Assembly (NCBI GenBank): GCA_015056205.1
Contig: SVGS01000001.1
Span: 244,365-308,364 of the forward strand
DNA length: 64,000 nt
Reading direction: 5' to 3'
From: Clostridiales bacterium
GTDB taxonomy: Bacteria > Bacillota > Clostridia > Christensenellales > Aristaeellaceae
In this document: positions 1 to 64,000 of the stretch, piece after piece
Position numbering within the stretch: the stretch's first letter is position 1
How the letters are laid out: each line of letters starts with the position of its first letter
Position numbers and translations under genes: made by a program
Notes under the pieces: model-generated
What the model saw: the letters and a program-made list of their open reading frames with translations, nothing else
What the model was told of the DNA's origin: nothing
The model's database searches: none

Positions 1-107
1 TGTCCCTGGGAAGCTTCTACCTTATAGCCTCTGCCAAGGTATCGGCTGATCGTTTTCGCTTTTGCTGGAGATTCCACAATAATCAGTTTCTGTTTTACCG
101 CAGCCAT
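1..107 (-). CDS. topA: DNA topoisomerase I, N-terminal fragment (gene continues off the left edge)
   Basis: Reverse complement from the ATG at 107 reads [35 protein letters not shown], the TopA TOPRIM start ([19 protein letters not shown]). Not in the ORF track because it is truncated. Confidence 0.9.
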
Positions 108-129
108 ATATAATTCCTCCGGCGATGTA

Positions 130-1248
130 CTATCCTTTCTTTATTCCATAGCATTTACCGGGCAGCGGCTCAATCAAGCCGCGTATCTGCATCATTGTCA
201 GTTTACCGAGTAAATCAGAAGCCTCAAATCCGGTTTCCGCTGCAAGCTGATCAAAGCCGGCAGGGCCGGAACGTAAAGCCTGGAAGATCATCCGTTCAGC
301 ATCGGAAAGCTTTTCCAACAAATCTGAACCTTCGATATTTTGCCCTACAATTTCGCTGTTGTCAAGCCACCCCATATCATCCAGAATATCCCTGAATCCG
401 AAAAAAATCCGGGCTCCGTCCCGCAGCAGGGTATGATTGAGCGTAAAGCATTCGGATTCCGGATTCCCGGGATAAACGAAAATCTCTCTTCCCTGATTCA
501 GCGCGTGATCGATTGTACGCATGCTTCCGCTGTGAATTCTGGCTTCGATCAGAATAACACCCTGAGAGAGCCCGCTGATGATTCGGTTCCGGACCGGAAA
601 ATGATGAGACAGCGGTTTTTCGCCTGGAGGATATTCACTGAGGAATAATCCTCCCTGATCCAGTATGCGGGATTTGAGTCTTTCGTTCCCGCTTGGATAG
701 ATGATATCCAGACCGCAGCCCAGAACGGCAATTGTCGGGGCGGATCCTTTGAGGCAGCCCAGATGGGAGCTGGAATCAATTCCGTAAGCCAGCCCGCTGG
801 CAATGGCTACTCCGGCTTTGGATAACCCTTCCGCCATTGTTTCCGCAATGCGCAGGCCGAAGGAGGATGCTCTCCGGCTCCCAATCATGGCCATGGTTTT
901 TCTGTTCGGAGCGGAAAGATTTCCCTGGTAAAAAAGAATCAGAGGCGGATCGGAAATCTGGCGCAGTCTGTCCGGGTAATCCGGATCGCAGACGGTCAGG
1001 GTATCGATTCCTTCCCTGTTCATCCGGCAAAGGATCGCATTGAGTCCCGCCGGATCATGCGTCCGAACCATCTGATTCCATTCAGATTCTGTCAGCAGCC
1101 CGGTCAATTCCGGATCCTTTCGGAAAAAAGCTTCTTCCAGCCATTCAGGATCACCGGATTGCAGCATGAGCGGAGCTATGTTCTGGGCGGATAAACGCGA
1201 AACGGCGATCCACAGTTCTCGCTGTTTCGAAGTAAGTGTGACACTCAT
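130..1248 (-). CDS. dprA: DNA-processing protein DprA
   Basis: Rossmann-like motifs [68 protein letters not shown] typical of DprA/Smf; next to topA and comM. Confidence 0.95.
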
Positions 1249-2801
1249 TTGTTACTCCAGTATTTCTGATCGAGTTCCCGGTACTGGATAGCTTCCGCCA
1301 TATGCGTCATTTCAATCAACGGCTGATTATCCAGATCGGCAATAGTACGGGCCACTTTCAAAATTCGGTTATAGGCTCTCATACTCATATGCAGAGAATC
1401 CATAGCGGCGCGAAGCAGGGTTTCCGCCTCCCCGCTCATTCTGCAGAAGGAACGGATCCCGGCGCTGTCAAGCTGGGCGTTACAGTGATAGGGTTTCCCG
1501 GAATATCGTTCCAGCTGGATCCGGCGGGCTTCCGTTACTCTGGCACAAACTTCTTCCGAAGACTCTGCTGCCTGCTGTTCGTTGATTTCGCTGACGGGGA
1601 CAGCGTCCACCTCAATCTGGATATCAATCCGATCCAGCAGCGGACCTGAAACACGGTCCAGATATCGTTTGATTTCCTGAGTGGTACACCGGCAGGAACG
1701 TCTGCTGCTGCCATAATATCCGCACGGACAGGGATTCATCGCAGCAACCAGCATGAATGAAGACTGGTATTGAGCCTGCTTTTTAATTCTGGAAACGGAA
1801 ACAATTCCGTCTTCAAGCGGCTGCCGAAGCGCCTCCAGAGCGGAACGACTGAATTCCGGAAGCTCGTCCAGAAACAAAACCCCGTTGTGCGCCAGAGAAA
1901 CCTCACCGGGTCTTGCGTTTGATCCCCCGCCGATCAGACTGGCAACAGAAGTGCTGTGATGCGGTGCGCTGAAAGGCCGTTCGACCATCAGCCCGCTGTC
2001 TGCCGGAAGTTTTCCGCAGATGGAATGAATGCGGGTCGTTTCAAGCGATTCCGCAAAACTCAGCGGCGGAAGAATACCCGGAAGGGCCCTGGCCAGCATG
2101 GTTTTTCCACTTCCCGGAACGCCGACCATCAGCAGGTTATGTCCGCCTGCAGCCGCAACCTCAAGTGCTCTTCTTGCCGCTTTCTGGCCCTTAATCTGGG
2201 ACATATTTACAGAGCATCGGTTTACGCTGATCAGGTTGTCATAGGAAATCTGTTTCTGCGGAATCAGGGTTTTTCTGCCTTCCAGATGATCAATCACTTC
2301 GCACAGATGCTCTGCCGGATAAATGGTCATATCCTCAATGCACGCCACTTCCCGGGCATTCCCGGCAGGTACGATCACCTTATGTACACCATATTCCTTG
2401 GCGCTGATCACCATGGGAAGCACACCGCTGACCGGCTGCAGATGGCCGTCAAGACTCAGTTCGCCGAACATAGCGATTTCATCCGTCGGGTGTTCTTCCG
2501 TTGGAATCAGCTCGCCGGAAGCGATCATGACACCGATGGCTATCGGAAGAGCAAACGCCGGACCTTCCTTCTTCTGATCAGCAGGAGCCAGATTGATGGT
2601 AATTCTGCGAGGGTGCATCTGCCTTCCGCAATTAATGATGGCGGCGTTTACCCGATCTTTGCTTTCCCGTACGGAAGTGTCCGGTAATCCGATAATTTCC
2701 ATGCCCGGTAATCCATTCAGGCCGAACACTTCCACTCGCACCGGAAAACCCTCTACCCCGCTTACGCCGAAACTCAGCGTACGAGCCATGATTTCATTCA
2801 T
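1245..2801 (-). CDS. comM: YifB/ComM family Mg-chelatase-like AAA ATPase
   Basis: GLPDTSVRESKDRVNAAIINCG...RITINLAPADQKKEG; Walker A GVPGSGKTMLARALPGILPP; NGVLFLDELPEF; CPCGYYGSSRRSCRCT. Confidence 0.93.
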   Translation of the reverse strand: MNEIMARTLSFGVSGVEGFPVRVEVFGLNGLPGMEIIGLPDTSVRESKDRVNAAIINCGRQMHPRRITINLAPADQKKEGPAFALPIAIGVMIASGELIPTEEHPTDEIAMFGELSLDGHLQPVSGVLPMVISAKEYGVHKVIVPAGNAREVACIEDMTIYPAEHLCEVIDHLEGRKTLIPQKQISYDNLISVNRCSVNMSQIKGQKAARRALEVAAAGGHNLLMVGVPGSGKTMLARALPGILPPLSFAESLETTRIHSICGKLPADSGLMVERPFSAPHHSTSVASLIGGGSNARPGEVSLAHNGVLFLDELPEFSRSALEALRQPLEDGIVSVSRIKKQAQYQSSFMLVAAMNPCPCGYYGSSRRSCRCTTQEIKRYLDRVSGPLLDRIDIQIEVDAVPVSEINEQQAAESSEEVCARVTEARRIQLERYSGKPYHCNAQLDSAGIRSFCRMSGEAETLLRAAMDSLHMSMRAYNRILKVARTIADLDNQPLIEMTHMAEAIQYRELDQKYWSNK

Positions 2802-2822
2802 CCTGATTGTCCTCCCGCCTTG

Positions 2823-5800
2823 TCAGTACCATATTTTGAGAATGGCCTTTCCAAGATCAAGCCACTGAATCGGGGCTGCCATTCCGCACGCATATGGCAG
2901 GAAAATCACAAAGCTGATCGCCGCCATTCCCGCAATCATCCAGGAGATGACGGCGCACTGCTTCTGCCTGATGCCGGGCCAGTCATGCAGGCAAAGAACG
3001 ATTCCGAGAATGATAAACGGAACGCTTGCAAAATAATGATAGATATAGGTACCTCTGGGTACAAGTACCCAGGGCAGATACTGTGCCAGAAGTCCGATGA
3101 ACAGGAATCCATATACCGGATTCCCTCGCTGTGTGATCAGCCGGGATTCCGGATCAGTAATGCTTGGATGACCGGTTCGGACATAAATCCAGCGGCCGAG
3201 GCATATGACCAAAGCCGGGAGTGCGCCGTACCAGATCACCGGATTTCCGAAGCAGAATATGCTGTAAGAAATACTGCTTTCCGCCGGAATATACTGTTTT
3301 GACGCAAAATACATGGGCTTTCCGATAATCGGCCATTCCCACCAGGGTGAGTAGAACGGATGATCCATCCCCAGTCCGGGACTGCCATGATAATTCAGCA
3401 TACCGGTCTGTGCCTGCCAGACTGCCCCGATATATTCCCAAAGGTTTGTAATTCGTTTGTTATATGCCATATAGGGAATATAACTCAGCAGATAGATAAC
3501 GGCCGGAACAGCCACAAAGAACAGCAGACACCATAAGCTCAGATGAATAAACCGTTTATGATCCATTCCGCGGGCTGTCATACGGATGCCGTAACCAAAG
3601 TAGAGAACGGCCAGACCAAGTCCCGCATAGATGCCAATCCATTTGCTGGCGATTGCCAGTCCCATAAAAAGCCCGCTGAATGCCAGTGGAATCAACTGTT
3701 TCCGGATGTCCTTTTCCTGATAATCGGTTTGCAGAAAGCGGAGCATAAAGAAATAGGCGAACAGGATAAACAGAACCGGAAAGCTGTCAATGGTTGCGAT
3801 CTGTGTCTGAGTAAGATGCTGACAGTCCAGCGCGAACAGTGCACAGGCCAGTGCGGCAGCCCAGGTTTTTTTTGTCAGCTGCTTCGTAAGCAGATACATT
3901 CCGGGAAGCATCAGCACCCCGGCAAGAGCACCGGCAAAGCGCCATCCAAAGGGGGTCATTCCGAAAATCAGCACAGAGAGGCTCATCAGAACTTTTCCCA
4001 GCGGAGGATGGCTGGTTTCATAGGGAACCGTTCCCTGGATAAATTCATAAGCGGTACGGGCATGATAGATCTCATCAAAATAGGTGCTGTTCCACCAGCT
4101 TGGCTCCGGATATTCTGAGGCCGAAGGAGAGAAAAGTCCGGGCAGATTCTCCAGCGTGTCCTGCTCATCCAGCAGCGCGGCCGGATCGGAATACAGGGAT
4201 GATTCCGTTTCTCCTCCGTCATGGGACAACACAACGGCTGGGATAATTTCATGCTGCGCATTACGGAACAGGATTTCATTGAGCTTCAGGCCGATCTGCT
4301 GTGCAGACAAACGGATATACCGGCCCTTGAGATGAATCAGATTGCTATCAGTCGAGTTATAATAGGATCGGGTTCCGTCGTAGTTATTGGAATAGATCGT
4401 AAGATATTTCCACTTCCAGCACTGGCTTTGCTCCATCTCAGCCCAGATTTCGTCAGACCAGTGCACCAGATCTTCGCTTTCGGCAACCGAGAAATCATTC
4501 CGGCTGACCTGGCCAAAATAAAGCATGGTCGTGTCTCCGGCCGCTTCACCCAGATCAAAGATAATCTGTTCGTCATAATCGCTGGATACCCAGCCATGCT
4601 GCGGAGCTTTGGTACTCCCAAGGGTGGTAAAGGAAAGAAGAGCAAAAGCAGATGTAACAGCCAGAAGAATCAGAGAATCTTTTTTGTTCCAGTGCAGATG
4701 CGGATCAGGCTGATGCCAGACAACGGGTTCTTCGTTTTTTGATAAATCTTTCTCTGTCTCCCGGGCCGCCATTTCCGCGGGAGCCGTTCTCCGAAGCAGC
4801 GCTCCGCCGAGATGAACAGCATACAGTGCTCCGATGCAGTTCAGGACGGACAGGATATCTGCCAGCCAGACGGTATCCGCGTTCAGATGTCCGCCGGAAG
4901 AACCAAGACGAATGCTGTTGTCCAGAATGATGCCTTCATTAATAAACAGTGTGCAGCTGAATCCCAGGATCAGATACAGAATGCGCCGGTCTCTTGTCCT
5001 GACCCAGGAAGCCCCCAGAAGGAAAAGTGCCGGAAGAATATAGCGTTCATGCATTTTCAGGCCAAAGACATACAGCAGGATCAGAAGCAAAGCGCCCCAA
5101 TAGGCAATCTGTCGGCTGCCTCCGTCCCGAATCAGCATAGACAGCACAATCACAAAGGCAAAAACCATAGCCCCGATTCCGATCCAGTTCCAGGGAGCGT
5201 TGAAAACGGTGCAGCCTGCCCAGAAGACGGCAAACAGAACGCCAAGAACGGTCTCGGCCTGATAGTATTTCTGTTCTTTAAAGAAGCGGTACCACCAGAT
5301 GGAATAGGATACCGCAGCCAATGCCAGCAGCAGACCGGGAATAATGCCCGGTGATTTTCCGAGGGCAGCCCAGTTTCCACCCAGCAGATAATTAAAGTTG
5401 GCGGTATTCAGTGTCGCATAGGAATATGAGGACAGCGTTTTCTGATACAGCGTCAGAAGCCAGCCCGCCGGTTGATGGACAGAGAAAGGCAGTACGCAGA
5501 TCACGGCGGTGACCGCGGAAAGAACAAGCGCCGGCAGGCAGCGCCTGTGTCCGGACGGCGTATGGACAAGGGTCTGGATGAAACAGACCAGTCCGATCGG
5601 TCCGACCATCAGGGCCTGGGGTTTCAGAAGTACACAGAGAATATAAAGCGGCAGAGCAGCAAGCCATTTTTCCTCCGCTGCCAGGACAGCGGTTATCATC
5701 AGAAGAAGGCAGAAAACACTGTCCATCTGTCCCCAGGCAGCGCTGTTCAGAATGAACGCCGGATTCAGGCTCAGCATTCCGGAAATGATCAGGGCCCAGC

Positions 5801-6905
5801 CGGAAGGAATGGTTTTACGTGCTTTGGCTCCTTCATAGATCATCCAGCAGGCCGCAAGATCGCACAGATTCGGCAGCAGCCGGAAAATAATGCGGGTCAT
5901 CTCTGCCGAACTGCCGGCAGACACCGTAGAATTCAATCCCAGGATATACAGGTATAAGGGAGGATAATCACAGAAGCTGGTGGTTTGATAGAAACGGGAT
6001 GGTCCTACGGCAGCCATGGTCTGTCCCCAGCTCAGAAAGCAGTTGACATCCACCTGATATCCTTCGATCCGGGCACTGAGCAAGAGCCTCAGAGTCAGAG
6101 AAAAAAGAGTAACCAGAGCCAGAATCCATCTTTCGCCCCGAATACCGTTGTGTTTTAGGGATAAACCGTCACGGGTAAAGTGGATCAGAAAGGCGCCGGC
6201 GGCAGTATAGGCCAGTCCGATCACGATCAGCCAGGGCCAGAACGGCGAGGCGGTCTCCTCTGTCGGCAGATCATCCGACCAGTCTTCCTCACCGTAATCA
6301 TAAGAAGGCTCTTCCCGAAACCATTTGGAAGCGATCTCATCTCCCGGAACTGCGTGAACTTCTTCAAGCCTCAGGTTCCGAAAACAGGCGCGGCCTTTTG
6401 TCAGTCCGCTGTATCCGCCCAGTCTGGCAAACAGCGTAACGCTGCGTTGATCCGTGCCTGTTTCACCGTACCATTCGATTGTTTTCCACGTACCGTCCGT
6501 ATCAAAAAGTTCTGTGCTAAAGGAATACAACCCTTCCACGCTTAGATTGGCGCCATGTCCTTCAACCGCGTTTTCTACAAGAACCTCTGCGCTGAAGCGA
6601 TAAAGTGTTTCCGGTTCAACATCCACCGTCTGAGCAAATCTGGCATCATTATATCCCAGATTTCGGATCTCTGCGGCAGTTTTTCCCTCTTCATCCGTCT
6701 GAACAGAAAACAGTGTGTAACCGGCATCCTGAATATAAGCTTCCGTATACCAGTCCGATGGGAATCCGTCGCTCTCAAGCTGAGAAAAGTCTCCGTTTGC
6801 CAGAAGATTTTCTCCGAGGACTTTCATAGGCAGGAGGATCGCAATGGCTGTCAGAAACAGGACAGTCATTCGGAAAAGCAGCGGCAGGCTTTTCATCCGG
6901 CGCAT
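2823..6905 (-). CDS. Giant multi-domain GT-C glycosyltransferase: signal/CBM-like N-terminus, GT87-like membrane half, discoidin-like region, C-terminal PMT/GT39 half
   Basis: 1360 aa; N-terminal NLLANGDFSQ...FPSDWY (CBM-like); YQVDVNCFLSWGQTMA and PLYLYILGL (GT-C); WWNSTYFDEIYHARTAYEFIQGTVPYETSHPPLGKVLMSL (PMT/GT39 DE motif); many TM segments. Confidence 0.8.
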   Translation of the reverse strand: MRRMKSLPLLFRMTVLFLTAIAILLPMKVLGENLLANGDFSQLESDGFPSDWYTEAYIQDAGYTLFSVQTDEEGKTAAEIRNLGYNDARFAQTVDVEPETLYRFSAEVLVENAVEGHGANLSVEGLYSFSTELFDTDGTWKTIEWYGETGTDQRSVTLFARLGGYSGLTKGRACFRNLRLEEVHAVPGDEIASKWFREEPSYDYGEEDWSDDLPTEETASPFWPWLIVIGLAYTAAGAFLIHFTRDGLSLKHNGIRGERWILALVTLFSLTLRLLLSARIEGYQVDVNCFLSWGQTMAAVGPSRFYQTTSFCDYPPLYLYILGLNSTVSAGSSAEMTRIIFRLLPNLCDLAACWMIYEGAKARKTIPSGWALIISGMLSLNPAFILNSAAWGQMDSVFCLLLMITAVLAAEEKWLAALPLYILCVLLKPQALMVGPIGLVCFIQTLVHTPSGHRRCLPALVLSAVTAVICVLPFSVHQPAGWLLTLYQKTLSSYSYATLNTANFNYLLGGNWAALGKSPGIIPGLLLALAAVSYSIWWYRFFKEQKYYQAETVLGVLFAVFWAGCTVFNAPWNWIGIGAMVFAFVIVLSMLIRDGGSRQIAYWGALLLILLYVFGLKMHERYILPALFLLGASWVRTRDRRILYLILGFSCTLFINEGIILDNSIRLGSSGGHLNADTVWLADILSVLNCIGALYAVHLGGALLRRTAPAEMAARETEKDLSKNEEPVVWHQPDPHLHWNKKDSLILLAVTSAFALLSFTTLGSTKAPQHGWVSSDYDEQIIFDLGEAAGDTTMLYFGQVSRNDFSVAESEDLVHWSDEIWAEMEQSQCWKWKYLTIYSNNYDGTRSYYNSTDSNLIHLKGRYIRLSAQQIGLKLNEILFRNAQHEIIPAVVLSHDGGETESSLYSDPAALLDEQDTLENLPGLFSPSASEYPEPSWWNSTYFDEIYHARTAYEFIQGTVPYETSHPPLGKVLMSLSVLIFGMTPFGWRFAGALAGVLMLPGMYLLTKQLTKKTWAAALACALFALDCQHLTQTQIATIDSFPVLFILFAYFFMLRFLQTDYQEKDIRKQLIPLAFSGLFMGLAIASKWIGIYAGLGLAVLYFGYGIRMTARGMDHKRFIHLSLWCLLFFVAVPAVIYLLSYIPYMAYNKRITNLWEYIGAVWQAQTGMLNYHGSPGLGMDHPFYSPWWEWPIIGKPMYFASKQYIPAESSISYSIFCFGNPVIWYGALPALVICLGRWIYVRTGHPSITDPESRLITQRGNPVYGFLFIGLLAQYLPWVLVPRGTYIYHYFASVPFIILGIVLCLHDWPGIRQKQCAVISWMIAGMAAISFVIFLPYACGMAAPIQWLDLGKAILKIWY

Positions 6906-6920
6906 GGATTTTCCCCTCCT

Positions 6921-7292
6921 TTAACGATAAAACATGCTTCCTGCAGGCTGAAAGGCGTTCGGAATATGCAGGATAGATTGAAGGCCGACTTCCACCACAT
7001 CGAAGCGGATTACAGCATTCATTTTCTGATGAAACATCAGATACAGGGTTGAAGCCCGAATGATTCTTTTCTGTTTTCTCTGATCCACGGCCAGCAGCCC
7101 CAGTCCCGGATCCCCGGTGCGGCGCGTTTTCACCTCAACGAAAACAACAGCATCTCCGTCCTGCATAATCAGATCAATTTCACCGCATTTATTTCTGTAC
7201 CGTCTTTCCAGACAACGCATCCCTTTTTCGGTTGTCAGATATTTTTCCGCGGCCAGTTCTCCGGATAAACCGGTTTCATACGTATGCTTCAT
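6921..7292 (-). CDS. YraN family (UPF0102) endonuclease-like protein
   Basis: GELAAEKYLTTEKGMRCLERRYRNKCGEIDLIMQDGDAVVFVEVKTR: UPF0102 signature. Confidence 0.93.
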   Translation of the reverse strand: MKHTYETGLSGELAAEKYLTTEKGMRCLERRYRNKCGEIDLIMQDGDAVVFVEVKTRRTGDPGLGLLAVDQRKQKRIIRASTLYLMFHQKMNAVIRFDVVEVGLQSILHIPNAFQPAGSMFYR

Positions 7293-7921
7293 ATAAAATT
7301 ACCGATAAAGCTTCTGCGGTGAATCGGGGTCGGTCCGAGTCGTTTCAGTGCGTCGATATGTTCCCTCGTTCCATAGCCCTTATTCCGGGCGAATCCATAT
7401 CCGGGATACAACCGATCCAACTCGCGCATTTCCCGGTCCCGGGTTACCTTTGCGACAATACTGGCCGCTGCAATACTGTAAGAGGAAGCATCCCCTTTGA
7501 TTACGGAAATTTCCCGGCCGTGCAGGCCGAGACTGGATACCGCATCTACCAGAAACAGATCCGCAGGCACAGCTGCAGCCGCCTCCCGCATCGCTTCCTT
7601 CGTTGCTTCCAGAATATTAATCCGGTCAATGATTTCGGGACTGCGGCGTCCGATGCCGACATACAGAGCCCGGGTCATAATTTCATCATAGACCTTTTCC
7701 CGTCTTGACTCACTCAGCTTTTTACTGTCATCGACCCATAAAATGAGCGGTTCAGAGGGAAGAATTACACAGGCTGTAACCACATCTCCGGCCAGGGGAC
7801 CGCGGCCGACTTCATCCATTCCGGCGACGGCCAGCCCCTGCTTTCGGTAGGGCATTTCAAAATCAATCAGCTGTCGGACTCTCGCCATCCGGTCTGTCAT
7901 TCCTGTCTCCCGCCTTTTCAT
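7289..7921 (-). CDS. rnhB: Ribonuclease HII
   Basis: VAGMDEVGRGPLAGDVVTACVIL; DDSKKLSESRRE; ASIVAKVTRDREM. Start may be an internal ATG; overlaps the end of the RbgA gene. Confidence 0.95.
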   Translation of the reverse strand: MKRRETGMTDRMARVRQLIDFEMPYRKQGLAVAGMDEVGRGPLAGDVVTACVILPSEPLILWVDDSKKLSESRREKVYDEIMTRALYVGIGRRSPEIIDRINILEATKEAMREAAAAVPADLFLVDAVSSLGLHGREISVIKGDASSYSIAAASIVAKVTRDREMRELDRLYPGYGFARNKGYGTREHIDALKRLGPTPIHRRSFIGNFI

Positions 7922-8801
7922 GATCGGTTTGATTCAATTCATTTCGGGAGTTATTCTTCGGCTCTTCGAGAGAGATTCGCCCGATTTTTCCTCCCCGAAA
8001 TTCGTCCAGTACCACATTGCAGCATCGTTCCAGATCCGCTTCCCCACCCTTCAGAAGCCACCCCCGGCCGCGACAAATACTCTCCATCACCTGTGGACCA
8101 TCCCCGGACAGGTCTTTCAGATGATACCGCTCAATCAGCGCCTGCGGCGCCAGGATCTTCAGTTCTTCCAAAAGGGCTGCAGTCAGTCCGTAAAGATCGA
8201 CCGTTTCATCCTTGATGGTTCCGATGTAGCAAAGCCTTCTCGCCGCATCCTGATCATCCAGTCTCGGCCAGAGAAGCCCCGGGGTATCCAGGAGCTCCAG
8301 GTAGGGCGTAACCCGTATGACCTGGCTGGCACGGGTTACCCCGGGCCGATCCCCGGTCTGCGCAATACTGTCTCCGCGCAAACGGTTAATCATTGTGCTT
8401 TTTCCAACATTCGGAACGCCGATGACCATGGCTCGTATCGTTTTTTTCATTCCCCTGAGCAACGCTTTTTCCGTGATCTCCCGGGTGCTTTTTTCTATCC
8501 TGTCCAGCAGCTCTTTCCGGTTCATCCGTAAAGTGCTCAGCAAAACAGCGTCCGTACCCTGGTTCTGAAACCAGTTGAGCCAACGGCGGTTGACTGTGTC
8601 GTTCGCAAGGTCGCTCTTGTTCAGAATCAGCAGCCGTTTTCTGAAACCGATCATTCTGTTCAGATCCGGATTTCGGCTGGAAAAGGGCATCCTGGCATCA
8701 CAGATTTCCAGGATCAGATCTGCTTTTTTGATCTGCTCCGCTATCTGTCTTCTGGCTTTCGCCATATGACCCGGATACCAGTTGATTTTTTGATTGTCCA
8801 T
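7863..8801 (-). CDS. rbgA: Ribosome biogenesis GTPase YlqF/RbgA
   Basis: NWYPGHMAKARRQI...LILEICDARMPFSSRNP; permuted GTPase motifs NKSDL, GVPNVGKSTMINRL, DTPGLLWPR. Confidence 0.95.
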   Translation of the reverse strand: MDNQKINWYPGHMAKARRQIAEQIKKADLILEICDARMPFSSRNPDLNRMIGFRKRLLILNKSDLANDTVNRRWLNWFQNQGTDAVLLSTLRMNRKELLDRIEKSTREITEKALLRGMKKTIRAMVIGVPNVGKSTMINRLRGDSIAQTGDRPGVTRASQVIRVTPYLELLDTPGLLWPRLDDQDAARRLCYIGTIKDETVDLYGLTAALLEELKILAPQALIERYHLKDLSGDGPQVMESICRGRGWLLKGGEADLERCCNVVLDEFRGGKIGRISLEEPKNNSRNELNQTDHEKAGDRNDRPDGESPTAD

Positions 8802-8803
8802 TT

Positions 8804-10321
8804 TCAGGCTGTTGCCGCCTTCCTGAGTTCGTCCATATTGATTCCCTTCAGGTCTTTCAGTACTTCGTATAATTTGCCGGCCATCCGGCGAACGCCGCCT
8901 TCCGTATCGCTCTCCAGGTTCAGAGGAAGCACCGGATCATGGACGCTCATTCGAAGCAGGAACCACCCGGCATCTTTTTTCCCGTTCAGGTCAAAACTGA
9001 TCCGGATTCCTTCCCGGTTATCCGGAGCAATATGCCACTCCGTATGACTCTCGGCCCATGCTGTAACCTGATCGATGGCTTTTTGTCCGCAGCTTCTGAA
9101 ATCGCTTTCCGTGATATTCATGCGGATTTCGGCCGATTCGACAGGTTCCCGTAAATCCGCGATCAGGGATCCGAGGCTCTTTCCTTCTGCCTTCATCTGC
9201 ATGGCTTTCACAATCAGAACGGTAACCAGATACATTCCGTCGTCCAGAAAATGATTTTCCTGCAGCGCGGCATGACCGCTGGTCTCGATTGCCAGCGGAC
9301 AGGACATTCCTTCCTGATTCAGTCGGATGGCTTCATCGATAACATTACGGTATCCTCTCCGGAACCGGTAATGAATGCCGCCCCTCTCTTCGATGAACTG
9401 TTTTAATCCGGAAGAAGTGACGGAATCCGTAACAACGGTAATCCCCTTTTTCTGGCTCAGAAGAATAGCGCTGATCAGGGCAATCAGCCGGTTTCGGTTG
9501 ATTTCCCGTCCGTCTGAATCAACTACGGCTGCCCGGTCGCAGTCCGCGTCGAAGATGACGCCAAGATCCGCTCCGGTTTTGGTTACGGCAGATCCGAGGG
9601 AATTCATGGCTTCCCGGTTCTCCGGATTCGGTATATGGTTGGGGAACATACCGTCCGGATCCAGAAACTGACTTCCGGTGGTATCCGCACCCAGACTCTC
9701 CATCAGTTTCGCGTAAAACCCTCCCGCACCGTTCCCGGCATCCACAACCACGTGAAGACCGGTCAGCGGCTTGTCTTCCTTCGTTTGCAGCCCGGAACGA
9801 ATCCGGTCTGCCAGCTGCTGCATATAGACGGGCAGAAAAGCCTGATCCACCACGTTTCCCGGAACATCGTTACAGGATGGTTCATCCTTCTCGGCCATGG
9901 AAAGCAGTTCCGCAACCTGTTTTCCTTCCAGACCGCCATGCCTGGTAAAGAATTTCAGGCCGTTCTTATTCCACGGATGATGGCTGGCCGTAATCATGAT
10001 TGCTCCGTCCGGCTCAAATCCGGGCGTGATTGTGCTCATGTACATAGCCGGAGTCGTACACATGTCATACCTGCAGGCGGTTGCTCCGGCAGAAGAGATA
10101 CCTTCCGCCGCTGCGGCCATCAGCGCGCTTCCGGTAATTCTGCTGTCACGGCCAAGCGATATGGAGATCTGTGTCACCGGTTTTCCCTTCCATACGGCCA
10201 GTTGTTCGGCAAAAGCTTTTCCAAGCCGCCTGGCTACTTCTTCCGTCAGCACAATTCCTTCTCCCGCGGCTGTTCCGCGGACATCGGATCCGCTTTTTAA
10301 TGCCATCCAATTCGTTTCCAT
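8804..10321 (-). CDS. Phosphomannomutase/phosphoglucomutase family protein
   Basis: SISLGRDSRITG; MITASHHPWNKNGLKF (phosphoserine loop); GVIFDADCDRAAVVD metal loop; ETSGHAAL. Confidence 0.9.
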   Translation of the reverse strand: METNWMALKSGSDVRGTAAGEGIVLTEEVARRLGKAFAEQLAVWKGKPVTQISISLGRDSRITGSALMAAAAEGISSAGATACRYDMCTTPAMYMSTITPGFEPDGAIMITASHHPWNKNGLKFFTRHGGLEGKQVAELLSMAEKDEPSCNDVPGNVVDQAFLPVYMQQLADRIRSGLQTKEDKPLTGLHVVVDAGNGAGGFYAKLMESLGADTTGSQFLDPDGMFPNHIPNPENREAMNSLGSAVTKTGADLGVIFDADCDRAAVVDSDGREINRNRLIALISAILLSQKKGITVVTDSVTSSGLKQFIEERGGIHYRFRRGYRNVIDEAIRLNQEGMSCPLAIETSGHAALQENHFLDDGMYLVTVLIVKAMQMKAEGKSLGSLIADLREPVESAEIRMNITESDFRSCGQKAIDQVTAWAESHTEWHIAPDNREGIRISFDLNGKKDAGWFLLRMSVHDPVLPLNLESDTEGGVRRMAGKLYEVLKDLKGINMDELRKAATA

Positions 10322-10338
10322 CTTTTCACCGACTCCTT

Positions 10339-11034
10339 TCAGGCATTCCCTGCTTCATCTGCCATATTTCTGAACATGCGATAAATCGGAATCAGAATCT
10401 TAAAATCTTTTCTTACTTCATGAGTCAGCTGTTCGCTGAACGCAAGTTCCTGAGGCACGGGATTCTTTCCGATATAAAATTCCTTCATCGTGTACCATCG
10501 CTTGAGCCGTTCCGGAACAGAAACCGGTACAGCCATCCGTTTAAACGTGCTGCCTCCGAGCACCAGATGGCGCCGGTTGGCCATAAACGGATCGATCACT
10601 CCGGCAATTTCCGCCGGCCGTGCCTCAAGCTGCTTCCGGAAAATGTCCATTGCTTCCCGGTTTTCACCCCAGAAGCCCATTCCCCAGTCCAGCCTCCCCG
10701 GGCCGAATTCCATGAAGAAAAACAGGGACTTATCTCTGGGTTCCGCGGCTCTCCGGAACAAAAGCCACAGATGATCCCTGTACGGGCTTTTGTCTCTGGA
10801 AAAACGGGTATCCCGGTGAATGTGCGAAAGACATTTGTAAGGCCTGATTTCCATAAGGGGATCCGCTTCCTTCATCAGCGGAGAAAGGTCCTCAATGAAG
10901 GCATAGAAAGGCTTCTGTACCGATTCTGCATAACGGTCATGATTCTGATGAAACCATTCGGTGTAATTATGAAATTTCAGATCCAGAAAAAACTGGATGG
11001 TATCGTCCGTAAATCCTGTAAACATGACCGTCAT
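10339..11034 (-). CDS. DUF2461 family protein
   Basis: FLDLKFHNYTEWFHQNHDRY...IRPYKCLSHIHRDTRFSRDKSPYRDHLW, DUF2461-like. Confidence 0.75.
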   Translation of the reverse strand: MTVMFTGFTDDTIQFFLDLKFHNYTEWFHQNHDRYAESVQKPFYAFIEDLSPLMKEADPLMEIRPYKCLSHIHRDTRFSRDKSPYRDHLWLLFRRAAEPRDKSLFFFMEFGPGRLDWGMGFWGENREAMDIFRKQLEARPAEIAGVIDPFMANRRHLVLGGSTFKRMAVPVSVPERLKRWYTMKEFYIGKNPVPQELAFSEQLTHEVRKDFKILIPIYRMFRNMADEAGNA

Positions 11035-11043
11035 CCATTCTGC

Positions 11044-13110
11044 TTATTCTCTGATTTCCAGCGGAGATTCTCCCGTCAGCTTCCGGCTCAGCTGATCCGG
11101 CTGGCACGTACCGATATAGAATACCACGTGCCCGACTGTTTCCCGTTCTCCTTCTTCGTTTACCACTGTACGGGTCAGCGGATCCAGCCGGATTTCAACT
11201 TCCCTGCTTTCCCCTTTCCGCAGGCTGACCCGGGTAAACCCGCAAAGCCTGGGCCGGGGTGTCGCCTGAGAATGTTCGGCAGCCGCATAAACCTGAAGTA
11301 CCGCATCCCCGTCCATGGATCCGTCATTGGAAACGGTAACCTTCACGTTCTGCGCGCTGACCGCCGGTGCCGAGAGTGAAAAATGCGTATAGCTGAGACC
11401 GTAGCCGAACGGATATAAAGCTGTTCCGGTAAAGTATCGGTAGGTGCGGTTTGCCATGCTGTAATCTTCAAATGCCGGCAGATCCGCAATGTCACGGTAG
11501 AAAGTCAGCGGCAGATGTCCGCTGAATGAAACCTCTCCGAAGAGCAGCTTCGCCAGGGCCGTCCCGCCCGCCTGTCCGGGGTACCAGGCAAAGACCTTTG
11601 CGTTTCCCTCCTGAACATTCAGGGATGACCCGGCCGCAATAACCGTAACCAGGTGATCGGTGCTCTCCCGCAGGGTTTTCAGAAGCTTCCTCTGGGATTC
11701 GGGAATCAGCAGATCATTTTTATCTCCGCTGAAATATTCGTTTCCCGTATCTCCCTCTTCCCCTTCCAGGCCGGCATCCAGTCCGACGCAGGCTATGGTT
11801 ACATCGGCTATTTCAGCATACATGGCAGCTTCAGCCAGCCTGTCATCCGCCTGCGCCAGGCCGGAAGTTCTGTCCTTGAACAGATGACTGCCGAGGCTGT
11901 AAAGCACACGGATTCCGTGCTTTGCGGCATAGGTGCGAATCCCGTTCAGAAAAGTCACATACCGGCTGCTGGTTCCGTTATAGTTTCCTTCCAGTGCCAT
12001 CACGCTGTCAGCATTCGGTCCGATGACGGCAATGGTCTTCACCTGTTCGGCGTTCAGCGGAAGGATGCCATCGTTTTCCAGAAGGACCATGCCTTTTTCA
12101 GCCGCTTTCAGTGCCAGAGCGTCATGCTCATCTGTATCATTCTCCGTTACAGGAATATCGTCATATTCACAGTCATCCGCGAAGAGTCCCAGCATATAAC
12201 GGGTGGTAAACAGCCGTACGCAGGCCCTGGTGATATCCTCTTCGGAAATCAGGCCCTCCTGCAGCGCTTCCAGAATATGCAGATATGTGTTGCCGCAGTT
12301 CAGATCGCATCCGTTTTTTATGGCCAGAGCTGCGCTCTCGGGAGCGGTGGCTGTAACCTTATGATTTTCATGGAAATCACGGATCGCCCAGCAATCACTG
12401 ACGACATGGCCCTGAAAGCCCCATTTCCCCCGAAGCGTATCCGTGAGCAGAAATTTGGAACCACAGGCAGGTTCTCCGTTTACACGGTTATAAGCACCCA
12501 TTACGGATTCTACACCGGCTTCCCTGACTGTCGCTTCAAAAGCCGGCAGATAGGTTTCCTCAAGATCTTTTTTGCTGGCACGCGCGTCAAACTGATGGCG
12601 CAGAGCCTCCGGCCCGGAATGAACGGCAAAATGCTTGCTGCACGCGGCTGTTTTCAGGTATTTTCCGTTTCCCTGCAGACCTTTGATAAACCGGATTCCA
12701 AGCCGGCTTGTCAGATAGGGATCCTCTCCGTAGGTCTCATGCCCTCTTCCCCAGCGGGGATCCCGGAAAATATTGATATTGGGGCTCCATACCGTTAATC
12801 CCTTATAAATATCACGATCTCCGTGCCGGCTCTGCCCGTTATACTTTGCCCGGGCTTCCGTGGAAATTACCGAAGCGATCTCCTCCTGAAGGTCTTCGTC
12901 AAACATGGCGGCTAAACCGATCGCCTGGGGAAAAACGGTAGCCGTCCCCGCTCTGGCCACACCGTGCAGCGCTTCATTCCACCAGTTGTAAGCAGGGATA
13001 CCAAGCCGCGGAACAGCCGGTGCATCATATTTCAGCTGGGAAGCTTTTTCTTCCAGCGTCATCCTGGAAACAAGCTCTTTGGCTTTGGCGGTAGCAGTGT
13101 CTCTGTTCAT
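11044..13110 (-). CDS. Glycoside hydrolase family 3 (beta-xylosidase/beta-glucosidase)
   Basis: MTLEEKASQLKYDAPAVPRLGIPAYNWWNEALHGVARAG; GH3 VVSDCWAIRDF nucleophile region. ATG at 13110 preceded by AGGAG is preferred over the ORF start at 13158. Confidence 0.88.
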   Translation of the reverse strand: MNRDTATAKAKELVSRMTLEEKASQLKYDAPAVPRLGIPAYNWWNEALHGVARAGTATVFPQAIGLAAMFDEDLQEEIASVISTEARAKYNGQSRHGDRDIYKGLTVWSPNINIFRDPRWGRGHETYGEDPYLTSRLGIRFIKGLQGNGKYLKTAACSKHFAVHSGPEALRHQFDARASKKDLEETYLPAFEATVREAGVESVMGAYNRVNGEPACGSKFLLTDTLRGKWGFQGHVVSDCWAIRDFHENHKVTATAPESAALAIKNGCDLNCGNTYLHILEALQEGLISEEDITRACVRLFTTRYMLGLFADDCEYDDIPVTENDTDEHDALALKAAEKGMVLLENDGILPLNAEQVKTIAVIGPNADSVMALEGNYNGTSSRYVTFLNGIRTYAAKHGIRVLYSLGSHLFKDRTSGLAQADDRLAEAAMYAEIADVTIACVGLDAGLEGEEGDTGNEYFSGDKNDLLIPESQRKLLKTLRESTDHLVTVIAAGSSLNVQEGNAKVFAWYPGQAGGTALAKLLFGEVSFSGHLPLTFYRDIADLPAFEDYSMANRTYRYFTGTALYPFGYGLSYTHFSLSAPAVSAQNVKVTVSNDGSMDGDAVLQVYAAAEHSQATPRPRLCGFTRVSLRKGESREVEIRLDPLTRTVVNEEGERETVGHVVFYIGTCQPDQLSRKLTGESPLEIRE

Positions 13111-13162
13111 GAAGGGGGATCTCCTTTCTGCGACCTGGTTATTCGGGGAAAAAAGCAAAGAA

Positions 13163-13182
13163 AGCTGCCGTTTCCGGCAGCT
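13163..13182 (-). terminator. Rho-independent terminator downstream of rplS
   Basis: Minus strand AGCTGCCG-GAAA-CGGCAGCT, perfect 8-bp stem with GNRA loop, followed by TTCTTTGCTTTTTT. Confidence 0.8.
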
Positions 13183-13194
13183 GTCTGGCTTGAA

Positions 13195-13545
13195 TTACAC
13201 GCGCCTGACCTCTTTAATTTTCGCGGCTTTACCCTGAAGGTCACGCAGATAGTACAGCTTCGCGCGGCGGACTTTGCCGTGACGAATCACTTCCACATGG
13301 TCGACCCGCGGGGAATGAATCGGGAATGTACGTTCAACGCCAATCCCATAGGAAACACGCCTGACCGTAAAGGTTTCCCGTACCCCGCCATTGCGCTTGG
13401 CAATCACAGTGCCTTCGAAAGCCTGCAGACGTTCTCTGTTTCCTTCAACAACCTTCACCCATACCCGCACGGTATCACCGACACTGATAGCAGGAAGATC
13501 TGTCCGAATCTGTTTGGCTTCGATGGAACGAATAATTTCATTCAT
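13195..13545 (-). CDS. rplS: 50S ribosomal protein L19
   Basis: [66 protein letters not shown]. Confidence 0.98.
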
Positions 13546-13679
13546 CGCCTTGTTCCTCCTTCCCTCTCAGACGTTCGTGCTTCGGAGGCCGATTCGAACA
13601 ATAGCCTGACCCGAACAGAGGACCGTCCGCATAACATTGTAGATGATATCATTTTTCCGAACAAAAAGCAAGCTTTATT

Positions 13680-14705
13680 TTATATATCGATGAACTTGCG
13701 GAATTCCGGCAGGATTCCGATTCCGTCGGGATAGTGAGCGGCAAACTGAGGAATCGCGTGAGACGGAAAGCTGTTGCCTTCAATGAAGGTGGGGCCGTTG
13801 GCGGTAATTGCGACATCCCAGGCGATATAACGCATTTCAGGGATTTTTTCCGCCGCTTTCATGCACATCGCCTTGGCTTCATTCCAGAAAGGAATGGTCA
13901 ACCCGATAATGCTGGTATTGGTCATAGGATGTTTTAAAAACGTATTTCCCTGTTTATCAGCCCCGACGGTCAGAAGCTTTCCGGAGCTCAGATCTATCCG
14001 TGCTGCCATTCCGCCGCAATCTACGTTGTCCATGACTTTTCCGTTTCCGATACGCAGGAATGCGTATACTATGCCCTTCTGCTTTTCTCCGAACAGAGTG
14101 GCAATACGGCAGGTATTGACGGATGTCGGACACAGGGAAGCCATTTTCGGATGCTGAACGACAATCTCCTCCAGAATACCGATCCCGTCATCGATCAGTT
14201 TCCGGCGAAAAGCCTCCGGCCCCTGCTGCCAGTCTGCCGCCGTATACTTTTTGATTCCCTGTCCGCTGGATCCTTCAAGCGGTTTCCCGATCAGCGATTC
14301 ACGGCCGCGGCAGAGAGAAAAAAGGTCATCTGTATTTGTTTCAGCATTGATTTTCAGCCACTTACGGGGAATATACTCACTGAAAAGGGCATTGAATTCT
14401 GCTTTATCATCGAAAAAATGCCAGAATTCCTTTGGATTCATTCTCCGGACAATTTCATTGGAAATGCCCCGGGTAATTACCGTCCTGCGCTGCTCATCGT
14501 TCAGCCGGTACATTTCCGCAATTTTGTAATCAATATATCCGGCATTGTATTTAACGGCGCACTGAAGCATGTCCTTCATCAGCCAGGCCCTGCTTTTGCC
14601 GCTGCGTTTTTTCAGCAGCTTTGTGGTTTTCCACATGGCCTTTCTGTCAATCTTCGCGGCCCGTTTCAGAAAATACTGCATACGTGTAGACATGAGAAAG
14701 CGCAT
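13680..14705 (-). CDS. Sugar-transfer-associated ATP-grasp domain protein
   Basis: IGKPLEGSSGQGIKKY; EEIVVQHPKMASLCPTSVNTCRIATLF; YIAWDVAITANGPTFIEGNSFP: ATP-grasp sugar-transfer type. Confidence 0.75.
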   Translation of the reverse strand: MRFLMSTRMQYFLKRAAKIDRKAMWKTTKLLKKRSGKSRAWLMKDMLQCAVKYNAGYIDYKIAEMYRLNDEQRRTVITRGISNEIVRRMNPKEFWHFFDDKAEFNALFSEYIPRKWLKINAETNTDDLFSLCRGRESLIGKPLEGSSGQGIKKYTAADWQQGPEAFRRKLIDDGIGILEEIVVQHPKMASLCPTSVNTCRIATLFGEKQKGIVYAFLRIGNGKVMDNVDCGGMAARIDLSSGKLLTVGADKQGNTFLKHPMTNTSIIGLTIPFWNEAKAMCMKAAEKIPEMRYIAWDVAITANGPTFIEGNSFPSHAIPQFAAHYPDGIGILPEFRKFIDI

Positions 14706-14719
14706 CCCCTTTCCTTGGA

Positions 14720-15817
14720 TTAAACGTTGAACCGGAAAAGCGTAATATCTCCGTCTTTCATCACGTAGTCTTTTCCTTCGCTCCGTACCAGCCCTTTTTC
14801 ACGGCACGCAGCCATGCTTCCATTTTCAACCAGAGTTTCATAAGGCACCACCTCAGCGCGGATAAACCCTCTCTCAAAGTCCGTATGGATCTTTCCGGCT
14901 GCCTGAGGCGCTTTGGTGCCCTGGGGAATGGTCCATGCTCTGCATTCATCTTCCCCGACCGTCAGAAAGGAGATCAGCCCCAGCAGTCTGTAGCAGGCGG
15001 TAATCAGTCGATCCAGTCCGCTTTCTCCGATTCCAAGATCTTCGATAAATTCCGCCTTATCCTGGGGAGACATCTGAGCAATCTCTTCCTCTATAGCGGC
15101 GGAGATCACAATCATCTCGGCATTTTCCGCTGCGGCCGTTTCCCTGACCCGCTGAACGAAGGGGATTTCTTCCTCGTTTTTTCCCAGGTCGTCTTCAGAG
15201 ATATTGGCGGCGTAAATGACCGGCTTTGTGGTCAGCAGAAACCAGTCATTAACCAGGGCGCGCTCATCGTCATTCATCTCATACGTCCGGGCGGGCTTTC
15301 CGGATTCCAGGTGCTGATAGATCTTTTCCGCCAGCTCCGCTTCCGCCGCACTCTTCCGATCCCCTCCCCGGAAGTTTCGAAGCGCTTTGTCTCTGCGTCT
15401 GGAAACCGTTTCCATATCGGAGAAGATCAGTTCCAGATTGATCGTTTCGATATCGCGGACAGGATCAACCGATCCGTCCACATGAATAATGTTTTCATCT
15501 TCAAAGCATCTGACCACGTGAACAATTGCGTCTACTTCCCGGATATGACTCAGAAACTTGTTTCCGAGACCCTCGCCTCGGCTTGCTCCCTTTACGAGTC
15601 CCGCGATATCAACGAATTCAATCGTTGTCGGCGTTATTTTTTTCGGATGGTACATTTCTCCCAGAACATCCAGACGGGAATCGGGCACCATCACAACCCC
15701 GGTATTGGGTTCGATCGTGCAGAAAGGATAATTTTCCGCCTGTGCTCCCGCTTTCGTGATGGCGTTAAAAAGCGTACTTTTTCCGACGTTCGGCAATCCG
15801 ACAACACCCAGTTTCAT
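14720..15817 (-). CDS. ychF: Redox-regulated ATPase YchF (Obg-like)
   Basis: MKLGVVGLPNVGKSTLFNAITKAGAQAENYPFCTIEPNTGVV; C-terminal TGS domain. Confidence 0.97.
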   Translation of the reverse strand: MKLGVVGLPNVGKSTLFNAITKAGAQAENYPFCTIEPNTGVVMVPDSRLDVLGEMYHPKKITPTTIEFVDIAGLVKGASRGEGLGNKFLSHIREVDAIVHVVRCFEDENIIHVDGSVDPVRDIETINLELIFSDMETVSRRRDKALRNFRGGDRKSAAEAELAEKIYQHLESGKPARTYEMNDDERALVNDWFLLTTKPVIYAANISEDDLGKNEEEIPFVQRVRETAAAENAEMIVISAAIEEEIAQMSPQDKAEFIEDLGIGESGLDRLITACYRLLGLISFLTVGEDECRAWTIPQGTKAPQAAGKIHTDFERGFIRAEVVPYETLVENGSMAACREKGLVRSEGKDYVMKDGDITLFRFNV

Positions 15818-15959
15818 GCCACCTGCTCCTTCCCGTTCAGCAGAACCATAACGGTTCTGTACCGAAAAGAATTATATCGGCCCGCTTCTGAATCGTCAAG
15901 CTTTCAAAAACTGAAAAACTATGGTATGATGATTGCGTTTTCAGAAGGAGGTGAAAGGT

Positions 15960-17426
15960 TTGAAAAAAGGGATCTGTCTTTTTTTATCCCTTTGTTTTCT
16001 GCTTCTCGCCTTCTCCGGTGTCGGTCTGACTGAAGACAACGCCGCTGAAAGGATTCCGGAACCCACGCTGCAGCCGGATGCCCCTGCCTATAACGCGGAT
16101 CATCCAGAGGATCTGACGCCTGATCAGCTTTATGCGCTTTCCGCGATTCTGATTACAGAGGATAAGGGTGAAGTCATTTTCGAAAAGGACGCAGATGAAA
16201 TCCGTTATCCGGCTTCCACCACGAAAATCCTGACCGTTCTGCTGGGAATTCTCATGGTGGATGATCTCGAACAGATTGTCACGGTTTCTGAAACGGCGCT
16301 GATGGTTCCGGAAGATTCCTCCACCATGAAACTGAAAGCGGATGAGGAAATCAGGCTGATCGACGTTCTGTACGGTACGATGATGCTCTCCGGAAACGAC
16401 GGCGCCAACGTTATTGCCGAAACCGTTTCCGGCTCCGTTGACCGCTTTGTGGATCTGATGAATGAGACTGCCAAAGCCTACGGATGTACAAGCACCCATT
16501 TTGTTAACGCGCACGGTTACCATGATGATAATCACTATACAACAGCCCGGGATATGGCCATCATTACCCGACAGGCCATGCAGAATGAGACCTTTCGGGA
16601 AATCGCTCGGGCGGTAACCTACTCCATTCCCCGCACAAATAAACAGCGGGCCAGAACCATTACTACCCGTTCTGAATACATGCTCACCGGTTCCGAGGAA
16701 AAGCCGAATAAATACTATTATGAATATGCGACCGGTGTAAAAACGGGTTCTCATTCTCATTCCGGTTACTGTTTTGTAGGATCCGCGGAAAAAAACCAGG
16801 TGGAACTGATTTCTGTTGTGCTGTTTACCGGAAACCGTGCCAGGTGGGCAGATACGATCAAGCTCATGAATTACGGATTCAGTCAGTATATCAGTGTAAC
16901 TCCGGTCGAGCTTTATCAGATGAATCCCATTACGATCGAGACCAGCAATTATTCCACTTCTGATTCGAACCGCGGAAAACTTCAGCTGATCTGCCAGCCT
17001 TCCGACGCTGCCGCTTCAGATATACGAATCGTTGCGACAAAATCTGAAATCAGAAGAATGGCGGATAATCTTACAGACACGGTGCTGATCCAGTACAGCC
17101 GTGATTTTGCCGCTCCGATCACCGTCGGGGAGACAATTGGCACAATGACCTATTTCCCGGAGAAGGGAGATCCTGTCTCATATACCTTGTCCGCTTCCCG
17201 CAGCATCGCGCAGCGGGAAAATGTACCGAAGACGCTGGAGCAAATCGTTCGCGAGACCTACGCGGATCCGAATCCTTTTCCTCCGCTGAACTTCGAATTT
17301 GCCATGATTCTTTTCCTTCCTTTTTTAACGCTCCTGCTGCTCCTGTTCCTGCTGATTCGGACGCGAAAGCGGCACCGGAAGCGTAATCTGCGTGTTCCCC
17401 GGCCCCGGCAGCGCTATGTGAAATAA
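15960..17426 (+). CDS. D-alanyl-D-alanine carboxypeptidase (DacF/PBP5-like)
   Basis: Signal peptide; YPASTTKILTVLLG (SxxK), SGNDGANVIAE (SxN), VKTGSHSHSG (KTG). TTG start at 15960 follows AGGAGGTGAAAGG; the ORF track starts at 15933. Confidence 0.9.
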   Translation: MKKGICLFLSLCFLLLAFSGVGLTEDNAAERIPEPTLQPDAPAYNADHPEDLTPDQLYALSAILITEDKGEVIFEKDADEIRYPASTTKILTVLLGILMVDDLEQIVTVSETALMVPEDSSTMKLKADEEIRLIDVLYGTMMLSGNDGANVIAETVSGSVDRFVDLMNETAKAYGCTSTHFVNAHGYHDDNHYTTARDMAIITRQAMQNETFREIARAVTYSIPRTNKQRARTITTRSEYMLTGSEEKPNKYYYEYATGVKTGSHSHSGYCFVGSAEKNQVELISVVLFTGNRARWADTIKLMNYGFSQYISVTPVELYQMNPITIETSNYSTSDSNRGKLQLICQPSDAAASDIRIVATKSEIRRMADNLTDTVLIQYSRDFAAPITVGETIGTMTYFPEKGDPVSYTLSASRSIAQRENVPKTLEQIVRETYADPNPFPPLNFEFAMILFLPFLTLLLLLFLLIRTRKRHRKRNLRVPRPRQRYVK

Positions 17427-17523
17427 TTGTTTTTTCAATATTTGTGTTTGCATGACAGAAAGCTTTGTGATACCATAATCTGTTGAGAGGATATCTTATA
17501 AATTCATGGATCGGAGGGTTTTT

Positions 17524-19116
17524 ATGATAGCGAAGGAAATCATCGGAAACGGTCAAGCTATTCTTGGAATTGAGTTCGGTTCCACCCGGATTAAGAGTGT
17601 GCTCATCGGGCCGGATCATACGATTCTTGCCTCCGGTTCCCACGAATGGGAAAATGAACTGCTGGACGGAGTCTGGACTTACAGTGAAAAATCTATTGTG
17701 GAGGGTTTGCAGGCCAGCTATGCCGATCTGAAGCAAGCGGTTGAAGCGCAGTACGGTCTTCATCTGAACGTGCTGGGCGGCCTTGGCTTGAGCGCCATGA
17801 TGCATGGATATCTTCCCTTTGATCAGGAGATGCGTCTGCTGGTCCCCTTCCGCACCTGGCGGAACACGATGACCGGCCCTGCCTCAAAAGAACTGACGGA
17901 TCTTTTCCGGTTCAATATGCCGCAGCGCTGGAGTCTGAGTCATCTTTATCAGGCTATTCTGAACGGAGAACCTCATGTTTCCTCAATCCGTTTCATTACG
18001 ACGCTGGCCGGCTGGATGCATTTCCGTCTGACCGGCCGGAAGGTTCTCGGAATCGGCGATGCCAGTGGGATTATGCCGGTTGACAGCCGGACTCTGGATT
18101 ATGACAGCGGCATGATTCAGGCGTTTGACCGTCTGATTGCGGACCGGAATTTTTCGTGGAAACTGCGCGATATTCTGCCTGAAGTGCTTTGTGCCGGTCA
18201 GGATGCCGGCACGCTGACGAAGGAAGGCGCGTTCCTGCTGGATCCTTCCGGAGAATTGCAGCCCGGATGCCCTGTCTGTCCGCCTGAAGGAGACGCCGGA
18301 ACCGGCATGGTGGCCACGAACAGCGTACGCGTCCGTACAGGAAACGTCAGTGCCGGAACCTCTATTTTCAGCATGATCGTGCTGGAGAAGCCGCTGAGTA
18401 AGGTTCATCCGGAAATCGATATCGTAACGACTCCCTCCGGTCAGCAGGTCGGTATGGTTCATTGCAACAGCTGCACCAGTGATGTGAATGCATGGGTGTC
18501 TCTTTTCCGTGAATTTGCGTCATTAATGGGCTGTGATGTTTCCGCCGGAGAAGCTTTCACAAAGCTTTTTCAGAAGTCGCTGGAAGGCGAAAAGGACGGC
18601 GGCGGACTTGTAAGTTTCAATTATTTTGCCGGAGAGCCGGTAACCGGCCTCTCGGAAGGCGGTCGTCCTCTGCTGGTCCGGCTTCCGGATGCCAGAATGA
18701 ATCTGGCCAACTTTATGAAAGTCCAGCTTTACGCCAGTATGGAAACACTGAAGTACGGCATGGAGATTATGAAAGAGGAAAAAGTTGCCATCGACCGGGT
18801 TTACGGCCATGGCGGTCTGTTTAAGACGCCGGAAGTTGCGCAGCGAGCGCTGGCTGCGGCCATCCACGCCCCGGTTACGGTGATGGAAACGGCCGGAGAA
18901 GGCGGCGCCTGGGGAATTGCGCTTCTGGCTGACTTTCTGGTTCATCGGGAGCAGAATCAGTCCCTTGAAGATTATCTGGATCAGCAGGTATTCAACGGCA
19001 TGGTTCAGTCTACACTCAATCCGGATCCGGAGGATGAAAAAGGTTTTGACGCATATATGAAGCGCTTTGTACAGTGTATTCCTGCTGAAACAGCCGCAGT
19101 CCGCGAAATGGTATGA
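17524..19116 (+). CDS. FGGY-family carbohydrate kinase
   Basis: ILGIEFGSTRIKSVLI; LSAMMHGYLPFD; TGNVSAGTSIFSMI; VYGHGGLFKTPEVAQRALAAAI. ATG at 17524 gives the canonical N-terminus. Confidence 0.85.
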   Translation: MIAKEIIGNGQAILGIEFGSTRIKSVLIGPDHTILASGSHEWENELLDGVWTYSEKSIVEGLQASYADLKQAVEAQYGLHLNVLGGLGLSAMMHGYLPFDQEMRLLVPFRTWRNTMTGPASKELTDLFRFNMPQRWSLSHLYQAILNGEPHVSSIRFITTLAGWMHFRLTGRKVLGIGDASGIMPVDSRTLDYDSGMIQAFDRLIADRNFSWKLRDILPEVLCAGQDAGTLTKEGAFLLDPSGELQPGCPVCPPEGDAGTGMVATNSVRVRTGNVSAGTSIFSMIVLEKPLSKVHPEIDIVTTPSGQQVGMVHCNSCTSDVNAWVSLFREFASLMGCDVSAGEAFTKLFQKSLEGEKDGGGLVSFNYFAGEPVTGLSEGGRPLLVRLPDARMNLANFMKVQLYASMETLKYGMEIMKEEKVAIDRVYGHGGLFKTPEVAQRALAAAIHAPVTVMETAGEGGAWGIALLADFLVHREQNQSLEDYLDQQVFNGMVQSTLNPDPEDEKGFDAYMKRFVQCIPAETAAVREMV

Positions 19117-19943
19117 TGGAAGGGAAAAAAAATTTCTCCCCTAAAGCAATCGCGTTTGATCTGGATGATACGCTGCTCCGGGATGATCTTTCCATATCGG
19201 ACTTCACGGTTCAGATCCTCTCAAAGCTTCACGGCAAAGGCGTACTGATTATTCCGGCCAGCGGCAGAACGCGGGTCAGTATGAGTTCTTTTGTGGAACG
19301 TTTGAACTGTGTGGATCAGTATATTGCCTGCAACGGAGCGGAAATCTGGTCCGGCAAAGACCATTCTCTGCTCCGCCGTGAAACCTTCCCTCTTTCCACG
19401 GCACATCAGATTATTGAATTCGGCCGCAGACATCATTGCTATGCGCAAACCTATGATGAAGGAAAGTTTTACTTCAATCAATACTGTACTTACGCGGATG
19501 CCTATGCCCGAGCATCCTCACTGAAGGGCGAATTTGTAGGTGATCTGGATTCCTTTGTTCATGATCCCTGCTGCAAGTTCCTGATGATGGATGAGCCGGA
19601 AAAGATATCCGCGATGCTTGAGGAAGCAAGGCAAGTTTTTAACGGAAAAGCTTCTGTGACCTGTTCCAAGCCGCATTACCTGGAGTTTAACCCGCCGAAC
19701 GCGACGAAAGCGAAGGCTCTTGAGGTTCTGCTGTCCGGCAAAGGCCTTTCCCTTTCGGAAGTGATTGCTTTCGGTGACAGTCTGAACGACTGGAGCATGC
19801 TTTCCGCCTGCGGTCTGGGTATATGTGTAGCCAATGCCCGTCCGGAATTACTGGAGCGCTGCGATGATACCTGTCCCTCCAATCAGGAAGACGGCGTCGC
19901 ACGTTACCTGCAGAAACATGTTCTTCAGGAGATGAGTCTTTGA
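19113..19943 (+). CDS. HAD-superfamily (Cof-like) hydrolase
   Basis: AIAFDLDDTLLRDD; IIPASGRTR; VIAFGDSLNDWSML. Confidence 0.9.
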   Translation: MMEGKKNFSPKAIAFDLDDTLLRDDLSISDFTVQILSKLHGKGVLIIPASGRTRVSMSSFVERLNCVDQYIACNGAEIWSGKDHSLLRRETFPLSTAHQIIEFGRRHHCYAQTYDEGKFYFNQYCTYADAYARASSLKGEFVGDLDSFVHDPCCKFLMMDEPEKISAMLEEARQVFNGKASVTCSKPHYLEFNPPNATKAKALEVLLSGKGLSLSEVIAFGDSLNDWSMLSACGLGICVANARPELLERCDDTCPSNQEDGVARYLQKHVLQEMSL

Positions 19944-20848
19944 TCGAAGCGCGGGATTTTCAGAATGCGATGAATCTGGAATGTCTGGTTGAGTCACCCG
20001 TCATCGGATGGGAGCTCCGTTCTCCGGATCTGAACCGGCCTGGCATGCAGTTTTGCGGCATCTATGAATACTTTGCCTATGAGCGGCCTCAGGTGATCGG
20101 AAAAGTCGAAATGGCTTACCTGGAAAAGCTCTCATCGGCGGAAAAACAGGCTGTCCTTGAGCGTTTCTATGCTTACCGGATTCCGTGTGTGATTATCTGC
20201 CGCGGAATGGATCCTCCTCCCGAATTGCTGGAAGCTGCCCGAAACGCCAAAGTCTGGCTCTTCAGAACCGGTCAGCGGACAACCCGTTTCTGTTTTTCGG
20301 CAATTGTCTATCTGAATCGCTGTCTGGCTCCGCATGAATCAGTTCATGGTGTCCTGCTGGATGTATACGGGGTCGGTGTTCTCCTCAGAGGGAAAAGCGG
20401 CGTCGGGAAAAGTGAGGCTGCTCTGGAATTGATTAAACGCGGGCATATGCTGGTCGCGGATGATCTTGTTGACATCTGCCGCATAGCCGACGATCGCCTG
20501 ATCGGCACCTGCCCGGAATCCATCCGCAATATGATGGAAATCCGTGGGATCGGCGTGATTGATATTCGTGCCGTATATGGCATCGGCGCTGTTTGTCCGA
20601 GCAAAACCATCGATCTTATTATGGAACTGGAGCCGTGGGAAGAGGGTAAAATGTATGACCGGATCGGTTATGAAGAACATACAATGAAAATTATGGAGGT
20701 TCCGGTTCCTTACATGACGATGCCTGTCAAGCCCGGACGGAATCTGGCGATCATCGTTGAAGTCGCCGCACGGAATCTGAGCCTGAAACGGATCGGATAT
20801 CATGCGGCAAAAGAACTGGTATCGCAGTTAAGCGATCATGAAGTGTAA
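19940..20848 (+). CDS. hprK: HPr kinase/phosphorylase
   Basis: LLRGKSGVGKSEAALELIKRGHMLVADDLVDI (P-loop); MEIRGIGVIDIRAVYGIGAV signature. Confidence 0.97.
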   Translation: MIEARDFQNAMNLECLVESPVIGWELRSPDLNRPGMQFCGIYEYFAYERPQVIGKVEMAYLEKLSSAEKQAVLERFYAYRIPCVIICRGMDPPPELLEAARNAKVWLFRTGQRTTRFCFSAIVYLNRCLAPHESVHGVLLDVYGVGVLLRGKSGVGKSEAALELIKRGHMLVADDLVDICRIADDRLIGTCPESIRNMMEIRGIGVIDIRAVYGIGAVCPSKTIDLIMELEPWEEGKMYDRIGYEEHTMKIMEVPVPYMTMPVKPGRNLAIIVEVAARNLSLKRIGYHAAKELVSQLSDHEV

Positions 20849-20868
20849 TTGCAAGGAGGGGGATTCCT

Positions 20869-21813
20869 ATGATTCGTATTGGCATTGATGTAGGTGGTAC
20901 AGGTATTCAGACAGGCGTTGTAAATGAACAGGGCGCCATACTGGCAGAGGAATCAATTGTGACCCGCATTGTTCTTCCTTTTTCGGAACAGATTCGTCTG
21001 ATGACGGAAAGTGTCCGACATGTGATCGCTTCCGCCGGCTTTACGGAAGACCAGATCCTCTCCGTCGGCGTCGGAGTTCCTGGAATTGCCTCAAAAGAAA
21101 CCGGAGAAATCATTAAATGTCCCAACATGGGATGGAACCACGTCCCCTTCCGTGAAGAATGGATTCGTCTGCTGAACAAACCCCTGTTTATTGACAATGA
21201 CGCGAATGTCGCGGCTCTGGCGGAAAGCGTTTCCGGAGTCAGCGCCGGAACCTCTTCCAGCGTCTTTATCACGATCGGAACCGGAATCGGCAGCGGTATT
21301 ATTCTTAACGGGAAAATCTGGAGCGGAGCTCATGGAATCGGAGCGGAACTTGGCCACACCATTATGAAACTAGGCGGCGTTCCCTGCACCTGCGGAAATC
21401 ATGGATGTCTTGAACGCTATTGTTCAGCTACAGCGCTGATTCGTATGGCCTGCGAAAAAGCCGGTTCTCTGTCAGCGGACAGCGCTCTCCTCCGGGCAGT
21501 TAACGGTGATCTGTCCGCTATGAATGCCCGGATTGTGATCGATCTTGCACGAAACGGCGACCCTGTCGCTTCCGCTGTCTTTAATGAATGGACGGACAAT
21601 GTCAGCCAGGCGATTGCCAATGTGGTAAACTTCCTGGATCCGGAAGTGATTGTCATCGGCGGAGGCGTCAGCAGAGCAGGAGCCTTCCTGCTGGACGCCA
21701 TCAATGAAAAATATCCGCAATACGTTGTTTTCCGGGATCAGCCGATCCCGGAGGTCAGGCTGGCCGTTCTTGGACCGAAAGCCGGCATCATCGGCGCCGC
21801 CATGCTCAGCTGA
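20869..21813 (+). CDS. ROK family sugar kinase (glucokinase)
   Basis: IGIDVGGTGIQTGVV; LFIDNDANVAALAE; CTCGNHGCLERYCSATA zinc motif. Confidence 0.93.
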   Translation: MIRIGIDVGGTGIQTGVVNEQGAILAEESIVTRIVLPFSEQIRLMTESVRHVIASAGFTEDQILSVGVGVPGIASKETGEIIKCPNMGWNHVPFREEWIRLLNKPLFIDNDANVAALAESVSGVSAGTSSSVFITIGTGIGSGIILNGKIWSGAHGIGAELGHTIMKLGGVPCTCGNHGCLERYCSATALIRMACEKAGSLSADSALLRAVNGDLSAMNARIVIDLARNGDPVASAVFNEWTDNVSQAIANVVNFLDPEVIVIGGGVSRAGAFLLDAINEKYPQYVVFRDQPIPEVRLAVLGPKAGIIGAAMLS

Positions 21814-21865
21814 AGCTGCCGGATTTTTCAGATCACAGTTCATACAGGAAGGAATCGGAACGGAT

Positions 21866-23305
21866 ATGTCAGATTTTGTTTTCAGCATGAAAAGAGACGG
21901 GACAGCTGTGCTGGAAGGATATGAAGGAAACGCGGATCGTCTGGATATTCCCCGGACCTATGACGGTCATCCGGTCACTTCAATCGCGGACAATGCCTTT
22001 TCCTGGGAGTCCCGGCTGCGCAGCGTTCATATTCCTGATACGGTGACAACGATTGGCGAAGCGGCTTTTTCCTGGTGTGAATCATTGACGGAGATCGATA
22101 TTCCGTCCTCTGTTCGAACCATCGGGGAATGGGCGTTTATCGGCTGTTCTTCTCTTCGTAAAATCACTCTCCCTTCGGGACTTCGGAAAATTAACTATTC
22201 AACCTTTCAATCATGCACCTCTCTGACGCAGATTGAAATACCGGATTCTGTCAAACTGATCGGTCCGGAAGCTTTCTCCGAGTGTATCAGCCTGCAGACG
22301 ATACAGCTTCCGAAGAATTTAACCTCCCTGGGAGAATCCGCCTTCTCCACCTGCGAGAAGCTGGAAGAGATCAATCTTCCGGAGCGCCTGACAGATTTGG
22401 GAAGCAATGTTTTTTCAGGCTGTGTTTCCCTGTCCCGATTCATCGTTTCAGACCGTCATCCTTCATTTGCTGTTTCCGACGGCGTCCTGATCGATCATCA
22501 GAAAAAGCAGCTGCTGTTCTATCCCTTTCAGCAGGAGCCCGGTGATTATACGGTTCCTGATGGTATTCAGACAATCTGCGAAGAAGCTTTTTCCAATCGT
22601 ACTTCCCTTCGACATATCACGCTTCCGGAATCAGTACGGGTCATCGAGCACAAAGCATTTTACGGCTGCCGTTCTCTTCTTTCGATTACGCTCCCCGATT
22701 CTGTCACCCGGATTGATTCCAATGCCTTCCACGGTTGTTCAGCGATGGAGTCCATCCGTCTTCCCTCCGGCCTTCCCGTTCTGGAATATTCCATGTTTTA
22801 TGCCTGTCAGTCGCTGCAGAAGGTTATTCTGCCCGATCATCTGAAAATCATTTCCCCCTGTGCCTTCAGCGGCTGTTCCTCATTAAATCAAATTTCATTC
22901 CCGGATGATTTGCTGGAAATCGGGGAATCGGCGTTTGAAGGATGTCGCTCCCTGGAGGAAATACAGTTCCCGGCCTCTCTGGAATCGCTTGGAAATCATG
23001 TTTTCGGTTCCTGCACACAATTGGAAACGGTACGTTTTTCTCCCGGAATGAAGGTCATTCCGGCCAGAACCTTTTCCAGATGCCTGAATCTGAGCTGTGT
23101 CGATCTTCCGTCCGATCTTGAAGAAATTGAATCGGAAGCTTTTGACAGCTGTGAGAATCTGCTTTCTCTTCAGCTCCCGGCTTCCGTCACGGAGATCGCC
23201 GCTGACGCGTTTTCAGAGTGCCGCCATCTGATGCTTTTTGTATATCCCGATTCTTATGGAGAAAACTATGCAAAGGACTTCGATTTCCCTTATTCCGAAA
23301 TATAA
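21866..23305 (+). CDS. BspA-family leucine-rich repeat protein
   Basis: Tandem LRR_5-type repeats (e.g. IPDTVTTIGEAAFSWCESLTEIDIP). ATG at 21866 after AGGAAGGA; the ORF track start (21650) lies inside the ROK gene. Confidence 0.9.
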   Translation: MSDFVFSMKRDGTAVLEGYEGNADRLDIPRTYDGHPVTSIADNAFSWESRLRSVHIPDTVTTIGEAAFSWCESLTEIDIPSSVRTIGEWAFIGCSSLRKITLPSGLRKINYSTFQSCTSLTQIEIPDSVKLIGPEAFSECISLQTIQLPKNLTSLGESAFSTCEKLEEINLPERLTDLGSNVFSGCVSLSRFIVSDRHPSFAVSDGVLIDHQKKQLLFYPFQQEPGDYTVPDGIQTICEEAFSNRTSLRHITLPESVRVIEHKAFYGCRSLLSITLPDSVTRIDSNAFHGCSAMESIRLPSGLPVLEYSMFYACQSLQKVILPDHLKIISPCAFSGCSSLNQISFPDDLLEIGESAFEGCRSLEEIQFPASLESLGNHVFGSCTQLETVRFSPGMKVIPARTFSRCLNLSCVDLPSDLEEIESEAFDSCENLLSLQLPASVTEIAADAFSECRHLMLFVYPDSYGENYAKDFDFPYSEI

Positions 23306-23330
23306 AGTAATGCAGTCTTAGCGATTATAT

Positions 23331-23370
23331 AAAAGAGCTGCCTTCCCATTTGGAGGAAGGCAGCTCTTTT
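23331..23370. terminator. Bidirectional rho-independent terminator between convergent genes
   Basis: AAAAGAGCTGCCTTCC-catttgga-GGAAGGCAGCTCTTTT, perfect 16-bp stem with A/T tracts on both sides. Confidence 0.93.
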
Positions 23371-23381
23371 ACAGGACCGAT

Positions 23382-24440
23382 TTATTGTTTGGCGCCGCAC
23401 TCAGGGCAAAACTTCGTTCCGACAGGAATCTGTTTTCCGCAGCTGGTGCAGAATGCGGAGGCGTTCTGTTTGGCGCCGCATTCGGGGCAGAACTTTGCTC
23501 CGGCGTTGATGGCCGCGCCGCAGGCGCTGCAAACGGCGGAAGCCTGCGGTGCCGCTGTCTGGGCCGCGGCAGGCTGCTGGGCTCCCCCGAAGCTCTGAGC
23601 GAACATCTGTCCCATAGCCGCTCCGGCACCCATTCCGACGCCCATTCCGGCCATCCCGTTTGCATTGTTATTAGCCGCTTCCCGCATTGCTTCTGCAGCC
23701 TGATACTTAGCATACTGATCAAGATTCCCCAGCACTCCCATAGAAGTCCGCTTATCCATGCTCTTTTCGACTTCTTCCGGCAGGGAAATATTTTCGATCA
23801 CAAAGCTGCAGAGTGTCAAACCAAGGGATGCCAGCTTGGGATTAATTGTCTTTAATGCATATTGTCCAAGTTCTTCATAGTTGGCAGCCAGATCCAGCGC
23901 AGGAATTTTGCTCTCGGCAATCGCATCGCTCAGACCGCTGACAAGCGTCCGCTTGATCTGCCCTTCCACTCCATCCACGGTAAACAGAGCTGCGGTTCCG
24001 AAGACCTGTTTCAGGAAAGTTTCGGGATCGGAAACCTTAAAGCTGTAGATTCCGAAAGCACGCAGCCGGATCATGCCGAATTCGGCATCCCGCATCATTA
24101 CCGGATTGCTGGTCCCCCATTTCATATCCAGGAACTGCTTGGTGTTAATAAAATAAACATCCGACTTGAAAGGACTGTTAAAGCCGTATTTCCAGCTTTT
24201 CAGGGCTGTCATGACAGGCATGTTGCTCGTAGAGAGCTCATAGCGGCCAGGCTCAAAAATATCAGCAAGCTCGCCTTCGTTCACAAAGATCGCCACCTGG
24301 CTTTCCCGTACGGTAAGCTGAGCGCCCATCATGATTTCCTTGCCGTTCATATCGTACTTGTGGACCATGGTTTTGCTGGAGTTGTCGGTCCACTCAATTA
24401 CGTCAATCAGCTGTCCTCTGATCATATTCAGAATACCCAT
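23382..24440 (-). CDS. SPFH-domain protein with C-terminal double zinc ribbon (virion core protein/YdjI-like)
   Basis: MGILNMIRGQLIDVIEW...VRESQVAIFVNEGELADIFEPGRYEL; C-terminal CSACGAAINAGAKFCPECG and CTSCGKQIPVGTKFCPECG. GGGAGG upstream supports the ATG at 24440. Confidence 0.85.
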   Translation of the reverse strand: MGILNMIRGQLIDVIEWTDNSSKTMVHKYDMNGKEIMMGAQLTVRESQVAIFVNEGELADIFEPGRYELSTSNMPVMTALKSWKYGFNSPFKSDVYFINTKQFLDMKWGTSNPVMMRDAEFGMIRLRAFGIYSFKVSDPETFLKQVFGTAALFTVDGVEGQIKRTLVSGLSDAIAESKIPALDLAANYEELGQYALKTINPKLASLGLTLCSFVIENISLPEEVEKSMDKRTSMGVLGNLDQYAKYQAAEAMREAANNNANGMAGMGVGMGAGAAMGQMFAQSFGGAQQPAAAQTAAPQASAVCSACGAAINAGAKFCPECGAKQNASAFCTSCGKQIPVGTKFCPECGAKQ

Positions 24441-24474
24441 AACAGAAATTCCTCCCTTTCGAAGTCCCGTTGTT

Positions 24475-25290
24475 TTAAACGATCTCACTGCACAAAGCGG
24501 TCAGCGCTGGAAGAACCCTGATGCCGGCAATATGCAGTGTTAATCCCTGATACAGTTCCAGATGCTGAATCGCCTTGGCGATATAGCCCGTCATGGAGGC
24601 AGTCATATCATCAGCTGAAAGCGGAATCTCAATCCCATGAACCGGACAGGCCAGCACCAGAATCCGCCCGTCCGGATGAATGGTGGGCAAAATATGCATC
24701 CCGTTATAGTCTCCGCCAAAGGAATTGATCAGCGCTTTTTCCAGCTGATCTTCCCCGTAATCCCAAAGATCCTCCAGCTTGTTTCCTTCAGCCCATTCTG
24801 TGCGCAGCTCAATCATCAGACAGGGACGGTCGGCATCCATTCTGCTGCGGAGAAGGCGCATATTACGGAACAGTTCATCGGGGGTCGAGACCTTCCCGTT
24901 CATCAGATTCCGGAAAAACTCATGTCTGCATTTCGCCAGCCGCTCCTGCAGCACCGGAGACCGGTCATTTGAAAAATCAGCATAAAGCCTGTTCAGAAGA
25001 ACTTTCAGCTCATTCAGATATACCAGTACCTCTTCCGGCGTTTTTCCGGCCTTAAAGATGGAAGTGACAGGGTATTCTTTCTGCAGATACTGAAGAATGG
25101 CCTCTTCCACATCCGGCGAAACACTGATGGCAATCCCGTCCGCGTGATGCTTTGACAGACTGTCCAGCATCCCGTCATAATCATGGCGGATATGCGGTGG
25201 CTTGAAGCCCTGCAGCTCCCAGTTCCCGATCTGATTAAAAGCTGATAAAACCTCCTCAGAATCTGAAACAAGCAAGAGTTTGTACATCAC
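24475..25290 (-). CDS. Response-regulator-receiver-like protein lacking a recognisable output domain
   Basis: MMYKLLLVSDSEEVLSAFNQIGNWELQGF resembles a receiver N-terminus; rest unassigned; same strand as and just upstream of the SPFH gene. Confidence 0.45.
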   Translation of the reverse strand: MMYKLLLVSDSEEVLSAFNQIGNWELQGFKPPHIRHDYDGMLDSLSKHHADGIAISVSPDVEEAILQYLQKEYPVTSIFKAGKTPEEVLVYLNELKVLLNRLYADFSNDRSPVLQERLAKCRHEFFRNLMNGKVSTPDELFRNMRLLRSRMDADRPCLMIELRTEWAEGNKLEDLWDYGEDQLEKALINSFGGDYNGMHILPTIHPDGRILVLACPVHGIEIPLSADDMTASMTGYIAKAIQHLELYQGLTLHIAGIRVLPALTALCSEIV

Positions 25291-25514
25291 CGATCCTCCA
25301 TTACCAAGCGATCCGGAAAACCTGTATTATTATATCCTACTTCCTCCCTGATTGCAATTTCTTTTCTGGTCTTTTCATGATTTTCGAAACAGGCAAACGT
25401 TTGAAATGGTGAAGAGTTAAGGATTTCCGTCCGGGAGTCCTCATAGACTTTTCAGGAAGGTATGATATAATACAGGATGAGAACTGCCATTCCGTCACTG
25501 AAGGAGAGCGGCGT

Positions 25515-26762
25515 ATGAAATTGACTTTAATCGCCATCGGTTCCACCGGAGATGTACGCCCGTTCATTCTTTTGGGGCGGGAACTTTCCGCCCGCGGTCA
25601 TCAGATCACCGTCGTTGCCTTTTCCCGTTTTTCCTCTCAGGCTCTTTCGGAAGGATTCTCCTTTCAGCCTCTCTGCGGAGACGCTGAAAGCTTCATGGAT
25701 GCCATTATGCAGCCGGATACCAGCGCAGTGACCTATCTTCCGAGATTAAAGAAGGAAATCGGCGCGCTGGTCCCTCAGATTATTCAGGATATCCTTTCCG
25801 GAAGTGAAGATGCGGATGCGATCATCTGCAATTTTTTTGGTTCCGTAAATTATTCTGTAGCGGAAAAGCTGAATATTCCCTGTATCCAGATTTATTATTT
25901 CCCAATGGATCCGACGCATGAGATGCCGATCTCCTCATTCAGGCATCAGAACTGGGGCAGCCGGATCAACTGGGTCTCTTATAAGCTCGGATATCTGATG
26001 ATCGGATCTCTGGAACATTTTCTGTTAACCGACTGGCGGAAAAGGAACCGGCTGCGTGTCAGAAAACCCGGAACAGCTCCGGATTACCGGATCGGAAACC
26101 ATGTGATCCCCTGTATCTATGCCGTCAGTCCCAGTATTCTGCCACGTCCTGCAGAGTGGGACGATCATATTCACCTGAGCGGATACTGGTATGATCAGAA
26201 TCCGCCCGCATGGGAAGCCCCTTCAGATCTGCTTCGCTTTTTATCTGAAGATTCTCTTCCTCCCATCTATATCGGATTTGGTTCCATGAGCGGCGTTCAG
26301 GCGAATAAGCTGTTATCCGTACTGCTTCGGGCGCTTCATGAAACCCGAATCCGCGCCGTCATAGCGATCGGGTGGACAGGCAGTTCCTATCATTCCGGTT
26401 CCCGGGTGTATTTTACGGATTACATCCCGCACGACTGGCTTTTTCCCAGAGTACGTGCTGTGATTCATCACGGAGGTGCCGGTACAACGGCCGCCGGATT
26501 AAAATACGGACTTCCCTCTTTGATTATACCGTTTGCCGGAGATCAGCCATTTTGGGGGGATCACGTGTACAAGGCCGGCTGCGGTCCGAAGCCCATTGCC
26601 GCCCGGGATTTATCTCTGCGCAAGGCCATTTCGGCTCTGCTGGATCTTGTAACCCAGTCCCGCTACCGGGAAAACGCTCTGCGGCTTAGCCGCAGTCTCA
26701 TCCGGGAAGACGGTATCCGGACAGCCTGTGACCTGATTGAAAAAGGGATCGCCGAATGGTGA
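25515..26762 (+). CDS. Glycosyltransferase, GT1/GT28-like (UDP-glucosyltransferase family)
   Basis: MKLTLIAIGSTGDVRPFILLGRELSARGHQITVVAF; PPIYIGFGSMSG; VRAVIHHGGAGTTAAGLKYGLPSLIIPFAGDQPFWGDHVYKAGCGPKPI. Confidence 0.9.
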   Translation: MKLTLIAIGSTGDVRPFILLGRELSARGHQITVVAFSRFSSQALSEGFSFQPLCGDAESFMDAIMQPDTSAVTYLPRLKKEIGALVPQIIQDILSGSEDADAIICNFFGSVNYSVAEKLNIPCIQIYYFPMDPTHEMPISSFRHQNWGSRINWVSYKLGYLMIGSLEHFLLTDWRKRNRLRVRKPGTAPDYRIGNHVIPCIYAVSPSILPRPAEWDDHIHLSGYWYDQNPPAWEAPSDLLRFLSEDSLPPIYIGFGSMSGVQANKLLSVLLRALHETRIRAVIAIGWTGSSYHSGSRVYFTDYIPHDWLFPRVRAVIHHGGAGTTAAGLKYGLPSLIIPFAGDQPFWGDHVYKAGCGPKPIAARDLSLRKAISALLDLVTQSRYRENALRLSRSLIREDGIRTACDLIEKGIAEW

Positions 26763-26770
26763 TCCCTTTT
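26741..26770 (+). terminator. Putative terminator overlapping the glycosyltransferase stop codon
   Basis: AAAAGGGATC-gccgaatggt-GATCCCTTTT, 10-bp perfect stem. Confidence 0.6.
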
Positions 26771-26820
26771 CATGATAGCCGGCCTGCGCGATTTTGTGCG
26801 CTTTCCGGATGCGCTGGCTT

Positions 26821-28092
26821 TTACTTTATCAGTTCCAGCGCCGTTTCGTATGCTTTTTTCAGCTGCGGATCGTTCTGAATGTCCGCGAACTCATACATTC
26901 CGTTATCCCCTTCTTCGAGCGGCACCTCGAGATCGGGAACAATTCCGTTCTTATGAACCGCATATCCGTTGGGCGTGAAATACTGTGCGACTGTCATCTG
27001 GTATCCTGCCCCTTTATCGCCGACATTCAGGACAACCTGAATGATTCCCTTACCAAAGCTGGTCACTCCGACAATCTTTGCATTAGCCCGGTCCCGAAGC
27101 GCGCCGGCGAGAATTTCCGAAGCGCTGGCACTGTATTCATTCATCAGAATAACAATCGGAATCTCGACTTTGCCGTCTTTCGTCTGATATTCCGTATGGA
27201 CTTCTTCCCCGTCTCTGTATACCAGATAACAAAGTTCACCGGCATCGAGGAAAAGGTCGGCTATATATCTGGCGTGCTCCACCCAGCCGCCCCGGTTATC
27301 CCGCAGATCAATGATCAGGGCTTTGAGCTGCTGCTTTTCCAGCTCGTTCAGCGCATTTTCAAATTCCTTGTCGGATTGCCCGGCAAACTCATAATAAGCG
27401 ATATATCCGATCTGACCGTCCAGCATCTTACTGTTCACCTGATTGACGCTGACGCCGCGGCGTTCAATCGTTTTTGTAATTTCCTCTCCGTTGCGGATGA
27501 AAGTGACCTCAACCGTCGTCCCTTCCTGCCCTCTCATAACGCTGACGGCTTCATCCAGTGTATCGGGTGTGACATAGAGATCATCGCCAACACGATACAA
27601 AATGTCTCCGCGATGTACTCCGCTTTCCTCCGCAGGGCTTCCGTCAAAGACCCGGATGATGGTACACTGCTGCGTATTGTAGTTTGCGCTGATCATTACA
27701 CCGATTCCGACATAATTACCCGTATCGTCTTCCAGCATTTTCTGGAATTCTTCCGGACTGTAATAAAAGGAATACGGATCATCCAGTCCCGCCATCAGGC
27801 CCCTCGCGGCATATTCGACCATTTTATCGTAATCCGGCTCAATATAAAAATACTGGCTGGCGGCATTGTAAATATCGAGCACGTCCGAAAAACGCCTGTA
27901 CTGTTCATATTCCGCGCGGGGTATGGTTACCGTATCGCCTTGTTCATCAGAGGATCCTGTCTGAATCACCGTTTCTTTTTTTTCTGAATTGGAAAAAAGA
28001 GATTCAAGCTGACTCATCGTTCCCTGGGTGCATCCTGTCAGAAGGCAGAGCATCGTCAGAACACAGAAGATCATCATCATTTTCTTTTTCAT
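26821..28092 (-). CDS. S41 family C-terminal processing peptidase (lipoprotein)
   Basis: Lipobox LLTGCTQG; PDZ GIGVMISANYN..IIRVFDGSPAEESGVHRGD; LKALIIDLRDNRGG; LMNEYSASASEILAGALRDRANAKIVGVTSFGKG. Confidence 0.94.
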   Translation of the reverse strand: MKKKMMMIFCVLTMLCLLTGCTQGTMSQLESLFSNSEKKETVIQTGSSDEQGDTVTIPRAEYEQYRRFSDVLDIYNAASQYFYIEPDYDKMVEYAARGLMAGLDDPYSFYYSPEEFQKMLEDDTGNYVGIGVMISANYNTQQCTIIRVFDGSPAEESGVHRGDILYRVGDDLYVTPDTLDEAVSVMRGQEGTTVEVTFIRNGEEITKTIERRGVSVNQVNSKMLDGQIGYIAYYEFAGQSDKEFENALNELEKQQLKALIIDLRDNRGGWVEHARYIADLFLDAGELCYLVYRDGEEVHTEYQTKDGKVEIPIVILMNEYSASASEILAGALRDRANAKIVGVTSFGKGIIQVVLNVGDKGAGYQMTVAQYFTPNGYAVHKNGIVPDLEVPLEEGDNGMYEFADIQNDPQLKKAYETALELIK

Positions 28093-28110
28093 TTCTGTTT
28101 CCTTTCTCAG

Positions 28111-29070
28111 TCAGATCTCATCTCTCGCTGTATCTTCCGGAAGATGAAGCAGGATATAAAAAACGCAGGCATCCGTAAAGCGTTTCAAATCCATTCCGGT
28201 ACTTTTCCGTATTTTTTCAAGCCGGTAGGTCAGTGTATTCCGGTGAACAAACATCCGTCTCGCTGTCGTGGAAAGGTTCAGATCGTTTTCGAAGAAGGAA
28301 CGGATGGTTTCCAGCATTTCCTCATTCCGAATCAGATCCGGATCTTTCCTGAAAAATTCTTCCCGGAGCGATTTCCTTCTGTCCGCCGGAATGGCGCCGA
28401 GCATTCTTTCCAGAAACAGGCTCTTATAACGGAAAACATTTCCTGCCAGATGATACTGTGAAGCGGTTTCCAGCGCCATCAGGCCTTCTTCATAACTGTC
28501 CGGAAGCGTCTGCCATGAATCCTTGCACTCGCCGATCCCGCATACGGCGGAAAAGCCTTCTTCCACTTCCAGTGTTTCCAGTACTGCCCGGGCATATTCC
28601 TCCGCTTCATCGCTTTCCGGGGAATGGTTGCTTCGAATGAAGGCAGCTGTATTATACTTCATGGGAATCAGAAGATCCCCCCGGTTCATGGGGGCTGCCG
28701 TCCTGAGCAGGTCGGTAAACGGCTGTTCACCGCGCCCCTGGGCTGTAAATACCAGGACGTTTCGATGCTGCAGAAACGGAATCTGAAGATCTGCGATTTT
28801 GATCTCCGCTCCCTGACCGGTTTTTCGTTCCAGCAGCCTTCGAAACAGGTCGTCATTTCTGTTCAGGGAAGAGGAAACGACGTTTTCCCGGAGCGTATCC
28901 ATGGCTCTTCGGTTCTCCGGTCTGTCTTCGGTGATGATACAATACCCGCCTTTCAGACAGTACAAATTCTTTTGAAAACAAACCAGATCCGCATTCTCCG
29001 CATCAAACAGATCCCGGATTTCCCCGGATAATGCTCCGATTGGAATCATGCGAAATGAAGACTCTTCCAC
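28111..29070 (-). CDS. PucR/CdaR-type helix-turn-helix transcriptional regulator
   Basis: C-terminal ETIRSFFENDLNLSTTARRMFVHRNTLTYRLEKIRKSTGMDLKRF: PucR HTH_30. Confidence 0.85.
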   Translation of the reverse strand: MEESSFRMIPIGALSGEIRDLFDAENADLVCFQKNLYCLKGGYCIITEDRPENRRAMDTLRENVVSSSLNRNDDLFRRLLERKTGQGAEIKIADLQIPFLQHRNVLVFTAQGRGEQPFTDLLRTAAPMNRGDLLIPMKYNTAAFIRSNHSPESDEAEEYARAVLETLEVEEGFSAVCGIGECKDSWQTLPDSYEEGLMALETASQYHLAGNVFRYKSLFLERMLGAIPADRRKSLREEFFRKDPDLIRNEEMLETIRSFFENDLNLSTTARRMFVHRNTLTYRLEKIRKSTGMDLKRFTDACVFYILLHLPEDTARDEI

Positions 29071-29146
29071 GCTCTTTGCTCACTTCCCGTTCCGCTGATC
29101 GCTGATTTGATAATTATATCACATCCTGGCCGGAATGAAAACCGAA

Positions 29147-29175
29147 TTGTTTCTCGTTCTGATTTATGATATGAT
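29147..29175 (+). promoter_or_regulatory. Candidate sigma70-type promoter for the esterase gene
   Basis: TTGTTT-17 bp-TATGAT upstream of the start at 29208. Confidence 0.5.
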
Positions 29176-29207
29176 GTTCCGGATCAATTGCTTTTTCGAG
29201 GAGGCTT

Positions 29208-29996
29208 ATGATGGCGAAATTCCATATTGAATATTATTCCAATGCGCTGCACCGCAGAACCACCTTTGATATGCTGATTCCGAATGATATTCGTCAGGAT
29301 ATTCCCTGGGAAAAAAAGGATGATGCTGACCGCGGAATCAAAACACTGTTCTGGCTTCATGGATATACCGGACGGTCGGAAAACTGGGTTCCGGAAGAAC
29401 TCTGTGAAAAATTTCAGATCGCCGTGGTTATGCCGACTGCGGAAAATTCCTTCTATCTGGACGGCGAAGCCACCGGCCGCGCTTATGAAACGATGGTGGC
29501 CGTCGAACTGGTGGATTATGTGCGAAAAACCTTCTCTTTGGCCAGTTCACCGGAAGATACCTATATAGCCGGCTTGTCGATGGGTGGTTTCGGTGCTCTC
29601 CATACCGGTCTGGCCCACCCGGACCGGTTTGGGAAAATCGGCTGTATGTCTTCCGCGCTGATTGTTCATGAAATCGCTCATGCCAAGCCGGGTTTTGATA
29701 ATGGAATCGGGAACTATGCCTATTACCGTTCCTGCTTCGGGGATCTGGAAACAGTGGAGGAAAGAGATGTCAATCCGGAAATACTGGCTCTCCGTCTGAA
29801 AGAAACCGCTTCCGCTTTTCCGGAACTGTTCATGTGCTGCGGAACGGAAGATTTTCTGATTGAGCCCAATCGCTACTTCCATCGTTTTCTGGTTGAGAAT
29901 AAGATTCCTCATCAGTATTTTGAAAGCCCCGGCGGTCACGATGGGGTCTTCTGGAGCGAATACATTGTTAAGATAATTAACTGGATGTTTGCCTGA
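29208..29996 (+). CDS. Esterase (alpha/beta hydrolase, CE1/EstA-like)
   Basis: TLFWLHGYTGRSENWV; YIAGLSMGGFGAL (GxSxG); HQYFESPGGHDGVFW. Confidence 0.88.
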   Translation: MMAKFHIEYYSNALHRRTTFDMLIPNDIRQDIPWEKKDDADRGIKTLFWLHGYTGRSENWVPEELCEKFQIAVVMPTAENSFYLDGEATGRAYETMVAVELVDYVRKTFSLASSPEDTYIAGLSMGGFGALHTGLAHPDRFGKIGCMSSALIVHEIAHAKPGFDNGIGNYAYYRSCFGDLETVEERDVNPEILALRLKETASAFPELFMCCGTEDFLIEPNRYFHRFLVENKIPHQYFESPGGHDGVFWSEYIVKIINWMFA

Positions 29997-30012
29997 TTCT
30001 GCAGGAGGCAAT

Positions 30013-30705
30013 ATGGTTCCCTTGCGCAAAATCTTATTTATTTTTTCTCTTATTATGGTTTTATTTCCGCTTTCCGGTTTCGCGGCAGATGAATTTCCCT
30101 TTGAAGACAACCGTTTTCAGGGAGTCTATACCACGGAAAATCTTGATCGTATCATCGATGCCTATAATTTGTTTCAGGATTGGTACTGGACATCTCAGGG
30201 CAATACGGAACAGGATTTTCACGGCCGTCTGGAATGCCCCGGCTGGACCGAATCCTCTGAAAAGGTGCATCATCTTCGTTTTCTTCCCGGATGGTATGGC
30301 TGCCGGTGGGGTGTTCACCGCATCAATCCCGAAGCGCCTTCCAAATATGGCTATGGCGAATGTTATGGCTTCGCTCAGTTCATTGGATATCTGCTCTCCG
30401 GGGAACGCAATCCCCAGCACAAGTGGCGGTTCTATTATTCCATTCAGGATGCCGGAGGGCTGAAAGTAGGCGATATCCTGCGAGTGGAATACATCTGGAA
30501 AGATGTATCCTATCGGCACAGTGCCGTCGTATATGCCGTACGGGGAGAAGAAGTGACTTTTCTGCAAGCCTCCGGAAGCTCTTACAATCAGATCTCTGTG
30601 GACGCCGGTTTCAGCGACGGTTTTTATCAGGATGTTCGATCTATAGAAGAGCTCGCGCACCTGCCTTATCTGAAAATCAGCAGGAGTAAGCAGAATACAA
30701 ATTAG
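30013..30705 (+). CDS. Secreted protein with putative NlpC/CHAP-like cysteine-amidase fold
   Basis: Signal peptide MVPLRKILFIFSLIMVLFPLSGFA; YGECYGFAQFIGYLLSG and KVGDILRVEY...RHSAVVYAV suggest Cys...His; family not assigned. Confidence 0.45.
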   Translation: MVPLRKILFIFSLIMVLFPLSGFAADEFPFEDNRFQGVYTTENLDRIIDAYNLFQDWYWTSQGNTEQDFHGRLECPGWTESSEKVHHLRFLPGWYGCRWGVHRINPEAPSKYGYGECYGFAQFIGYLLSGERNPQHKWRFYYSIQDAGGLKVGDILRVEYIWKDVSYRHSAVVYAVRGEEVTFLQASGSSYNQISVDAGFSDGFYQDVRSIEELAHLPYLKISRSKQNTN

Positions 30706-30748
30706 TCTGAGAGCTGTCCGAAGTCATCCGAGCCATTGTCACATTGAA

Positions 30749-30786
30749 CACAAAAAAGGATTCGGAAAACCGAATCCTTTTTTGTG
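30749..30786. terminator. Bidirectional rho-independent terminator between convergent genes
   Basis: CACAAAAAAGGATTCGG-aaaa-CCGAATCCTTTTTTGTG, perfect 17-bp stem. Confidence 0.93.
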
Positions 30787-30806
30787 AAATATAGTATCCA
30801 GATGAA

Positions 30807-31928
30807 TTACTTGTTCAGGATAGTCTTTTCCGTTTCCTTGTCGAAGAAGTGCAGGTGATTGGTATCCATGGCAATCTTAATCTTGCTGCCGGCTTTGCTG
30901 GATGTCCGGGGATCCACGCGGGCGATGATATTGCCGTCTTTGCCGGTGGTGCTCAGATACAGATAGGTTTCAGAACCCATCAATTCGGTAACTTCCACAT
31001 CCACATCAATCGTGGCGGTCGCAAACTCAGCCAGCTTCTGCTCGTCGTCATGGATGTTTTCAGGACGAATGCCCATTACGACTTCCTTGCCGACATAGCT
31101 TTCATCAACAAACTTGGAAACCTTCTTTTCCGGCACAACGATCTTGTTTTCGCCGAACTTCGCAACGACATCCTGGCCTTCCCGCTCCAGCCGCACATTG
31201 AAGAAGTTCATCTGGGGGCTTCCGATGAATCCGGCAACGAATTCATTGGCCGGATAGTCGTACAGATTCTGAGGAGTATCCACCTGCTGCACAACGCCGT
31301 CCTTCATGACCACGATCCGGCTGGCCATGGTCATAGCTTCAGTCTGGTCATGGGTAACATAGATGAAGGTAGTCTGCAGTCTCTGATGCAGCTTGGTGAT
31401 TTCGGTACGCATTGCTACACGGAGCTTGGCGTCCAGGTTAGACAGAGGCTCGTCGAACAGGAAGACCTTGGGTTCACGAACGATAGCACGGCCCAGAGCA
31501 ACACGCTGACGCTGACCGCCGGACAGAGCCTTCGGCTTCCGGTTCAGCAGATGAGCGATGTCCAGAATCTTGGCGGCTTCTTCCACGCGGCGCTTGATTT
31601 CATCCTTCGGGGTTTTGCGCAGCTTCAGACCGAAGGCCATGTTGTCATACACGGTCATATGGGGATACAGAGCGTAGTTCTGGAACACCATGGCGATATC
31701 GCGATCCTTGGGCGCTACGTCATTGACCAGTTTGTCACCGATATAAAGCTCGCCATCGGAAATTTCTTCCAGACCGGCGACCATGCGCAGGGTGGTGGAC
31801 TTACCGCAGCCGGAGGGGCCGACCAGAACAATAAACTCTTTGTCTTCGATATCCAGCGTGAAATCGCTGACAGCGGTTACGTTTCCGGAGTAGATCTTGT
31901 AGATATGCTGGAGAGATACACTTGCCAT
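30807..31928 (-). CDS. Sugar ABC transporter ATP-binding protein, UgpC/MsmX type
   Basis: [66 protein letters not shown]. Confidence 0.95.
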
Positions 31929-32059
31929 AGACGCTTTCCTCCTCATTTTTCAGGGATTCCCCTGTTTATGCGAATATTATAGTAAAAAGAAACAAAAAAA
32001 GAAATAGACTGATTATACAATCTATTCCTTCACTTTTTGTGCAAACAGGCCAATCCATC

Positions 32060-32698
32060 TTACCGGTGATTCCGGATCTCATTTCGTTCCAGACGAATGC
32101 TGTTGATCAGCTCACTCATTCTCCGGTCGGTATCCGCCAGCAGGGAGTCAATATAGTCCAGAGTATTTTTGTGCAGCATGGCGGATTCCTGCCGCGCACT
32201 TTCGCGCAGTTCCTCGCTCTCTACCCGGGCCCGGCGCACAATGCTCTCCTCATCCACAAGCTGCCTGGCTTTTTTCTCCGCTTCCTCTCCGATACGCTGG
32301 GCTTCTGCTTTTGCCGCTTCCACGCAGGCATTGGCTTCCTGATTGGCTCTTTCCACCAGGGAACGGGCTTCATAATTTGCCTGTTCCATCATCTGCTGAG
32401 CCTTCTGCGAAGCCTCGTTGACCATATTCTGAGCCTGAGCGGAAGCGTTCTCCAGAATTTCATTCTGTTTGTTCTCCGTCTCCCGGCGAATCGTTTCTTC
32501 CTGTTCCACGATCTCCGCGGCTTTGGCTACCGTATCAGGCAGATGCTCTTCCAGGTATTCAAGCTGAGCCTGCATTACCGCCCGGTTAACGGTGCAGGTT
32601 TCACTGTTCAGTAAAGATTTTCGGGCACTGGAAAGCTCCTGTTTCAAAACCCGGATAGCTTTCAGGCATTCCTGCGAACTGTTAAGATCCGCGGCCAT
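32060..32698 (-). CDS. DivIVA/ATPase-like coiled-coil protein
   Basis: Long Ala/Glu/Gln-rich heptads (MVNEASQKAQQMMEQANYEARSLVERANQEANACVEAAKAEAQRIGEEAEKKA) in the coaD neighbourhood. Confidence 0.65.
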   Translation of the reverse strand: MAADLNSSQECLKAIRVLKQELSSARKSLLNSETCTVNRAVMQAQLEYLEEHLPDTVAKAAEIVEQEETIRRETENKQNEILENASAQAQNMVNEASQKAQQMMEQANYEARSLVERANQEANACVEAAKAEAQRIGEEAEKKARQLVDEESIVRRARVESEELRESARQESAMLHKNTLDYIDSLLADTDRRMSELINSIRLERNEIRNHR

Positions 32699-32728
32699 GG
32701 TTTCATTCCCCTTTCAATGATTGTGCGT

Positions 32729-33220
32729 TTATTCATAATGATTCGACAGGGCGGCAACAATATCCTCCGCGGTTTCCGGCGGCAGGAAAGGTTTCGGATC
32801 TCCTCCGAATCTGATTAATTCCCGGATTGCACTGGACGATACACAAGATACGGAATCCTCTGCCGGAATAATCAGGGTAGTCACCGAAGGAGCCAGCATT
32901 CGGTTAATCTCGGCAGACTGTTTCTCCGCGTCAAATTCAGTGGCATTCCGGGATCCCCGGATGATGCAGTTTTCCCCGTGGGCAATCATATACTCCGCGA
33001 GAAGTCCTTTCCAGAGGTCTACCTTCACATTGGGCAAATGACGGAGGCTTCGCTCCAGAAATTCCTTTCGCTGATCCGGAGTCAGGCTTCCTGCTTTGTG
33101 GACATTGATCATCACCGTCACTGTCACCCGCTCAAAAATTCGGGCGGCACGCGAAATCAGATTCATGTGGCCGGTTGTTACCGGATCAAAGGATCCCGGA
33201 ATCACACAGCTGCTCATCAA
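32729..33220 (-). CDS. coaD: Phosphopantetheine adenylyltransferase
   Basis: CVIPGSFDPVTTGHMNLISRAARIF; CIIRGSRNATEFDAEKQSAEINR. Confidence 0.97.
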   Translation of the reverse strand: MMSSCVIPGSFDPVTTGHMNLISRAARIFERVTVTVMINVHKAGSLTPDQRKEFLERSLRHLPNVKVDLWKGLLAEYMIAHGENCIIRGSRNATEFDAEKQSAEINRMLAPSVTTLIIPAEDSVSCVSSSAIRELIRFGGDPKPFLPPETAEDIVAALSNHYE

Positions 33221-33770
33221 TTACCTCCTTTACCTGCCTGTAAAAAGTCACACCGCAGTAACCCCAGCTGCGCTCCCGAAAAGAGGAAAAAGCGGACGGA
33301 ACAACCGGCGGATGCCCCGCCTGGTGCTCGCATACAATGAACCCATCCTCCTGTATCAGCGGCTGTAAGGCGTTGAATACACCGCTCAGATCATTCATCT
33401 GATAAGGCGGATCCAGAAATACCAGATCGAATTTTTCGTTCATCTCCCGCAGCTTTCGAACCGCCGTTTCCCACTCGCACAGGAAAACGCTGGCGCGAGC
33501 GGTGAATCCGAGATTTTTCAGATTCTGCACCTCGCATGCGTGAGCCTTCAGGTCTCTGTCCACAAGCACGGCATGATCGGCTCCGCGGCTGAGCGCTTCC
33601 AGGCTCAATGCTCCGCTCCCGGCAAAAAGATCAAGAACGGCTGCTCCGTAAATCTGGGTTTGAAGCATATTGAACAGGTTCTCCCGTACGCGATCCAGTG
33701 TCGGTCGTGTATTCCGGCCGGCCGGAGCCTGAATGCTCCGCCCCCTTGCGGTTCCGGCAATAATCCGCAT
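33186..33770 (-). CDS. rsmD: 16S rRNA (guanine(966)-N(2))-methyltransferase RsmD
   Basis: MRIIAGTARGR; RPTLDRVRENLFNML; VLDLFAGSGALSLEALSRGA; FDLVFLDPPY. Confidence 0.96.
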   Translation of the reverse strand: MRIIAGTARGRSIQAPAGRNTRPTLDRVRENLFNMLQTQIYGAAVLDLFAGSGALSLEALSRGADHAVLVDRDLKAHACEVQNLKNLGFTARASVFLCEWETAVRKLREMNEKFDLVFLDPPYQMNDLSGVFNALQPLIQEDGFIVCEHQAGHPPVVPSAFSSFRERSWGYCGVTFYRQVKEVIDEQLCDSGIL

Positions 33771-33794
33771 ATTGTATGATTCCCCCGTTATGGA

Positions 33795-34613
33795 TCAGTT
33801 CAGCTGCTGCGGACCCGAGCGGCCGGATGATTGCCGCCGGAGCCTTCTTTCCCTCTTTTCCCGGCGAATTCGTTTTTTCGTGTTCTCCGCGATTTCCGTG
33901 TGAACGCGTGAACGGAGACCCGGCCCCTGAATAAAGCCGATTCCGTAGGCAATGGCAGGCAGCAGTACAATCACAGGGCTCAGTCTTTCCATCCACAGCG
34001 TCATCATCTTATTTGCGGCTGTTCCGGCCAGATTAATATAGGGAAGAATCATAATCCGAACGATCACACGAATCAGTTCAACCGCTGTCAGTCCCCTCGG
34101 ATTGGTATAGGCGGTCAGCGCTCCTCCGATCTCATCCCGGCCGAGATAGGATTGCAGCCATCCGGGAATCGTTCCCTGCGATGAGGTTTGCAGGGATGTG
34201 GTCAGCGCCAGTACAAGCGCGAGAATGAAAAAAGGAAGCGTCCCTGCTGCGGCCATGATCAATCCCTTCAGCGGATGATAGCTCAGACGCACTTCGCTGT
34301 CCGAAACGTTTTCCTGCTTTTCTTTTCTCTGCCAGACAATCTCGCCGCGGGCAACAGCGTTTTCACCGTAATTTGCGCCGTTATTATAAAAAATGAGAAG
34401 AATGCCGACGATAATCACCAGATTGACACCGATTCGCAGAAACGCCTGAGAAAATCCGGTCATGGAACATACGATCAGCGAAACGAAGTAAACCATCAGC
34501 AGCGTGCCGAAAAAGAACAGCGCTTTTTTCCAGGTTTCAGTATCTACAGGAGTTCCCTGAGTAAAAGGCTTTTTGATCCCGCCGGTCTTTTTCTGTGAGT
34601 TCGATGTTTTCAT
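33795..34613 (-). CDS. Hypothetical membrane protein
   Basis: Several hydrophobic TM segments and a basic C-terminal tail; family not recognised. Confidence 0.6.
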   Translation of the reverse strand: MKTSNSQKKTGGIKKPFTQGTPVDTETWKKALFFFGTLLMVYFVSLIVCSMTGFSQAFLRIGVNLVIIVGILLIFYNNGANYGENAVARGEIVWQRKEKQENVSDSEVRLSYHPLKGLIMAAAGTLPFFILALVLALTTSLQTSSQGTIPGWLQSYLGRDEIGGALTAYTNPRGLTAVELIRVIVRIMILPYINLAGTAANKMMTLWMERLSPVIVLLPAIAYGIGFIQGPGLRSRVHTEIAENTKKRIRREKRERRLRRQSSGRSGPQQLN

Positions 34614-34634
34614 CAGTATGATCCCTCCTGTTTC

Positions 34635-35756
34635 TTATACCGGTTCATCTGCCCGGATCCGTGTTACCCTGCTTCCTGAACTCAGCAGGATTTCATAGCT
34701 GATCGTCTGACACCATCCCGCAATATCCTCAGCCGTAATCTCCTCCTGACCGCTTCGGCCCATCAGAACCACCGGATCCCCTTCCTGTATTTCCTGATCG
34801 CCGGTGATATCCACCATCATCTGATCCATGCAGATCCGTCCGATGACCTTCCATCTTCTGCCCCGAATCAGAACTTCCGCCTTTCCGGAGGCGCAGCGAT
34901 GGTAACCGTCGCCGTATCCGCAGGTGATGGCGGCGATTCGGGCCGGGTGATCTGTACGGTAAGTTCTGCCGTAACTGATATATGCTCCTGCGGGGACTTC
35001 GTGAATATAGCTGACCCTGCACATCCATCTCATACAGGGTTTCAGCTGCAGCTCCGACGGTACAGGCGGATATCCGTACAGGGAAATACCGGCCCGGACC
35101 ATCTCCAGGCTCATCTCCGGATGTCTTTGAATTGCCGCGGAATTCGCACAATGCCTGATCAGTCCGTCCGGAAGCAGTGCGGTCATATCCAGAAACCGTT
35201 TAAACTGTGCTTCCGTATAGGCTTCTCCTTCCTCCCCGTCATCCGCGTCGGAAAAGTGGGTAAACGCCCCGGTCAGGCGCAGATGCTCGGCTTTATTCAG
35301 GGCTGAGAGCAGCTCACAAAGCGCATCCTCAGTCCGTACGCCGATCCGTCCCATTCCCGTATCGATTTTAATATGGACTTCAGTCTGTTTTCCAAGCTTT
35401 GCGCTCGCTTTTTCGCAAATCCGAATCATTTCAGGGTTGCAGACCGTCTGAATCAGATCATTCTCCACACCCTCTTCCGCATCAGCGCCCGCCACCGCTC
35501 CCAGCACCAGAATCGGAGCGGAAATGCCTGCTGCCCGAAGCAGGCTGCCCTCATCTGCTGTTGCTACGGCCAGCATATCTGCCCCGCCGGCGAGGGCCGC
35601 CCGCGCGGCCAGCAGCGCTCCGTGCCCGTATCCGTCCGCTTTGACCACTGCCATAACTTTAGCTGTATCCGGAACGATAGTCCGGATCGATTGCATGTTG
35701 CGGGTAATTGCCTCGGAATCCATGATGCGAATGTTTCTCGGAACAGGATGACTCAT
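34635..35756 (-). CDS. alr: Alanine racemase
   Basis: VMAVVKADGYGHGA (PLP lysine); ISLYGYPP; YGRTYRTDHPARIAAITCGYGDGYHR. Confidence 0.96.
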   Translation of the reverse strand: MSHPVPRNIRIMDSEAITRNMQSIRTIVPDTAKVMAVVKADGYGHGALLAARAALAGGADMLAVATADEGSLLRAAGISAPILVLGAVAGADAEEGVENDLIQTVCNPEMIRICEKASAKLGKQTEVHIKIDTGMGRIGVRTEDALCELLSALNKAEHLRLTGAFTHFSDADDGEEGEAYTEAQFKRFLDMTALLPDGLIRHCANSAAIQRHPEMSLEMVRAGISLYGYPPVPSELQLKPCMRWMCRVSYIHEVPAGAYISYGRTYRTDHPARIAAITCGYGDGYHRCASGKAEVLIRGRRWKVIGRICMDQMMVDITGDQEIQEGDPVVLMGRSGQEEITAEDIAGWCQTISYEILLSSGSRVTRIRADEPV

Positions 35757-37165
35757 GGCTGTTTCCTCTTCTCCGCCTCGTGCTCATGGATCTGATCATT
35801 CAGCCTGTTGATATCGCCGCATCCCATTGTCAGCACCAGATCGCCGGGTTGCCAGTGTGTCCGGAGCCAGTTCTCGGTATCCTGAAAAGAGGGTGTCCAG
35901 AATGCATTGATCCCGTTTTTCCGCATGCCTTCCGTCAGCATTCCGCTGTTCAGATCGCCCGGATCTTTTTCACGGGCCGCGCAAATATCGGTCACCAGGG
36001 TGATATCCGCTTCTTCCGTGCAGCTTAGATATTCGCTAAAAAGCGTTCTGACCCTGCTGAACGTATGAGGCTGCATAACCGCAATCAGCCGTCCTTTTCT
36101 GCAGCGTTTTCGCGCTATGGACAGAGCGTTTCTCATTTCCGCCGGATTGTGTCCATAATCGTGAAAGATTTCCACTCCGTCAATCTCATCGGTTTTTTCA
36201 AATCTGCGGTGAACGCCCCGGAAAGACGCCAGACTCCGGGCGGCATCCGCCGGCTGAACGCCCAGCTCGTACGCCGCGGCTATGGCGGCTATGGCGTTCA
36301 GCGCGTTAAAGATCCCCGGCACATTCATGCTTACAGAAGCCGTAATTTTCCCTTTGTGCACAAGGTCAAAGGATGCCGTACCGTTTTCGTCCTCCCGAAG
36401 TTGAAGCGGATACCAGTCATTCTCCGGCTGTATCCCAAAGAACACTTTTCTGCAGGCCAGTTTTTCCGCCTGGCGGCGAACTCTCGGATCGTCTCCGTTT
36501 CCGATCGCCGCCCCGTCTTCCGGCAGCAGTCTCAGATATTTTCCGAATGTATCCTCAATCTCATCCAGATCCCGGTAACAATCCAGGTGATCGGCGTCAA
36601 TGTTCAGAACCACAGCAATCTTCGGCGGCATGTGCAGGAAACTGCGATTATACTCGCAGGCTTCCGCTACAAAAATATCCCCGTGACCGACCCGCGTGCT
36701 GCCGCCGATGGCATCTAAACGGCCACCGATATGAATGCCCGGATCCTTGCCGTTATCCATCAGAATCTGGCTCAGCATGGCTGTGGTAGTGGTTTTTCCA
36801 TGGGCACCGCAGATGCCGACCGCCAGCGGATACTCTTCCATCAGCTGCCCCAGCAGCCAGGCGCGTTCCATGCTGGGGATTCCCAGCCTTTCCGCTTCCG
36901 CACGCTCCGGATTATCCGGGTGAATCGCCGCGGAGTATACGACCAGATCAGCCCCGTGAACGTTTTCAGCTTTATGCCCCACAGTGACCGGAATCTTCTT
37001 CTCCTCAAGAGAATCCAGCAGGTATCCGTGATCCCGGTCACTGCCTGTAACCCTGTATCCCTTTTCCTGCAGCATTTCAGCCAGTCCGCTCATACTGCTT
37101 CCGCCGATGCCGATCAGGTGAATCCTTTTTCCCTGATAATCGCGAATCCGAGGTATTCCCGTCAT
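35753..37165 (-). CDS. murC: UDP-N-acetylmuramate--L-alanine ligase
   Basis: HLIGIGGSSMSGLAEML; GICGAHGKTTTTAMLSQIL; HDYGHNPAEMRNAL; MQPHTFSRVRTLFSEY. Confidence 0.97.
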   Translation of the reverse strand: MTGIPRIRDYQGKRIHLIGIGGSSMSGLAEMLQEKGYRVTGSDRDHGYLLDSLEEKKIPVTVGHKAENVHGADLVVYSAAIHPDNPERAEAERLGIPSMERAWLLGQLMEEYPLAVGICGAHGKTTTTAMLSQILMDNGKDPGIHIGGRLDAIGGSTRVGHGDIFVAEACEYNRSFLHMPPKIAVVLNIDADHLDCYRDLDEIEDTFGKYLRLLPEDGAAIGNGDDPRVRRQAEKLACRKVFFGIQPENDWYPLQLREDENGTASFDLVHKGKITASVSMNVPGIFNALNAIAAIAAAYELGVQPADAARSLASFRGVHRRFEKTDEIDGVEIFHDYGHNPAEMRNALSIARKRCRKGRLIAVMQPHTFSRVRTLFSEYLSCTEEADITLVTDICAAREKDPGDLNSGMLTEGMRKNGINAFWTPSFQDTENWLRTHWQPGDLVLTMGCGDINRLNDQIHEHEAEKRKQP

Positions 37166-37179
37166 TTTATCCTTCTTTC

Positions 37180-37467
37180 TCAGTCCAGTATAATTCTGGG
37201 ATTCTCCCGGCTGGGCCGATATAAAACAAATCTTCTTCCGATGTGCTGTATGGGCTCCGCCCCGGTTCGTTCGCAGAGAATCGTCAGTGCGGTCCGCGCG
37301 TCAACAGGCGCTCCCTGCTGAACGCATCCTTTGATCAGTTCTCTGGCTTCCAGAGCGTCATAGGCCTCCCGAACCGATGCCTCCGTGACACCTTCTTTTC
37401 CGATATACAGAATCGTCTCCAGGGTATTGGCCATTCCTCTGAGCTTTGCTCTCTGCTTTCCGGTCAT
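37180..37467 (-). CDS. yhbY: YhbY family RNA-binding protein
   Basis: MTGKQRAKLRGMANTLETILYIGKEGVTEASVREAYDALEARELIKG. Confidence 0.93.
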   Translation of the reverse strand: MTGKQRAKLRGMANTLETILYIGKEGVTEASVREAYDALEARELIKGCVQQGAPVDARTALTILCERTGAEPIQHIGRRFVLYRPSRENPRIILD

Positions 37468-37476
37468 GTTGATCTC

Positions 37477-38745
37477 CTAATCAATAAAATCAAAATCCAT
37501 ATCGTCAATCCGGACAATGGACCCCTCTCCTGCTCCGGCTTCTCTCAGCGCGTCGATCACACCGATGCGTTTCAGGGTCCTGTGGAACCAGTTCAGGCTG
37601 TCCAGATCATCAAAGTTCACGCTGTCCAGGATCATTTCGATTCCGGGACCTTCGACAACAAAAACGCCCCCGTCTTCCGTTACGCTGAATTCGTCCAGTG
37701 AATGACGGATTTCCTCCGGCTCTTCTTCCGCAAAATGTACGATCGGCGGGAGTTCCTTCAGCCGGGCGGCGGTTTCATCAAGCAGGGCATCAAATCCTTC
37801 TCCGGTCGCCGCGCTGACAAAGAATACCGGTATTCCCTTTTTCTCACCCAGTTCTCTGATACGCGCAATATTGCTTTCCGGAACAGGCAGATCCATTTTG
37901 TTGCACACGATAATCTGTGGAAGCTCTCCAAGCGATCCATAGCGGCTCAGTTCCTGATTGATCCGTTCAAAATCCTCCAGCGGATCCCGACCTTCGCTGC
38001 CGGACAGATCGATCACATGAAGCAGCAGTCTGGTCCTTTCCACATGGCGGAGAAAGTCATGCCCCAGCCCGGCACCTTCCGCGGCGCCTTCGATCAGTCC
38101 GGGGATATCAGCCAGTACAATATCCTCGCCATATCGCCGGACAATCCCGAGGTTGGGCGTCAGCGTCGTAAAATGATAGTTTCCGATCTTGGGTCTGGCG
38201 CTCGTGACCACGGACAGAATAGAACTTTTTCCGACATTAGGGTACCCGATCAGACCGACATCCGCAATGGTTTTCAACTCCAGCACCAGGGTGTAAATCT
38301 CCGTCCTGACCCCGGGCTTCGCGAAATTCGGTGCCTGCCGGACAGCCGTCGCGAAGTGAGTATTCCCCCAGCCTCCCCGGCCCCCTTTCAGGATGCGTCT
38401 GGTTTCCCCCGGCTGATCCATATCCGCCAGAATCCGTCCGGTTTCCTTTTCGCGCACAACTGTGCCGACCGGAACTTTGATGATCAGATCCTCGCCTTTT
38501 TTGCCGGATCGGCGGTTTCCGGAACCGTCTCCGCCGTTTTCCGCCGCATACTTGCTTCGAAAGCGGAAATCCAGCAGGGTATGCATGTTGACATCCGCAT
38601 AAAACAGCACATCTCCGCCATGCCCGCCGTCTCCTCCGTCCGGTCCCCCATTGATCACATACTTCTCACGATGGAAAGAAGCGGATCCGTTTCCACCGTT
38701 TCCAGCCTTGGCGGTAATTACCACCTGATCCACAAAATTACCCAT
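37477..38745 (-). CDS. obgE: GTPase ObgE
   Basis: GGNGSASFHREKYVINGGPDGGDGGHGGDV; DVGLIGYPNVGKSSILSVVTSARPKIGNYHFTTLTPNLG. Confidence 0.98.
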   Translation of the reverse strand: MGNFVDQVVITAKAGNGGNGSASFHREKYVINGGPDGGDGGHGGDVLFYADVNMHTLLDFRFRSKYAAENGGDGSGNRRSGKKGEDLIIKVPVGTVVREKETGRILADMDQPGETRRILKGGRGGWGNTHFATAVRQAPNFAKPGVRTEIYTLVLELKTIADVGLIGYPNVGKSSILSVVTSARPKIGNYHFTTLTPNLGIVRRYGEDIVLADIPGLIEGAAEGAGLGHDFLRHVERTRLLLHVIDLSGSEGRDPLEDFERINQELSRYGSLGELPQIIVCNKMDLPVPESNIARIRELGEKKGIPVFFVSAATGEGFDALLDETAARLKELPPIVHFAEEEPEEIRHSLDEFSVTEDGGVFVVEGPGIEMILDSVNFDDLDSLNWFHRTLKRIGVIDALREAGAGEGSIVRIDDMDFDFID

Positions 38746-38757
38746 ATGCTCTCCCTG

Positions 38758-40104
38758 TCAGTTTCTCATCGCATGCAGCGGTGCGGGAATTCTTCCGCCT
38801 CTGGCAATAAATTCATCATTCCGGTAGGGATTAACCGACATCACCGGTGCGTATCCAAGCAATCCGCCGAATTCCACCCGGTCTCCCGCTTTTTTCCCGA
38901 CAGCCGGAATGACCCTGACCGCGGTGGTCTTCTGATTGATCATACCGATTGCCGCTTCATCTGCGATGATTCCGCTGATAGCCGCCGCGGTGGTATCTCC
39001 CGGTACGGCGATCATGTCGAGGCCGACAGAGCATACGCAGGTCATGGCTTCAAGTTTTTCGATCGTCAGAGCTCCGCAGGCAGCCGCTTCAATCATACCG
39101 ATATCCTCGCTGACCGGGATAAAGGCTCCGCTGAGCCCTCCCACATGATTGCTGGCCATAACGCCGCCCTTTTTAACGGCATCGTTCAGCAGCGCCAGAG
39201 CTGCGGTCGTCCCGGGAGCTCCGGCCATCTCAAGGCCCATCTCCGTCAGGATATGCGCTACGGAATCTCCCCTTGCAGGAGTCGGTGCCAGGCTCAGATC
39301 CACAATACCAAAGGGAATCTTTAAGCGCTGGCTGGCCTCCCTGGCTACCAGCTGGCCGACCCGGGTAATCTTGAATGCCGTCCTTTTGATGGTTTCCGCA
39401 ACCACATCGAAAGGCTCCCCGCGAATCTGTTCCATAGCTACTTTCACCACGCCCGGGCCGGATACTCCGACATTGATAGCACTCTCGGGTTCTCCGATTC
39501 CGCAAAAAGCACCGGCCATAAAGGGATTATCCTCTACCGCATTTGCAAAAACCACCAGCTTGGCGCAGCCCAGCCCGTCCGAATCCGCCGTTTTCTCGGC
39601 CGTCTGCTTAATGATCTCTCCCATTTCCCGGATAGCATTCATGTTCATGCCGGCACGGGTGGAGGCGACGTTAACGCTGGAGCAGACAAGCTTCGTCTCG
39701 GACAGTACTTCCGGAATGGATTCGAGCAGCCGTTCGTCTGCCAGCGTAGCGCCTTTATGCATCAGTGCGGAATACCCGCCCAGAAAATCCACGCCCGTTT
39801 CCTGAGCAGCCCGGTCAAGCGCTTTCGCTATGGGTCTGGGATCTCCCTGGCAGATCAGGCTGACGGGGGTCACACTGATTCGTTTGTTTACAATCGGAAT
39901 TCCGAATTCCTTTTCAATGCTTTCGCCCACCGGAACCAGATGCTTCGCTTTCCGGCAGATTTTCGTGTAGACACGCTCCGCGCACCTCTCCGGATTCTCA
40001 TCGGAACAGTCCAGAAGATTCAGTCCCAGGGTAATGGTGCGTATATCAAAGTTCTCTTCCTGAATCATTCGAAGAGTCTGCAGAATTTCACCAGTTTCAA
40101 TCAT
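38758..40104 (-). CDS. PFL family protein (UPF0210/DUF711)
   Basis: [31 protein letters not shown]-like segment; [15 protein letters not shown]; paired with the ACT protein downstream. Confidence 0.93.
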
Positions 40105-40116
40105 ACCGGCCCTCCG

Positions 40117-40389
40117 TCAAATGCGATGCATGGCGTCAAAAATATCCATTCTCTGTATATGAATCGCCATCTTCAGTTCGTCTCTCACCGGCTGCAGCGC
40201 CTGATCGATTTCTTCGAAACTTCTGTTGGCTCCGTCCAGATCCACAACCATCATCATGGTAAAATAACCGCCGAGGATTGTCTGTGAAATATCGAGAATA
40301 TTAATATTCAGTTCGCTCAGTCTGGTAGCAACCCGAGCGATAATTCCGGTTGCATCCAGTCCCGATACAGAAATCAATGCTTTCGTCAT
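40117..40389 (-). CDS. ACT domain protein (UPF0237)
   Basis: MTKALISVSGLDATGIIARVATRLSELNINILDISQTILGGYFTMMMVVD. Confidence 0.95.
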   Translation of the reverse strand: MTKALISVSGLDATGIIARVATRLSELNINILDISQTILGGYFTMMMVVDLDGANRSFEEIDQALQPVRDELKMAIHIQRMDIFDAMHRI

Positions 40390-40457
40390 ATCCCGGCCTC
40401 CTGTCCAAAATTCATATTATTATACAGGCAGGTATTTTCTTTTGTCAAATAAAGAAA

Positions 40458-40496
40458 ACCCATTTTCAGTCCGCCTTCCCGGCGAAGAAAATGGGT
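40458..40496 (-). terminator. Rho-independent terminator downstream of pfkA
   Basis: Minus strand ACCCATTTTC...GAAAATGGGT stem followed by TTTCTTTATTTG. Confidence 0.8.
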
Positions 40497-40534
40497 CTGG
40501 AATCGGATTCGCTTTCGCTCCGCTGGCCGAAGGG

Positions 40535-41587
40535 TTACAGGGAGTTTACCAGGTTGAACAGATCCCGGTTGAAATTCTTTTCGCAGCTCAGTGCTTTTTC
40601 GATTGGCATATACATGACGCGGCCCTTCTGCATACCGATCACCTGGTTGCTGATGCCATCCCGCAGCAGCCGTACCGCCAGGTTTCCCGCTTCAAAAGCA
40701 AAGGCGCTGTCGCGGGCAGTCGGCTCCGCGCCGCGCTGAATGTATCCGATGACGGTCGACCGGACTTCCACCATGCCGCACATCCGCTTCAGCACGGAAG
40801 CCAGCCGGATCGCGCTCATCGGCTCGTTTTCATAGCAGGGCTTGCCGTGTGAAGTCAGGAATCCGTAAAGATCAAAAGGTTCCATGGATTCAAAGCAGCC
40901 TTCCGCCAGAACAATGGTGGCCCGGGTATTGCCTTTAGCCAGCTGTCTGTTCAGCTTGTCGGCAATCTCCTCAACCGACCAGTGCACCTCCGGTACAACG
41001 ACGATTTCACTGCCGGTTGAAACAGCGGTGGTCAGAGCGATATCGCCGCAATGACGGCCCATTACTTCAACGACGTGCGGACGATCATGACTTCTGGAGG
41101 TGGCTCTGATTTTACGCACACAGTCCACACATACATTTACGGCAGTATCGAATCCAAGCGACATTTCCGAATAACCCAGGTCGTTATCAATCGTCCCGGG
41201 AATACCGATACAGGGCACGCCCATCTCACACAGGCATCTGGCTCCGTTAAAGCTTCCGTCTCCGCCGATGACCACCAGGCCGTCAATCTCCATGGCCCGC
41301 AGTGTTCTCACAGCCACTTCCCGGTAGGACTGCTCTTTAAACTCCAGACATCTGGCGGTCCTGAGATAAGTCCCGGCTTCATCCGCAATGTCCAACACAG
41401 TCTCCAGGTGAAGCTCCTGCAGATCATCCTTAATATTCGTGCTTTTTCGCAGAAGGCCGTTGTATCCTCTCTTGATGCCGATCAGCGGAATACCGTAAAT
41501 CGCCGCGCTGCGGGCTACTGAATTTACGGCTGCGTTCATGCCCGGACTGTCTCCGCCACTGGTCAGAACACCGATTTTTCTCATCAT
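40535..41587 (-). CDS. pfkA: ATP-dependent 6-phosphofructokinase
   Basis: KIGVLTSGGDSPGMNAAVN; VIGGDGSFNGA; GIPGTIDNDLGYSEMSLGFDTAVN; VEVMGRHCGDIAL. Confidence 0.96.
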   Translation of the reverse strand: MMRKIGVLTSGGDSPGMNAAVNSVARSAAIYGIPLIGIKRGYNGLLRKSTNIKDDLQELHLETVLDIADEAGTYLRTARCLEFKEQSYREVAVRTLRAMEIDGLVVIGGDGSFNGARCLCEMGVPCIGIPGTIDNDLGYSEMSLGFDTAVNVCVDCVRKIRATSRSHDRPHVVEVMGRHCGDIALTTAVSTGSEIVVVPEVHWSVEEIADKLNRQLAKGNTRATIVLAEGCFESMEPFDLYGFLTSHGKPCYENEPMSAIRLASVLKRMCGMVEVRSTVIGYIQRGAEPTARDSAFAFEAGNLAVRLLRDGISNQVIGMQKGRVMYMPIEKALSCEKNFNRDLFNLVNSL

Positions 41588-41784
41588 GGTGATTTCGCTC
41601 CTTTTCCGGCCTGTTCAGCCGGATGGTCTTATGCATTCCGCCTTTCAGTATAGCATACCTTTTGCATTTAGAAAAGAGTGGAACGTCAAATTTCCCCTGT
41701 TCCGTTCATGTGTTCATTGACTTGCATCCGCTTCTGTGTTACTGTAAATCAACAGATTGTATCGGAAAGAAGGATGAATTGTTC

Positions 41785-42384
41785 ATGAATATTGTTTGTC
41801 TGGATCTGGAAGGGGTACTGGTTCCGGAGATCTGGATCGCGTTTTCCGAAGCGACCGGCATTCCTGTGCTTCGCCGCACAACCCGTGATGAACCGGATTA
41901 TGATAAACTGATGCGCTTCCGTTTATCGGTGCTGGAAGAGCACCATCTGGGGCTGAAGGAAATCCAGGACACAATCAGAACCATCGATCCGATGCCCGGC
42001 GCCAGAGCGTTTCTGGATACGCTGCGCAGCGAAACGCAGGTACTGATTCTTTCCGATACCTTTACCCAGTTTGCCTCCCCCCTGATGGAGAAACTCGGCT
42101 GGCCGGCCATCTTCTGCAACGAGCTGCAGGTTGCGCCGAACGGCATGATTTCGGATTATCATATCCGGGTTCAGCAGAGCAAGCTGACAACCGTAAAAGC
42201 GCTGCAGAGCATCGGCTTTGATACCATCGCGGCCGGTGACAGCTATAACGACCTCGGTATGATTCAGGCGAGCAAAGCCGGCATTCTTTTCCGGAGCACC
42301 GAGCAAATCCGCCGCGATCACCCGGAGCTTCCGGCCTGTGATACCTATGACGAGCTGCTTGCCCTGATTCGCAAAGCCTATTAA
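41785..42384 (+). CDS. thrH: ThrH-like phosphoserine phosphatase/homoserine phosphotransferase (HAD)
   Basis: MNIVCLDLEGVLVPEIWIAFSEATGI; LILSDTFTQFASPLMEKLGWPAIFCNEL; AAGDSYNDLGMI. ATG at 41785 preferred over 41623. Confidence 0.88.
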   Translation: MNIVCLDLEGVLVPEIWIAFSEATGIPVLRRTTRDEPDYDKLMRFRLSVLEEHHLGLKEIQDTIRTIDPMPGARAFLDTLRSETQVLILSDTFTQFASPLMEKLGWPAIFCNELQVAPNGMISDYHIRVQQSKLTTVKALQSIGFDTIAAGDSYNDLGMIQASKAGILFRSTEQIRRDHPELPACDTYDELLALIRKAY

Positions 42385-42483
42385 GAGAATAATCTGCAAA
42401 TCCGGATTCGCCGGTCATAAGGTTCCGGCGGTACCGGAAAATGTCTGAGTAATCTGCATTTTGTAGCATTTTTGTAATATTTC

Positions 42484-42512
42484 TTTACATTTACTCAATA
42501 TCGTGTTATACT
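42484..42512 (+). promoter_or_regulatory. Candidate sigma70-type promoter of the peptidoglycan-binding protein gene
   Basis: TTTACA-17 bp-TATACT, 35 bp upstream of the ATG at 42548. Confidence 0.65.
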
Positions 42513-42547
42513 GTGTTTCCAAAATGAATGGCGAGGAGGTTCCGCCC

Positions 42548-43690
42548 ATGAGGAAGCACAGTTTTTTTGTGTTAGGGATAGTTCTGGTAATGCTTGTAAG
42601 CATGAGCGCTGCTTCTGCTCTGGATAAATCGACGCTCTATAACGGCTGCAAGGGCGAAGAGGTCAAAAAGCTGCAGCAGGCGCTGATTGATCTTGGTTAT
42701 CTCGGCGGATATGCTGACGGCGTTTTCGGCCGCAATACGGAAAACGCGGTTCGCAAATTTCAGTCCAAAAATCATTTGAATTCTGATGGGCTTGCCGGAA
42801 AAAAGACTCAGGAGATTTTGTTCGCCAAGGCATCTTCATCCTCATCCTCATCGTCGGCTAAGTCCGCGTCTTCCTCTTCTTCCGCTTCCTCGTCCGCTTC
42901 TTCCGCCTCCTCGGGCGTAAATGGCTCTCTGTTCGGCGGAAATTACGCAACGATCCGAATCGGAGCCAAAGGAGCCCGGGTTACTTCCCTCCAGAAGGCT
43001 TTGTCTGCCGTAGGAGCTTATTCGGGATCCATCGACGGTAAATTCGGATCCGGAACACAGGAAGCAGTTAAACTGTTTCAGAAATCGGAAAAACTGACCT
43101 CGGACGGTCTGGCCGGCAAGAAAACACTGCAGGCGCTGGAAAAGGCTGTTTCCTCCGGAAAGAAAATCAAGGCTTCCGCTTCGTCGGGTTCTGCGTCTTC
43201 TTCCTCATCCTCCTCCGGATCCTCCTCTTCGACCGTGTCCGGCCCGGATTCTTCCTCGGTCAGGCTGCTGCACTGGTATAATGACGTCAAGCCATCGATT
43301 AGCAACGGCCAGCATCTTCAGATTTATGATCCGTCCACCAAAAGCTCCTGGACACTGAAAATTCTCAGCCGCGGAAGACACTGTGACGCTGAACCGCTGA
43401 CCCGGGAAGATACCGATACCATGGTCAAAGCCTTTGGCGGAGTTTATACCTGGGATGTCAAAAAAGTTTATGTCAGGCTGCCTAACGGCACCTGGACCAT
43501 CGGCACGACCCACGACCACCCGCATGACGCCAATACGATTAAGGACAACGGGTTTGACGGTCACCTCTGCGTTCATTTCCTCCGCAATATGGCGGAAACA
43601 GAAGAACTGGATCCTAATTACGGCGTAACCAACCAGAAAGCGATCCGTTCCTTCTGGAAAAGCCTGTCCGGTGAGGATATTGATATCTGA
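42548..43690 (+). CDS. Secreted protein with two PG_binding_1 domains, Ser-rich linkers and an unassigned C-terminal domain
   Basis: Signal peptide; two repeats of the type GCKGEEVKKLQQALIDLGYLGGYADGVFGRNTENAVRKFQ; poly-Ser/Ala linkers; ~140-aa C-terminal domain. Confidence 0.85.
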   Translation: MRKHSFFVLGIVLVMLVSMSAASALDKSTLYNGCKGEEVKKLQQALIDLGYLGGYADGVFGRNTENAVRKFQSKNHLNSDGLAGKKTQEILFAKASSSSSSSSAKSASSSSSASSSASSASSGVNGSLFGGNYATIRIGAKGARVTSLQKALSAVGAYSGSIDGKFGSGTQEAVKLFQKSEKLTSDGLAGKKTLQALEKAVSSGKKIKASASSGSASSSSSSSGSSSSTVSGPDSSSVRLLHWYNDVKPSISNGQHLQIYDPSTKSSWTLKILSRGRHCDAEPLTREDTDTMVKAFGGVYTWDVKKVYVRLPNGTWTIGTTHDHPHDANTIKDNGFDGHLCVHFLRNMAETEELDPNYGVTNQKAIRSFWKSLSGEDIDI

Positions 43691-43765
43691 TTTGATATCT
43701 TGATTCCCTTCCTTGTCCCCGGATCCCAAATCCGGTCTTTCGCCGGAAACTGAACCGTCTTCAGA

Positions 43766-43841
43766 GCTGTCAGGGAAAAAGCCTTGACAGCTTTTGATAT
43801 TTGTGTATAATAGTCCGCTGTCAGGGGAATTTCCCTGACAG
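43766..43841 (+). promoter_or_regulatory. ylxM-ffh operon promoter flanked by two related inverted repeats
   Basis: TTGACA (43784-43789), 16 bp, TATAAT (43806-43811). IR1 43766-43791 GCTGTCAGGGAAAAAGCCTTGACAGC; IR2 43818-43841 CTGTCAGGGGAATTTCCCTGACAG. Confidence 0.75.
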
Positions 43842-43845
43842 AAGG

Positions 43846-44214
43846 ATGATGGTTGTGGCGCTTGAGGAGTTGGGAAAGAAGGTTCATTTATCCTTTCTTT
43901 CCGCTTTTTACGGCAATCTGCTGACGGAAAAGCAGCGCCGCGCCCTTTCTCTCTACTGCGAAGAGGATCTTTCTCTCGCGGAGATCGCAGGAGAGATGGG
44001 GATCTCCCGTCAGGCTGTTCACGAAGCGATTTCCAGGGCTTCCTCCCGAATGGCGGAGATGGAATCATCCCTCGGGCTGGCTGCCAGGTATCGCCAGATG
44101 GAAAACGGTCTGGAGCAACTTCGGCTGATGATTCAGCATCACGATTATGATCAGGCGGAAAAGATGATCGATTCTTTGCTCGCCTGGGATCAGGAGGATC
44201 AGAATGGCCTTTGA
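43846..44214 (+). CDS. ylxM: YlxM family (UPF0122) helix-turn-helix protein
   Basis: LLTEKQRRALSLYCEEDLSLAEIAGEMGISRQAVHEAISRA; directly upstream of ffh. Confidence 0.95.
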   Translation: MMVVALEELGKKVHLSFLSAFYGNLLTEKQRRALSLYCEEDLSLAEIAGEMGISRQAVHEAISRASSRMAEMESSLGLAARYRQMENGLEQLRLMIQHHDYDQAEKMIDSLLAWDQEDQNGL

Positions 44215-45538
44215 CGGCTTAAGTCAAAAACTGCAGAGCGCACTGAAAAAGATGACAGGCCGCGGAAAACTGAACGAACAGGCCGTAAAGGACGGCATGC
44301 GGGAAGTTCGGATGGCTCTGCTGGAAGCGGACGTCAACTACGCGGTCGCCAAGGATTTCATAAAAAAGGTTACCGAGCGTTGTATCGGAGCGGATGTTCT
44401 TTCTTCGCTGTCTCCTTCTCAGCAGGTCATCAAAATCGTCAATGAAGAGATGACTGCGCTGATGGGTAGTACCAACGCCCGTCTGACCTGGTCTTCTTCT
44501 CTTCCTTCTATCATTATGCTCTGCGGTCTGCAGGGCGCCGGTAAAACCACCATGTGCGCCAAACTGGCCGGTTACCTGGCAAAGCAGGGCAAAAAGCCCA
44601 TGCTGGCCGCCTGTGATATTTACCGGCCGGCTGCCATCCGTCAGCTGCAGGTTGTCGGAGAACAGGTTCATGTTCCGGTTTTCGAAAAAGGGACGCAGGA
44701 TCCTGTGAAAACGGCAAAGGAAGCCATCGAATATGCTCGTTATTATCAGCGTGATGTTCTGATCATCGACACGGCCGGCCGTCTGCATATTGACGAAGCC
44801 CTGATGGACGAGCTGCTTCGGATCAAGCAGGCCGTTCATCCGCAGGAAATCCTGCTGACCGTAGACGCAATGACCGGTCAGGACGCTGTGAATGTCGCGA
44901 AAACTTTTGATGAAAAGCTTGATGTGACCGGCGTTATTCTGACCAAGCTGGACGGCGATACCCGGGGCGGCGCGGCCCTCTCCGTAAAGGCGGTAACCGG
45001 AAAGCCAATTAAATTCAGCGGTATCGGCGAAAAACTGACTGATATCGAGCCTTTCTATCCTGACCGGATGGCCTCCCGGATCCTCGGCATGGGTGATGTC
45101 CTGACGCTGATTGATAAAGCCTCGGAAGCTTTCGACGAACAGGATGCCGAGAAATTTGCCAGAAAAGGTCTGAGCAATAAGCTGACCCTGGAAGATTTTC
45201 TGGATCAGATGCAGAGCATGAAAAAGATGGGCGGTCTGAAGAGCATGCTGAACATGCTTCCCGGCATGAGCGGGAAAGATATTGAAGTCGATGATAACGC
45301 GCTCAAAAAGCCGGAAGCCATCATCCGCTCCATGACTCCGCAGGAACGCCGTAACCCGTCCATTCTGAATGCTTCCCGCCGCAAGAGAATCGCTGCAGGC
45401 TCCGGTACCACCGTGCAGGATGTGAACGCCCTGATCCGTCAGTTTGAACAGAGTCAGCAGATGATGAAACAGCTGATGAACAGCAAGGGAAAGGGCAAAG
45501 GCAGGGGACTGCTTCGGATGAAGTTCCCGGACATGTAA
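44204..45538 (+). CDS. ffh: Signal recognition particle protein Ffh
   Basis: MAFDGLSQKLQSALKKMTGRGKLNE; GLQGAGKTTMCAKLAGYL; DTAGRLHIDEALM; Met-rich M domain. Confidence 0.98.
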   Translation: MAFDGLSQKLQSALKKMTGRGKLNEQAVKDGMREVRMALLEADVNYAVAKDFIKKVTERCIGADVLSSLSPSQQVIKIVNEEMTALMGSTNARLTWSSSLPSIIMLCGLQGAGKTTMCAKLAGYLAKQGKKPMLAACDIYRPAAIRQLQVVGEQVHVPVFEKGTQDPVKTAKEAIEYARYYQRDVLIIDTAGRLHIDEALMDELLRIKQAVHPQEILLTVDAMTGQDAVNVAKTFDEKLDVTGVILTKLDGDTRGGAALSVKAVTGKPIKFSGIGEKLTDIEPFYPDRMASRILGMGDVLTLIDKASEAFDEQDAEKFARKGLSNKLTLEDFLDQMQSMKKMGGLKSMLNMLPGMSGKDIEVDDNALKKPEAIIRSMTPQERRNPSILNASRRKRIAAGSGTTVQDVNALIRQFEQSQQMMKQLMNSKGKGKGRGLLRMKFPDM

Positions 45539-45609
45539 CGATTGGACTCATATACCTGGCTATATGATTTCCATATACATTATTCTATTTATTTGAGGAG
45601 GATATCCAG

Positions 45610-45861
45610 ATGTCAGTCAAAATTCGTCTTAAGAGAATGGGAATGAAGAAAAAGCCCTTCTATCGCGTTGTGGTCGCCGATATTCGCAGTCCCCGTGACG
45701 GCCGCTTCATCGAGGAAATCGGTTATTACGATCCCATGACCAAGCCGGCGGAAATTAAAGTGGATAACGACCGTGCCAAGTATTGGCTCGGCGTAGGCGC
45801 TCAGCCTACCGATACCGTCCGTATTCTGCTCAAGAAGTCCGGAGCGATTGAGGAAAAGTAA
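45610..45861 (+). CDS. rpsP: 30S ribosomal protein S16
   Basis: [43 protein letters not shown]. Confidence 0.98.
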
Positions 45862-45880
45862 GCAGAGAAAGGATGCATCC

Positions 45881-46108
45881 ATGCAAGAACTTCTTACCTT
45901 TGTAGCGCAGTCTCTCGTGGAACATCCCGAACAGGTAGTTGTCACGGAAACCGAAGGGCCGGAAGCTGTCATCCTTGAGTTGCATGTGGCTGAAGAGGAT
46001 ATGGGAAAGGTCATCGGAAAACAGGGCCGTATAGCCAAGGCCATCCGTGCCGTGGTGAAGGCAGCTACGGCCAAAAACAGCAAGCCTGTTTTTGTAGAGA
46101 TTCAGTAG
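45881..46108 (+). CDS. khpA: KH-domain RNA-binding protein KhpA/YlqC
   Basis: VAEEDMGKVIGKQGRIAKAIRAVVKAA KH motif; ATG at 45881. Confidence 0.95.
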   Translation: MQELLTFVAQSLVEHPEQVVVTETEGPEAVILELHVAEEDMGKVIGKQGRIAKAIRAVVKAATAKNSKPVFVEIQ

Positions 46109-46200
46109 TGTTGTTTTGCGGGATCCAGCGGATCCCGCGTTTTTTCACCTGTCCGATACCGGAACCGTGGTTTTCGGTTTCCGGAAAAAGAGGAAGAACG

Positions 46201-46725
46201 ATGAAGCAGGAGTATTTACTGATTGGAACGGTGCTGAAGCCACAGGGAATTCACGGAGAATGTAAAATCAAATCCTATGCGGCCGATGTGGACTCTTTTC
46301 AGCAGTGGAAGGATTTCTACCGTCTGTCGGACGGTTCCTTTTCTCCCCTTCCCTTTTCTCTGAAACGAATTCATGATGGTTTTGTCTACGCTGTTCTTGG
46401 AAATGCATCTGATATGGAAGGTGCGGAATCTTTCAGAGGATGCGATCTCTATGTTCACCGCCGCGACGCGGCTGAGTCCGGTCAGAACGCTTCTCTCATA
46501 GCCGATCTCATCGGCTGCCGGGCTTTCGATGAATCCGGAACGGAAGTGGGTGTCCTGACGGATGTTCTCCAGCATGGTCCGGTGGACACCTGGGTTTTCC
46601 ATACCCCGTCCGGTCTGCTGATGGCTCCGGCTTTGCTTTCTGTTTTCCCGTCAGTAGACGTCGATGCCGGAAGGATTGAGGTTTGTTCCGAAAGACTGCA
46701 GGAGGTCGCAGTCCGTGAAGATTAA
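46201..46725 (+). CDS. rimM: 16S rRNA processing protein RimM
   Basis: MKQEYLLIGTVLKPQGIHGECKIKSYAAD; between khpA and trmD. Confidence 0.93.
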   Translation: MKQEYLLIGTVLKPQGIHGECKIKSYAADVDSFQQWKDFYRLSDGSFSPLPFSLKRIHDGFVYAVLGNASDMEGAESFRGCDLYVHRRDAAESGQNASLIADLIGCRAFDESGTEVGVLTDVLQHGPVDTWVFHTPSGLLMAPALLSVFPSVDVDAGRIEVCSERLQEVAVRED

Positions 46726-47455
46726 TATCCTGACTATTTTTCCGGAAATGTTCTCCGGTGTCTTCTCGAGCAGCATTCTGGGACGAGCGGTTCAGAACGG
46801 CCTTCTCGAAATAACCTGTACGGATATTCGTCCGTTCTCCCAATCCAAGCATAAGAATACCGATGATTATCCTTTCGGCGGCGGAGCCGGAATGGTCATG
46901 ATGGCGCAGCCGATCATGGATGCCATGGCCAGCGTCTCCGCTTCCATGCCCGGCGCCAGACGGATCTATCTGGGGCCCCGCGGAAGGCGGTTATCCACTT
47001 CGCTTGCACGCTCTCTGGCCCGGGAATCCGGCCTGATACTGCTGTGCGGGCACTATGAGGGAGTGGATCAGCGGGCACTGGATTCCTGTGTGGATGAGGA
47101 AATCAGTATCGGCGATTATATTCTGACCGGCGGTGAAATCGCCGCGATGGTGCTGACGGACTGTGTTTCCCGCTTCATTCCCGGTGTATTGGGAAGCGAA
47201 GCCAGCCCGGAAGAGGAGTCCTTCTCCGACGGGCTGCTGGAATATCCGCAGTATACCCGTCCCCGGGTGATCCGGGATCTCTCCGTTCCCGATGTGCTTC
47301 TCTCCGGAGATCACGCGAAAATCAAAGCCTGGCGAAGGGCAGAGAGTTTGCGGGCTACCGTACGCTTTCGGCCGGATCTTCTGGAAACGGCGAAACTGAG
47401 CGACCGCGACCGGGCTGTATTAAAGGAGATGGTCTCTTGTTCCTCCGAAAGCTGA
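46715..47455 (+). CDS. trmD: tRNA (guanine(37)-N1)-methyltransferase TrmD
   Basis: VKINILTIFPEMFSGVFSSSILGRA; GHYEGVDQRALDSCVDEEISIGDYILTGGE. GTG start at 46715 after GGAGG. Confidence 0.96.
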   Translation: MKINILTIFPEMFSGVFSSSILGRAVQNGLLEITCTDIRPFSQSKHKNTDDYPFGGGAGMVMMAQPIMDAMASVSASMPGARRIYLGPRGRRLSTSLARSLARESGLILLCGHYEGVDQRALDSCVDEEISIGDYILTGGEIAAMVLTDCVSRFIPGVLGSEASPEEESFSDGLLEYPQYTRPRVIRDLSVPDVLLSGDHAKIKAWRRAESLRATVRFRPDLLETAKLSDRDRAVLKEMVSCSSES

Positions 47456-47811
47456 CGGTGATACTGATTCCCCTGAGCATGGTTCTCCTGCTCTGCCTGC
47501 TGACGCCGCTTCTGTCCTCCCTCGGCGGTTTCTGGGGCAGTCTGGCTCTCGGCGCGCTTCTCGGGCTGATGCTGGGGCTTCTGCTTCCGCTTGCCGGGGC
47601 GACGCGGTTCCGCGAACCCTTCGCCTATCTTCTGTGGGTTCCCACTGTGCTGATTCTGCTGGTGCTGCTGTATCAGTACCTGGCCACTCAGGGGGTAGAC
47701 CTGCCGCTGCTTCGTCTGCTGGCGGTTAACGATTCCCGCATTATCACGCTGGAGAGCGCCTTTGCGGCCTATATGCTGACCTTTTCCGTTCGTACCGGAC
47801 GGGGAATATAA
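47437..47811 (+). CDS. Hypothetical membrane protein
   Basis: Hydrophobic 124-aa protein with about four TM segments, translationally coupled to trmD. Confidence 0.6.
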   Translation: MFLRKLTVILIPLSMVLLLCLLTPLLSSLGGFWGSLALGALLGLMLGLLLPLAGATRFREPFAYLLWVPTVLILLVLLYQYLATQGVDLPLLRLLAVNDSRIITLESAFAAYMLTFSVRTGRGI

Positions 47812-47823
47812 CAGGAGGGTATT

Positions 47824-48072
47824 ATGCACACCATTATGCTGGACGGTAATCGATATCATTCTGCGGCTGAGGTTTATCACGCAATTGCTGTTATGCTTTC
47901 TTTTCCTGATTATTTCGGAAATAACGCAGATGCGCTGAACGATTGTCTGTCGGAGCGGAGGCATCCGGCTTCGCTCTGGATTCTCTCCTCCGGCCGGGAT
48001 GAAGTTGCCCGATGCATCGCGCTGATTGCCAGAGTTTTTGAAGACAACGGCGGAACGGTAAAGGAGATCTGA
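47824..48072 (+). CDS. Barstar-family protein
   Basis: IMLDGNRYHSAAEVYHAIAVMLSFPDYFGNNADALNDCLSE: barstar-like FP.YFG.N.DAL.D.L motif. Confidence 0.85.
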   Translation: MHTIMLDGNRYHSAAEVYHAIAVMLSFPDYFGNNADALNDCLSERRHPASLWILSSGRDEVARCIALIARVFEDNGGTVKEI

Positions 48073-48077
48073 TCAGA

Positions 48078-48794
48078 ATGAAAATTCATCTGCTTGGAGT
48101 AAACGGTCCTTTCCCCGAAAGCGGAGGCGCCACTTCCGGCTACCTTCTGGATACCGGTCGCGAACTGATTCAGTTTGATCTCGGATCCGGTGTTCTCTCC
48201 CGGCTGACTGCCAGAACCGCGCCTGAAGCGCTTTCCGCGATTTGTCTTACGCACTGGCATTATGACCATACCGCGGATCTGCCGGTTCTTATGTACCGGC
48301 TCCAGGCCCTCGGAAAACAGATTCGAATTTATGCGCCGGAGGATGAGTCTTCTCCCGTCTTCCGCCTTGTGTCCTCGGAGCCTTCCTTCCTTCTGACTCC
48401 GGTACGCTCCGGGTATTCTTTTCAGATCGGAAATCTCTCGCTGACTGCAGGTCCGGCCCGGCATCCGGTCCCGACGGTCGGCTACCGGATTCACAGTGCT
48501 GAAGCGGACTGGGGCTACACCGGCGATACCAATACGCATCCTGATCTTGTCTCCTTTTATCAGGGCTGCAGGCTGCTCCTCTGCGACGGATTGTTTTCCT
48601 CTGAAACCTGGAGTGAACAGAAGCCGCATCTGTCCGCCTCCCTCGCCGCTCAGCTGGCCTTGGACGCGGCTTGTGAGCAGCTGGTGCTGACGCATTTGAA
48701 TCCCTGTATACCTTCCCGTATGCTCCTGGAAGAAGCGCGGGCCCTTCATCCGCGTGTCACCCTCGCTCAAGCGGGTGGTACGCTGACGCTGTGA
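48078..48794 (+). CDS. MBL-fold metallohydrolase (RNase Z-like)
   Basis: LTHWHYDHTADLPVLMYR; WGYTGDTNTHPDLVSFYQGCRLLLCDGLF; LTHLNP. Confidence 0.88.
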   Translation: MKIHLLGVNGPFPESGGATSGYLLDTGRELIQFDLGSGVLSRLTARTAPEALSAICLTHWHYDHTADLPVLMYRLQALGKQIRIYAPEDESSPVFRLVSSEPSFLLTPVRSGYSFQIGNLSLTAGPARHPVPTVGYRIHSAEADWGYTGDTNTHPDLVSFYQGCRLLLCDGLFSSETWSEQKPHLSASLAAQLALDAACEQLVLTHLNPCIPSRMLLEEARALHPRVTLAQAGGTLTL

Positions 48795-51109
48795 CCCTCC
48801 GGGAAAAAGGCTGGCTGCTTCCGCCGGCCGCCATCTGCCTGACCCTCGGCGTATTGCTCGGCCGGGCTGCCGATTCTGTTCTGTGGGGCGCAGGGGCCTG
48901 TCTTCTCAGTCTCCCGGCTCTCTTTCTGATGCGCTCCGGCAGGCGCTGGATCGCTTTTGGGGTGCTGTCCCTTTCCGTCGGCGTGCTTTCCGGCTATCTG
49001 TCCTTTCATCCATCCCTTCCTCCGGAAGGAGAATACCTTGTCCGGGGAATGATTACCGATGAAATCCGGTCGGGAAACTTCGACAGAAAATCCACCCGCC
49101 TGTCCCATGTTACGCTGGATGGCAAAGCGATGCCGGGCGGGCTTTACTGGTCCTGGTATCCGGATGAGTCTCTGTCGGATCCGCTTCCGGGGGATTATGT
49201 CACCTTCACCGCTGAACTCTATCATCCGGAGGGCGCCTCGAATCCGGACGGCTATAACTTCCGGGAGGAGCTGCTGCGCCGCGGGATGCAGGCTGCCGTT
49301 CACAGTTCAAAGAATCTGCAGTCGGAAAGTGCGCCGTTTTTCTCCCTGCCCGGCGCCGCCGCGCGATGGCGCTATGAGATTTCCTGCCGGCTGATCACTT
49401 CTCTGGGGGATGAAACAGGCCGTTATGCCGCCGGAATGCTTTTCGGCGCCCGTTCCCTTATTCCTTCCGAGGACCGCGCTGCCTTCGCCCGCCTGGGGAT
49501 CGCCCATCTGTTAAGCGTCAGCGGATTTCATGTCGTTGTGCTTTTCTCGCTGCTGTCTTTCGTTTTGCGGCGCCTGTCCGTCGGCCGGAAAGGCATTTTC
49601 TGTATCACGGCATTTGTTCTTGGCCTGTACTGTCTCCTGTGCGGTATGAATCAGCCGGTTCTCCGGGCTTCCCTGCTTCTCCTGCTGGCGCAGTATGGCC
49701 GCATCCGGCTTCGCCCGGTTTCACCCCTGCATCTTCTGTCCGCTGCCTATCTGCTGTTGGTGCTGCTCTCTCCGGTTCAAATTACCGGCGTTTCCTTCCA
49801 GCTGACCTTCGGAGCCATGCTGGGAATCGTGCTGATTTCCCGGTATCTGACGGATCTGTATCACCCATCCAGCCAGCTGCTGCGCAGAATCTGGGAAGCC
49901 TTTTCCATCAGCCTGGGGGTTCAGGCCGGCATTCTTCTGCCTCAGCTCTCCGTTTATCAGCAGTTCCCACTCCTGACCTTTCTGATCAATCCCCCGTCGG
50001 TCCTGATCGGTTCCGCGCTGATTATCTCCTTCTGGCTGGTGCTGTGCCTGCTGCCTGTCCCGGCTTTTGTATCTTTGCTGGCGGCGCCACTTTCCGCCGT
50101 TTCCGGCTTCCTGCTTGAGATCGTCCGGAAGCTGGCCGCCCTGCCCGGCATCAGCCTGTGGACTCCCGCTTCCAACTGGCTGACTGTCCTCGGCGTCCTG
50201 GGAGTCTTTGCCGCTCTTTTCCCGCTGGCACGTTTCCGTTCCTCCTTCCGGATCTTCTCTCTGCTGGCCGGGCTGGCTCTCGTCATCGGCTCCCTTCTCC
50301 CCACCTGGCATAGCGATACGGAATATATCCAGTTCAGCGCCGGAAACGCGGATGCCGCGATTCTCTGGGATCAGGATCGGATCTATGTCTATGACGCCGG
50401 AGAAGCGGACGGGATTGTCAGCGGATTTCTCCGCCGACGGCGGCTGACGCCGGATGCGGTGATTCTCTCCCATCTTCACTCGGATCACGCCGGCGGTCTT
50501 CAGTCTCTGCTGGACGACGGCATTCCGGTACCGATCCTTTATCTGCCGGAAGGGGCGGAAGAACAGGTGATTCATGAGAATATGCTGGCTCTGCTGGATA
50601 AGCTGCGCAGGCAGGGAACTGAAATCCGGACGCTGAAGCGCGGCGATATGCTTTCCTTCCCTTCGGGAACGTTGACCGTCCTCTGGCCGGAAGCCGGCCG
50701 GATTCGTCCCGCCCAGGATGCCAATAACTATTCCCTGGTTTCCCTGCTGAACCTGAAGGGAACCACCATCCTGGAAAGCGCGGATCTGCCGGGCGCCTAC
50801 GATACCTACGCGGCGGAACCGGCCCGGATTCTGAAAGCGCCTCATCATGGCTCCCCCACATCCTCGACCGGGGATTTCCTGCGTCAGGTTGATCCGGAGG
50901 TTGTCCTGCTGACCTGCCGGAGAGAACAGCGGGCGGACGATTATCAGCAGGCGCTGAGCGGCGCCGGAATTGTTCCCCGTCTCTTCGCCACCGCGCGCAG
51001 CGGAGCTGTTTTCATCCGTTTTACCGATTCCGGTTTTGAAGCAACCCCCTTCCTTCCAGATCGGGGGCAGCAGGGATCGATTGACTCCGACGGAGGTATT
51101 ACCCCATGA
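48791..51109 (+). CDS. comEC: ComEC/Rec2 family DNA internalization protein
   Basis: LGIAHLLSVSGFHVVVLFSLL; multi-TM competence region; C-terminal MBL domain ILSHLHSDHAGGLQSLL and LKAPHHGSPTS. Confidence 0.95.
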   Translation: MTLREKGWLLPPAAICLTLGVLLGRAADSVLWGAGACLLSLPALFLMRSGRRWIAFGVLSLSVGVLSGYLSFHPSLPPEGEYLVRGMITDEIRSGNFDRKSTRLSHVTLDGKAMPGGLYWSWYPDESLSDPLPGDYVTFTAELYHPEGASNPDGYNFREELLRRGMQAAVHSSKNLQSESAPFFSLPGAAARWRYEISCRLITSLGDETGRYAAGMLFGARSLIPSEDRAAFARLGIAHLLSVSGFHVVVLFSLLSFVLRRLSVGRKGIFCITAFVLGLYCLLCGMNQPVLRASLLLLLAQYGRIRLRPVSPLHLLSAAYLLLVLLSPVQITGVSFQLTFGAMLGIVLISRYLTDLYHPSSQLLRRIWEAFSISLGVQAGILLPQLSVYQQFPLLTFLINPPSVLIGSALIISFWLVLCLLPVPAFVSLLAAPLSAVSGFLLEIVRKLAALPGISLWTPASNWLTVLGVLGVFAALFPLARFRSSFRIFSLLAGLALVIGSLLPTWHSDTEYIQFSAGNADAAILWDQDRIYVYDAGEADGIVSGFLRRRRLTPDAVILSHLHSDHAGGLQSLLDDGIPVPILYLPEGAEEQVIHENMLALLDKLRRQGTEIRTLKRGDMLSFPSGTLTVLWPEAGRIRPAQDANNYSLVSLLNLKGTTILESADLPGAYDTYAAEPARILKAPHHGSPTSSTGDFLRQVDPEVVLLTCRREQRADDYQQALSGAGIVPRLFATARSGAVFIRFTDSGFEATPFLPDRGQQGSIDSDGGITP

Positions 51110-52101
51110 ATCATAAGGAATTTGCCGACTGTCTCTCCCAGGGGAAACTCCCGCCCGTTCTTCTTTTCGAAGGCGAAGAAGAATATATGAAGCATGAGGC
51201 CTTGAACAGCCTTCGTGCCGCCCTTCTGCCCGCGGGGCTGGAGGAACTGAATGAGTCCATCCTGAACGCTCCGACAGCCGATGAAATCATTGCCGCTGCG
51301 GAAACGCTTCCTTTCATGGCGGATCGCCGCCTGGTGTTAATTCAGGATGAACGTTCCCTCAGCGGCCGGGCGGAGACGGAGCAACGGCTCCTGGATTATC
51401 TGACGCATCCGCCGGAAACCGCCGTCCTCCTTTTCTGGACGGTCGTAAAACCGGATGCAAGAAAAAAGCTTTATTCCGCGGTAAAAAAGCTGAACGGAAT
51501 CGTTACTTTTTCTACCCTGTCGGATCGCGAACTGACCTCATTTGTAACCGGCGGTTTTAAAAAACTCGGAAAGGAATGCGACGAGCGCACAGCGGATTAT
51601 CTGATTTTTACCAGCGGCTCAGACTGCAATCTCCTTCTTCGGGAAATGGAAAAAATTTCCTCCCTGCATCCAGACTCGGATCGAGTTACGACGGAAGATG
51701 TATCCACGCTGGCTACGCCTTCTCTTGAATGCACCGTATTCCAGATGGTGGATGCAGTGGTTGCCCGGCAGAACGCCCGGGCCTTTACGCTGCTGCGGAA
51801 TCAGCTCGCTTCCGGTGCGGACCGCCTGTATATTCTCTCCATGCTTCTGCGGCAGTTCCGCCTTCTCCGGCATATCAAAATCATGCAGTTTGAAAAATGC
51901 ACGCAGGAGCAGATGCGCTCCGCTCTGGGCGTTCCATCCTTCGCATTTTCACAGTATGCCAGACAGGCGGCATCCTATAAGGGCGGTCAGCTGAAAACAG
52001 CGGTGGATATCTGTTTTGATACGGAATATGCCGTCAAATCCGGAAAAATGAATCAGGATGGCGCTGTGGAAGCAGCCATCCTGAAAATCCTGAATCTTTA
52101 A
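51106..52101 (+). CDS. holA: DNA polymerase III subunit delta
   Basis: LPPVLLFEGEEEYMKHEALNSLRAALLP; LPFMADRRLVLIQDE; LLRQFRLLRHIK. Confidence 0.93.
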   Translation: MNHKEFADCLSQGKLPPVLLFEGEEEYMKHEALNSLRAALLPAGLEELNESILNAPTADEIIAAAETLPFMADRRLVLIQDERSLSGRAETEQRLLDYLTHPPETAVLLFWTVVKPDARKKLYSAVKKLNGIVTFSTLSDRELTSFVTGGFKKLGKECDERTADYLIFTSGSDCNLLLREMEKISSLHPDSDRVTTEDVSTLATPSLECTVFQMVDAVVARQNARAFTLLRNQLASGADRLYILSMLLRQFRLLRHIKIMQFEKCTQEQMRSALGVPSFAFSQYARQAASYKGGQLKTAVDICFDTEYAVKSGKMNQDGAVEAAILKILNL

Positions 52102-52137
52102 ACCGGGTGCACCCTCTCAGATCAGTTCTGCAGGTTG

Positions 52138-52220
52138 TGCGGATGGCGGGACTCGAACCCGCACGCCGGTTAAGGCAGGGGATTTTAAGTCCCCGGTGTC
52201 TGCCATTCCACCACATCCGC
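52138..52220 (-). tRNA. tRNA-Leu (anticodon UAA)
   Basis: Minus strand GCGGATG...CATCCGC acceptor stem, anticodon arm GGGGA-CTTAAAA-TCCCC (TAA), long variable arm, T arm GCGGGTTCGAGTCCCGC. Confidence 0.97.
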
Positions 52221-52443
52221 ATGCAGTTTCTGTATTATAGCATTCCGCCTTCCGAAGCGTCAAGTTATTCGATTGCAAAGGATTCGTTTCTTCTCTGTTC
52301 GATGTGCACCGACACGGTTTGCGGGTGTAGCTGCGTGAAAAAGCCACAAATAGACTGCCGGAGAAATTCTTCTTGCGTATTTACCGGCAGCATGTGTATA
52401 ATGCGGAAGAATATTAACAAGTATGCGGAAGGGAGTAAAGATA

Positions 52444-53613
52444 ATGAAAAGAATATGTATGCTTTTAATGATCCTGTCCCTGCTGATCGTCTCCGTCGCC
52501 GGCGCTTACGCCGATACTTCTGATCAAAAAGATGAGAATGTTTCCGCTGAAATCCGTACGGAGGACAGAAACGACGATCCGGAAAAAGACAGTCATGATG
52601 ATGAGAATCATGATGACAAAGACGACGAAGACGACGATGATGACGATGACGACGATGATGACGATGACAAAGACGGAAAATGGGTAAAAAACAGCGCCCT
52701 GGATTATCATGGCGAACTGTCTGCATATCAGCCCCGCCGGGATAACACCTTCGGTCTGAAAAGATGGGGCAGAATCATCGTCGAAAGTGAGCCTTTCGAT
52801 GAGGAAGCCGGTCCGGCCAGGAAGAAAAAAAGCGCTTCCGGTGAAATTGTCCCGGATTATGAGGCGACTTACGAGGGTGGACAGCTTCGCGAACTGGAAG
52901 TGGAAATCGAGCTGGAAGATGACGTTGAATACGAAGTCGTCTTTGACAGCGAGAAAAAAATCATCCGCGCGGAATATGAAACCGATGACCGTCAAATCTA
53001 CTTTAACGGCAAAGCCTGGTACGATGAAGACGGAAAAGAAGTAGACGGGCCGGATCTGGAGTTTATGAGAAAATACTACGACTCCTTCCATAGTGCCGGA
53101 ACCTGGTATGGGAATAATACCATGAGCTTGATCGGTCTCTCCCTTCGGGATCTCTTCCCGAAGCTGACGGACCGGTGGTACCAGGTAGTTCCGGTGGATC
53201 TGACCAAAGATGGCGTCTACCGTTTTCCCACCGCTGTCAGCAATATGTATTACCTCGGTTCCTGTATCGTAACCGTCAAGGACGGAACGGTGACAACGGA
53301 CTATACCCTTCCCTACGGATTTGCTTATCCTCAGTCGGACTGCCTCATGTGGTTTACGGATTTTGATGAGATCACCTCAGAGTTCCTGAATGCTCCGGTC
53401 GGTTCTTACCACTTCGGAGAGCCCGTCTCTGTGAAGAATGATCTGAAAGGAAAGAAAATCGCGCTGCTGTTTATCTGCAATCACGTGACCTACCGTGTGC
53501 CGATCAATAACAACGGTGTGATGCCGATCCGCTATTATCGGAATAACAGCGAAACGAAACAGCTGCTGGCCGAGTTTGAAGACCTGGTAAAGCAGATGAA
53601 CTCCCAGGAATAA
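52444..53613 (+). CDS. Secreted protein with an Asp-rich N-terminal tract
   Basis: Signal peptide MKRICMLLMILSLLIVSVAGAYA; DDENHDDKDDEDDDDDDDDDDDDDKDGK tract; remainder unassigned. Confidence 0.75.
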   Translation: MKRICMLLMILSLLIVSVAGAYADTSDQKDENVSAEIRTEDRNDDPEKDSHDDENHDDKDDEDDDDDDDDDDDDDKDGKWVKNSALDYHGELSAYQPRRDNTFGLKRWGRIIVESEPFDEEAGPARKKKSASGEIVPDYEATYEGGQLRELEVEIELEDDVEYEVVFDSEKKIIRAEYETDDRQIYFNGKAWYDEDGKEVDGPDLEFMRKYYDSFHSAGTWYGNNTMSLIGLSLRDLFPKLTDRWYQVVPVDLTKDGVYRFPTAVSNMYYLGSCIVTVKDGTVTTDYTLPYGFAYPQSDCLMWFTDFDEITSEFLNAPVGSYHFGEPVSVKNDLKGKKIALLFICNHVTYRVPINNNGVMPIRYYRNNSETKQLLAEFEDLVKQMNSQE

Positions 53614-53631
53614 AACTCCGGAATCATGAAT

Positions 53632-53666
53632 AAAACGCTCAGACCGAATGTCGTTCTGAGCGTTTT
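53632..53666. terminator. Rho-independent terminator, possibly bidirectional
   Basis: AAAACGCTCAGA-ccgaatgtcgt-TCTGAGCGTTTT, 12-bp perfect stem, followed by GTTTT. Confidence 0.88.
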
Positions 53667-53726
53667 GTTTTCCCTTCCTTACAGCTTCATTGGTTCGATG
53701 AACGCGCTCCGGTGAAGCCGTTTGCC

Positions 53727-54689
53727 TTACTCGGTGAAAAGAGCGGTGGAATAATACCGGTCTCCGCTGTCCGGCAGCAGAGCAACAATGACCTTCCCCT
53801 TGTTTTCCTCCCTTTTCGCCAGCGTAATCGCGCAGAAGAGGGCGGCACCGGAAGAAATACCAACAGATATCCCTTCCTTCCGGGCCAGCAGTTTCGCGGT
53901 TTCGAAGGCGTCCTGACTGGATGCTGTGAAAACTTCGTCATAGATCCCGGTATTCAGCACTTCAGGAACAAATCCGGCCCCGATTCCCTGAATCTTATGA
54001 GCACCGCTTTTTCCGGCTGAGAGCACGGGAGAATCTTCCGGTTCAAGAGCTATTATCCGAATGGATGGATTCCTCTCTTTCAGATATTCGCCGATGCCTG
54101 TGACCGTTCCGCCGGTTCCGACACCCGCGATAAAAATATCGATCTTCCCGTCCGTATCCTTCCAGATTTCGGGACCGGTGGTCGCCTTATGCATGGCAGG
54201 ATTGGCCGGATTGGTGAATTGGCCCGGGATAAAGCTGTTCGGAATTTCTGCAGCCAGTTCCTCTGCTTTGGCAATGGCCCCTTTCATTCCCTTTGTGCCA
54301 TCCGTCAGAACCAGTTCCGCGCCATAGGCTTTCAGGATATTTCTTCTTTCAATACTCATGGTTTCAGGCATGGTCAGAATAATCCGGTATCCCTTGGCGG
54401 CGCAAATGGAAGCCAGGCCGATGCCGGTATTGCCGGAGGTGGGTTCAATAATCACAGAGCCTTCTTTCAGCAGGCCTTTCTCTTCAGCGTCTTCAATCAT
54501 GGCTTTGGCAATCCGGTCCTTTACGCTTCCGGCCGGATTCAGATACTCAAGCTTCACCAGCACGGTCGCCTGCAGGCTCAGCTCCTTTTCGATATTGATG
54601 ACCTCAACCAGGGGCGTATTTCCGATCAGTCCCAGGGTGCCTTTATAGATTCTGGCCATATCGTACATCCTCCAATCTCTTCGTTTCAT
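53727..54689 (-). CDS. cysK: Cysteine synthase A
   Basis: [29 protein letters not shown] (PLP Lys); [37 protein letters not shown]. Confidence 0.95.
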
Positions 54690-54838
54690 GGTTTACTCAC
54701 CGTCAATGTATTATAACTTTAATTGCCTATTATGTCCATAGGTTTTTGTATTGTCGTTGTTTTTTGGATGCCGTTCTGCTATACTCTGCCTGTTGATGAT
54801 TGAATATTCCCTGTGTAACGCGGAAAGGATCGTATGGC

Positions 54839-56665
54839 ATGAATGCATGGCTGAATCGTTTTCCCCTGTCCCGCCCAGCTGAACCTTCCTCCCCCTCGGA
54901 AACAGCCGCTCTGGAGTTGACCTGCGCCTGTCCGGATCTGAAGGTGTCCCTGAGTCTTCAGAAAGAGATGGGGGATCGTTTTGCGATCTCCGGAGATCCG
55001 TCCGGTTATTATCTGTCCGGAGGGGAATCCGGGCTTCTTTACGGCGCATGGCATCTGATTTTTTCCCACGCCGCGAATGACCTTTTTTCCGGTTCGATGG
55101 AATCCGCGCCGCGTTATGCGCTTCGGATGATCAACTGCTGGGATAACCCGGATGGCTCCATCGAACGCGGTTATTCCGGTCAGTCTCTGTTCTTCCGGAA
55201 CGGCAAACTGTCCTATGATCCATCCCGTATTCAGACTGTCGCACGTCTCATGGCTTCTGTCGGCCTGAATACACTCTGTATCAATAACGTGAACGTCCGC
55301 TTCCCTGCTCAGAAACTGCTGGAGGAGGATCTGCCGGATCTGGCCCGTCTGGCCGCTCTGTTCCGTCCCTACGGTGTCCGTCTGATGGTTTCTGTCGATT
55401 TCTCTCAGCCAATACGCAGCGGGGTGTCGACCGCGGATCCCCTGGATGCGCAGGTTCAGTCCTGGTGGGCCGAAACAGCGCGCAGGGTCTGGACAGCTGT
55501 CCCGGATCTGGCCGGATTCCTCGTAAAGGCGGACAGCGAAGGGCAGCCCGGCCCCTTCACCTACGGCCGGAATCATGCGGATGGCGCCAATATGCTGGCG
55601 AATGCTGTCCGGCCTTACGGGGGTGTAATCGTCTGGCGATGCTTCGTGTACAACTGTAAACAGGACTGGAGGGATACTGCTACAGACCGTCCGAAAGCTC
55701 CCTGGAATCTGTATGCTCCTCTTGACGGACATTTTGCGGAGAACGTGATTCTGCAGATTAAAAACGGGCCCTTTGATTTTCAGGTACGGGAACCCCTTTC
55801 TCCCCTGCTGCTAGGAATGCCGAAAACCAAAAAAGCACTGGAGCTGCAGCTGGCTCAGGAGTATACGGGGCATCAGATCGATCTTTTTACCATGGTTCCG
55901 ATGTGGAAGGAAATCTTTGCGGATATGCCGGAGGATCGGATCACCGCCATTGCCGCTGTTTCCAACTGGGGAGACGACGAGAACTACACCGGTCACCCGC
56001 TGGCGGCAGTCAACCTGTTCACCTACGGCCTTCTGGCCTGGAATCCTGATCTGGATCCCCGGCAGGCGGTTTCGCGCTGGATCGCGCTGACTTATCCGGA
56101 TTTCACTGCCAGACAGCATACGGCACTGACAGATCTGCTTCTGTCCACCCGCAGGACTTATGAAAAGTACACAGCTCCGCTGGGAATCGGCTGGATGGTT
56201 ACACCTCATACCCATTACGGTCCCAACCCCTCCGGATACGAGTATGATCTCTGGGGAACCTATCATAAAGCCAATCATGAAGCCATCGGGATTGACCGGA
56301 CGGAAAACGGAACAGATTATCTTTCCCAGTATCCGGCGGATTTTGCGCAGAAATATGCTTCACCGGAGCAGTGCCCGGATCTTTATCTGCTGTTTTTCCA
56401 TCGTCTTCCGTATACCTGGCGCATGAGGGACGGCCGCACTCTGATCCAGCGGATCTATGACGATCACTTTGAAGGGCTGTCGGAAAGCCGGGTGATGCGG
56501 GATACGCTCCTTTCTCTCCCCTTTCCGGAAGAAGACCGCCGGGTGATTATCCGCAGAATGGATATGCAGCTTGCGAACGCACGGGAATGGTGCGATGTCA
56601 TCAACACCTTCTTCTATCGTTTGTCCGGAATACCGGATGAACATGGCCGGAAAATTTACGACTGA
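54839..56665 (+). CDS. GH67-like alpha-glucuronidase
   Basis: RYALRMINCWDNPDGSIERGYSGQSLFF; GFLVKADSEGQPGPFTYGRNHADGANMLANAVRPYGGVIVWRCFVYN; QLAQEYTGHQIDLFTMVPMWKE. Confidence 0.92.
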   Translation: MNAWLNRFPLSRPAEPSSPSETAALELTCACPDLKVSLSLQKEMGDRFAISGDPSGYYLSGGESGLLYGAWHLIFSHAANDLFSGSMESAPRYALRMINCWDNPDGSIERGYSGQSLFFRNGKLSYDPSRIQTVARLMASVGLNTLCINNVNVRFPAQKLLEEDLPDLARLAALFRPYGVRLMVSVDFSQPIRSGVSTADPLDAQVQSWWAETARRVWTAVPDLAGFLVKADSEGQPGPFTYGRNHADGANMLANAVRPYGGVIVWRCFVYNCKQDWRDTATDRPKAPWNLYAPLDGHFAENVILQIKNGPFDFQVREPLSPLLLGMPKTKKALELQLAQEYTGHQIDLFTMVPMWKEIFADMPEDRITAIAAVSNWGDDENYTGHPLAAVNLFTYGLLAWNPDLDPRQAVSRWIALTYPDFTARQHTALTDLLLSTRRTYEKYTAPLGIGWMVTPHTHYGPNPSGYEYDLWGTYHKANHEAIGIDRTENGTDYLSQYPADFAQKYASPEQCPDLYLLFFHRLPYTWRMRDGRTLIQRIYDDHFEGLSESRVMRDTLLSLPFPEEDRRVIIRRMDMQLANAREWCDVINTFFYRLSGIPDEHGRKIYD

Positions 56666-56769
56666 TCCGGTTCTGTCGCCAGGCTGACACTGTGTCAAAC
56701 TGAAACGGATGCTTCGCACAGATAGATCGTTCTCCTTCAGTAACCGGCTGGTTTCCAGAAGGGTGGAGT

Positions 56770-57693
56770 TTATTTTTCCTCCGCTCTGCGAGGCGTGTTT
56801 GCGATCAGGCTCTGAACCTCTTCCATTTTCGGCGGATTCAGCGGCAGAGGGAATCGGGAGATGGAAATCGCGGAACACGCGCTGGCAAATCGCACCAGCT
56901 CCTCATCCGGCATCCCGTGAAGCAGGCCATATACGCAGCCGGCCTTAAAGGTATCGCCAGCCCCCAGTGTGCTTCTGACCGTAACGGAGAACGGTTTCAT
57001 CCGGTGAATCGCCTCCCCTTTCCGGGCATACAGCATATCTCTGCCGCCCTGAGTCAGGATGGTCAGTCCGTCCGTTTCCCGCTGCATCAGCTCCAGGATT
57101 TCTTCAGGCTCCATACCCGCATAATGCTCCGCTGTACATTCTTTTGATACCACATTGACGGCAGCCTGCCGGTGCAGCACTGAACCGTGCGGGCTGTCAA
57201 TCGTTACAAAAGGAACCTGATGCTTCCTGCAGAGTTGCGCAGCCCGCAGAGATTCTGCGCCGAAATAAGGATCCACTGCCGCCGCTTTGCAGCCGGCAAT
57301 ATCTTCCTCCCTGGGAATACTCCACCATCTTTTCCCGCTCGCAAACAGCGTCTGGAATCTTCCCATCGGAGAGCGCACCAGACCCGCGATCACCACGTAG
57401 TCCATTACGCCGGTATCCTCCGTAAAGCACAGGGAAGATAAATCCACCGTTTTGTCTTCATAAAAGTCCTTCAGCATAGGCGCAACCGACCTTCCGATCC
57501 AGGTACCGTCCATCAGAACCGATACGCCGAGGGAGGCCAGAACGGTTGCGGCCGTTCCGGTTTCGCCGCCGGGAAGAAAATACTGTTCCGCGATCTCCGA
57601 GTACTCGTCCGGCTGAAGAAAGCCGTTTTTCAACAGAAATGAATGAGTTCCCAGCACCTGTCCGAAAAGGTATACGTCATGCTGCGGTCTCAT
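56770..57693 (-). CDS. PfkB family carbohydrate kinase
   Basis: FLPGGETGTAATVLASLG; C-terminal VRSTLGAGDTFKAGCVYGLLHG. Confidence 0.92.
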   Translation of the reverse strand: MRPQHDVYLFGQVLGTHSFLLKNGFLQPDEYSEIAEQYFLPGGETGTAATVLASLGVSVLMDGTWIGRSVAPMLKDFYEDKTVDLSSLCFTEDTGVMDYVVIAGLVRSPMGRFQTLFASGKRWWSIPREEDIAGCKAAAVDPYFGAESLRAAQLCRKHQVPFVTIDSPHGSVLHRQAAVNVVSKECTAEHYAGMEPEEILELMQRETDGLTILTQGGRDMLYARKGEAIHRMKPFSVTVRSTLGAGDTFKAGCVYGLLHGMPDEELVRFASACSAISISRFPLPLNPPKMEEVQSLIANTPRRAEEK

Positions 57694-57758
57694 GTCTTTC
57701 CTCCGTTCTTTTCAGTTTCACGGTATTCAGGAAAATATCTGTGAGCATATGTCGAATT

Positions 57759-57787
57759 ATTATAGTGAACGTAAGGTCACTTGTCAA
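57759..57787 (-). promoter_or_regulatory. Consensus promoter of the PfkB kinase gene
   Basis: Minus strand TTGACA-agtgaccttacgttcac (17 bp)-TATAAT; perfect -35 and -10. Confidence 0.88.
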
Positions 57788-57858
57788 CATGCGGTGTTCC
57801 GCTTGTATCACGTTCCTGTGATTTCGGTGAAGAAGATCAAAATAGTTTGAGAAGAATG

Positions 57859-57895
57859 ACAATATAAACTTAGAAATTACAATTTAGCTTAGAAA
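57859..57895 (+). repeat. Short imperfect ~20-bp direct repeats near the tnsA-proximal end (candidate TnsB-binding sites)
   Basis: ACAATataaaCTTAGAAAtt then ACAATttagCTTAGAAAc; ACAAT at 57859 and 57879, CTTAGAAA at 57869 and 57888; more ACAAT copies at 57918 and 57931. Confidence 0.6.
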
Positions 57896-57962
57896 CAACG
57901 TACAAACAGAGAGAATAACAATAAAGATATACAATTAAAAGACATAATAGATTTAGAATATA

Positions 57963-57991
57963 TTGCAATCCTAACACAAAAGATTTATAAT
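57963..57991 (+). promoter_or_regulatory. Candidate promoter of the tnsABC-tniQ operon
   Basis: TTGCAA-17 bp-TATAAT, 40 bp upstream of the tnsA ATG; RBS GGTGGAGG before the ATG. Confidence 0.7.
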
Positions 57992-58030
57992 TTCTCATGA
58001 AACAATATCTTTGCAGGAAGGTGGAGGATC

Positions 58031-58855
58031 ATGGGAAAGCCAAGAAGCGCCTGGAATTGGAACACCTGCCACAGACGGATCAAAGAAGGACGCGGCCAGG
58101 GCACAATGGCAGAGTATCTGCCATGGCTGACTATTCATGACCTTGCGTCGCTGGGAGTTTCCTCAAGAATTCGGGGCTTTACAACTGGACGGCTTCATCA
58201 TCTTCTCTCCGGTTTTGAGACGGCTTTTTTCTACATTCTGGATGCGTCAGATAAAGTACTGGATATCCGGGAACAGTTTCCGCTGTTGCCCATGGAAGCG
58301 ACATTGCGAATTGCTGACGAACTGGGGATCCGGCATCCGAGGGACCCGGTCAGCAGATATCCGTATGTGTTTACCAGCGACTTTGTTATCACGACGACAG
58401 AAGGGCTTGTTGTACGGAGTGTGAAACCATCTTCGGAACTGGACAAGCAGCGGGTGGTGGACAAACTGGCGGTGGAACGCCGGTACTGGGAAGAAAAAGG
58501 GATTGAATGGCGGCTTGCAACAGAAAAAGAGATCGACTTTCAGAAAGCCAGGAATCTGGAATGGATATATCGTTCCTGGGATTATCCGGAAAGGCTGCCT
58601 TGCGGTCTTACAGCGGAATGTGTCACATCGTACTTCCTGAATCTGTACAAGAACAGCCATTGGAATGTAGAAGATATCGCTGCTGAGACAGAAAAGCAAT
58701 TTCATCTGCAGCCCGGGTTTGGCATATCAACATATCAGTATCTGCTCCTTCATAAACGAATAACCATCGATCTGAGCCGGCCAATGGATCTTACATCGAC
58801 TAGGTTCGAAGCAAAGGAAGGAGGCAGGTTCACATGGATCGAAACTACTGCGTAA
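58031..58855 (+). CDS. tnsA: TnsA-like endonuclease subunit of Tn7-type transposase
   Basis: ILDIREQFPL-type segment (FFYILDASDKVLDIREQFPLLPMEATLRIADELGIRHPR), TSDFVITTTEGLVVRSVKPSSEL nuclease core and a C-terminal TnsA domain. Confidence 0.92.
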   Translation: MGKPRSAWNWNTCHRRIKEGRGQGTMAEYLPWLTIHDLASLGVSSRIRGFTTGRLHHLLSGFETAFFYILDASDKVLDIREQFPLLPMEATLRIADELGIRHPRDPVSRYPYVFTSDFVITTTEGLVVRSVKPSSELDKQRVVDKLAVERRYWEEKGIEWRLATEKEIDFQKARNLEWIYRSWDYPERLPCGLTAECVTSYFLNLYKNSHWNVEDIAAETEKQFHLQPGFGISTYQYLLLHKRITIDLSRPMDLTSTRFEAKEGGRFTWIETTA

Positions 58856-60999
58856 ATCAAGTGTATCGGGATATCCGGAGCGACCGGCAATTCCGACTGC
58901 TGTGGGTAGATCCTTCCACGGCCGGCTCATATATCTACTGGCTGGATGGGAAACCATCTGTGCCGAAAATGCTGGGTTTGCAGGAACTGGAACTCGGAGT
59001 ACAGCAGGGATGGATTGCTGAGGATCAGGATCCATTTGTGCTTCATGGCAATGCCAGCGAAAAGGACAAACAGTTCCGGGATGTCATTTGGAATAAAATG
59101 CGGGATGCCCTGCAGGATGAACCGGGTATCTACGACCGAAATATCCGGGCGGATCATCTGCGGCGCATCGAACAGGAAAGTGGCGAAAGAGTCTCCAATC
59201 TGTATCGTCATCTGAGCAGATATTGGGAGCGCGGAAAAACACCGGACGCTTTCCTGCCGGGATATAAAGCCAGCGGTGGCAGAGGAAAAGTGCGCGTTGG
59301 AAGGGCAAACCCAAAGAGCGAAACATCTTCCGACTTCGGGAAGACACTGACGCCTGTGGATCTCGTCAATTTTGAGGCAGCCATCCGGAAGTATTACCTG
59401 ACGCGCAAACTGGCAGATCTGACATCTGTTTACAATAAAATGCTGGAGGACAGTTATTCTGTTCAGGAAAAAGCAGAAGACGGAACGGAGAAGCTGAAAC
59501 TGTTGCCCAGGGGCGAACTGCCTTCCCTTCGGCAGTTTAGATACTGGTATTCCAAACGGCAGGATATCCATGAGGAAGTCAGCAAGCGCCAGGGTGAAAC
59601 CGGCTTTGCGCTGACAGCTCGGGCAGTGACTGGAAAAAATGAATTCGGAATGTTGGGACCCGGATCCCAATATCAGGTGGATGCGACCGTGGCAGATGTT
59701 TACCTGGTATCACAGTTTGACAGATCAGATATCATTGGCCGACCGGTCATGTATTTTGTCATGGATGCGGTCAGCCACATTGTAACCGGGATGTATATCG
59801 GTCTGGAAGGCCCTTCCTGGACTGGCATGAGCATGGCACTGTACAACGCCACAACAGATAAGGTGGATTATTGCCATCAGTTTGGGATCGAGATCACGGA
59901 AGAACAGTGGCCTTGTCATCATGTTCCGGCAGTATTGCTGGGAGACCGCGGCGAACTGGAAAGTCATAAGGCAGATAATCTGGTCACCATGCTGGGAATC
60001 CGGGTGGATAACGCGCCGCCGTATCGCGGGGACCTGAAGCCCATCATTGAAAGCCATTTCAAAACGATCAACACGCAGGTGAAACCACTTCTTCCAGGAT
60101 GGGTCATGCCGGATAACCGTCGGCGCGGCGGAGAAGACTACAGGCTGGATGCAAAACTGGATATCCGGGAATTCACTCAGATTGTCATTAACTGTGTGCT
60201 TCATTACAACAACAAGCACTACCTGACCGGATATGAAAAAAGCGAACAGATGCTGAAATCCGGCGTAGAGGCGATTCCGGTCAAGCTATGGGACTGGGGA
60301 ATCCGCAATTGTTCCGGAGCACTGAAAACATTCCCTAAAGAGACGATTCGCCTGGCGCTCATGCCCAAGGATTCCGGAAGCGTTACGGAAAAGGGAATCT
60401 ATTTCAAAAAACTGTATTACTCCTGTCCGCAGGCGCGGGAAGCACAGTGGTTTGAGAACGCCCGGAAGAACGGCCGCTATTCTGTGGATATCTCCTACGA
60501 TCCGCGGGATATGAATACGATCTATGTGTGGGATAAAAACGGCGGCGATCCATACGAGTGTACTCTGCTGGATTGGGAACAGCGGTTTGCGGAGAAGAGC
60601 CTGGAGGAAGTGGAGTACGAGCAGAAGAAGCGGGATCTGCAGATCAGAAACAACGAGAGGGAGGAAAAAGAATCCCTCATCAATCTGAACCGAATCATTG
60701 ACACCATCGTCAAAAAAGCAGAGGAAATGGCGCCATCCACTGCCGGAAAATCCAAATCGGAACGGTTGGCAGATATTCGGGGAAACAGGAAGGAAGAAAA
60801 GGAAGCGATACGGAAGGAAGAAGCCTTCACTTCATCGAAACCAACAAAGACGGCTGAAGCGGAGCAAACAGCGCTCTCGGAGACCGACCCGTTCAGAATG
60901 ACCGAGGAAGAATGGGAAACGCTTTCGCCTGTTGAGAGAATGATTTACGAAGATGTGAAGAGGAGGCAGCAGGATGGCGGCATGGACAGTGAAAGCTGA
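58834..60999 (+). CDS. tnsB: TnsB-like DDE transposase
   Basis: DDE pattern: QVDATVADVYLV (D), AVLLGDRGELES (D), GDLKPIIESHFKTIN (E); Mu-type C-terminal beta-barrel region. Confidence 0.94.
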   Translation: MDRNYCVNQVYRDIRSDRQFRLLWVDPSTAGSYIYWLDGKPSVPKMLGLQELELGVQQGWIAEDQDPFVLHGNASEKDKQFRDVIWNKMRDALQDEPGIYDRNIRADHLRRIEQESGERVSNLYRHLSRYWERGKTPDAFLPGYKASGGRGKVRVGRANPKSETSSDFGKTLTPVDLVNFEAAIRKYYLTRKLADLTSVYNKMLEDSYSVQEKAEDGTEKLKLLPRGELPSLRQFRYWYSKRQDIHEEVSKRQGETGFALTARAVTGKNEFGMLGPGSQYQVDATVADVYLVSQFDRSDIIGRPVMYFVMDAVSHIVTGMYIGLEGPSWTGMSMALYNATTDKVDYCHQFGIEITEEQWPCHHVPAVLLGDRGELESHKADNLVTMLGIRVDNAPPYRGDLKPIIESHFKTINTQVKPLLPGWVMPDNRRRGGEDYRLDAKLDIREFTQIVINCVLHYNNKHYLTGYEKSEQMLKSGVEAIPVKLWDWGIRNCSGALKTFPKETIRLALMPKDSGSVTEKGIYFKKLYYSCPQAREAQWFENARKNGRYSVDISYDPRDMNTIYVWDKNGGDPYECTLLDWEQRFAEKSLEEVEYEQKKRDLQIRNNEREEKESLINLNRIIDTIVKKAEEMAPSTAGKSKSERLADIRGNRKEEKEAIRKEEAFTSSKPTKTAEAEQTALSETDPFRMTEEEWETLSPVERMIYEDVKRRQQDGGMDSES

Positions 61000-62521
61000 A
61001 TACCTTCAGCAGGTGCTGCCGGAATATCAGGACAATCCGCTCATCGAAGCTCTTCCAGATATTCTCTCAGCCAGCGATACTATGAAGCTGCTGACAAAGC
61101 GGCCGCGATACAGTGCGGATGAACGGAACCTGGAATCAAAATATCGGATTCACTGTTTGTCCCGTCTGCTGCATGAGTTTTACCAGCCGTTGCCGCAGCA
61201 TATTGACATAGAGACCAGAATATCGGTGTGCTTACGGCAGGGATATCTGAATCGGAATCCCCTGGGGAAGCAATACACGCTCATGGCCAACGAATCATAT
61301 GAGGCTATGCGGGAAAAGCGGCAAATTCGTTACATCCCCGGTTATCATCCCAATGCTTCAGGCTTTACCATCATCGGAGTATCTGGCGTTGGGAAAAGTA
61401 CTGCAGTGGAAAGCATCCTGTCCCTTTACCCGCAGGTTATTCAGCACTCCCTGTATCATGGCGAACCGCTCCCAGTGAAGCAGATCGTCTGGCTGAAGCT
61501 GGACTGTCCGCACAACGGTTCTTTGGGTGAACTCTGTTACCGGTTCTTCAAAGCAGTAGACGACGCCATTGAGCCGGAAGAGAAGATCTTTGACCAGTAC
61601 AAAAAATCCCGGATTACCATTGATTCCATGCTGACGAATATGCAGCGGCTTGCGCAGGAATATTCGTTGGGAATGTTGGTGGTTGACGAGGTTCAGCACC
61701 TTTCACTGGCCAAGGGCGGTTCCGACGCCATGCTGAATTTCTTTGTGACGCTTGTCAATACCATTGGCGTACCGGTGGTTCTCATCGGGACATCCAAGGC
61801 AATGCCGATTCTGCAGGGCGAATTCCGCCAGGCGCGTCGTTCCAGCGGTCACGGAGATCTCATCTGGAACCGGATGAAAAAGGAACGGACCTGGATTACC
61901 TTTGTGGAATCCATGTGGGAATATCAATGGCTGCGCAACAAGGTGCCTCTGACAGCAAAGATGCTGGACGCGTTCTACGAAGAAACGCAGGGGATCATCG
62001 TTCTGGCGGTGATTCTGTACGTATTGATTCAGGAAGACGCCATCATTAGCGAACGTGAAACCTTCGGCGCGGAAGATGTCGGCAGGGTGGCGCGTCAGCG
62101 AATGGCACTGGTTCAGCCCATGCTGGACGCGCTGCGGAAAAACGATCAGAAACTCATTGACAAGTACGAGGATATCACAGACATTCTGCTGGAAGAGGTT
62201 GACCGGCGGCTTTGGTCAGATCTTGCGAAGACTGAAAATCAAAAATCAGGAGAGACCCGAACACTGGAGAAGCTCCGTAATGACATCCTGCCATTCTTTG
62301 TGGCTTTGAAATACAGGCCGGAAGAGATTGAGCCTTACATTGAACAGATTTATCGGGAAAACAAAACCGACGATACGAAAGTCATCATGACCAAAGTATT
62401 TGAATTGGTCAAAAAAGAAGAAAGCAACGAACCTGTTCAGGCCGAGAAGAAATCGCAGAAACAGGAAACCGGTTATGAGGCATTTGCGAATAAAGGTCTG
62501 GTGGATGGAAAAGACTGGTGA
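60974..62521 (+). CDS. tnsC: TnsC-like AAA+ ATPase
   Basis: Walker A IIGVSGVGKSTAVES; Walker B LGMLVVDEVQHLS; VPVVLIGTSKAMPILQGEFRQARRSSG sensor region. Confidence 0.94.
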   Translation: MAAWTVKAEYLQQVLPEYQDNPLIEALPDILSASDTMKLLTKRPRYSADERNLESKYRIHCLSRLLHEFYQPLPQHIDIETRISVCLRQGYLNRNPLGKQYTLMANESYEAMREKRQIRYIPGYHPNASGFTIIGVSGVGKSTAVESILSLYPQVIQHSLYHGEPLPVKQIVWLKLDCPHNGSLGELCYRFFKAVDDAIEPEEKIFDQYKKSRITIDSMLTNMQRLAQEYSLGMLVVDEVQHLSLAKGGSDAMLNFFVTLVNTIGVPVVLIGTSKAMPILQGEFRQARRSSGHGDLIWNRMKKERTWITFVESMWEYQWLRNKVPLTAKMLDAFYEETQGIIVLAVILYVLIQEDAIISERETFGAEDVGRVARQRMALVQPMLDALRKNDQKLIDKYEDITDILLEEVDRRLWSDLAKTENQKSGETRTLEKLRNDILPFFVALKYRPEEIEPYIEQIYRENKTDDTKVIMTKVFELVKKEESNEPVQAEKKSQKQETGYEAFANKGLVDGKDW

Positions 62522-63423
62522 GTGGACAGCAGTTCGGTATTCTGCCGGTACCATATCCGGATGAAAACTGCTACAGCATCATGTGTAGATTTGCTGTTCG
62601 CCACGGACAAACGAGCAACATCCAGATCATTCATGAACTGCTCGGCAACATAACGCCGCTCGACAGTTATGTATTCAAACCTTTCAGACTCCGGGATATC
62701 CGGCGCTGGTATGGCACAGATGAGATTCATGTACACTATGTCGAAAAATTCAGTTGCTATCCGTTTTACAACATGTTTTTACGTCCGACTTTTGCTGCGA
62801 AGGTGAAGGAGAGTGTTATCGGAACAAGTATGACAGTTGGGCAGGCAAAGCAAATCAACAGAGAGTGCGGCTTCAGCCAGGGCCACAAGAAAAGTCTTTG
62901 GTATTGCCCGGAATGTGTCAGGGAAGACGTCCTTCTGCATGGAGAAACATGCTGGAGACGGCTTCCGCAAATGCCCGGTGCGGTTTACTGTCCAATTCAT
63001 GAAGTGAAACTACGGGAAAGCGGAGTAAGTTTCCGGGATATCAAATACAATCTGATTCCAGCGAACTATGCGATGAACCATATTCCTGAACCAGATCCGG
63101 AACCCGGAAATGTGTATTCGGATCGGTATATTAGTCTGGCCAAAGATATTGCCTGGCTTCTGGACAAAGGATTTCAGTTTTCCGACAGCGAATGGGTAAA
63201 GCGGAGTTACTTCGAAATCACCGGAAGCCATCTGACTACGAGCTTTATTTTCGATTTCTTCACGATTCCTGAATGGGCAGACCATTTCGAAGAATATCTG
63301 GCGGCAAAGATCATGAAGGACTGTGGAAAAGAGAGGATTCATTGGACGATCCGAAAGCAAATCGCGACAATCCTTTGCATCAAAAGGAAGTTTGGCACGG
63401 TGGAGAAGTTTTACTCCTCATAA
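62518..63423 (+). CDS. tniQ: TniQ/TnsD-family protein (short, 301 aa)
   Basis: LPVPYPDENCYSIMCRFAVRHG TniQ N-terminus; zinc finger YCPECVREDVLLHGETCWRRLPQMPGAVYCPIHEVKL. GTG start overlaps the tnsC TGA. Confidence 0.92.
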   Translation: MSGQQFGILPVPYPDENCYSIMCRFAVRHGQTSNIQIIHELLGNITPLDSYVFKPFRLRDIRRWYGTDEIHVHYVEKFSCYPFYNMFLRPTFAAKVKESVIGTSMTVGQAKQINRECGFSQGHKKSLWYCPECVREDVLLHGETCWRRLPQMPGAVYCPIHEVKLRESGVSFRDIKYNLIPANYAMNHIPEPDPEPGNVYSDRYISLAKDIAWLLDKGFQFSDSEWVKRSYFEITGSHLTTSFIFDFFTIPEWADHFEEYLAAKIMKDCGKERIHWTIRKQIATILCIKRKFGTVEKFYSS

Positions 63424-63444
63424 AACGATGAGGGGGAATCAAAC

Positions 63445-63873
63445 GTGTCGCTGTTGGATGGATTTAAAGAAATCCCACTGAAGGAAAAGCTGGAAGACTC
63501 CATTCTGACGATTACATCAAAATCGTTGAAACTGAGCCGGGCAACTGCCAGACTTCTTGATACGCCAGGACTCGTCAAGTTCCTGACAAACGAAAAGAAA
63601 ATGCAGATCGCTCTCACACCGGCTAAGATCGGCGATGAGAACGGTGTGGATTTTACTTTTCCCCCAGAAGGACGGGAGAAGCCAATTCTGGTGAAAGAAC
63701 CGGCAATCCTGAAAAAGGTTGGGAGTATGACGACGCTGGAAAAGAACGGAACCAATCTGATGCTAACGATCAAAGGGGTGGTGTATCCGGATGAAAAGGT
63801 GATCATTTACGATCTGGGAGAAGCAGAAGAGACGATCATCAAACCGCGGGGTAGAAAACGGAAAGAAGCATAG
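63445..63873 (+). CDS. Unassigned 142-aa protein downstream of tniQ, basic tail with AT-hook-like PRGRKRK
   Basis: GTG start after AGGGGG; C-terminus EETIIKPRGRKRKEA; 21 bp after tniQ on the same strand. Confidence 0.7.
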   Translation: MSLLDGFKEIPLKEKLEDSILTITSKSLKLSRATARLLDTPGLVKFLTNEKKMQIALTPAKIGDENGVDFTFPPEGREKPILVKEPAILKKVGSMTTLEKNGTNLMLTIKGVVYPDEKVIIYDLGEAEETIIKPRGRKRKEA

Positions 63874-63902
63874 TTGTTGTTCGTCAAATTCCATGAGGAT
63901 CA

Positions 63903-64000
63903 GATCGTCACAATAAATGCGGGAGAAAATGCAGCCTAAGAGGTTGCATCGTCACAATCGTCATAATCAAAGCGGAAAGATCGTCACAGTAAATGCGGAG
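63903..64000 (+). repeat. Iterated ~19-bp motif ATCGTCACAATAAATGCGG, continuing to or beyond the window edge
   Basis: atcgtcacaataaatgcgg at 63904; atcgtcacaat at 63948 overlapping atcgtcataatcaaagcgg at 63957; atcgtcacagtaaatgcgg at 63980. Hairpin ATGCAGCCT-aag-AGGTTGCAT at 63929-63949. Confidence 0.75.

Follow-up and report, generated by a model that had tools for sequence, protein, structure and literature searches.

A Tn7-type transposition operon with a core-only TniQ beside pfkB in a Clostridiales genome, with probable low insertion specificity and a second mobile element at the contig end

The window studied here, a stretch of 64,000 nucleotides from a Clostridiales genome, carries near its right edge a set of genes that is probably the left part of a cut-and-paste Tn7-type element, inserted immediately upstream of the pfkB promoter, provided with a TniQ protein reduced to its core, of low insertion specificity, and interrupted in the assembly by another mobile element, named X in this study. 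Tn7 is the textbook case of a transposon that stays in place unless a dedicated target selector allows it to move. By homology with it, TnsB would bind the repeated end sites and join the 3' ends, TnsA would cut the 5' strands, giving with TnsB a double-strand excision, and TnsC would bridge the transposase to the target protein. Insertion would produce a 5-bp duplication, as expected from Tn7 and as seen in sister elements; comparison with these suggests that TniQ, acting via TnsC, would license insertion with little sequence preference. X would have inserted directly past a fifth gene (ORF5), breaking the assembly and hiding the right end. The features, all on the + strand, are the following:

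57817 to 57837, + strand: likely outer left terminus (TGTGATTTCGGTGAAGAAGAT), placed from the limit of the pfkB promoter, the first TnsB-like site and the TGTG analogy
57838 to 57990, + strand: six repeats resembling TnsB-binding sites, with starts at 57838, 57860, 57879, 57919, 57943 and 57975
58031 to 58855, + strand: tnsA, endonuclease of 274 aa (PF08722 and PF08721; Tn7 TnsA, 1f1z, E 3e-42)
58834 to 60999, + strand: tnsB, DDE transposase of 721 aa (PF09299; Tn7 TnsB, 7pik, E 5e-104)
60974 to 62521, + strand: tnsC, AAA+ regulator of 515 aa (PF13401 and PF05621; Tn7 TnsC, 8glu, E 3e-81)
62518 to 63423, + strand: tniQ, 301 aa, core only (PF06527 without PF15978)
63445 to 63873, + strand: ORF5, 142 aa, fifth gene of the operon, 21 bp past tniQ
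63875 to 64000, + strand: end of element X, a repeated TGT-end unrelated to the Tn7-like element

The region 58031-63423 is a tight operon in the order tnsA-tnsB-tnsC-tniQ, in which neighbouring genes overlap by 22 bp (tnsA/tnsB), 26 bp (tnsB/tnsC) and 4 bp (tnsC/tniQ), and the four overlapping same-strand genes of the initial annotation were all recovered at their positions. Its inventory was right in these genes and overlooked ORF5 and the foreign DNA at 63875-64000; its description of a Tn7-like, TnsA-containing core whose targeting mode was left open was also right. Pfam matches above the curated cut-offs were obtained for the TnsA N- and C-terminal domains, Mu-transpos_C, AAA_22/TniB and TniQ. 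In a search against all solved structures, E. coli Tn7 was the top match of each of TnsA, TnsB and TnsC; for TnsB it was followed by the Tn6677 TnsB (1e-23) and by further TnsB proteins of CRISPR-associated transposons (CASTs), at about 2e-12.

The phmmer alignments to the Tn7 structures agree with Pfam on the TnsA nuclease, TnsB DDE, TnsC Walker A/B and TniQ zinc-finger signatures previously reported. The columns kept are HHLLSxxE, TSDFVI and VKP in TnsA and YQVDATVADVYLV, VLLGDRGEL and PIIESHFKTI in TnsB; Walker A (GVSGVGKST) and Walker B (LVVDEVQHLS) are present in TnsC, and the zinc finger CPEC...C..H is kept in TniQ. The alignment of these columns was computed, and the residues concerned are those that we take to be catalytic in Tn7. 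Since the nuclease, DDE and Walker residues are all kept, none of the machinery looks degenerate, including the TnsB and TnsC motifs whose possible decay had been raised. The TnsABC-tniQ set is, from its sequence, the intact-looking machinery of a Tn7-type transposon, and mobility of the window copy is predicted from the intact genes. With E. coli Tn7 the element shares the gene order, the catalytic residues and the repeated sites upstream of tnsA, and TnsABC of Tn7 are the closest among the solved structures. It differs in the C-terminal domain of TnsD, which Tn7 possesses, in the additional ORF5 and in not adjoining glmS.

At the left side, pfkB starts at 57693 on the - strand and the gap between pfkB and tnsA holds the six end repeats, AT-rich and of the type CAAAATAGTTTGAGAA. 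Pairs of similar 16-mers at this end numbered 34; in 100 first-order shuffles the mean was 6.8 and the highest count 31. The site score matrix was built from five of the six left-end sites and its scores for these sites are therefore circular; neither the pair count nor the sixth site is affected by this. Several relatives share the pfkB promoter region (ATTATAGTGAAC...CTTGTCAA) up to approximately 57787, so that the transposon should start between 57788 and 57838. TGTG termini were seen in Bacillus and Klebsiella relatives, and the TGTG at 57817 is the likeliest left terminus, a boundary whose exact place we infer. The intergenic region upstream of pfkB showed no conservation among 26 relatives, and for that reason an empty site is not definable there. 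The element adjoins the pfkB promoter and not the 3' side of glmS at which Tn7 homes.

The contig (308,364 bp) stops exactly at window base 64000, inside X. The X block opens with TGTTGTTCGTCAAATTC, and its flanks differ at every copy: one in G201, a genome of the same family (99% over 126 bp), one in the viral contig L068 (identical over about 100 bp) and a weaker match in G348. As the contig ends inside a repeated element, the assembly break is explained. No cluster of TnsB sites was found between tniQ and X, and consequently the right end of the Tn7-like element should sit beyond X; no right end matching the left-end sites was found at either end of any contig of the same genome.

The repeats at 63902-63998 were considered as right-end TnsB sites and discarded, because they fall in the block that is 99-100% common to unrelated contigs with a fixed TGTTG boundary and are unlike the left-end sites; they were likewise discarded as a CRISPR-like array because of their position in that common block. 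The loci of X are window 63875-64000, L068:1-102, L070/L072 (G201) and L071/L074 (G348). Its end consists of TGTTGTTCGTCAAATT plus several ATCGTCACAATAAATGCGG repeats, and X interrupts a DUF6088 gene in the phage contig L068, truncating it after position 76 of the 172 of the family, and other genes elsewhere. The transposase and the second end of X were not found.

Within Tn7 TnsD, the TniQ of the window aligns to the N-terminal region alone (E 1.6e-7), and it lacks the TnsD domain PF15978 that is present in the TniQ proteins of 478-638 aa of relatives. Because this DNA-reading domain is absent, insertion is probably loose, neither confined to one attachment site nor RNA-guided. In the TniQ tree, the window protein is joined with those of RUG11222 (a fragment), G010 and G041 in one clade (support 99/96) that stands apart from the TnsD-type proteins, and the window TniQ thus groups with elements lacking conserved sites. 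In the TnsB tree, constructed without Tn5053 or I-B CAST rows, the window and RUG11222 (72% identity) form a pair and the deeper forks are unsettled. TniQ and TnsD proteins constitute a size continuum in which the need for a partner is often unclear (Faure et al. 2023, PMC10293859).

The sister elements of G010 and G041, genomes of the window's genus, are complete (5690 and 5710 bp, respectively), with inverted ends from TGTACA to TGTACA. They encode tnsABC-tniQ alone, are cargo-free and have a TniQ of 279-280 aa without PF15978. They share with the window the clade of core-only TniQ, the four-gene set and AT-rich end repeats, but differ in having no fifth gene, in the terminal sequence TGTACAGARACATTA and in that both ends and the target duplications are seen. 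These duplications are of 5 bp. In G010, with one copy, CCCGG is part of the stem of a hairpin resembling a terminator, in the gap that separates amtB from the 5' side of glmS; attTn7 is on the 3' side of glmS, so the two sites differ. In G041, with two copies, AGATA belongs to the last codons of the S-adenosylhomocysteine hydrolase gene and TTTAA is intergenic. The three insertion sites have no obvious sequence in common. The flanks were paired by end identity and duplications across separate contigs of metagenome-assembled genomes, and were joined to show the empty sites; the G018 element (L022), whose ends are similar but which shows no precise 5-bp duplication, was left out of the site set. 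The G010 site corresponds to L084:4777 and L024:13106 (contigs 2 and 21), with the hairpin GGAACCGGGCGCC-TTCG-GGCGCCCGGTTCC, between the amtB/P-II gene and glmS.

By analogy with these sisters, the window element is probably of low insertion specificity, an estimate drawn from three short-TniQ sites, at which terminators or the 3' ends of genes may be loosely preferred. The window element may also target differently from its sisters, which have no ORF5. The complete four-gene sisters argue against a strict need for a partner encoded by the transposon in the short-TniQ clade; TniQ could possibly still be assisted by a host partner or, in the case of the window element, by ORF5.

ORF5 is preceded by a ribosome-binding-like stretch and had no matches in Pfam, NCBIfam, PADLOC or PHROG. 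It is akin to small proteins in L037 and L038 (BLASTP 2e-8 and 1e-7, single comparisons), the first encoded 17 bp behind a serine recombinase gene and the second near an integrase-like gene, these neighbours having been named by eye. The homologues (L037:1432-1872 and L038:1498-1872) represent a family of 124-146 aa, encoded directly after or next to genes for serine recombinases and integrase-like proteins, of which ORF5 is a distant member. Among the relatives searched, ORF5 stands beside a Tn7-like operon at the window locus only. The viral contigs scanned with TnsB, ORF5 and the two ORF5 homologues gave no match, nor did the search for ORF5 in phages and plasmids. AlphaFold confidence was poor (pLDDT 36 for ORF5 and 43 for TniQ) and the models were unusable. 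ORF5 is a candidate accessory protein or target selector.

An alternative in which TniQ acts as an adaptor for ORF5, a new selector or regulator that would determine the site in the manner of TnsF in Tn6022, is considered unlikely. The position of ORF5 in the operon, 21 bp behind tniQ, its kin adjoining site-specific recombinases and the proposal of Faure et al. 2023 (PMC10293859) that small TniQ proteins mark elements with a further target selector favour it, but complete sisters lack a fifth gene, ORF5 accompanies a Tn7-like operon at the window alone, and it has no recognised DNA-binding domain and could be cargo. Tn6022 (tnsABC-tniQ-tnsF; PMC10293859) also has a small TniQ followed by an extra operon gene; its TnsF, on the other hand, is a protein of 498 aa in which zinc fingers are combined with tyrosine-recombinase domains, while ORF5 has 142 aa without recognised domains. 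That ORF5 is a new Tn7 target selector or accessory, recruited from the neighbourhoods of serine or tyrosine recombinases and partnering the core-only TniQ, seems quite improbable. Equally open to comparison is a homing Tn7-like element whose short TniQ reads a specific site near pfkB: there is one copy in the genome and the element lies between genes, outside coding sequence. We regard this as very unlikely, given that the TnsD domain is absent, that the region upstream of pfkB is unconserved among the 26 relatives and that the sisters sit elsewhere.

The initial annotation had suggested that a CRISPR effector or a second tniQ/tnsD might follow to the right. The DNA at the contig end belongs instead to X, and no second TniQ was found in the same genome, where the PF06527 profile matches the window TniQ alone; there was also no match to the type I-B Cas7 (PF01905) genome-wide, no CRISPR array in the window or at any contig end of that genome, and no TnsE in the visible part of the element. 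With the genome 91% complete and the element's right part absent from the assembly, the CRISPR idea is lowered and not refuted. The core of an I-B-like CAST, or of an element with a second TnsD or TnsE, having its module on the missing right side, would agree with a TniQ of the size of those in I-B, I-F3 and V-K CASTs and with weak PADLOC matches to TniQ I-F and I-B. We nevertheless give it little credence, as cas genes and arrays like those of CASTs were absent from the window and the contig ends, the TnsB is far nearer to that of Tn7 than to I-F3 or V-K TnsB, and the sisters are whole elements that have no cas genes. An immobile remnant, that is, an old Tn7-like insertion broken by X, could account for X lying directly behind ORF5 and for the right end not being visible; with four open genes and intact catalytic residues it is extremely unlikely. 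A low-specificity Tn7-type element with a core-only TniQ is therefore retained as the probable interpretation.

Tn7-like elements are already known in Firmicutes. Cargo is present in 96% of the Tn7-like transposons that have been delineated (PMC8649781). A literature search, mostly without subscription papers, revealed no described Tn7-branch family that is cargo-free, has only a core TniQ and occupies scattered sites, and no description of TnsD-type homing to the NlpC/P60 gene of integrative and conjugative elements (ICEs), which weakly suggests the novelty of both. The scattered minimal elements beside TnsD-homing kin constitute a natural experiment on whether the TniQ core can by itself license insertion, and their comparison can show what the TnsD domain adds to this core. 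The minimal elements of 5.7 kb could also seed simple insertion tools for Clostridia.

These TnsD-type relatives, in Lachnospiraceae (L016-L020 and L014), share with the window the TnsB family (48-51% identity) and the operon, but they have the TnsD domain and start 4-8 bp past the stop codon of an ICE gene for an NlpC/P60 protein. TniQ has 633-638 aa with PF15978 in L016-L020 and is cut by the contig end in L014. At five loci the distance from the stop codon to the element is 8 bp (L016, L018 and L020) or 4 bp (L014 and L017), and the product of the adjoining gene ends in WQ[QS]HFY..GR; the boundaries are L016:9054, L018:4346, L020:141, L014:73 and L017:1651. In L016 and L018 this gene encodes M23 and NlpC/P60 domains and follows genes of the conjugation type. 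Over 7.2 kb the elements of L018 and L020 share 96% identity, with the match opening at the boundary, 9 bp past the stop codon in L020, and the match of L016 to L018 (94.5%) extends back as far as the 3' portion of the NlpC/P60 gene, where it ends. The identical position in differing hosts indicates homing, and the TnsD-type elements apparently home to the NlpC/P60 gene of conjugative elements; if so, the transposon could travel with ICEs. Additionally, L018:10839-13214 is an extra insertion, absent from L020, with an IS110-like ORF (11645-12904, identified by eye). Behind the TnsD-type element of L019, positions 5416-8730 contain cargo encoding a TIR-domain protein (TIR_2, ThsB_TIR) and, by eye, a SIR2-like protein, a probable defence cargo.
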